Notes under the pieces: model-generated
Databases searched by the model: none
What the model saw: the letters and a program-made list of their open reading frames with translations, nothing else
What the model was told of the DNA's origin: nothing
Origin: a virus
Length of the DNA stretch: 27,238 bases
IMG/VR virus record: IMGVR_UViG_3300001686_000348
Span: 1 to 27,238 of that record
Reading direction: 5' to 3' (one strand)
Part shown: positions 1 through 27,238 of the stretch, piece by piece
Layout of the letters: every line of letters starts with the position of its first letter
Numbering within the stretch: position 1 is the stretch's first letter
Made by a program: the position numbers and the translations under genes

Positions 1-429
1 ATGGTGATTCAGATGAAATTCAATAGACCGAAAACGGTTAAAACCAGTAAGGAAACAAGGCAGAGTGCTCGTTGGATTTATGAGACCTTCGATTCTTTCA
101 GCAAAAAGTATTTGGGTCTTGAACACAATACCCGCATTGCTCCGGAGTTAAAAAGCGACACCAAGCCGATAGTAAAGAATTCTCTTTCTCACGCTGTATG
201 TCGTTGGGTGGAAGAAAACCCAGACACATGGAAAGAAGATTGGGATCGCCTGTTAGAAGAAATCGAAAAGGGCAATGAATTCATGAAGCGTGGATACAAG
301 AATCTAAAAGCTCCAAATCTGGCTTGGTTGTTTTCAAGCCGGGGTGGGGACATGGGCTTGGTCCGTGTAATTGATGGGTCTTATTCACACTGGAATCACA
401 GCACATATTCAGACGGAGACATGACTTAG
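1..429 (+). CDS. hypothetical protein, possibly cut by the window edge
   Basis: Open from the first base of the window, so the ATG at 1 may be an internal methionine and the true start may lie further upstream. The 142 visible residues are charged and apparently helical and soluble, with no signal peptide or membrane segment. The C-terminal part has an Asn-Leu-Ala-Trp-Leu-Phe stretch followed about ten residues later by Arg-Val-Ile-Asp-Gly-Ser-Tyr. This is reminiscent of the C-terminal tail of some phage replication or DnaD-like proteins, but that is a weak resemblance and I assign no function. It lies 11 nt before a helix-turn-helix gene on the same strand, consistent with the end of an early-gene operon. 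Confidence 0.7.
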   Translation: MVIQMKFNRPKTVKTSKETRQSARWIYETFDSFSKKYLGLEHNTRIAPELKSDTKPIVKNSLSHAVCRWVEENPDTWKEDWDRLLEEIEKGNEFMKRGYKNLKAPNLAWLFSSRGGDMGLVRVIDGSYSHWNHSTYSDGDMT

Positions 430-440
430 AGAGAACAGTT

Positions 441-689
441 ATGAAGCAGGAATTTTACACAATCAAAGAGGCCGCAACGATTATGAACTGCCCTGAGCAG
501 ACGCTTTACACGCGCATTCGACGCAGCCGAGTGAAGGCCATCAAAGCTGATTACCGCGTTTTCATCAGTCATGAGTCATTGCAACAAATGATTGCTGACC
601 AACAGAACGAAGCAATCATCGAAGCCGCAACCGCAAACGACGAACTCAGAGCCAAGATTGTCGAACTGATAGAACAATCCAACGCCTAA
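441..689 (+). CDS. small helix-turn-helix DNA-binding protein (excisionase/MerR-like)
   Basis: An 82-aa protein. Residues about 5-55 fit the HTH_17/excisionase pattern: Phe-Tyr-Thr-Ile-Lys-Glu-Ala-Ala near the N-terminus, a turn, Leu-Tyr-Thr-Arg-Ile-Arg as recognition helix, and a short beta wing ending in Val-Phe-Ile-Ser. The last 25 residues form an acidic helix. Proteins of this kind act as excisionases, repressors or small transcription regulators in phages; which one cannot be told here. The spacing of 11 nt after the previous gene and the tiny ORFs after it suggest one transcript. The start is the first ATG and matches the usual N-terminus of the domain. Confidence 0.82.
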   Translation: MKQEFYTIKEAATIMNCPEQTLYTRIRRSRVKAIKADYRVFISHESLQQMIADQQNEAIIEAATANDELRAKIVELIEQSNA

Positions 690-735
690 CACCCGCGCCA
701 TTGATTGCGGCTTACACAAAACATGAGGCAGAGCC

Positions 736-906
736 ATGAAGATCGAAAGGATATATGAACACTCGCTGAATTGGAGAAGGTTCGCGGGAGTGCCGATCGG
801 CAAATTATACACGCAATATCTGGAGCGAATTTACCGTGAGGCCAGCCAGACTGTTTATTTCGTCGGGCCAGAACTTGAACGCAGAAAGAAACAGGCAGAG
901 GAATAA
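736..906 (+). CDS. small hypothetical protein (56 aa)
   Basis: ATG at 736 to TAA at 904-906. The product is basic and aromatic-rich, with Trp13, several Tyr and Arg, and a charged C-terminal helix. A weak purine-rich stretch (gaggcagag) precedes the start. It is flanked by the HTH gene, which ends 46 nt upstream, and by a 40-aa ORF that begins 2 nt after its stop, so the three look like one operon. No family recognised. The tight spacing and sensible residue composition are the only support; a chance ORF is possible. Confidence 0.5.
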   Translation: MKIERIYEHSLNWRRFAGVPIGKLYTQYLERIYREASQTVYFVGPELERRKKQAEE

Positions 907-908
907 TC

Positions 909-1031
909 ATGGACCCGGTATTCGAGCAACTCCAGGCGCAAACCGCAATCAACAACCAAAAAGTCTCACAGCTCCTTGAAGCCATTCGGAAAATACATCA
1001 GATTCAGCAGGAACGCAAGAAAAAGAGGTAA
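909..1031 (+). CDS. very small hypothetical protein (40 aa)
   Basis: ATG at 909 to TAA at 1029-1031, starting 2 nt after the preceding stop, with a Shine-Dalgarno-like AGAGGA about 6 nt upstream inside the previous gene. The peptide is a single amphipathic helix rich in Gln, Leu and Ile, ending in a Lys/Arg cluster (residues 35-40). Similar tiny coiled-coil-like proteins are common at the end of phage early operons, with unknown roles. Its last codons form the GAGGTAAC string that recurs at other gene junctions in this window, but no clear start codon follows it here. Confidence 0.45.
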   Translation: MDPVFEQLQAQTAINNQKVSQLLEAIRKIHQIQQERKKKR

Positions 1032-1046
1032 CAAGGGCCAAAAAAT

Positions 1047-1109
1047 AGGGGGTGTCGATGTGCGTTCTTATCTTTCATCGCTCAGCCCCCTGATAATTGA
1101 AACAAGGGG
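1047..1109 (+). promoter_or_regulatory. two-way inverted-repeat RNA element after the early cluster
   Basis: AGGGGG (1047-1052) can pair with CCCCCT (1086-1091), and inside that CGATG (1056-1060) pairs with CATCG (1076-1080). The same CCCCT can instead pair with AGGGG at 1105-1109. It begins 16 nt after the stop of the 40-aa ORF. There is no U-tract after either stem, so it is not a standard terminator; mutually exclusive stems suggest an attenuator or RNA-processing site. Confidence 0.35.
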
Positions 1110-1240
1110 TGTACTCCAAAGGGTAACGAAAGTGACGTACTACGTTTGTCCCACGATGGATCATAAACTTGCTCCAATGTTTATTGGTTTGTCGTATATG
1201 TTTCCGCTTGCGAATGCCGCAATTGGAAGCGGATGAAGTC

Positions 1241-1408
1241 ATGCCCATGAATCCCAAGCGTCACCACCAAGATCACTTCGATGATGAAGACTTCGATTCT
1301 GAAGTGTCTTCGTCGCCGTCTCTTCATGTTTTTCCTCCCTTCTCCACGCAGAACTTACCCGAACAGGATCGACCCCTTATTCTTTTTTCTGCGAATGTAC
1401 CCTTATAG
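1241..1408 (+). CDS. doubtful small acidic ORF (55 aa)
   Basis: ATG at 1241 (or 1247) preceded by GGAAGCGGATGAAGTC, which could act as a weak ribosome site. The N-terminal third is rich in His and Asp/Glu, followed by a Ser/Pro-rich low-complexity part. No family recognised and no operon partner, in a region that otherwise looks non-coding. I keep it only because the acidic composition is unlike random translation; it may well be spurious. Confidence 0.2.
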   Translation: MPMNPKRHHQDHFDDEDFDSEVSSSPSLHVFPPFSTQNLPEQDRPLILFSANVPL

Positions 1409-1764
1409 ACGTTCAGGGGTGCTCACTCGTTGCATTCTTAATCTTGCACGAAAGATAATCTGCAAAATAAATGCAGCAAGTAGGTGTGATTTTTGCTTGA
1501 CAAAACAATTGCGGGAAAGATCGCGGCTTAATTGCGACAGTAAAACGCCTTAGGTTGATGACTGAAGGTTATAAAACACTTAATCTGCTTGCATTATTCG
1601 CTTGAAAACGCTGCTACAAAATGTTCTGGTCAATATAGAGAGACATTCTCAACACTTAAACATTCGTGGTCGTTTCAGACCAGACCCGCCCCAACACTCG
1701 AAAGAGTTCTGAAGGCTATCCCTCACGGGCAGTTGAGGTGTCAGCATGACGTTACTCGTCTGCG

Positions 1765-2019
1765 TTGGTTCCCGTGCATGAACAGCAAGACCTAAGCGAA
1801 CTCATTCCCGTTTACAACATCTTCAATATGCGACTCGGAGAAATTACGATCCGTGAAGCCCTCAAACACGTTCAAGCCGACGAAATGTTCATTCGCTCGA
1901 AAGGCAAGGGCAACAATCGTCGTTACACATCATGCAAGTGGAAAGTCTTCAGGCAGAACACTTCGTGGCGACCAACCGATTCTGGCGGTTATACCGTGAT
2001 GCAGTTGGTTGAAAACTGA
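1765..2019 (+). CDS. hypothetical protein (84 aa), start uncertain
   Basis: Open from about 1750; the first possible start is TTG at 1765, with GTG at 1774 and ATG at 1828 as alternatives, none with a good ribosome site. The C-terminal half has a coherent soluble composition: Arg-Ser-Lys-Gly-Lys-Gly-Asn-Asn-Arg-Arg, a Trp-Lys-Val motif, and Asn-Thr-Ser-Trp-Arg-Pro-Thr-Asp-Ser-Gly-Gly-Tyr before the end. This looks like a real folded segment rather than chance. No function assigned. The weak start suggests either a non-canonical start or a decayed gene whose 5' end is lost. It ends 6 nt from the stop of the minus-strand membrane ORF. Confidence 0.4.
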   Translation: MVPVHEQQDLSELIPVYNIFNMRLGEITIREALKHVQADEMFIRSKGKGNNRRYTSCKWKVFRQNTSWRPTDSGGYTVMQLVEN

Positions 2020-2025
2020 ATACAC

Positions 2026-2166
2026 TCATTTCAGAATCTTCTCCAACGTATCGGCGACAACTTTATAGAGGCCAATCAGGAAGATGAGGAACACCGCAAA
2101 CCGCACAAGCCACAGTTCAGCTTTGCTAAATAGCTCATTAGGGTTTTTGAGGTTCTGTTTGGACAC
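2026..2166 (-). CDS. small single-pass membrane protein (46 aa)
   Basis: On the minus strand, GTG at 2166-2164 to TGA at 2028-2026. A clear AGGAG lies at 2175-2171, 4 nt before the start. The peptide has a polar N-terminus (residues 1-17), one hydrophobic segment at about 18-34 (Leu-Trp-Leu-Val-Arg-Phe-Ala-Val-Phe-Leu-Ile-Phe-Leu-Ile-Gly-Leu) and a short charged C-terminal helix. It runs against all nearby genes and faces the HNH gene across a 211-bp divergent spacer holding two identical repeats. Small membrane proteins in such places can be lysogeny-expressed accessory genes (immunity, exclusion) or holin-like; the sequence does not decide. It is too short for most gene callers. Confidence 0.5.
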   Translation of the reverse strand: MSKQNLKNPNELFSKAELWLVRFAVFLIFLIGLYKVVADTLEKILK

Positions 2167-2204
2167 ACGACTCCTATTTCCAATTGGCTCTAATCAAGGA
2201 ATAG

Positions 2205-2224
2205 GGGCCATTACTGCCCGATAG
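2205..2224. repeat. direct repeat, copy 1
   Basis: GGGCCATTACTGCCCGATAG. Identical to the copy at 2244-2263, 39 bp start to start. Each copy contains GGGC...GCCC arms around a 7-nt centre. Located in the spacer between the minus-strand 46-aa gene and the plus-strand HNH gene, so a repressor or activator operator pair is the simplest reading. Confidence 0.7.
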
Positions 2225-2243
2225 CGCAACCTGAAGAAAAAAC

Positions 2244-2263
2244 GGGCCATTACTGCCCGATAG
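2244..2263. repeat. direct repeat, copy 2
   Basis: Second exact copy of the 20-bp repeat at 2205-2224, followed by a separate near-palindrome TGATAATTAATCA at 2289-2301. No clear sigma70 -35/-10 pair could be matched to either strand of this spacer, so the promoter itself is not located. Confidence 0.7.
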
Positions 2264-2354
2264 GCGAACTCAACGGTTCCGGAAAGCTTGATAATTAATC
2301 ATACATTTTCCAGCTTTCACTCGCAAGACAATTTGCAACAAAAGGGACAAAACA

Positions 2355-2429
2355 ATGCCCGGGTTGCACCCACTTAAATGCCCGAAAGAGCTAAACGCCC
2401 ATGCAATAAATCGGGCTGCCCACAGTTAA
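2355..2429 (+). other. upstream ORF overlapping the HNH gene start (24 codons)
   Basis: ATG at 2355 is preceded at 6-10 nt by AAAGGGAC, a better ribosome site than anything before the HNH start at 2378. The ORF reads in a different frame, overlaps the first 52 nt of the HNH gene and stops at 2427-2429. It may be a leader whose translation opens or couples the HNH start, or an incidental ORF. Confidence 0.3.
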
Positions 2430-2800
2430 CGAAAGACGGTTATTGCCCACAGCACGTAAAGCCCAGCGTTGGCGCTGAAGCGAAACGACAATACGACAGA
2501 AACCGCAAGACTGATCCTTACCGCAAGCTGTACAACACAGCGCAATGGAAGCGGACAAGGCAAGCAATATTGGCGCGTGATCCGCTGTGCATGTTGGCAA
2601 AGAAATGTGTTGAACGTTTCGGAACACCAATGCCGGCAGAAGTGGTCGATCATATCAAGCCGATCAGAGATGGTGGCGAATCATTCGATGCTAACAACCT
2701 TCAGGGCTGCTGCAAGGCTTGCCACGATTGGAAGACATCAACAGAAAACGGTGGCCTGGGCCACAGAACAAATTCAATTTCCGAAAGGAGCAAGCAATGA
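2378..2800 (+). CDS. HNH endonuclease of the DNA-packaging module
   Basis: A 140-aa HNH nuclease. The N-terminal zinc knuckle shows Cys9, Cys14, Cys23 and His26. A basic linker follows, then a tyrosine/tryptophan region (residues 47-60). The beta-beta-alpha metal fold has Cys71/Cys77 and Cys112/Cys115 as likely zinc ligands, Asp91-His92 as the catalytic pair, the central Asn at 106/107 and a final His116. HNH proteins of this build next to terminase genes work with the terminase to cut concatemeric DNA at cos sites in HK97-like phages. Here it lies about 750 nt upstream of the small terminase. The start is forced, because a stop codon sits directly before ATG 2378; the start lacks a good ribosome site. 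It stops in ATGA, overlapping a two-codon minicistron. Confidence 0.88.
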   Translation: MPERAKRPCNKSGCPQLTKDGYCPQHVKPSVGAEAKRQYDRNRKTDPYRKLYNTAQWKRTRQAILARDPLCMLAKKCVERFGTPMPAEVVDHIKPIRDGGESFDANNLQGCCKACHDWKTSTENGGLGHRTNSISERSKQ

Positions 2801-2805
2801 GGTAA
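2784..2805 (+). promoter_or_regulatory. Shine-Dalgarno plus two-codon minicistron before a virion gene
   Basis: AAAGGAG (2784-2790), 6 nt, then ATG-AGG-TAA (2797-2805). The GAGGT inside the minicistron sits 8-9 nt before the real start at 2812 and can serve as a second ribosome site. The same design recurs at 12519-12542. Termination at the minicistron would place ribosomes directly on the next start. Confidence 0.45.
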
Positions 2806-2811
2806 CACGCA

Positions 2812-3264
2812 ATGGCACTAACAGGAACATCAACTAATCTTGGACTCACCACCGTAGGAACAAACCATCCCGAGGCGCAGTCCGCAGCAACTTCAGCACT
2901 ATCAAGCATCATCAATGGCGTAATCACAGCAGTCGACACGGCCATGGGCAACGTAGAAGTAAAGTCGGCTGACGGTGCCATCGCATCCACACAGGGTACA
3001 GTGAGCATCACCAAAGGCTCAGCCGCAGCCCTGACGTTGGCCGCACCAGCCGCAGGATTACCAGCAGCCGCAGGCAATGACGGTCAAACGCTGACCATCG
3101 TAAGCGAAACGGCATTTGCTCACGTTGTTACATTCCCAGCCAATAAGCTGAACAGCAACAAGGTAACAGCCACATTCGGCGCTGCTGTAGCCAACTCAAT
3201 CACATTGAAGGCGCGCAACGGTGTATGGTGGGTTGTATCGAACATCGGCGTAACGTTGGCCTAA
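2812..3264 (+). CDS. beta-rich probable virion protein (head decoration or head fibre candidate)
   Basis: A 150-aa protein poor in charged residues and rich in Ala, Thr, Val and Ser, without a signal peptide. Residues about 1-50 look helical (Ala/Ser-rich). Residues 50-150 alternate short beta strands, ending in a pattern of Gly-Gln-Thr-Leu-Thr-Ile-Val, Val-Val-Thr-Phe-Pro-Ala, Ser-Ile-Thr-Leu-Lys-Ala and Gly-Val-Trp-Trp-Val-Val. This C-terminal pattern is typical of small trimeric phage surface domains such as decoration proteins and fibre ends. The strong, doubled ribosome site suggests high expression, as expected for a virion component. Its place between HNH and small terminase does not settle the role. 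Confidence 0.7.
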   Translation: MALTGTSTNLGLTTVGTNHPEAQSAATSALSSIINGVITAVDTAMGNVEVKSADGAIASTQGTVSITKGSAAALTLAAPAAGLPAAAGNDGQTLTIVSETAFAHVVTFPANKLNSNKVTATFGAAVANSITLKARNGVWWVVSNIGVTLA

Positions 3265-3269
3265 TCCGT

Positions 3270-3437
3270 ATGAAGCCAAAGAAGAAAGAAACAGCCGTGA
3301 ACATATGGCCTTCGTTCGAGACCGCCGACCTGAACAGCTACGAACCCATAGGTACATTGGCGCGTGAACAAAAAATTATCCAGTTGCTTGACGCAATCCT
3401 GGCCGAACTAAAGCAGGGTAATGGGAGGCAATCCTAA
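3270..3437 (+). CDS. small hypothetical protein (55 aa)
   Basis: ATG at 3270, 5 nt after the stop of the previous gene; an in-frame ATG at 3225 would overlap that gene and is less likely. The N-terminus is Lys-rich (residues 2-7), the middle is polar with Trp and Pro, and residues about 28-48 form a leucine/isoleucine helix followed by a polar tail. No recognisable domain. There is no good ribosome site, so translation is probably coupled to the upstream gene. Small ORFs of this size before terminase genes are common and mostly uncharacterised. Confidence 0.5.
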   Translation: MKPKKKETAVNIWPSFETADLNSYEPIGTLAREQKIIQLLDAILAELKQGNGRQS

Positions 3438-3444
3438 TCCCCAC

Positions 3445-3512
3445 ATCCGGCAAGGGGTATGGGGTACGCGACCCGGATAGATGCGCAAAAGAGCCGATGC
3501 CCCTTCTTTTTT
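3445..3512 (+). promoter_or_regulatory. possible attenuator or pseudoknot before the small terminase
   Basis: ATCCGG (3445-3450) pairs with CCGGAT (3473-3478), while AAGGGG (3452-3457) pairs with CCCCTT (3500-3505), which runs into a T-rich tract (3504-3512). The two helices interleave, so they could form an H-type pseudoknot or compete. The T-tract makes the second helix terminator-like, although its loop is long (42 nt). Confidence 0.35.
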
Positions 3513-3546
3513 ACACGCATAACCACATCATAAAACCGCAATCAAT

Positions 3547-3957
3547 ATGCCAACACCACTTAAACCAACCAAGATGTTGGAACTTTCGGGTTCCTTCATT
3601 ACACACGCTGACCGTAAACGTGCTCGCGAAGGTGAACCCGTGCCGAACAAGCCGATTGGAGGTCCGCCAAAACGGCTCACGAAAGATGAAAAGGCTTTAT
3701 GGCGCGATTTGGTGAAGACAGTTCCGGCAGGTGTGTTGGGCGATTGTGACAAATACGCAGTTGAAACATTCTGCGTTCTGTTTTGTCGATTCCGTGCCTG
3801 CACGATCAAGTCGATGGAGATGACAACGCTCAATAGCCTGTTCACGCGCCTTGGTTTAACCCCAGCGGATCGGGCCCGTGTAAAGGCATCAGCAGCGCAG
3901 CAGAAAGAAGACGACCCTTGGGACGCACTAATCGTCAAACAGCCAGCTTTTGCCTAG
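3547..3957 (+). CDS. terS: terminase small subunit, P27-like
   Basis: A 136-aa protein matching the P27/Terminase_4 pattern. An N-terminal basic stretch has Lys-Arg-Ala-Arg-Glu-Gly-Glu-Pro and Pro-Pro-Lys-Arg-Leu. Then come a helix with Ala-Leu-Trp-Arg-Asp-Leu, a middle helical region, and the family-typical Leu-Gly-Leu-Thr-Pro-Ala-Asp-Arg-Ala-Arg-Val at about residues 103-114, with an acidic C-terminal end. Small subunits bind the packaging-initiation site and regulate the large subunit. The middle part (residues 60-100) is rather short for the family. It is separated from the large terminase by an antisense membrane gene whose 3' end overlaps this gene by 30 nt, an unusual break in the terS-terL pair. 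Confidence 0.85.
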   Translation: MPTPLKPTKMLELSGSFITHADRKRAREGEPVPNKPIGGPPKRLTKDEKALWRDLVKTVPAGVLGDCDKYAVETFCVLFCRFRACTIKSMEMTTLNSLFTRLGLTPADRARVKASAAQQKEDDPWDALIVKQPAFA

Positions 3958-4374
3958 CCATATAAATGGCCCAGCAATAAATGAGAATGCCATAACGAGG
4001 GGTAACATGGATTGCCATGTGAGCGGGCCGTAATCAACGGGACGCGCAAACCACAGAGCGGATACGAAACCAGTAACATTTGCGACCAACAATGTGATTG
4101 CAAAACCCGTATCATGCGAAGGCTCAGTCACGGTGTGCGAGAGTTGGTAGAAAACCAGTCCCGTGACCCCGATCACAAATGCCGGAACTGCACCCAACAT
4201 GTAAAAGAGCAAGAATTCAGGGACATATAAGCGTGCCATTTCAAAGAGATGATTCAGCGGCTCAGGCACTTTCGGCATTATGAATTTAAGAACCGCTAGT
4301 ATGAACGAACTCCACCAAAGAAAAAACTTCAGATCACTTTTCCAATCGTCTCGACCTTCCACGCGTGAGTTCAT
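3928..4374 (-). CDS. four-helix membrane protein, antisense to the packaging operon
   Basis: Minus strand, ATG at 4374, preceded by a strong GGAGGT site about 7 nt upstream. The product of 148 aa has a polar N-terminus (residues 1-13) and four hydrophobic segments at about 17-35, 50-75, 88-108 and 122-142, with short charged loops. No enzymatic motif seen. Its last 30 nt overlap the 3' end of the small terminase gene in opposite sense, and its start faces the large terminase gene across 67 bp. A lone reverse gene with its own ribosome site inside a late operon is typical of a moron, i.e. an accessory gene expressed separately, often for host fitness or superinfection exclusion. That function is inference only. 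Confidence 0.75.
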   Translation of the reverse strand: MNSRVEGRDDWKSDLKFFLWWSSFILAVLKFIMPKVPEPLNHLFEMARLYVPEFLLFYMLGAVPAFVIGVTGLVFYQLSHTVTEPSHDTGFAITLLVANVTGFVSALWFARPVDYGPLTWQSMLPLVMAFSFIAGPFIWLGKSWLFDD

Positions 4375-4441
4375 TTAAAGAACCTCCACCTTTATTCAGA
4401 CGCGAGACTAACCGCACTTCGTTGCAAACGCAGAAAGGAGA

Positions 4442-6127
4442 ATGCAAAAAAAAGATTATGCAGCCCTCGCCAAACAGTATGGCGATGATGTGCTGTCAGG
4501 AAAGATCCCGGCTTGCAAGTGGGTCAAGCGCGCCTGTGAGCGTCAGAAGAAGGACCTAGCCAAACAGGTCCAGCCGTATTACCAGTGGCGCTACGAAGCC
4601 GACAGGGGCATCAGGGTTTGTTCGTTCATCGAACTGTGCCCACACATCAAGGGCAAGCTCCGTGGACAACGCATCCGCTTAGAGCCGTGGCAAGTGTTCA
4701 TCCTCATGACTGTTTTCAGTTGGGTGAACAAGACCACCGGACTTCGCCGGTTCAGGCGCGTTTACATCGAGATTCCAAGAGGCAACGGTAAATCAGCCCT
4801 GAGTTCAGCTCTCGGTCTTTACATGGCCTTCATGGACGGCGAAGGTGGCGCAGAAGTTTACTCAGCAGCCACGACACGCGACCAAGCCAAGATTGTTTTT
4901 GATGCCGCTCAAGCGATGGCCCGCTCGATGCCGCAGTTCTTAAATAAATTTGGCGTTGAAGTAAATGCCCATGCCATTGTTCAGATCAACACAGCGTCAA
5001 CGTTCAAGCCGCTTTCGAGTGAAGCAAATACGCTGGACGGCCTCAACATTCACTTCGCCATCGTGGATGAGTTACACGCCCACCCAACCCGTGAGGTTTA
5101 CGACGTTCTCGAAACGGGCACGGGCAAGCGCGAACAATCATTGCTCTGGGTTATTACCACAGCAGGTTCCAACCGCGAGGGAATCTGTTACGAAGTTCGA
5201 AGTTATTTAATCAAGCTGTTGGACGGTGTGTTCGAAGACGATTCGGTCTTTGGCATCGTCTACGGCTTAGATGATGACGACGATTGGGCAGAAGAGGAAT
5301 CTTGGATAAAAGCCAACCCGAATTGGGGTGTGAGCGTTGTTGCCGACGCTATCAGGCAAGTCGCAAAGAAAGCCATCGAAACAGCTTCAGCGCAGCCAGC
5401 ATTCCAACAAAAGCACCTGAACATCTGGACAAGTGCCGACCACACATGGATGAACATGCAAAAGTGGGACGCCTGTTCTGATCCGAATCTGAACGAAGCG
5501 AATTTTGAAGAAGTTCCCGCGATTATCGGGTTAGACGTCGCTTCAAAGTTGGATTTGCTCGCATTGGTTCGCTTACACGTTAAGCACGTCGACGGTAAAC
5601 AACATTTTTATGCATTTGGGCGCTATTGGCTTCCCGAAGCAGCAATTCATAAAACCCAGAACTCGCAGTATCAGGGGTGGGTAATTAATGAACACCTGCA
5701 AACCTGCCCCGGCGAGACCAACGACTTTGATGTTGTTGAGGATGAAATCCGTAATCAGTATCGCAGGTTCGAAGTTCAAGAAGTAGCACACGACCAGTAC
5801 AACGCAACTTCATTTGTGAACCACCTTCAGCCCGAAGGCGTGGTGATGGTTGAAGTCCCGCAACGCACCCAGTTCTTCAGCCCTGCAATGAAGGAATTGG
5901 AAGCCGCAGTCTATGACGGACGCTTCCACCACAATGGCGACCCAATTCTGACGTGGGCGGTGAGCAATGTTGTTTGCCACAGGGACAAGAACGACAACCT
6001 GTTCCCCAACAAGGAACGATTCGAAAACAAGATTGACCCCGTTGTGGCGTTGCTGCTTGCCATGAGCCGTGCAATCACGATTGACCTCAAGCCAGCCTGG
6101 ACACCGCCGCTGGTTCAACTTTGGTAA
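4442..6127 (+). CDS. terL: terminase large subunit
   Basis: A 561-aa packaging motor of the Terminase_1 family. ATPase half: Walker A Pro-Arg-Gly-Asn-Gly-Lys-Ser at 112-118, Walker B Phe-Ala-Ile-Val-Asp-Glu at about 205-210 with Glu210 as likely catalytic residue, and the coupling motif Thr-Thr-Ala-Gly at 239-242. Nuclease half (RNase H fold): Asp365 and Asp371 in Gly-Leu-Asp-Val-Ala-Ser-Lys-Leu-Asp, Asp451 in His-Asp-Gln-Tyr-Asn-Ala, and Asp532 in Lys-Ile-Asp-Pro-Val-Val-Ala. All expected acidic residues are present, so it should be active. The length is normal for the family. AGAAAGGAG ends only 1 nt before the ATG, an oddly tight spacing also seen before the DUF2163 gene at 17214. No upstream start is available in frame. 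Confidence 0.97.
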   Translation: MQKKDYAALAKQYGDDVLSGKIPACKWVKRACERQKKDLAKQVQPYYQWRYEADRGIRVCSFIELCPHIKGKLRGQRIRLEPWQVFILMTVFSWVNKTTGLRRFRRVYIEIPRGNGKSALSSALGLYMAFMDGEGGAEVYSAATTRDQAKIVFDAAQAMARSMPQFLNKFGVEVNAHAIVQINTASTFKPLSSEANTLDGLNIHFAIVDELHAHPTREVYDVLETGTGKREQSLLWVITTAGSNREGICYEVRSYLIKLLDGVFEDDSVFGIVYGLDDDDDWAEEESWIKANPNWGVSVVADAIRQVAKKAIETASAQPAFQQKHLNIWTSADHTWMNMQKWDACSDPNLNEANFEEVPAIIGLDVASKLDLLALVRLHVKHVDGKQHFYAFGRYWLPEAAIHKTQNSQYQGWVINEHLQTCPGETNDFDVVEDEIRNQYRRFEVQEVAHDQYNATSFVNHLQPEGVVMVEVPQRTQFFSPAMKELEAAVYDGRFHHNGDPILTWAVSNVVCHRDKNDNLFPNKERFENKIDPVVALLLAMSRAITIDLKPAWTPPLVQLW

Positions 6128-6134
6128 ATAACAA

Positions 6135-7826
6135 ATGGGACTTTTAACAAGGATATTTCCGTGGGCAGAAAAGCGTACCAGCTTAGAAAATCCACAAACG
6201 CCGCTTTCATATCCAGCCGAATGGTTGCTGGATGCTTGGAACGGTGGTCGTACAGACTCAGGGACCCGCGTAAGTGAGTTAACCGCATTTCAGACCACAA
6301 TCTTTCTTGCCTGTGTGGATTTGATTGCCAGCAAGATTGGCGCGCTTCCAATGAACGTTTACCAGCGTGTCATTAGGAACGGAAGAACGGTTAACAACAT
6401 TGCCGCAGACGAGCACACTCACGATTTACTCAGCCTAGAGCCGAATCCCGACATGCCAGCTTTCACGTTCAAGAAAGTCTTGGTGACCCACGTTCTGGCA
6501 TGGGGCAATGGATACGCTGAAATTCAGCGTGATGCCAGCAACAAGGTTATCGCGATCTGGCCACGCAATCCGAACAATACAAGGCCGCATGTTCTCAAGC
6601 AGGACATGACACTTTCGCCGGTACCGTGGCGACCATTTTCCGTGAGCCTGAAATCAGGCGACATTGTTTACAAGACGACCGATGGTTGCGTCGACGGTGG
6701 CGAACGATACATTGCAAGCGATGACATGATGCACATTCAGGGGCTTTCGTTCGATGGCCGCATTGGGCAATCCGTCGTGCAGCTCGCCCGTCAGACCATC
6801 GGCATGGCCTTGGCAATGGACAAGTTTGGTGCCAAGTACTTTGCCAACTTCGCCAAGCCGGGTGGAATCCTGACCTTGCCGAACAAAATTGGCCCCGAAG
6901 AAATGGAACAAGCCAAGCGTTCGTGGATGGAGGCCCAAGGCGGTGAGAATTCACATCGGGTCGCAGTGCTTCCACCGGACATGAAGTTCACGGCTCTGTC
7001 TAACAACCCACAGGAAGCGCAGACGGTTGAAGCCAAGAAATTAGTCAGGGCAGAAATCTGCTCTGTCTTCCACGTTCCGGTGACGATGATTGGAGACATT
7101 GATAAAGGAAAAGCAAACGCTGAACAGCTCGCTCAGGATTTCTTGAATTATTGTCTTGATCCCTGGCTTCAGTTAATCAAGCAGGAATTTAAACGCAAGT
7201 TGTTCCCAAATCCTGATTTCGCCGGCATCGGTCGTAAGCCGCAGAAAAACAACTTTTATGTGGACTTTGACCTGCACAATTTGTTGCGTCCAAGCGCTGC
7301 TGACCGCCAATCGTTTTATGCTACGGGCTTCAACTCGGGATATCTGAGTCCAAACGACATTCGAGAGATGGAGCAGAAGAACCCCATCGAAAAAGCTTGG
7401 GGCGACACATATTACGTGCCCGTGAATGTTCAACCGGCAGAACGGGCTAACGCAGTACCAGCCCCGACGGAACCTGCACAACAACCAGAACCGGAATCAC
7501 AACCAGAACCATCGCACCCCGAAGCCAAGAGTTTCGTTCCTTCGTATTCGAGGATCTTTAGAGATGCATTAGGCAGGGTTTTGAGCCGCGATAAGGCTGA
7601 TCCAAAGGCATTCCAGCGTACTTTCCAGCCCGTTCTGCTGTCGATTTCCGACACTCTAACTGGGCATCAGAACGCAATTTCAAGTGACACGACGGCATTC
7701 ATCAGCGATTACATAGGCGGAATGTTCAAGCGTTCTGCTACTTGGTCACTTGAAACAGCCGACGAAATGTCCTCGGCAGAACTCGAAAGAGCAATTCAGG
7801 CCATTGCCACAGTCGTTCAGAGGTAA
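6135..7826 (+). CDS. HK97-family portal protein
   Basis: A 563-aa portal. Portals form the dodecameric ring at the DNA-entry vertex, dock the terminase and later the neck. The N-terminal part carries the family pattern Val-Ser-Glu-Leu-Thr-Ala-Phe-Gln-Thr-Thr-Ile-Phe-Leu-Ala-Cys-Val (about 45-62), then Gly-Ala-Leu-Pro-Met-Asn-Val-Tyr, Leu-Ala-Trp-Gly-Asn-Gly-Tyr-Ala, the stem/crown region, and Asp-Arg-Gln-Ser-Phe-Tyr near 395. A Pro/Glu/Gln-rich linker at about 430-465 leads to an extra C-terminal helical tail of roughly 90 residues, longer than the minimal family length. Starts 7 nt after the large terminase stop, with no clear ribosome site, so coupling is likely. Confidence 0.95.
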   Translation: MGLLTRIFPWAEKRTSLENPQTPLSYPAEWLLDAWNGGRTDSGTRVSELTAFQTTIFLACVDLIASKIGALPMNVYQRVIRNGRTVNNIAADEHTHDLLSLEPNPDMPAFTFKKVLVTHVLAWGNGYAEIQRDASNKVIAIWPRNPNNTRPHVLKQDMTLSPVPWRPFSVSLKSGDIVYKTTDGCVDGGERYIASDDMMHIQGLSFDGRIGQSVVQLARQTIGMALAMDKFGAKYFANFAKPGGILTLPNKIGPEEMEQAKRSWMEAQGGENSHRVAVLPPDMKFTALSNNPQEAQTVEAKKLVRAEICSVFHVPVTMIGDIDKGKANAEQLAQDFLNYCLDPWLQLIKQEFKRKLFPNPDFAGIGRKPQKNNFYVDFDLHNLLRPSAADRQSFYATGFNSGYLSPNDIREMEQKNPIEKAWGDTYYVPVNVQPAERANAVPAPTEPAQQPEPESQPEPSHPEAKSFVPSYSRIFRDALGRVLSRDKADPKAFQRTFQPVLLSISDTLTGHQNAISSDTTAFISDYIGGMFKRSATWSLETADEMSSAELERAIQAIATVVQR

Positions 7827-7834
7827 CAAAAAAG

Positions 7835-8497
7835 ATGAAAGGAGAAGTTCGTTTTAACAGTTTGAAAGAACTGCGTATTGACCAGACTGGTGATAACCGC
7901 AGCATCGAAGGATACGCAGCCTTGTATAACAGCCCGACTGATCTCGGTGGGTACAGGGAAGTAATCAAGCCTGGCGCATTCACCCGTGCCATTCAAGAAA
8001 AGCAGGACGTTCGCGCGCTCATTAACCACGACCCCAACATGGTCCTTGGCAGGAGCACCGCAGGAACGCTGCAACTCTCAGAAGACGAAAAGGGTTTGAA
8101 ATTCCGTGTGGAAATGCCCGACACCACTTATGCCCGTGACCTCATGGAGTCCATGAGCCGAGGCGACATCAATCAATGCTCGTTCGGCTTTGAAGTGGTT
8201 GACCAATCGTGGACTAACACCAACACCGATCCCTCATACGCATCTGTTGATGACAATGGCAATGTGATGGTTCGTGAACTCCGTGACATGAATCTGTCGG
8301 ATGTTAGCTGTGTCACATATCCAGCTTATCCAGAAACCAGCGTTGGCCTTCGCAGCCTTTTCAACGCAATCGGTGAGCCGCCAGTTGAAGCTGCACACGC
8401 ACCAACAATTGTTGAAACATTCGACGCAGAAAAAGAGCAAATGAGAATGCGTTTAGAGCTTGCAAACCGCGGAATTCCGCGCCACAGTCAGACATAG
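7835..8497 (+). CDS. HK97-like prohead maturation protease
   Basis: A 220-aa serine protease of the HK97 prohead protease family (MEROPS U35/S78-like). Residues 24-34 show Ile-Glu-Gly-Tyr-Ala-Ala-Leu-Tyr, with Lys-Pro-Gly-Ala-Phe at 45-49. Catalytic His65 lies in Leu-Ile-Asn-His-Asp and catalytic Ser116 in Asn-Gln-Cys-Ser-Phe-Gly-Phe; an acidic residue between them would complete the triad. It cleaves the N-terminal scaffold domain off the capsid protein and then itself. The ribosome site is the GAGGT of the portal's own stop region (GAGGTAAC), about 10 nt before ATG. It is followed by a 174-nt structured leader rather than directly by the capsid gene. Confidence 0.94.
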   Translation: MKGEVRFNSLKELRIDQTGDNRSIEGYAALYNSPTDLGGYREVIKPGAFTRAIQEKQDVRALINHDPNMVLGRSTAGTLQLSEDEKGLKFRVEMPDTTYARDLMESMSRGDINQCSFGFEVVDQSWTNTNTDPSYASVDDNGNVMVRELRDMNLSDVSCVTYPAYPETSVGLRSLFNAIGEPPVEAAHAPTIVETFDAEKEQMRMRLELANRGIPRHSQT

Positions 8498-8531
8498 GGA
8501 GTAATTTTACTTCCACACATCTTTGTAACAC

Positions 8532-8588
8532 CTATCAACGAATGCCCGGTTGCGGGAGCCTTCAGCGAAGGCAACATTCAATTGATAG
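8532..8588 (+). promoter_or_regulatory. long multi-stem RNA hairpin in the capsid gene leader
   Basis: CTATCAA (8532-8538) pairs with TTGATAG (8582-8588). GAATG (8540-8544) pairs with CATTC (8575-8579), and GCCTTC (8558-8563) pairs with GAAGGC (8567-8572) over a 3-nt loop. All 18 pairs are Watson-Crick and stack in order, so chance is unlikely. Alternative pairing of GTTGC (8549-8553) with GCAAC (8571-8575) is possible. There is no U-tract; this fits an RNA-stability or translation-control element. Confidence 0.6.
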
Positions 8589-8597
8589 AGCGTAGCG

Positions 8598-8617
8598 GTT
8601 CCTACCTGTCGTAGAAC
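8598..8617 (+). promoter_or_regulatory. second, weaker hairpin in the capsid gene leader
   Basis: CTAC (8602-8605) pairs with GTAG (8611-8614), and GTT (8598-8600) with AAC (8615-8617), with one bulged C. The same CTAC could pair instead with GTAG at 8592-8595, so two states are possible. Confidence 0.3.
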
Positions 8618-8645
8618 TCCGGCGAAGCAAACCAAAATAAAAACA

Positions 8646-8662
8646 CTGGGCTAAGGGCCCGG
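8646..8662 (+). promoter_or_regulatory. hairpin touching the capsid gene ribosome site
   Basis: CTGGGC (8646-8651) pairs with GCCCGG (8657-8662), with one G-U pair and a 5-nt loop. It takes up the first two bases of the GGAG (8661-8664) that lies 7 nt before the capsid ATG at 8672. It could moderate initiation or define spacing. Confidence 0.35.
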
Positions 8663-8671
8663 AGAAAGGAC

Positions 8672-10015
8672 ATGAGTCTATCGAAAGCAAGAGAACTTCG
8701 TGAACAGCGTGGAAAGCTAATCCTCGATGCACAGAAATTGTACGAAGGAGAAGTGACCGCTGAAACACGCTCAAAATTTGACACGATGATGGCCGATGCC
8801 GACGTTATGTTGGCCGACATCAATCGCATTGAAAAAGCCGAAGCGGATGCCGCAAGCATTCGTTCAGCCGTTCGCCCACCTGAAAACCAAATTGAGGCCG
8901 CAACCAGCACCGTTGAGTTCGGTTCTGAATATCGCACAGCCTTCACTAACGGTGGCGTAAAGCCCCTTCACTTGGAGCAACTTTCCAAGGAAGTTCGTTC
9001 TACAGTTCAGACCCGAAACGCAAAATTCAGTGCAGCCGTAAAGGACTACTTGGCTAAGGGTGACGCAAATATGTCGCCTGAGAGCCGTGCCATCCTCAAC
9101 GGTCAGAACGCAGAATTCCGTGACATGGGTGTGGGCACCACCACTCTTGGTGGTTTCTTGATCCCTCAGGGTTATGTGTATGACATCGACCAAGCCCTGA
9201 AATATTACGGCCCGATGTTGAACACATCCACCGTAATGCAGACCGCTTCTGGTCAGCCATTGCCCTACCCAACCAGCAACGACACCAGCAACGTTGGTGC
9301 GATCCTCGCTGAAGGCACTCAGGTTTCAACGCAGGACGTAACCATTGGCAGCCTGACGTTCGGTGCATTCAAGTTCACCACAAACATGGTGAAGGTGAGC
9401 ATTGAATTGCTACAGGATTCCGCATTCGACATCGACAGCTTCATTAAGGCTCAGTTTGCACAGCGTCTTGGACGCATCTTGAACACCAAGTTCACGGTTG
9501 GCGTTGGTACGACTGAACCCAAGGGCATCATTGTTGCCGCAACCGCTGGCCCAACCGCTCTTGGTTCTGCTGGCAACGACGGCACTGGTGCAACTGGTGC
9601 TAACTCCATCGGTTCCGACGATTTGATCGCTTTGGAACACTCTGTAGATCCTCTCTACCGCCCGGGTGCCGCATTCATGATGCACGATTCCACCTTGAAG
9701 GCTGTAAAGCAGTTGAAAGACAAACAGGGGCGTCCACTGTACATGCCGGGTTTCGCAGTTGGAGCACCGGACACCATCATGGGATACCGCTACTTCATCA
9801 ACAACGATATGGCCACAATCGCCACGACAAACAAGACCGTGTTGTTTGGACAACTAAGCAAATACTTGGTTCGTCAGGTGAAGGAATTGGCAATCGTTCG
9901 TTTGAACGAGCGTTTCGCTGACTTCGGTCAGGTCGCCTTCGTGGGCTTTGCCCGTTACGACGGCAACTTGATTGATGCCGGAACTCACCCAGTGAAGTAC
10001 TTGGTACAAGCCTAA
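8672..10015 (+). CDS. HK97-fold major capsid protein with N-terminal scaffold domain
   Basis: A 447-aa capsid subunit. Residues 1 to about 120 are charged and helical (a delta/scaffold domain, Ala-Arg-Glu-Leu-Arg-Glu-Gln-Arg near the start) expected to be removed by the protease encoded upstream. The mature part begins around Phe-Arg-Asp-Met-Gly-Val-Gly-Thr-Thr-Thr-Leu-Gly-Gly-Phe-Leu-Ile-Pro, the classic N-arm of HK97-like capsids. It continues with Ser-Ile-Glu-Leu-Leu-Gln-Asp-Ser (spine helix) and ends with the P-domain Phe-Val-Gly-Phe-Ala-Arg-Tyr-Asp-Gly. GGAG lies 7 nt before the start. The gene has a private structured leader and a private terminator, fitting very high expression. Confidence 0.96.
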   Translation: MSLSKARELREQRGKLILDAQKLYEGEVTAETRSKFDTMMADADVMLADINRIEKAEADAASIRSAVRPPENQIEAATSTVEFGSEYRTAFTNGGVKPLHLEQLSKEVRSTVQTRNAKFSAAVKDYLAKGDANMSPESRAILNGQNAEFRDMGVGTTTLGGFLIPQGYVYDIDQALKYYGPMLNTSTVMQTASGQPLPYPTSNDTSNVGAILAEGTQVSTQDVTIGSLTFGAFKFTTNMVKVSIELLQDSAFDIDSFIKAQFAQRLGRILNTKFTVGVGTTEPKGIIVAATAGPTALGSAGNDGTGATGANSIGSDDLIALEHSVDPLYRPGAAFMMHDSTLKAVKQLKDKQGRPLYMPGFAVGAPDTIMGYRYFINNDMATIATTNKTVLFGQLSKYLVRQVKELAIVRLNERFADFGQVAFVGFARYDGNLIDAGTHPVKYLVQA

Positions 10016-10037
10016 TTCTTAGGGTTCCTAACAGATC

Positions 10038-10069
10038 AAAGGCAGTGGTCAACCAGCCACTGCCTTTTT
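10038..10069 (+). terminator. strong intrinsic terminator after the capsid gene
   Basis: AAAGGCAGTGG (10038-10048) pairs perfectly with CCACTGCCTTT (10057-10067) around an 8-nt loop, ending in a run of five T (10065-10069). It is the best terminator in the window. It lies 22 nt after the capsid stop and only 13 nt before the next gene's ATG, so it must be leaky or be bypassed by antitermination or RNA processing. Confidence 0.93.
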
Positions 10070-10082
10070 CATGCATTCGTAG

Positions 10083-10838
10083 ATGTCCTACACCAAGCAA
10101 ATCGCATTGCCAACGGCTGAACCTGTATCACTCGCAGAGGCCAAAAACTTCTGCAAGGTCGATACAGCCAACACGTCCGACGACGCACTTATCACGGGCC
10201 TCATTCAGGCAGCACGTGAGTACGCAGAGAAGTGGACCGGCCGCGCACTAGCTCAAAGGCAATTCGTGATGGTATTGGACTCGCATCCGTATTACACGGA
10301 CAGCATTCAGTCTCAATTGGCATATCCACCAAGTTATTACAGCTTGCCTCGCTATTCAACAACGCTTTGGAATTACTCACAGATGATCAAAATTCCAAAG
10401 CCGCCATTGAAGAGCGTGGATTCCATGCGTTACATCGACGCATCAGGCAATGCTCAAACATTGCATCAGGACACGGACTTCGTGGTTGACCGTATCACCG
10501 AGTACGGCAGGGTATTTCCGCTGCCAGGGCAGTTTTGGCCACCCGACTTATACGTGGCCAATTCCGTTGAAATCACTTTCACCGCAGGTTATGACCCAAA
10601 CCCAGCAGCCGCAGCCGACACACACACGGTTTCAGCAAACCCGCCCAATCAGCAGCCCGACTCAGTCGTGGTCTTGGCAGTACCGCAAGTTATCAAAACC
10701 GCCATTTTGATCTTGGTTTCCCACTGGTATGCAAACCGCGAACCCGTGACCGCAGGGCAAGCGGGACAAATTCCATTTCACGTTGAGCAACTTCTCAACG
10801 CTTATTCAGTAATAGATTTCGCTCCTTCAAGAGGCTAG
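10083..10838 (+). CDS. head-tail connector, phiE125 gp8 / HK97 gp6-like
   Basis: A 251-aa connector. The N-terminus has Pro-Val-Ser-Leu-Ala-Glu-Ala-Lys-Asn-Phe-Cys-Lys-Val with Leu-Ile-Thr-Gly-Leu-Ile-Gln-Ala-Ala-Arg-Glu-Tyr-Ala-Glu-Lys, the helical signature of the family. A beta part follows, with Glu-Ile-Thr-Phe-Thr-Ala-Gly-Tyr, then a C-terminal helix with Ile-Leu-Val-Ser-His-Trp-Tyr-Ala-Asn-Arg-Glu. These proteins form a ring below the portal. Odd: the ATG follows the capsid terminator by 13 nt and has no Shine-Dalgarno, so expression must come from read-through RNA or an unrecognised start mechanism. The equivalent in Rhodobacter GTA is g6. Confidence 0.88.
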   Translation: MSYTKQIALPTAEPVSLAEAKNFCKVDTANTSDDALITGLIQAAREYAEKWTGRALAQRQFVMVLDSHPYYTDSIQSQLAYPPSYYSLPRYSTTLWNYSQMIKIPKPPLKSVDSMRYIDASGNAQTLHQDTDFVVDRITEYGRVFPLPGQFWPPDLYVANSVEITFTAGYDPNPAAAADTHTVSANPPNQQPDSVVVLAVPQVIKTAILILVSHWYANREPVTAGQAGQIPFHVEQLLNAYSVIDFAPSRG

Positions 10839-10850
10839 AGGTAAACGCAC

Positions 10851-11210
10851 ATGGCACAAACCGCATTAACAGTTCAGCAAATCCATGCCGACAATTACAA
10901 CGTTCAGGCAGGCGATTTAAATTTCACTTTCACCGCCAGCGACAACGTAAACGGTAACAGCTTCGTCGCAACAGGCAGAGAAGTTCTCATCATTCAGAAC
11001 ACGGACACGGCAACTCACACGTTTGGAATTACGAGCGTTGCTGACTCGCTTGGTCGTTCGGACTCAAGCCTGACTTCCTACACGGTACCGTTAAGCGGGT
11101 TCTCAATTATCCAGATGTCGCAGCTTGCCGGCTGGATACAGCCAACAGGCCTCGTTTTCTTGACGAGTTCAAGCGCACTCTTGAAGTTCGCCGTAATCAG
11201 GCTCAACTAA
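10851..11210 (+). CDS. small beta-rich structural protein
   Basis: A 119-aa protein of alternating short strands (Asp-Leu-Asn-Phe-Thr-Phe-Thr-Ala, Glu-Val-Leu-Ile-Ile-Gln-Asn, Thr-His-Thr-Phe-Gly-Ile-Thr) with few charges, resembling an immunoglobulin-like or jelly-roll virion domain. GAGGT overlapping the region just after the previous stop serves as ribosome site 8 nt before ATG. It sits between two neck genes and is probably a minor virion, neck or decoration protein. No named family recognised. Composition resembles the 2812 product but I see no clear sequence similarity between them. Confidence 0.75.
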   Translation: MAQTALTVQQIHADNYNVQAGDLNFTFTASDNVNGNSFVATGREVLIIQNTDTATHTFGITSVADSLGRSDSSLTSYTVPLSGFSIIQMSQLAGWIQPTGLVFLTSSSALLKFAVIRLN

Positions 11211-11213
11211 CGA

Positions 11214-11567
11214 ATGCTTCCACGCAGGTTAAACGGCACGGCATACACCGGCGCTGGTTCGCTCAATACGCGAGTGACCCTGTTAAAGAAATCGGTTGCG
11301 CGTGACGCAGAAGGTGAAGAAGTTCAGGCAGACGAAGCGGTTGCAACTGTATGGGCCAAAGTCGAGCCGTTGGCCTACAAGTACACCGAAAAGCAGGAAC
11401 GTGTTGCAACCGAAAGCACCCACAAAGTGACCATCCGCTTCTTGAGCGGCATTACCGCAGACAACTTGGTTCAACTCTCGGATGGCACCGTGTTCAATAT
11501 CGAGGCCGTCAACGATCCAGACCAACGCAAAGTTGAAATGTGGCTTATGTGCTTTGCACGCAGGTAA
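11214..11567 (+). CDS. head-tail adaptor / stopper (Phage_H_T_join-like)
   Basis: A 117-aa protein with the family signature: Gly-Ser-Leu-Asn-Thr-Arg-Val-Thr-Leu-Leu-Lys-Lys near residue 20, Asp-Ala-Glu-Gly-Glu-Glu, Val-Trp-Ala-Lys-Val-Glu-Pro-Leu, a central Glu-rich strand, Thr-Ile-Arg-Phe-Leu-Ser-Gly-Ile, and a final Phe-Asn-Ile-Glu-Ala-Val-Asn-Asp-Pro. This is the SPP1 gp16/HK97-type adaptor that plugs the filled head and offers the tail docking face. Length is typical (about 110). It starts 3 nt after the preceding stop without a clear ribosome site, so translation is probably coupled. Corresponds to GTA g7. Confidence 0.88.
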   Translation: MLPRRLNGTAYTGAGSLNTRVTLLKKSVARDAEGEEVQADEAVATVWAKVEPLAYKYTEKQERVATESTHKVTIRFLSGITADNLVQLSDGTVFNIEAVNDPDQRKVEMWLMCFARR

Positions 11568-11570
11568 GGG

Positions 11571-12026
11571 ATGAGTTTCACGGTAAAGGTGGAAGGACTG
11601 GCGGAGTTGGAAGAACTGTTGAAAACTCTCGCCCCGAAGGAAGCCAAAACAGCTTTAAGACGCGGCATCCGTAAGGCAGCTATTCCCGTTAGGGATGCAA
11701 TAGTCGACCTGGCTCCAAAGGATACAGGTTTCGCATCGGAACACTTCGTTATCAAAAGCAAAGCTGGAGCAGGAGACGAAGGCGATAACAGCACAGGCAG
11801 CATCGCCGTCAACATCCAGCCGACCAACGATGTTTACCCCGAAACAGGCAATGTGAAACGCCAACGACGTGTTGCTGAAGTTGTAGCCATCACGGTTGCA
11901 GGTTCAGCGCACGAAGCCGCCCGGCCATTTATCACCGAAGCGTTTGAGCAGACCAAAGACCAAGTCGCTCCGAACGTAATCACCGAAGTTACAAAAGCCG
12001 TTGAGAACATCAACAAGAAAAAATAA
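11571..12026 (+). CDS. HK97 gp10-family head-tail joining protein
   Basis: A 151-aa protein. The N-terminus Val-Lys-Val-Glu-Gly-Leu-Ala-Glu-Leu-Glu-Glu-Leu-Leu-Lys and the following Leu-Arg-Arg-Gly-Ile-Arg-Lys-Ala-Ala with Pro-Val-Arg-Asp-Ala and Ala-Pro-Lys-Asp-Thr-Gly are the standard gp10-family pattern. The C-terminus contains Ala-Arg-Pro-Phe-Ile-Thr-Glu-Ala-Phe-Glu, also typical. Members sit at the head-tail interface, between stopper and tail terminator. It starts 3 nt after the previous stop, and its stop overlaps the next start in TAATG, indicating translational coupling. Confidence 0.9.
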   Translation: MSFTVKVEGLAELEELLKTLAPKEAKTALRRGIRKAAIPVRDAIVDLAPKDTGFASEHFVIKSKAGAGDEGDNSTGSIAVNIQPTNDVYPETGNVKRQRRVAEVVAITVAGSAHEAARPFITEAFEQTKDQVAPNVITEVTKAVENINKKK

Positions 12027-12448
12027 TGCCCTCTTTGGAACAAGACCTATATGCGTTTCTCTCACAAAACACCGACGTGATATCTGCGCTTGGTGGTGTG
12101 AACTCGCTTTACAAAATGATGATCCCGAAGGGCAAGCCGTATCCAGCCGTGGTGATGCAGACCATATATACATGGAACACATACGCTGCTGAAGGGCTTT
12201 TGAACGGATTTAAAAAGCGTATTCAATTCGATTCATACGCGACCACAGCATCGCAGACCATAACGATTTCAGACACATTCAAAAATTTATTGGCCAGTCT
12301 GAAGGGCAGCTTAGGCAACACCTGCATCATGGCCAGCTTTGTCACCCGTGAGATGGACATGGGATACGAACCGGGATCCGGCGACGGCTACATTTTCAGA
12401 CGTTTGCTTTGGCTTGAGTTCGTGTATTTCGAATTGCAAACACCCTAA
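12026..12448 (+). CDS. tail terminator / completion protein, DUF3168-like
   Basis: A 140-aa protein with the DUF3168 layout: an N-terminal helix (Leu-Glu-Gln-Asp-Leu-Tyr-Ala-Phe-Leu), a Gly-Gly-Val turn, Pro-Lys-Gly-Lys-Pro-Tyr-Pro-Ala-Val-Val-Met-Gln, a strand with Arg-Ile-Gln-Phe-Asp-Ser-Tyr-Ala, a helix with Ile-Ser-Asp-Thr-Phe-Lys-Asn-Leu-Leu, and a final strand Leu-Leu-Trp-Leu-Glu-Phe-Val-Tyr. Such proteins cap the tail tube and join it to the head. Start and previous stop share one base (TAATG). It corresponds to GTA g8. Two hairpins follow it before the tail tube gene. Confidence 0.85.
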   Translation: MPSLEQDLYAFLSQNTDVISALGGVNSLYKMMIPKGKPYPAVVMQTIYTWNTYAAEGLLNGFKKRIQFDSYATTASQTITISDTFKNLLASLKGSLGNTCIMASFVTREMDMGYEPGSGDGYIFRRLLWLEFVYFELQTP

Positions 12449-12449
12449 A

Positions 12450-12472
12450 GATAGAGAACTTTTCGCTCTATC
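12450..12472 (+). promoter_or_regulatory. hairpin 1 upstream of tail tube gene
   Basis: GATAGAG (12450-12456) pairs perfectly with CTCTATC (12466-12472) around a 9-nt loop, starting 1 nt after the tail terminator stop. No U-tract follows, so it is more likely an RNA-protection or processing stem than a terminator. Confidence 0.45.
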
Positions 12473-12483
12473 AAATCAGCGCT

Positions 12484-12504
12484 GCCGTTCAGCTTCAAAA
12501 CGGC
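12484..12504 (+). promoter_or_regulatory. hairpin 2 upstream of tail tube gene
   Basis: GCCGTT (12484-12489) pairs with AACGGC (12499-12504) around a 9-nt loop, 11 nt after hairpin 1. Together they isolate the tail tube ribosome site from the upstream message. Confidence 0.4.
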
Positions 12505-12518
12505 TTCCGTTCCCCCTG

Positions 12519-12542
12519 AAAGGAGGACGCATGAAGAGGTAA
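12519..12542 (+). promoter_or_regulatory. Shine-Dalgarno plus three-codon minicistron before the tail tube gene
   Basis: AAAGGAGG (12519-12526), 4 nt, then ATG-AAG-AGG-TAA (12531-12542). The GAGGT within it lies 9 nt before the true start at 12550. Same design as 2784-2805. Confidence 0.45.
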
Positions 12543-12549
12543 CAACACA

Positions 12550-12987
12550 ATGAGTAACACAACCGCAGCTATCTACACTTACACGGGTGGGCAGTTCCAA
12601 ATGGAACAAACCTACGGATCGGGCACCTTCACCACAATTTCACAGGTGAAGAGCGTTGACTTTGACAGTGCAAAGGCAACCGCAACAAACGTCACTTCCG
12701 CCGACAACACTGACGCCACCGAACGTTTCGTTAAGACGATGCACAACCCAGGCGATGCCAGTGTCGTAATCATCTACGACGAAAACAACGTCACACATCA
12801 GGCCCTTTGGACTGCATTCAACCAGCAAGGCAGCCTTGCCACTCACAAGTTTAAGAGCATTCCCCCTAATCAACTCACCGACTCTTTCGAGGGCATCATC
12901 TCGTCTTGGAGCGTTAAACAGACGCTCGACAAAGACTCAGAGCTAACAATCAAAATCACAATCTCAGGCCCAGTAACCAAAGCCTAA
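12550..12987 (+). CDS. major tail tube protein
   Basis: A 145-aa protein in the tail tube position, directly after the tail terminator and before the chaperone pair and tape measure. It has the beta-sandwich profile of phage tube proteins: a strand-rich N-terminus, Asn-Pro-Gly-Asp-Ala-Ser-Val-Val-Ile-Ile-Tyr-Asp, a short helix (Gln-Ala-Leu-Trp-Thr-Ala-Phe-Asn), Phe-Glu-Gly-Ile-Ile-Ser-Ser-Trp-Ser-Val and Leu-Thr-Ile-Lys-Ile-Thr-Ile-Ser-Gly at the end. It should polymerise as stacked hexamers lining the tail. The dedicated hairpins and doubled ribosome site fit high expression. Equivalent to GTA g9. Confidence 0.88.
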   Translation: MSNTTAAIYTYTGGQFQMEQTYGSGTFTTISQVKSVDFDSAKATATNVTSADNTDATERFVKTMHNPGDASVVIIYDENNVTHQALWTAFNQQGSLATHKFKSIPPNQLTDSFEGIISSWSVKQTLDKDSELTIKITISGPVTKA

Positions 12988-13012
12988 TTGGATTGGTGCG
13001 TTACCTCTATTG

Positions 13013-13029
13013 GGGGACTTCGTGTCCCC
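13013..13029 (+). promoter_or_regulatory. GC-rich hairpin between tail tube and chaperone genes
   Basis: GGGGAC (13013-13018) pairs with GTCCCC (13024-13029) over the loop TTCGT. No U-run follows, so a weak terminator or a 3'-end protection stem for the tail tube message is likely; it would help set the tube-to-chaperone ratio. Confidence 0.4.
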
Positions 13030-13054
13030 GTATCGTGTTTCGCATTGAGGAATT

Positions 13055-13456
13055 ATGAGTTTCACATTACTAAAGAAAGCAATTACTTCATTCAAGACCT
13101 TGGAAGTCGAGTTTGAAGATGGCACCAACAAGACATACAAGATGGTGCTCGACATGAACGCCATTGCAGCCGCATCCGAGGCCACACAAAAGGATTTTGC
13201 CAAGTTCTCGACATGGACGCTGAGCGATCCGAAACCAACCGAACTTCTGAATTTGTTTTGGTGTTCGCTAAAGCGTTTTCATCCTGAAGTGACATTGGAA
13301 GAAGTCGGAAGCTGGTTGAATCCTGAGTCCTTCATTCACGTACAAAACCTACTATTCGCACTGGCATTCCCTAGCTTCCAAATTGCAGCAGAGAACGAGG
13401 CTAAATCTCAGGGGGAAAACCAGCCAAACCTTCCGGCGTCAGAGCCAACCACCTAG
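13055..13456 (+). CDS. tail assembly chaperone, first frame (lambda gpG analogue)
   Basis: A 133-aa protein placed between tail tube and tape measure, where siphoviruses encode the chaperone that coats the tape measure during tail assembly. The N-terminus is a small beta unit (Phe-Lys-Thr-Leu-Glu-Val-Glu-Phe-Glu-Asp-Gly), followed by helices with Phe-Trp-Cys-Ser-Leu and Leu-Leu-Phe-Ala-Leu-Ala-Phe-Pro. The tail after residue 110 is polar (Glu/Gln/Asn/Pro). A GAGGAATT site lies before ATG. At residues 119-120 the sequence reads CAG GGG GAA AAC, a G/A run from which the -1 frame stays open into the next ORF, so this is probably the short product of a programmed frameshift pair. Assignment rests on position and the frameshift layout. 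Confidence 0.75.
   Translation: MSFTLLKKAITSFKTLEVEFEDGTNKTYKMVLDMNAIAAASEATQKDFAKFSTWTLSDPKPTELLNLFWCSLKRFHPEVTLEEVGSWLNPESFIHVQNLLFALAFPSFQIAAENEAKSQGENQPNLPASEPTT
13411..13420 (+). promoter_or_regulatory. probable -1 ribosomal frameshift site
   Basis: GGGGGAAAAC. In the first frame this reads (CA)G GGG GAA AAC; glycine tRNA on GGG can re-pair one base back on GGG. The -1 frame is open from 13405 (after TAA at 13402-13404) through 13875, overlapping the first ORF by about 50 nt. The heptamer is not the canonical X-XXY-YYZ, so the exact slip position is uncertain. Confidence 0.5.
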
Positions 13457-13476
13457 GTAAAACCCCAGACGGACTA

Positions 13477-13875
13477 GTGGAAATGAGTGAGTTTGCACGC
13501 TACTGGTTCCAAATGGGTGATGAGGAGTTTGGCGAATTAGACCAACATCGCTTTTGGGCACTGTGCAAACACCATTACGTTGAATTCAAACGTCAGCAAT
13601 ACGTGGCTGGCATCGTGGCAGCCGAACTGTGGCGAGTAACGGCCAAACAGTTAGGTGGTGACATCGAAGTCAAGCCGATGGATTTCGTCGGCAAATCTGA
13701 AGAAGAGTTTTGGCACGACTTCTACGTCGACAAATACACGAAGTTCAGAGAAAAAATCGTAGAAATTGTGCCTGAGAAATTATCGCAGGCCAGATTCGAT
13801 GCGTTGAGAGAGTTAACCGAGAAAGGAGTCGCTAGCGCAGAAGAAATCGTAGAAGAAGTTTTTGGTGCAGAGTAA
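13477..13875 (+). CDS. tail assembly chaperone, frameshift extension (lambda gpT analogue)
   Basis: The second chaperone frame, open from 13405 to 13875; the only start-like codons (GTG 13477, ATG 13483) lack a Shine-Dalgarno site, which favours production by -1 frameshift from the upstream gene. If the slip is at 13411-13414, the fusion is about 273 aa. The extension is acidic and helical, with Phe-Trp-Ala-Leu-Cys-Lys-His-His-Tyr-Val-Glu-Phe-Lys-Arg and an Ala/Glu-rich end. In lambda-like phages the T part contacts the tail tube while G coats the tape measure. Its stop is directly followed by the tape measure start. Confidence 0.72.
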   Translation: MEMSEFARYWFQMGDEEFGELDQHRFWALCKHHYVEFKRQQYVAGIVAAELWRVTAKQLGGDIEVKPMDFVGKSEEEFWHDFYVDKYTKFREKIVEIVPEKLSQARFDALRELTEKGVASAEEIVEEVFGAE

Positions 13876-16089
13876 ATGCCAGATATCAAAATATCAATCA
13901 TCGGTAACACAGCCTCTTTCGATGATGCCGCAATCAGGGCTTTAAATAACGCAAGAAAGTCAGCCAAGGGAATACAGGACTCATTTGACGGCATAGACCT
14001 TTCTGAGTCAAAAGCCGGGTTAATGACAATGGACGAAATCCTCGGTGTCCATATTCCACGCCACGTTACGGCCTTAATCTCGCAACTTCCGCTGTTAGGG
14101 GCTGCAATGGCTCTTGCGTTCCCCGTGTTTGCCATCGTAGCGGTTGTTAAGGCCATCACCGAATTAATCGAGAAGCAACAGAAACACGCTGAGGAATTAA
14201 ACAAAGCCAAAGCCGAAACGATGGACGTTGTCGAGGCAATGGGCAAACACGCTCGAGCTATTGAAATTTCCAATCTCAAGCTGCAAGACCAAATCAACAT
14301 TCTCCAGAAAAAGCCAGCGATGAACGGGCCAAAGATTCTTGCTGAAGAGGCCAAAGATGCCGCGCGCAAGTTAATTGAAGAGTACGACAAGGCCATCGCC
14401 AAAGTTGATGAGTTTGCAAAAAAGAACCAGCAGGGCTTAATCATGAAGTTCCTGAACGGCGACGACGGCAGCCGTGAACTCGCTGGCATGGTGTCAGCTC
14501 ATGAAGCCGCAATTGCCGAAATCAAAGCCGACCGTATCGCAGCCGAAATCGAGGGCAATAAGGCAGCAGTTAAAGCGTCCGACGATGCATTGGTAGCCGA
14601 GAACGTAAGTTTCGACAAATACATCCGTAAGAGATTACAAGCGATACAGGACGAAATCACGGCTAGAACAAAGGCCCACAAAGTTTCAGCTCATGACGAC
14701 GACGGCAATCCACTAGAGGATGTCACCGTTCAGGAAAGCCTAGCTGAAGCGACCAGAAACGTGAACACGGCTCACGCTCAAGAATTGGCCATCCTTGCCC
14801 CCCTCATCATGGCCAAAAAGGAATACAACAAGGCCGCTAGCGCTCAAGCAGAGAACAACAATCTCAAAGCCGAAGAGGAGCAAGCAAAGGCACAAGCTGA
14901 AGCGGACAAATTCGTCCAACAGATACTCCACAATAAGAACAAAATTCTTTCAGCGACTCAGCGAGCAAACGAAGAGGCCAAGGAAGAAGTTACGGCACAA
15001 GCAGCATTGAGCAAATGGGCAGAATTTCAATACAACACTGCACAGAAACAAGAGGCACTCGACAATCAACATGCACTGAATACGAACAAAATAGCGGAAT
15101 TAGATTCTTCGATTGCCAACTCACAAGCTGAGCACAACGCCAAAATGCAGGTGGCGCAGGGTTACTTGACGGAGCAGAAAGCCGACGAGCAAGCCCTTGC
15201 CACGTTAAAAGCAAATCAGGTTCGTGACCTAAAAGCCGCCAACGATTTGTTAGACCAGCAAAAAGCCAAGCTCGACCAACTTGGCAAAGAAACCATGTTC
15301 GGCATGACCGGGTCTGACCAACTCAAAGCCGAATATCAAAAGGCGCTCACCGATTACCAGAATTTCAAACTCAAGCAATTGGAGTTGACAAAGACTACTG
15401 ATGCCCAAATCAACGCTCTCGAATTGAAACTCGCCAATACGGAAGGTTCGCAGTGGCGCAAGATGTTCAGAGAGTTCAGCCAAGTTCAGAAGAACATGGG
15501 CAACGTCTACCGTCAGACGCTTCAAGGAATGAATTCAAGCCTTGCCAGTTTTGTTACGACAGGCGAGGGCAACTGGCGCAACCTCGCAACATCCGCAATC
15601 GAAAGCATCATTCAGGTCGGTTTGCAGTATGAAGAACAGAAATTGGGAATGGAATTGCAGGACCTATTGGGTCTAACAAAGAAAAAAGCCACGAACGCAG
15701 CAGCCGCACAATCGTCAGCAGGAGCAGCCGCAGCCAACACGTTAGCCGACGCTCCCTGGCCCATCAACGTTGGTGCCGCAGCCGCAGTGTTTGGACAGGG
15801 TGAAGCATATGCCGCCGACGCACTGGCTGAACGCGGTGCCGTATTGCCCAACCACGACATGTTGGTTCACACACACCCCAAGGAAATGATTTTGCCTTCG
15901 CATATTTCCAATTTCATTGTGAATGCTGCAAGCAATTCGAGCGGTCAAGGTGGAAGCGGGATTCATTTCGTTTCAGCTCCACAGGTTCAGGCAATTGATG
16001 GCCCTAGCGTGCAAAGGATGTTGAAGAAACACCAAGACGACATGTGGAAGGAATTTAACAAGCAGATGCGTAGACGCAATTTGATGTAG
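13876..16089 (+). CDS. tape measure protein
   Basis: A 737-aa protein starting on the base after the chaperone stop. The N-terminus contains a hydrophobic stretch at about 60-95 (Leu-Pro-Leu-Leu-Gly-Ala-Ala-Met-Ala-Leu-Ala-Phe-Pro-Val-Phe-Ala) that would reach the host membrane at ejection. Long Ala/Lys/Glu/Gln coiled-coil segments follow at about 95-560, then a Gly/Ala-rich part. The C-terminal end has Val-His-Thr-His-Pro-Lys-Glu-Met-Ile-Leu-Pro-Ser-His-Ile, typical of this class. By the usual rule of about 0.15 nm per residue the tail would be near 110 nm (inference). No lytic enzyme domain seen. Equivalent to GTA g11 but far longer. Confidence 0.92.
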   Translation: MPDIKISIIGNTASFDDAAIRALNNARKSAKGIQDSFDGIDLSESKAGLMTMDEILGVHIPRHVTALISQLPLLGAAMALAFPVFAIVAVVKAITELIEKQQKHAEELNKAKAETMDVVEAMGKHARAIEISNLKLQDQINILQKKPAMNGPKILAEEAKDAARKLIEEYDKAIAKVDEFAKKNQQGLIMKFLNGDDGSRELAGMVSAHEAAIAEIKADRIAAEIEGNKAAVKASDDALVAENVSFDKYIRKRLQAIQDEITARTKAHKVSAHDDDGNPLEDVTVQESLAEATRNVNTAHAQELAILAPLIMAKKEYNKAASAQAENNNLKAEEEQAKAQAEADKFVQQILHNKNKILSATQRANEEAKEEVTAQAALSKWAEFQYNTAQKQEALDNQHALNTNKIAELDSSIANSQAEHNAKMQVAQGYLTEQKADEQALATLKANQVRDLKAANDLLDQQKAKLDQLGKETMFGMTGSDQLKAEYQKALTDYQNFKLKQLELTKTTDAQINALELKLANTEGSQWRKMFREFSQVQKNMGNVYRQTLQGMNSSLASFVTTGEGNWRNLATSAIESIIQVGLQYEEQKLGMELQDLLGLTKKKATNAAAAQSSAGAAAANTLADAPWPINVGAAAAVFGQGEAYAADALAERGAVLPNHDMLVHTHPKEMILPSHISNFIVNAASNSSGQGGSGIHFVSAPQVQAIDGPSVQRMLKKHQDDMWKEFNKQMRRRNLM

Positions 16090-16096
16090 GTGGCGA

Positions 16097-17203
16097 ATGT
16101 CTAACTCAATCTTTCCTATTCCTACATATCCCGCTGGTTCCCGTGGCTGGCCCATTCACAAATATCCAGTGTTTAACACGCTCGTCGAGACTCCATTGTC
16201 TAGACGTGGTGAGACCCGTATTAGCACTACGCCATATGCCACTTGGAATTTTGAACTTACATTTCCGTTGGTGCCGGGAACATTCAACGACGGCACGACA
16301 TACCTGAATCAGTTGGTTGGTTTCTATTTGCAGATGCAGGGACAGGCGAATTCATTCCTGTTAGACGATCCGCAGGACAACACCATTCCGGCGGCATCAC
16401 CCGCAACGTTCGGGCTTGGTGATGGAACCACAAAGGCGTTTCAACTCACAAGACCGATTGGTGGTTACGCCGACATTATTCAGAACGTGAACGGGACGCC
16501 AGTGCTTTACATGAACGGCACGAACATCACGCCTCACAACCTCATTTTCGACTCAGATGGAACGAGCGGAACATGGACAGGCGACCCATTACTCGTCTTC
16601 AGTTCCACGGGTGGAGCAGTAACAGGCGGTAAATGGACGTACACAGGCACGGGTGCTGCTTCAACTTTCCGCAACAAGAAGTCCCAAGTCATCAACGTGG
16701 TCCCGGGCACAGTAATGACGCTCAGCGGATACATTGATGCTTCCCATATCTCGGCACCCGGCGGCGGACAAGGACTGCCGTTTGTTGGCGTTTGGGATGT
16801 GACGAGGGTTACGAACTACGCAGGAGCCTTTCAATCGGTTGGAACCAATGGTCGGGTGAGTGCAACATTCACCGTTCCGGGAGGAGTTACCTCTGTTGTG
16901 GCAACGATAGAAACAGACAACGTCACAGTGGCCAACGGCCAACCGCTCGTTTTCTCAGACCTTCAACTTGAAGCTGGTTCCACAGCAACCGCCTATCAAA
17001 GCACAAACGTAACGGGCTACAGCATTGACTCGTTGGGGGTCGTTACGTTCAACACAGCGCCAGCCAATTCAACCGTGCTGGCATGGTCGGGCAAATATTA
17101 TTTCCGTTGCCGTTTTTCGGACGACAGCCTAAGCGAGCTTACACAGATATTCACCAACATATGGCAAGTTGCGTCCATAAAGTTTCAGTCAATCATTTTG
17201 TAG
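16097..17203 (+). CDS. distal tail protein, DUF2460 family, with carbohydrate-binding-like insert
   Basis: A 368-aa protein homologous in layout to GTA g12. The N-terminal part (1-145) shows the DUF2460 marks Phe-Pro-Ile-Pro-Thr-Tyr-Pro-Ala-Gly-Ser-Arg-Gly-Trp-Pro, the Tyr-Leu-Asn-Gln-Leu-Val-Gly-Phe-Tyr strand and Phe-Leu-Leu-Asp-Asp-Pro. Its C-terminal end (305-368) has Tyr-Tyr-Phe-Arg-Cys-Arg-Phe and the final strand. Residues about 148-303 are an inserted galactose-binding-like module: Asn-Leu-Ile-Phe-Asp-Ser-Asp-Gly, Thr-Leu-Ser-Gly-Tyr-Ile-Asp, and the hallmark ending Leu-Gln-Leu-Glu-Ala-Gly-Ser-Thr-Ala-Thr. The insert makes it much longer than the usual ~210 aa and probably binds cell-surface sugars at the tail ring. 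Confidence 0.9.
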   Translation: MSNSIFPIPTYPAGSRGWPIHKYPVFNTLVETPLSRRGETRISTTPYATWNFELTFPLVPGTFNDGTTYLNQLVGFYLQMQGQANSFLLDDPQDNTIPAASPATFGLGDGTTKAFQLTRPIGGYADIIQNVNGTPVLYMNGTNITPHNLIFDSDGTSGTWTGDPLLVFSSTGGAVTGGKWTYTGTGAASTFRNKKSQVINVVPGTVMTLSGYIDASHISAPGGGQGLPFVGVWDVTRVTNYAGAFQSVGTNGRVSATFTVPGGVTSVVATIETDNVTVANGQPLVFSDLQLEAGSTATAYQSTNVTGYSIDSLGVVTFNTAPANSTVLAWSGKYYFRCRFSDDSLSELTQIFTNIWQVASIKFQSIIL

Positions 17204-17213
17204 AGAAAGGAGA

Positions 17214-18155
17214 ATGAAGTCTAAATTTCCCGATGTACTAAAGAGCTTTCTTCAAACCCGTAATGAGTTCGAGAAAGCCGATTTGTTTTTGATAAATCTC
17301 ACGAACGGGCAAAGCATCACCGCCACGACTTGGCAGTTAGACGTCGTTAATGCCGGCACACCGCCGACCACGTTCTACGCCACAAAATATGGTTCATGGT
17401 CGCGCGGAACGATTACGAGTGCTGCCATGATGGGAAATCTGTCGTCGCAGACGATGGAGTTGGCGGTCTCAATCCCCAACGACACGCAGGTATTTTTTCC
17501 GGGCACGAATGTTCCCATGTTTCAGACCGTAAGCACTGGCCTGTTCGATAAGGCGACGGTGTGGGTTTACACGGCTTATTCACCGCTCAACACGATAAGC
17601 CCGAACCCGCACACCAACGGCTTCGATACCAGCTTTGGTTTTGAAATTAAGTTTGTGGGTGAAATCACCAACGTGAATGAACTCACCCGCAGTAAATGCA
17701 CGTTCGAAGTTGCCGATCTCCTGTATCGCCTCAATATTTCGACACCGCCCAACATTGTTCAGAGCCCTTGTCGCTTCACGCTATTCGACCAGCACTGTTC
17801 ATTGAGCGCAGGCACCTTCACGATTCCGGCCCAGGTCGCCAGTGGTTCTACGAATTTAGTGATTAACACCACGGCACCTTTGCCAGCGGTTGGTTCCGAT
17901 GCATTGCCTTACACGTTAGGAGTCTTGAAGTTTACGAGCGGACAAAATTTGGGACTGGCTGGAAAGATAAAGGCACAGAACAGCACCACACAGCTTGTCT
18001 TGGATGCTCCATTCATTTTCCCAATTCAATTAGGCGACCAGTTTACGGTCCTGCCGGGTTGTGATCTCACGTTTGCGACCTGCTTAAACAAATTTGCCAA
18101 CACGATTCACTTCGGTGGGTTCCCCAACGTTCCCGATCCAACGACACCATTTTAA
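17214..18155 (+). CDS. tail hub protein, DUF2163 / BR0599-like
   Basis: A 313-aa protein, GTA g13-like. A beta-rich body is followed by the family's cysteine clusters: Cys186 and Cys195 (Cys-Arg-Phe-Thr-Leu-Phe-Asp-Gln-His-Cys) and Cys283/Cys290 in Gly-Cys-Asp-Leu-Thr-Phe-Ala-Thr-Cys. Then comes the signature Lys-Phe-Ala-Asn-Thr-Ile-His-Phe-Gly-Gly-Phe-Pro-Asn-Val-Pro at the C-terminus. In the GTA this group holds an iron-sulfur-type cluster in the hub; the four cysteines here are compatible with that. The start is preceded by GAGAAAGGAG ending 1 nt before ATG, the same tight spacing as the large terminase. Confidence 0.9.
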   Translation: MKSKFPDVLKSFLQTRNEFEKADLFLINLTNGQSITATTWQLDVVNAGTPPTTFYATKYGSWSRGTITSAAMMGNLSSQTMELAVSIPNDTQVFFPGTNVPMFQTVSTGLFDKATVWVYTAYSPLNTISPNPHTNGFDTSFGFEIKFVGEITNVNELTRSKCTFEVADLLYRLNISTPPNIVQSPCRFTLFDQHCSLSAGTFTIPAQVASGSTNLVINTTAPLPAVGSDALPYTLGVLKFTSGQNLGLAGKIKAQNSTTQLVLDAPFIFPIQLGDQFTVLPGCDLTFATCLNKFANTIHFGGFPNVPDPTTPF

Positions 18156-18157
18156 TT

Positions 18158-18601
18158 ATGCTCACACCAGAACAACGCCTACAGGTGGTCAAAGAAGCCC
18201 AGGAATGGGTGACTGTTAAAACGCCTTATGTGCCACACGCCAAACTGAAGGGCTTAGGATGCGATTGCGCCACGTTCATATTGTGCGTGTACCGTGACTT
18301 GGGACTCATCCCAGACATTGAGCTTGGAAATTATTCCGTTCAAGCGCATTTGCACCGCGACACCGTAACAACGCAGTACATCGACACCGTTCGGGAATAC
18401 GCCCAAGAGATAACCGAAGCCGAAGCACAGCCAGGCGACCTCTGCTTATTCCGCGTTGCTTACACATTTGCCCACTCGGGAATTGTTTTGGAAGGCTCCA
18501 CGATTGCTCATGCCATGAACCGCATTGGCGTTATTTATTCAGATTACAAAACCGACTCTTTCTTATTGAAGCGTCCTCGTATCTTTTTCACGTTGAAGTA
18601 A
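18158..18601 (+). CDS. NlpC/P60 cell-wall peptidase of the tail tip
   Basis: A 147-aa cysteine peptidase, GTA g14-like. The catalytic Cys37 lies in Gly-Cys-Asp-Cys-Ala-Thr-Phe, His106 in Phe-Ala-His-Ser-Gly-Ile-Val, and a third polar residue near His118 (Ile-Ala-His-Ala). Pro-Gly-Asp-Leu-Cys-Leu-Phe at 92-98 matches the NlpC core. There is no signal peptide, as expected for a virion-carried enzyme. It should cut peptide crosslinks of peptidoglycan during DNA entry, or serve as a hub domain. It begins 2 nt after the DUF2163 stop and ends directly at the next start, so the four tip genes are one translation unit. Confidence 0.92.
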   Translation: MLTPEQRLQVVKEAQEWVTVKTPYVPHAKLKGLGCDCATFILCVYRDLGLIPDIELGNYSVQAHLHRDTVTTQYIDTVREYAQEITEAEAQPGDLCLFRVAYTFAHSGIVLEGSTIAHAMNRIGVIYSDYKTDSFLLKRPRIFFTLK

Positions 18602-21600
18602 ATGTTATCGTCATCCAGTAAATCAACAACACCAGCCCAAACACCACCGCAGAAGCTTGCTGGCATCAACGTCACGCAATCGCTCTACGGCATAGCTCTG
18701 CCTATCCTGATGGGACAACGGCTGCTCGGTCAGTCCCTCATCTGGTACGGAGATTTCACGGCCATCCCACACGTTCAGAAAACCGCTTCGGGTGGTGGTG
18801 GCGGTAAGGGTTTGGGTGGTGGGGGCGGTTCGACACAGACGACGACCACTTACACATACACAGCCGCAACAATGGGCGCACTATGTTCTGGCCCTGTAAC
18901 AGGCATCGTGAACGTCCGCGATACCAAAGGACGTTATCAGCAGACCAGCGTTACCGAAGGCTTCACCATCCCGGGTGGTGGCGGAAACTACACGGTTGCA
19001 AATCACGGGCTGTTCAAAGTCGACAGGGGTGTTGCTTTCGCTCAAGCGTACAGCCAAGCCGTCAACGACTACGGCTCACCAGCACCCGTTACGCTCTCGG
19101 GCACCTATCAAATCCCAATGACGGTTGGAGCAGGAACAGGGCAGTACACCGTCAATACAGCGACAGGTGTTTACACGTTTCATGCCGCTGATGCTGGCAA
19201 GGTCGTTCAAATTACATACAGTTACAACCTGCTCGACATCGACAACACCGAAACAGCGCAGATTCCTTCGTCTGGTCCGTTCACCATTCTCGTTAATGAT
19301 TCAGCCGACTTCCTGCAAGACACAGGCGTAGTGTTTTATCCGTCAGGGACGGCATTAACAAAGGTGGGTTCATCTCCAGCCGCAGGGCAATACACAGCGA
19401 GTGGTGGACTCTACACTTTCAATTCAGCCGATAACGCTAAGCAAGTTCAAATCAGTTACGTAACCAACACGCAAAACCAGCAGTCCGACGCCCAGACCGC
19501 GTTAAACCTGACGCTCTTGAATGGAGCACAGGGGCAGACAGTTTGGTCATATTTAACGTCGCGTCACCCTGAAGCGGCTATTGGTTACACCGAAACAGCC
19601 GTGATTGCTTCACAAGCTATGGATTTGGGCAGCAACGCCGAAATGCCCAATTACACATTCGAAGTCGCAGGGCCTTACCAGTTTGGCGGCGGTATCGTGG
19701 ATTGTGACCCGGCCGACTGCATCGGTGCAATTCTGTCCGACCCGTTCTTTGGCAAAGGTTTTCCAACCACTTCATTCGGGGACTGGACTGGCGCTTCAAA
19801 CTTCTGGGTTGCCAATAATTTCTTTATCTCACCGCTTCTGAGTTCGCAGGACACAGTTTCGTCGGTGATCGGAAGCATTCTCGAAGCTGGCATGACAGCC
19901 GCATTCTGGAGTGAGGGCCAGCTAAAGTTGGTTCCGTATGGCGACACCAGCGCAGCCGGTAACGGGCAAATCTTCGTTCCGAACACGCAGCCGATTGTTG
20001 ATCTCAATGACGATGATTTTCTCGAAGACGTAAAGATAACCAGAGCGCCTTGGCAGGATGCCAACAATAAGGTTCAGATAACGTGGACAAATCGCCTGAA
20101 CGGTTACAACACAGAAACCACAACCGAACAGGATGACGCCGCAATTCAACGTTACGGCTTGAGGGATGAAGACCAGCAGAATTGGGATTTCATCACCACG
20201 CTTGCAGCAGCCCAGTTCGCAGGCAATATGCGCGTGAAGCGTTCGGTGAACATCCGTGCTTCTTACACATTCACCATAAAACACAATTACAGCTACCTTG
20301 AGCCGATGGACCTTGTGACAATCACGATCAACGAACTTGGTCTAATTAAAATTCCTGTTCGCATTCAGCAGATTGTCGACAACCCTGACGAGAAGGGGCT
20401 TGAAATTACGGCTGAAGAATTCCCCTGGGGAACAGCACAGCCGACGCTGTATGCAAAGCAGATAGGGGTGGGCTTCAAACCGAACGCCGGACAAGCAGAT
20501 CCCGGCAACACCACGGCTCTGATATTTGAGGCACCTAGCCGTTTTGGATTGCAACAAGGCAACATCCTTTATGCATTTGTGACGGGCAATTCGCCTGATT
20601 GGGGCGGCTGCCAGCCTTACGTGAGTTACGACGGAGTCTCCTACGATCCATTTGGGCCGCCTGTTATGAACCCTGCCCGTTTGGGAACCCTTCTCACCAC
20701 ATGGGCACCAACCAATCTCGTCACGAATGGCGATGGTGAAAGCGGCACACTCGGTTCTCAGGCTACAGGATGGACACTTGGCGGTGGAAACAATTTGGTA
20801 GTGGCCAACGACTTTGCTCGCTTTGGTTCTAAGAGCCTCAAAATCACCAATGCAAGCGCTGCCGACTCGTTCTCGTCTCAAGATTTCAGCGTTACGGGTG
20901 GTGCCGCTTACGAGTTGTCTGGATGGATAAAGACAAGTGCTCTGCCTTCAGCAGACGTCGGTCTCGGTGCCGTGTTGAACGTAGACACTGTATCTGGAGT
21001 TACCGGATTCACGATAATCAGCAAGACCGGAACTGACTTAGCAGCGCTTAATACATTTTCGCCGCCCTCTCAACCAGACGTGGGAATTCTAGCCGATGAT
21101 ACGGCCCACGATTGGACATTCGTTTCTTCTATCTTCCAGCCAATCGGAACAGGAACAATTCGGCTTTACTGCCAATTGGGATACGGAGGCAGCCAAAGTG
21201 GAACAGCATGGTTCGACAGTGTTGCATTGGTACAATTACCAGCCGACCCTGATACATCCAATTTCCAAGCCTCCATGGCGAGCGCCGGTTCTCAGTTGCC
21301 ATCGGTGAGCACTAGTGACTTTGATCAAGGTGTAAGCCTGTGCGCGATTGTGGACTCATCGCACGGCAACAACCCTTTTGAACTCTTCAGTTATAAGAAC
21401 TCAACTCTGGTTGGCGCGAACACGTTTCAGTTAGACACGTTCCACCGCGGATTAATGGGAACACAGAATGTCCCACACAACATAGGCGATACGTTCGCAC
21501 GTCTGGATCAGGCCTCCTTTACCTATCAGTACGACCCGAGCTATTACGGCAAGACCATCACATTCAAATTCTGCTCATTTAACACATTGGGAGGAAGACC

Positions 21601-22537
21601 GCAGCCGATCTCCCAAGCCGCTGCATTTCCTTTTGTGCTGTCGGGCAGTGGGGCTGGAGCGGTTGACCTGAATACAGGAATCTATCGTCCTGGCCTTGGC
21701 TCAATACCGCCATCGTGGACAGGAACAATTACTTGGACCTCAGCGGTTCCCGGCACAAGCGCAGTCATTAGCTGGAACATCACGGTCAACCGTGGAACGA
21801 TGCCGAACCCAGCGCAAGCTAAGACCACCATCGTGGCGCAGAGTTATGTTGGCAGCCAAACGATTACTGGCCTCACAGCCTCAACAAATTATTGGCTGTA
21901 TCCATATTTAGACGACACACAGTCGGGTTCACCGCTTTTGTTTGTCCTCAACTCGCAGATACCGGGTGCCGTCGGAACGCCGGCAATCGCTTACACTGCG
22001 CTCACTGCGAACGCCACTTACTTCTCAGGCCGTAATGACCATCTGCCTGTAAACAACGGGCCACTTCAGATCACCACGGCACCAACATCAGGGTCAGGAT
22101 CAGGCGGAAGCGGTACCGGGATTGGTGGCGCATGTCCTCGCGGAGATATGGTCGTGGAACATCGCACGAAAGGCGTTGTTCGCGTTGACCAGATTGTTGC
22201 GGGTGATGAAATTTTAGGCCGCGACGGTTGGGTGATTGTATTGGACGCCATTCACTATTGGACGCATGAGTGGACAGATGTGTTCACCGATTGCGGAGAA
22301 GATGCAGTCGTTACACCCAACCACACATGGCCGACGCCTTCAGGGGATGTCCGCACACCAGTTATCAAAACCATATTCCAACGTGACGGTGATTTCACTG
22401 ATGTTACGCATTTGCAATCAGAACACAGAGGTGAACTGTGTGTTGGTCTCACAGTCAGTGGAGACCAATGCTATTACATCGGACACAGAATTCCGCGTCT
22501 CCTAACTCATAACGGCAACATCTTGCCCAGATCATAA
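18602..22537 (+). CDS. 1311-aa tail-tip/host-specificity protein with C-terminal Hint autoprocessing domain
   Basis: The gpJ/GTA g15 position and layout. Residues 1-60 are the hub-binding N-terminus. Then come Gly-rich loops (about 63-78) and two copies of a beta repeat near 165-210 and 250-295 (Gly-Gln-Tyr-Thr ... Tyr-Thr-Phe ... Val-Gln-Ile). The phage-tail core spans about 330-630, with Asp-Asp-Asp-Phe-Leu-Glu-Asp-Val-Lys. A carbohydrate-binding-like module lies at about 703-880, a fibronectin-III-like segment at about 1038-1125, and a Ser/Gly linker at 1160-1177. Residues 1178-1304 form a Hint domain: Cys1178 first, Gly-Asp-Glu-Ile-Leu as end of block A, Thr-Pro-Asn-His in block B (Thr1238, His1241), Leu-Thr-Val near block F, and terminal His1303-Asn1304. 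Only seven residues follow, starting with Gly. The Hint domain should cleave after residue 1177 and at Asn1304; the tail part would be released or ligated to a nucleophile. I know of no standard role for this in a tail tip. Confidence 0.9.
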   Translation: MLSSSSKSTTPAQTPPQKLAGINVTQSLYGIALPILMGQRLLGQSLIWYGDFTAIPHVQKTASGGGGGKGLGGGGGSTQTTTTYTYTAATMGALCSGPVTGIVNVRDTKGRYQQTSVTEGFTIPGGGGNYTVANHGLFKVDRGVAFAQAYSQAVNDYGSPAPVTLSGTYQIPMTVGAGTGQYTVNTATGVYTFHAADAGKVVQITYSYNLLDIDNTETAQIPSSGPFTILVNDSADFLQDTGVVFYPSGTALTKVGSSPAAGQYTASGGLYTFNSADNAKQVQISYVTNTQNQQSDAQTALNLTLLNGAQGQTVWSYLTSRHPEAAIGYTETAVIASQAMDLGSNAEMPNYTFEVAGPYQFGGGIVDCDPADCIGAILSDPFFGKGFPTTSFGDWTGASNFWVANNFFISPLLSSQDTVSSVIGSILEAGMTAAFWSEGQLKLVPYGDTSAAGNGQIFVPNTQPIVDLNDDDFLEDVKITRAPWQDANNKVQITWTNRLNGYNTETTTEQDDAAIQRYGLRDEDQQNWDFITTLAAAQFAGNMRVKRSVNIRASYTFTIKHNYSYLEPMDLVTITINELGLIKIPVRIQQIVDNPDEKGLEITAEEFPWGTAQPTLYAKQIGVGFKPNAGQADPGNTTALIFEAPSRFGLQQGNILYAFVTGNSPDWGGCQPYVSYDGVSYDPFGPPVMNPARLGTLLTTWAPTNLVTNGDGESGTLGSQATGWTLGGGNNLVVANDFARFGSKSLKITNASAADSFSSQDFSVTGGAAYELSGWIKTSALPSADVGLGAVLNVDTVSGVTGFTIISKTGTDLAALNTFSPPSQPDVGILADDTAHDWTFVSSIFQPIGTGTIRLYCQLGYGGSQSGTAWFDSVALVQLPADPDTSNFQASMASAGSQLPSVSTSDFDQGVSLCAIVDSSHGNNPFELFSYKNSTLVGANTFQLDTFHRGLMGTQNVPHNIGDTFARLDQASFTYQYDPSYYGKTITFKFCSFNTLGGRPQPISQAAAFPFVLSGSGAGAVDLNTGIYRPGLGSIPPSWTGTITWTSAVPGTSAVISWNITVNRGTMPNPAQAKTTIVAQSYVGSQTITGLTASTNYWLYPYLDDTQSGSPLLFVLNSQIPGAVGTPAIAYTALTANATYFSGRNDHLPVNNGPLQITTAPTSGSGSGGSGTGIGGACPRGDMVVEHRTKGVVRVDQIVAGDEILGRDGWVIVLDAIHYWTHEWTDVFTDCGEDAVVTPNHTWPTPSGDVRTPVIKTIFQRDGDFTDVTHLQSEHRGELCVGLTVSGDQCYYIGHRIPRLLTHNGNILPRS

Positions 22538-22538
22538 A

Positions 22539-22925
22539 ATGAAGCGATATTACGTTTGTCCAAAATCAGTCTGGTGTGCCATACACGATTGTGGTCAGCC
22601 CTATCATGCGTTGATGGCTGGCAGTTCCTACGTGGAACTTGATGCCGACAACATCCTACTCATCACGGACTTTTCTTCGGAATGGGCAGAGGCAATGTGG
22701 CATGAGCACCCAGAAGTTGCACGGCTCACCCACCCGGTGCACGAATCAACTGTACCCCTTTATTCCTTGTGCGACGACCCAGGTTACGCACACAAACAAT
22801 TTACAGACGACCATTGGAACTTATTGGTCGCTGCATTCGGCTTACAAGAAACCCACACGGTTTGGGATTTACATTCCCAACTCAAAGAGCTTTATCCCGC
22901 CATGAAGTTGTCGAGCGGGTATTAA
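22539..22925 (+). CDS. hypothetical protein following the Hint-bearing tail-tip gene
   Basis: A 128-aa soluble protein rich in His, Trp, Tyr and Cys (Cys at 7, 13, 18 and 78; several His including three near residues 60-75). No signal peptide or membrane helix. Residues 1-45 look beta-rich; residues 85-128 look helical. It begins 1 nt after the tail-tip stop without its own ribosome site, so its translation is coupled and its amount tied to the tail-tip protein. It could be an assembly chaperone, a minor tip protein or a partner of the Hint domain; none of these can be shown from sequence. Confidence 0.72.
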   Translation: MKRYYVCPKSVWCAIHDCGQPYHALMAGSSYVELDADNILLITDFSSEWAEAMWHEHPEVARLTHPVHESTVPLYSLCDDPGYAHKQFTDDHWNLLVAAFGLQETHTVWDLHSQLKELYPAMKLSSGY

Positions 22926-22938
22926 TCGGTAAAACGCA

Positions 22939-24495
22939 ATGTTCAGTCTTTTTAGTAATCCCATCACTGTCTCGGGTGTGCCTGTTTCGAACGGTTCCAT
23001 TGTGCTCACATTGGTCGGCGGTCCTGCCACGATCATGAGCACAGGCGCTGCCGCTCCCTCGTCCTACATCTTCAATCTTGATGCCAGCGGAAATCCGCCA
23101 GCCATCATGCAGGCTTGGGGCAATGCCGAATTGTTACCTGCTGGTACCCAATACACGGTTGTCATATGGTCTGGCCCTAACGGAACTGGATCGGCTCTTC
23201 AAACATACACGGGCATTGTTGGTCCTTCGGCACCCTACGCAGGAACACTCTATCCAAACCTGACAGTCCTGCCTTTGATGGCAATCTCCTCTATTAACGG
23301 TGTGTCCGTTTCGGGTACGCCGTCAGCGAATCAGGTGTTGGTTGCAACCGGGCCAACAGCAGCGGCTTGGACAGGAACGGCAACCATCAATGTGTCAGCG
23401 ATCAAACAGGGTTCGGCTACAAGTTCTTTCGCCATACTCGACAACCTCGGTGTCAGCCATCTATTCATTTCGAGTTCCTCACCCTACACGAACACGTTTG
23501 TGCAGGGAAACGGCTCAGGCGTGGTGTTTCTTGGAAGCGCTGCAAAGACGAGTGTTGCTGATACCAACGGAAACATTGTCACGGCTGGAAGCATTACGCT
23601 ACAAACGACATCTCAGACGCTCCCGGCAAGCATAGCGAACGACACATTGGGTGGAATTCTCTTCACTACCAATGCCGGGAAGGGATGGCAGATTGCCAAT
23701 AGTACGGGGCAACTTCAAGGGTTTGCAGGAACAACGATCTTGTTGCAGGGTGCGACATCGGGAGGAGTGACTTTAGTAGTACCAGCGGTTGCAGGTTCCA
23801 ATACACTTACTTTCCCAGCAGCAACAGATCAGCTCGTTGGTCGCGCCACTTCCGATCCGCTAACAAATAAAACGTTCGAGACGACCAGCAACACTTTCAC
23901 CATCAACGGCACATCCGTCAGCACCGGTGTACCACGCACAGCGTTGGATGCAACGGCAAAGGATTGGCAGTTCCTTGGCACGGCAACAGGATCAGGCGTT
24001 ACGGTTGGGCCTGTTACCACGACAGGCACGTTCCAGCAGTTCATGGTCAAGTACCAAATCAAGGGATACAGTGGTGGAACTCCAGTTGGCCGCTTCCTGT
24101 GTGCAAACGGAACACCATCAACGACTGCGCTCACAAATTCGTTCAAGGTGTCGGAGGATTTGACCGCTGCGAGTTCAGGCGCAGGTGCCACGGCAATTCC
24201 GGGCTTGCCTTTGGCTCAGACTCTTTCAAACACACAACGCTCTGGCACCATCTTCATTGATGGCGCATCGGGCGCTGTGAAGGTTCTGGATGTATTCGGG
24301 AACGAACAAACGCCTTCAGTTGCTTCAACTCCAACACTTTTCCGTGGCGCAAGCTTTTTCTCTGATCTTGGAACAAACCTTCCATTGAAACAATTTCAGC
24401 TAACGGTTTACGACACGCTGACAGCCGTAGCAGCTTCGTCTAACACATTCGTAACCGGAACATACCTGACCGTTTGGGGCAGGAATAACGACTAA
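22939..24495 (+). CDS. tail fibre / receptor-binding protein
   Basis: A 518-aa protein, Gly/Ser/Thr/Ala-rich with few charges. Residues 1-115 form a beta N-terminal domain that probably attaches to the tail tip. Residues about 115-330 are repetitive short strands typical of a trimeric fibre shaft, with Thr-Leu-Gly-Gly-Ile-Leu-Phe-Thr and the fibre hallmark Asp-Pro-Leu-Thr-Asn-Lys-Thr-Phe-Glu (about 310). Residues about 335-518 look like a compact C-terminal receptor-binding head with a jelly-roll-like strand pattern. No intramolecular chaperone or peptidase domain seen. Position at the end of the tail operon agrees. The start follows the previous stop by 13 nt with a weak purine stretch only. 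Confidence 0.85.
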   Translation: MFSLFSNPITVSGVPVSNGSIVLTLVGGPATIMSTGAAAPSSYIFNLDASGNPPAIMQAWGNAELLPAGTQYTVVIWSGPNGTGSALQTYTGIVGPSAPYAGTLYPNLTVLPLMAISSINGVSVSGTPSANQVLVATGPTAAAWTGTATINVSAIKQGSATSSFAILDNLGVSHLFISSSSPYTNTFVQGNGSGVVFLGSAAKTSVADTNGNIVTAGSITLQTTSQTLPASIANDTLGGILFTTNAGKGWQIANSTGQLQGFAGTTILLQGATSGGVTLVVPAVAGSNTLTFPAATDQLVGRATSDPLTNKTFETTSNTFTINGTSVSTGVPRTALDATAKDWQFLGTATGSGVTVGPVTTTGTFQQFMVKYQIKGYSGGTPVGRFLCANGTPSTTALTNSFKVSEDLTAASSGAGATAIPGLPLAQTLSNTQRSGTIFIDGASGAVKVLDVFGNEQTPSVASTPTLFRGASFFSDLGTNLPLKQFQLTVYDTLTAVAASSNTFVTGTYLTVWGRNND

Positions 24496-24510
24496 CTCGG
24501 TAAGAACATC

Positions 24511-24816
24511 ATGCAATTTCCAGAAGAAATCATCAATCAACTCTCGCCTGCAACGATCAAGGTCGTGGCGGTACTTTCTGTCAGCCTGCTTTTTAGCGCG
24601 GCTGGTTATTTGTTGAAATCGTCTTCCAAACGTTCCAAACAGGAAGCCGAACAAACGCAAGCCAAATTGGACGCTCTCAATCGGAAGGTGGACAAGATGG
24701 GAACGAATTGCCTTCCCACGATTCAAGCAAACACCGGAAAAACTGCGGAACTGCTCGAACGATTGGTGGAAACTCAGGCTGAATTCATCGGTTACATGAA
24801 AGGCAAGATGGAGTAG
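24511..24816 (+). CDS. small membrane-anchored coiled-coil protein (holin or lysis candidate)
   Basis: A 101-aa protein with one transmembrane segment at about 17-36 (Val-Val-Ala-Val-Leu-Ser-Val-Ser-Leu-Leu-Phe), a basic stretch Lys-Ser-Ser-Ser-Lys-Arg-Ser-Lys just after it, and a charged coiled coil from 43 to 100 ending in Lys-Gly-Lys-Met-Glu. The positive residues after the helix suggest N-out/C-in topology. Location after the fibre gene is where siphoviruses often put holin or other lysis genes, but the single helix with a cytosolic coiled coil is not diagnostic, and no endolysin is in the window. It may alternatively anchor or interact with the cyclase-like protein encoded 32 nt downstream. 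Confidence 0.72.
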   Translation: MQFPEEIINQLSPATIKVVAVLSVSLLFSAAGYLLKSSSKRSKQEAEQTQAKLDALNRKVDKMGTNCLPTIQANTGKTAELLERLVETQAEFIGYMKGKME

Positions 24817-24848
24817 TATGTCCTGCCCTGATTGAATCTGGAAGATCA

Positions 24849-25697
24849 ATGCCTAAATATCGCAAAGCTATTGTCTCGTATCTCGACATCCTTGGATTTC
24901 GAGATTTGATCGGCTCTCCGGCGGGAACAACTTCAGCGCTCAAGGTTCATAAAATCTTAGCCGCTACCAGAAATGTAGCCGGTGTTCCATTTAGAGTCCA
25001 AAGTGAGAATTGGAACACGCAAACTGAGATTCAGAACTTTTCTGACCTGATACTGCGCACGACTTTTATTGACAGCCAGCGCAACTTAGTGGATCAGTTA
25101 TTCCTTGATTTAGGGGTCTTAGCTGGAATTCAATTTACGCTGGTCGCTAAATACGGCATTTTCGTGCGCGGGGGTGTGAGCATAGGCGACATGTTTATAG
25201 ACTCAAAGTTTGTATTTGGGCCAGCATTAGTTAGGGCATACGAGCTTTCAGAAAAAGTCGCTGTTTTCCCACGGATTGTCGTTGATCCAGAATTGGTCGA
25301 GGTAGGCTCCAAGTCGTCAGGTGTTGATTTCGGGCGGGTTTATCGGCCCGTTCTATTCGAAGACAACAACATACATTTTGTTGATTACTTGGGAACAATA
25401 TACAAGAAGCACTTCATTGTCATTGGAACATTTGGCAACGTCGTTCCCACAAAAATGCTTGTGGCTCACAAACGCCAGATTGAAAAGAAATTATTGGAGA
25501 CAGCGCAGAAGGAAGAAAGGATTCGGAGAAAAATTGGGTGGGCTGCGATGCTTCACAATCGAGTGATCGTTGATATCGCGCAACATTCAATGAAGGAGCT
25601 TCAAAAATATATTCGTTTCATGATTCCCCGGCAAAAGATGGCTGCTCATGTGCCGATTGATGTGCTGGAGGGAAAGATCCCGTTCTCTCCTAAGTAG
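24849..25697 (+). CDS. class III nucleotidyl-cyclase-fold-like accessory protein
   Basis: A 282-aa soluble protein. Residues 9-18 read Val-Ser-Tyr-Leu-Asp-Ile-Leu-Gly-Phe, like the first metal-binding motif of class III cyclases (Asp13). Residues 63-69 (Asn-Phe-Ser-Asp-Leu-Ile-Leu) match the second metal site (Asp66). Residues 104-137 (Phe-Val-Arg-Gly-Gly-Val-Ser-Ile-Gly ... Phe-Gly-Pro-Ala-Leu-Val-Arg-Ala-Tyr-Glu-Leu) match the strand-helix unit after it. The Asn and Arg that stabilise the transition state in true cyclases seem absent (Val and Glu in their places), so activity is doubtful. The C-terminal 90 residues are helical and basic. Not a virion protein by composition; a moron with a signalling or anti-phage role is possible. 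The family is inferred from motifs only. Confidence 0.65.
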   Translation: MPKYRKAIVSYLDILGFRDLIGSPAGTTSALKVHKILAATRNVAGVPFRVQSENWNTQTEIQNFSDLILRTTFIDSQRNLVDQLFLDLGVLAGIQFTLVAKYGIFVRGGVSIGDMFIDSKFVFGPALVRAYELSEKVAVFPRIVVDPELVEVGSKSSGVDFGRVYRPVLFEDNNIHFVDYLGTIYKKHFIVIGTFGNVVPTKMLVAHKRQIEKKLLETAQKEERIRRKIGWAAMLHNRVIVDIAQHSMKELQKYIRFMIPRQKMAAHVPIDVLEGKIPFSPK

Positions 25698-25767
25698 AAC
25701 CCACTATTTACTAATCCAGTAATAACGTTGGCGCTCTTGGCGCAGATGCCCACTCCGCGTTCTGGTC

Positions 25768-25802
25768 GTTGATACCGGGAACTCTGATTCCCGCATATCA
25801 AC
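25768..25802 (+). promoter_or_regulatory. two-stage inverted repeat before the lipoprotein gene
   Basis: GTTGATA (25768-25774) pairs with TATCAAC (25796-25802), and GGGAA (25777-25781) pairs with TTCCC (25788-25792) around a 6-nt loop. It ends 3 nt before the GAGAGGAC ribosome site. It can be an operator in DNA or a hairpin controlling access to the start in RNA; no U-tract, so not a terminator. A nearby direct repeat TTGGCGC (25728-25734 and 25737-25743) adds to the regulatory look. Confidence 0.5.
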
Positions 25803-25817
25803 AATGAGAGGACACAA

Positions 25818-26492
25818 ATGAGAAAGTTTCTAAACAAGTGGTTTTCAATGATTAACAAACGTGACTTGGTCACATCCGTAACGGCCAGCATCATTGTGCT
25901 TGGGATGATTGCTTGCGGTTCTTCCACGGGAGTGCTGCCTGTTCCCGGGACCCACAGCCAAACGGTTCACTTGGCCACATCACAACGGGCAGGGTCCCAC
26001 ATTTTTCCGGGCAGTGGCACCAAGCCGTTTCTGGCAGATGTTTTCGGTATGGTCATGTTCCAAGCCACTCCAACCCCCAGCCGCTTGCAACAGTCCTATG
26101 ATGCCGTGTGCAATTTTCAGCCTGGGTTCCTCGATACGGTTCCTTCAGGCTCGCTCGTTCCGTTGGCCTTGGCAGGAGAGAATAGTTCGTGTTCTTTCTT
26201 CAGTGGCCCTTCAGGCGATGGTAGGCAAACCATTTTTGATGGAACGCTGAGTTCGTTGGTCGTTACGGGAAAGACGGTTGGTGGTGTTGCGTTCCAATGC
26301 CGTGACGTAGACACAACATCTGCCGCTTCAGACAACAGTTTCACTCGGGCTTACCTAGACCCAAATGGCCACACCGTGGCAGTCTTCAATGGATTGAATG
26401 GAACCATAACGAGAGTGCCGTTTGCTTGTTCTGGAATCGGCACGGGCACGGATCAAGTCGCCACCATCGAAGCACAGTGGGCAAAAATCTAA
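25818..26492 (+). CDS. secreted lipoprotein of unknown function
   Basis: A 224-aa protein with a lipoprotein signal: basic N-terminus, a hydrophobic core at about 18-31 and a lipobox Met-Ile-Ala-Cys, giving Cys33 as the lipidated residue. The start at 25818 has GAGAGGAC 7 nt upstream; Met11 is an alternative giving a more compact signal. The mature part is beta-rich, with Gly/Ser/Thr and four further Cys (around 92, 116, 156 and 199) that could form disulfides. No family recognised. With its own upstream inverted repeat and no tail-gene features, it looks like a lysogenic-conversion or host surface gene. Its stop overlaps the convergent next gene by 4 nt. Confidence 0.72.
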   Translation: MRKFLNKWFSMINKRDLVTSVTASIIVLGMIACGSSTGVLPVPGTHSQTVHLATSQRAGSHIFPGSGTKPFLADVFGMVMFQATPTPSRLQQSYDAVCNFQPGFLDTVPSGSLVPLALAGENSSCSFFSGPSGDGRQTIFDGTLSSLVVTGKTVGGVAFQCRDVDTTSAASDNSFTRAYLDPNGHTVAVFNGLNGTITRVPFACSGIGTGTDQVATIEAQWAKI

Positions 26493-27238
26493 CCCGAAGC
26501 AGGACCAACTTCCTTCTCGAACCCTCCCGCCCTACATGGGCCGGAGGGTTCATTGGCCGCTTGTTGTGTATCCTGAGGCAACGATTTTTTCTCTGCGCTT
26601 TCATCCCATTCTTTGGCCTTAGCCACGCCAGTCGGGGATATGCGGATTTGGCTCTCTGCCGTGGCTTCGCACACGTAGTGGCAGTTCCAATCATTAGCTC
26701 TAAAATAGTGGCCCAACTGGGCGGTTATACGGATTGTGTATATGCCGTTTGTTACGTATTGGGTTGAAAATGTTTGGTTCGAATTGTCCTGAAAGGACCC
26801 ATTAAATGTCTTATTGGCCAAATCGACATCCATGGTGGGCGGCCCTTCATTTTGGTCGGGGTTCGCGAAACCCGACGGCGTGGCCCCAAATACCACATTT
26901 ACATTGGGCAGAGCAGTTCCCGGGTTCGGGTTCAAATTAATGAACCCATGGCATTTCGCGCAACACTCGTACTGCGGAATATTCCCGCTTTTGTATGTAC
27001 ATGAGCTTCTGTGTTGAACTTCATAAGGCATCACGGCGTCTGCCGATGCTTTGGGTTTGGCGTTTGGCTTGGCTTTTCCCGTATCTTGTGCGAGTTTAGT
27101 GTTGGCCTCAGCTGCTTTCAGTGTGGCGGAGGTGTCAGGTGATTGGTTTTTGCTGGGGTTATCTGATGCTTGTCCGAAAGCACACGAAGCCCCTAATACG
27201 AATAGAGACAGCGTAATGATTCTACATACTTGGGACAT
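26489..27238 (-). CDS. secreted Cys-rich protein, minus strand, at window edge
   Basis: A 249-aa product whose ATG lies at the last base of the window, so the true start could be further out. Residues 1-22 are a Sec signal peptide (Leu-Ser-Leu-Phe-Val-Leu-Gly-Ala-Ser-Cys-Ala-Phe-Gly). A Lys/Ala/Asn-rich low-complexity linker spans about 25-68, followed by a Cys cluster (Cys80, then Tyr-Glu-Cys-Cys-Ala-Lys-Cys-His-Gly at about 90-98) that could bind metal or heme-like cofactor (Cys-x-x-Cys-His reading: Cys92-Ala-Lys-Cys-His). A beta domain with two further Cys near 186-191 comes next. It is convergent with the lipoprotein gene. No family recognised; it may be a host gene at the phage border or a phage accessory gene. 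Confidence 0.65.
   Translation of the reverse strand: MSQVCRIITLSLFVLGASCAFGQASDNPSKNQSPDTSATLKAAEANTKLAQDTGKAKPNAKPKASADAVMPYEVQHRSSCTYKSGNIPQYECCAKCHGFINLNPNPGTALPNVNVVFGATPSGFANPDQNEGPPTMDVDLANKTFNGSFQDNSNQTFSTQYVTNGIYTIRITAQLGHYFRANDWNCHYVCEATAESQIRISPTGVAKAKEWDESAEKKSLPQDTQQAANEPSGPCRAGGFEKEVGPASG
26520..26550. terminator. possible terminator hairpin between convergent genes
   Basis: AACCCTCC (26520-26527) pairs with GGAGGGTT (26543-26550), and inside it GCCC (26529-26532) pairs with GGGC (26538-26541) over a 5-nt loop: a 12-bp nearly continuous stem, 28 nt after the lipoprotein stop. It lies inside the 3' end of the minus-strand gene. No real T-run on either strand, so termination efficiency is uncertain. 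Confidence 0.45.

Follow-up and report, generated by a model that had tools for sequence, protein, structure and literature searches.

Does the tail-tip protein of a soil phage end in a self-processing domain and, if so, what would such a domain do there? The question is raised by the window, by which we mean the whole stretch of DNA analyzed, a 27,238-base record of an uncultured virus that we refer to as a soil phage. A reading of its sequence alone had claimed that the tail-tip protein closes with a Hint domain of the intein/Hedgehog type. Phage inteins are known mainly from replication and packaging proteins (terminase, helicase, and reductase). If the tail-tip Hint cuts, the outermost protein of the tail would be self-processed, and its position makes tail maturation, and whether virions can carry a reactive thioester, directly testable.

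A Hint domain closes the tail-tip protein

The open reading frame at positions 18602–22537 (all features described here lie on the + strand) encodes a 1311-amino acid protein resembling the J/GTA-megatron type of tail hub. It matched Pfam Phage-tail_3 (3.5e-22) and Rcc01698_C (3.8e-8), PHROG 1101, a tail protein (1.5e-78), and, partially and below the cut-off, NCBIfam GTA_megatron, in agreement with the earlier assignment to the tail tip. The genes before it encode DUF2460, a Phage_BR0599 hub, and NlpC/P60, which is the order usual for tail tips. The final 134 residues comprise the Hint domain (22133–22513; Cys1178 to Asn1304, 127 residues) and a seven-residue tail. The elements named by the sequence-only reading lie where it had placed them: the linker, Cys1178 (22133–22135), which would be the nucleophile of an N-S acyl shift, the block A end GDEIL (residues 1201–1205; 22202–22216), the block B motif TPNH (residues 1238–1241; 22313–22324), LTV (residues 1283–1285), and the block G end His1303-Asn1304 (22508–22513).

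That reading had also proposed a profile search, a structure prediction, and a survey of related tail-tip proteins as checks. By itself, the segment was weakly recognized, with an E value of 0.18 for Pfam Hint, under the gathering cut-off, and of 0.01 for the gp41-1 intein; single-sequence searches of Pfam, NCBIfam, PHROGs, and PDB gave no match past curated thresholds. A profile of four sequences reached the gp41-1 intein at 4.7e-7 and otherwise matched its sister entry alone. With ten sequences, the profile matched the gp41-1 intein at 5.8e-10, the bacterial intein-like (BIL) domain 2lwy at 2.2e-7 over nearly its full length, an intein C-terminal splicing domain protein at 1e-6, and 8r2c at 6e-4; the alignments to two gp41-1 entries and to the BIL domain extend through the terminal Asn. 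The tail-tip Hint family has been overlooked because it falls below standard database thresholds.

The AlphaFold2 model was uninformative with the four sequences only (pLDDT 43), and the ten-sequence alignment raised it to pLDDT 92.9 and pTM 0.86. Foldseek placed the gp41-1 intein first against this model (TM 0.82, rmsd 1.7 Å) and the BIL domain second (TM 0.82/0.81), and the best 50 PDB matches listed were all Hint folds. Thus, the model has the horseshoe beta fold of the Hint superfamily, and all ten homologues have its blocks A, B, F, and G with Cys1, TxxH, and a C-terminal Asn. Profiles and predicted structure together confirm the Hint domain at the C-terminus of the tail-tip protein as real and above chance.

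Homologues keep the catalytic residues

The ten sequences are those of the window and of nine other loci, all on contigs of uncultured viruses. Scans of IMG/VR contigs gave L001 (62% identical over its best-matching Hint segment), L003, and L004/L005; the four-sequence profile, run over all retrieved loci, added L057, L073, L075, and L081 with the same tail-tip ending; and the last scan added L087 and L094, the latter carrying its Hint on a different protein of a different phage. The same ending therefore recurs, on separate contigs, in eight further tail-tip proteins, which excludes an assembly artefact. Among the 53 complete relatives of the tail-tip protein, nine bear the Hint domain and 44 do not; ten more are cut by contig ends and were left out of the 53, their Hint state unscored.

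L094 is a podophage-like genome in which a 399-residue fibre-like protein (5407–6606) has a similar arm and a Gly-rich stretch followed by a more canonical Hint (CFTGNVKIKTPDG...VAHNLNKF); a gene of ~110 codons again comes next.

Scans with short peptide patterns or BLAST, by which distant members would be missed, did not find the Hint ending in 50,697 isolate phages, apart from one marginal match (27%, E=0.06), nor in 72,556 plasmids, nor any relative of it in GTDB genome contigs (two scans). The isolate phages did contain relatives of the tail-tip core, all Hint-less. Hint domains in phage proteins are as such already known: a viral structure library holds many Hint entries, named terminase, helicase, or 'Hint domain containing protein', and one named fibronectin type III. 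In the open-licence literature, we found no paper describing a Hint or BIL domain on a tail-tip protein.

Pairwise identity among the ten Hint sequences is 14–76% (median 27%), and most positions vary. Cys1, the block A Gly (Gly1201), Thr B7 and His B10 of block B (Thr1238 and His1241), and the terminal Asn (G7) are kept in every sequence, and the penultimate His in nine, in line with the claimed Cys1 and His-Asn end. B7, B10, G6, F4, and F13 are known as assisting positions (PMC4031507). The exception is L004, whose Hint ends in TCN: the penultimate residue is Cys and not His, and position −1 is Pro, but the block F His is kept. Its reactions may be weakened by these two changes. The block F His is lost in the window, L001, and L003 (all Gln) and in L075 (Phe), all of which keep the penultimate His. 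No member thus lacks both of the histidines that can assist Asn cyclization. At block F:4, where inteins commonly have Asp, none of the ten does; the residue there is Gly, Lys, Ser, Ala, or Asn. Position +1 holds Gly, Leu, or Tyr and in no case Cys, Ser, or Thr, and none of the ten has an endonuclease-sized insert between blocks B and F; the earlier reading was right on both absences.

The L004 Hint (5989–6513; also found in L005) carries an extra ~40 residues between blocks B and F, whose CQHH...CxxC pattern resembles a zinc-binding one.

Comparison with known Hint systems

The closest known kind, as judged from sequence and model, is the A-type BIL domain, which likewise has Cys1, a His-Asn end, and no nucleophile at +1, and lies in a variable region of a non-conserved protein. 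The likeness to that of Clostridium thermocellum (PDB 2lwy) is one of both profile and fold. Here, by contrast, the domain sits on a phage tail tip after a Gly-rich arm, has only 4–8 residues past the Asn, and is paired with a small downstream gene. The gp41-1 (cyanophage-like) intein (PDB 6qaz/6riz; rmsd 1.6–1.7 Å) gives the closest profile match and shares the mini-intein length and the THN end, but its block F Asp (D107) is not kept in the tail-tip Hint. The gp41-1 intein has Ser at +1 and interrupts a DNA helicase.

Other classes fit less closely. Class 1 inteins have Cys, Ser, or Thr at +1 and most commonly Asp at F:4, neither of which occurs in the ten; class 3 inteins lack Cys1 and have Cys at F:4, whereas Cys1 is present in ten of ten and an F:4 Cys in none. 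The Hedgehog (Hog) domain (PDB 1at0; fold match 5.1e-5) is also a C-terminal Hint that forms a thioester at Cys1 and leaves the N-terminal part as product. Unlike Hog, the tail-tip Hint keeps the terminal His-Asn and has no sterol-recognition region after it. Vint (PF14623; PDB 8r2c) was the top Pfam match of the family, in three of the ten members (7e-5), but the window sequence itself has no Vint match and the host proteins differ. The sequence-only reading had likened the domain to BIL or polymorphic-toxin Hint domains. The first likeness holds; the second fits poorly, because in each of the ten homologues the protein stops 4–8 residues past the Asn, with no toxin there to be released, although PT-HINT also lies far C-terminal in long surface or delivery proteins. 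In a large survey of toxins, HINT is reported never to occur with phage-tail-like T6SS and PVC systems (PMC3482391).

Probable self-removal and the Gly-rich arm

Directly before Cys1178 stands the Gly/Ser-rich linker TSGSGSGGSGTGIGGA (residues 1162–1177; 22085–22132); a Gly-rich stretch precedes Cys1 in all ten sequences. Before the linker, an arm (TGLTASTNYWLYPY...GRNDHLPVNNGPLQITTAP; residues 1089–1161; 21866–22084) aligns in eight Hint-bearing tail tips, and its end region is shared with the Hint-less L032 and L033. These two (6137–9418 and 6137–9400) finish in long Gly-rich stretches (...GGGGGHNIL and ...GGGGRNIY), as does the Hint-less L082 (3063–6044; ...GGYGGKNPN, terminal sequence GGGGFGGGGGGAHGGYGGKNPN). 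The C-terminal part of the tail tip is exchangeable, since the majority of the other Hint-less relatives have unrelated modules there.

We consider that the tail-tip Hint is probably a self-removing, A-type BIL-like domain that leaves a flexible Gly/Ser end. It would work like an A-type BIL, with which its sequence and predicted fold agree. After folding, Cys1178, assisted by Thr1238 and His1241 of block B, would accept the acyl group from residue 1177 to form a thioester; Asn1304 would cyclize with the help of His1303 and free the peptide GNILPRS (22514–22534), which is followed by the stop codon. The thioester would then be hydrolyzed or, less often, captured by the amine of the freed peptide. 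With the Hint gone, TSGSGSGGSGTGIGGA is the predicted C-terminus, and the window tail tip would have a Gly-rich end such as L032, L033, and L082 have from the start. The cut would probably fall during tail assembly.

Self-removal is supported by the fold, the intact catalytic residues, the long inheritance, purifying selection, the Gly-rich ends of L032, L033, and L082, and the established chemistry of A-type BILs that lack a +1 nucleophile. The missing F:4 Asp and the Pro at −1 and absent penultimate His of L004 count against it, and the sequence gives no reason why a phage would add a C-terminal domain only to remove it. The recurrence of this ending, each time with the small gene after it, suggests trimming or chemical activation of the outermost tail end in some phages.

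Self-removal has to be weighed against splicing, in which a mini-intein or A-type BIL would join the Gly-rich arm to GNILPRS and give a mature end ...GGA-GNILPRS. The claim that this is not a normal splicing intein stands as far as the missing +1 nucleophile goes, but that absence leaves a route to splicing, because A-type BILs without it, though they mostly cleave, can also splice, with aminolysis of the N-terminal thioester by the freed C-terminal amine (PMC4031507). The Hint also sits between the Gly-rich arm and a short tail. These tails are 4–8 residues long, with Pro in nine of the ten: GNILPRS, GNILPRC, GGGVLPRS, GNTLPRS, GGILPTTG, LQPFS, LMPES, LQPDIS, YSANPC, and LNKF. LPR[SC] ends four of the five that start with Gly, but the tails of L073, L057, and L087 are of a different form, L[QM]P..S. 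The NIL and NIY of L032 and L033 loosely resemble arm plus NIL, and would be the counterpart of GNILPRS if splicing occurred; the likeness is suggestive only, as one between such short peptides could be chance. Splicing seems unlikely, since cleavage predominates in the A-type BILs tested and all ten sequences lack a nucleophile at +1.

A small gene accompanies the Hint

The gene directly 3′ of the Hint-bearing tail tip (22539–22925) encodes a 128-residue protein (MKRYYVCPKSVW...). Genes of this family (~130 residues) lie directly 3′ of the tail tip in all nine Hint-bearing loci, and its profile matched beside none of the 44 complete Hint-less tail tips (Fisher 2e-10, without correction for shared ancestry). 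The strict pairing makes it a concrete partner candidate for the tail-tip Hint, and its product may take part in Hint processing. The small protein had no significant match in Pfam, PADLOC, or PDB. The family has a conserved start and an invariant His65-Pro66 and His92; the two histidines are the sole invariant polar residues, and there is no invariant Cys or Lys. The reading-frame relation between the tail-tip gene and the small gene varies from locus to locus, and we therefore rejected a frameshift or readthrough that would fuse the Hint to the small protein.

The pairing speaks for a further alternative to self-removal, in which the thioester would be captured by an outside amine, whether on the small protein, on a different protein of the virion, or on a host-surface group, to form a covalent bond. 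Thioester chemistry is expected from Cys1, and the Hint lies at the very end of the tail tip. Against this, no adduct is known, and the small proteins lack an invariant Cys or Lys. Moreover, the family may extend to the small genes next to L094 and to the Hint-less L032/L033, as distant members (hhalign E 2.6e-4, probability 42%), so the small gene could go with the Gly-rich arm and not with the Hint. We regard outside capture as quite unlikely. The same low expectation applies to a two-part system in which the Hint and the small protein together activate the tail tip as a thioester and join it covalently to a partner, which could be the small protein, a further part of the virion, or a host-surface amine; if it were true, intein chemistry would serve in assembling or anchoring the particle.

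Inheritance and selection

On the tree of the tail-tip core, with truncated rows removed, Hint presence requires four changes, against a mean of 8.3 for shuffled labels; distances between Hint domains track those between cores (r=0.93). The Hint domain is therefore old in the tail-tip lineage, with some losses, and by these sequence comparisons is inherited with the core. A tree in which tail tips cut by contig ends had passed as Hint-less suggested scattered gains; leaving these out reversed the picture. The pN is 0.26 against a pS of 0.82 for the window and L001, and 0.14 against 0.87 for L057 and L073; judged by these values, the domain is under purifying selection, with replacement sites constrained and silent sites saturated. 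The new points here are this inheritance with the core, the Gly-rich ends of some Hint-less relatives, and the small-gene pairing.

The Hint might instead stay attached, its fold kept as a non-cutting structural, chaperone, or receptor-binding domain. The missing F:4 Asp and the L004 changes would suit such a role, but Cys1, TxxH, and Asn are exactly kept in ten of ten while most positions vary, and an assisting His is retained in every member, so that we give a non-cutting role little credence. A decaying selfish intein, recently arrived in the tail gene, would account for the intein-type fold and the patchy presence among relatives, but is most improbable given the missing homing endonuclease, the inheritance with the core, the purifying selection, and a site in a variable C-terminus and not in a conserved active-site motif.

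Elsewhere in the window, positions 24849–25697 encode a 282-residue protein (SYLDILGF...GVSIGD...) that matched nothing in Pfam or PADLOC at E 0.01; its sequence recalls nucleotide-cyclase-like domains. A defence or toxin role for the neighboring genes was rejected for want of any PADLOC match. An HNH endonuclease gene (2378–2800; Pfam HNH 2e-6) lies 5′ of the packaging genes, distant from the Hint region.
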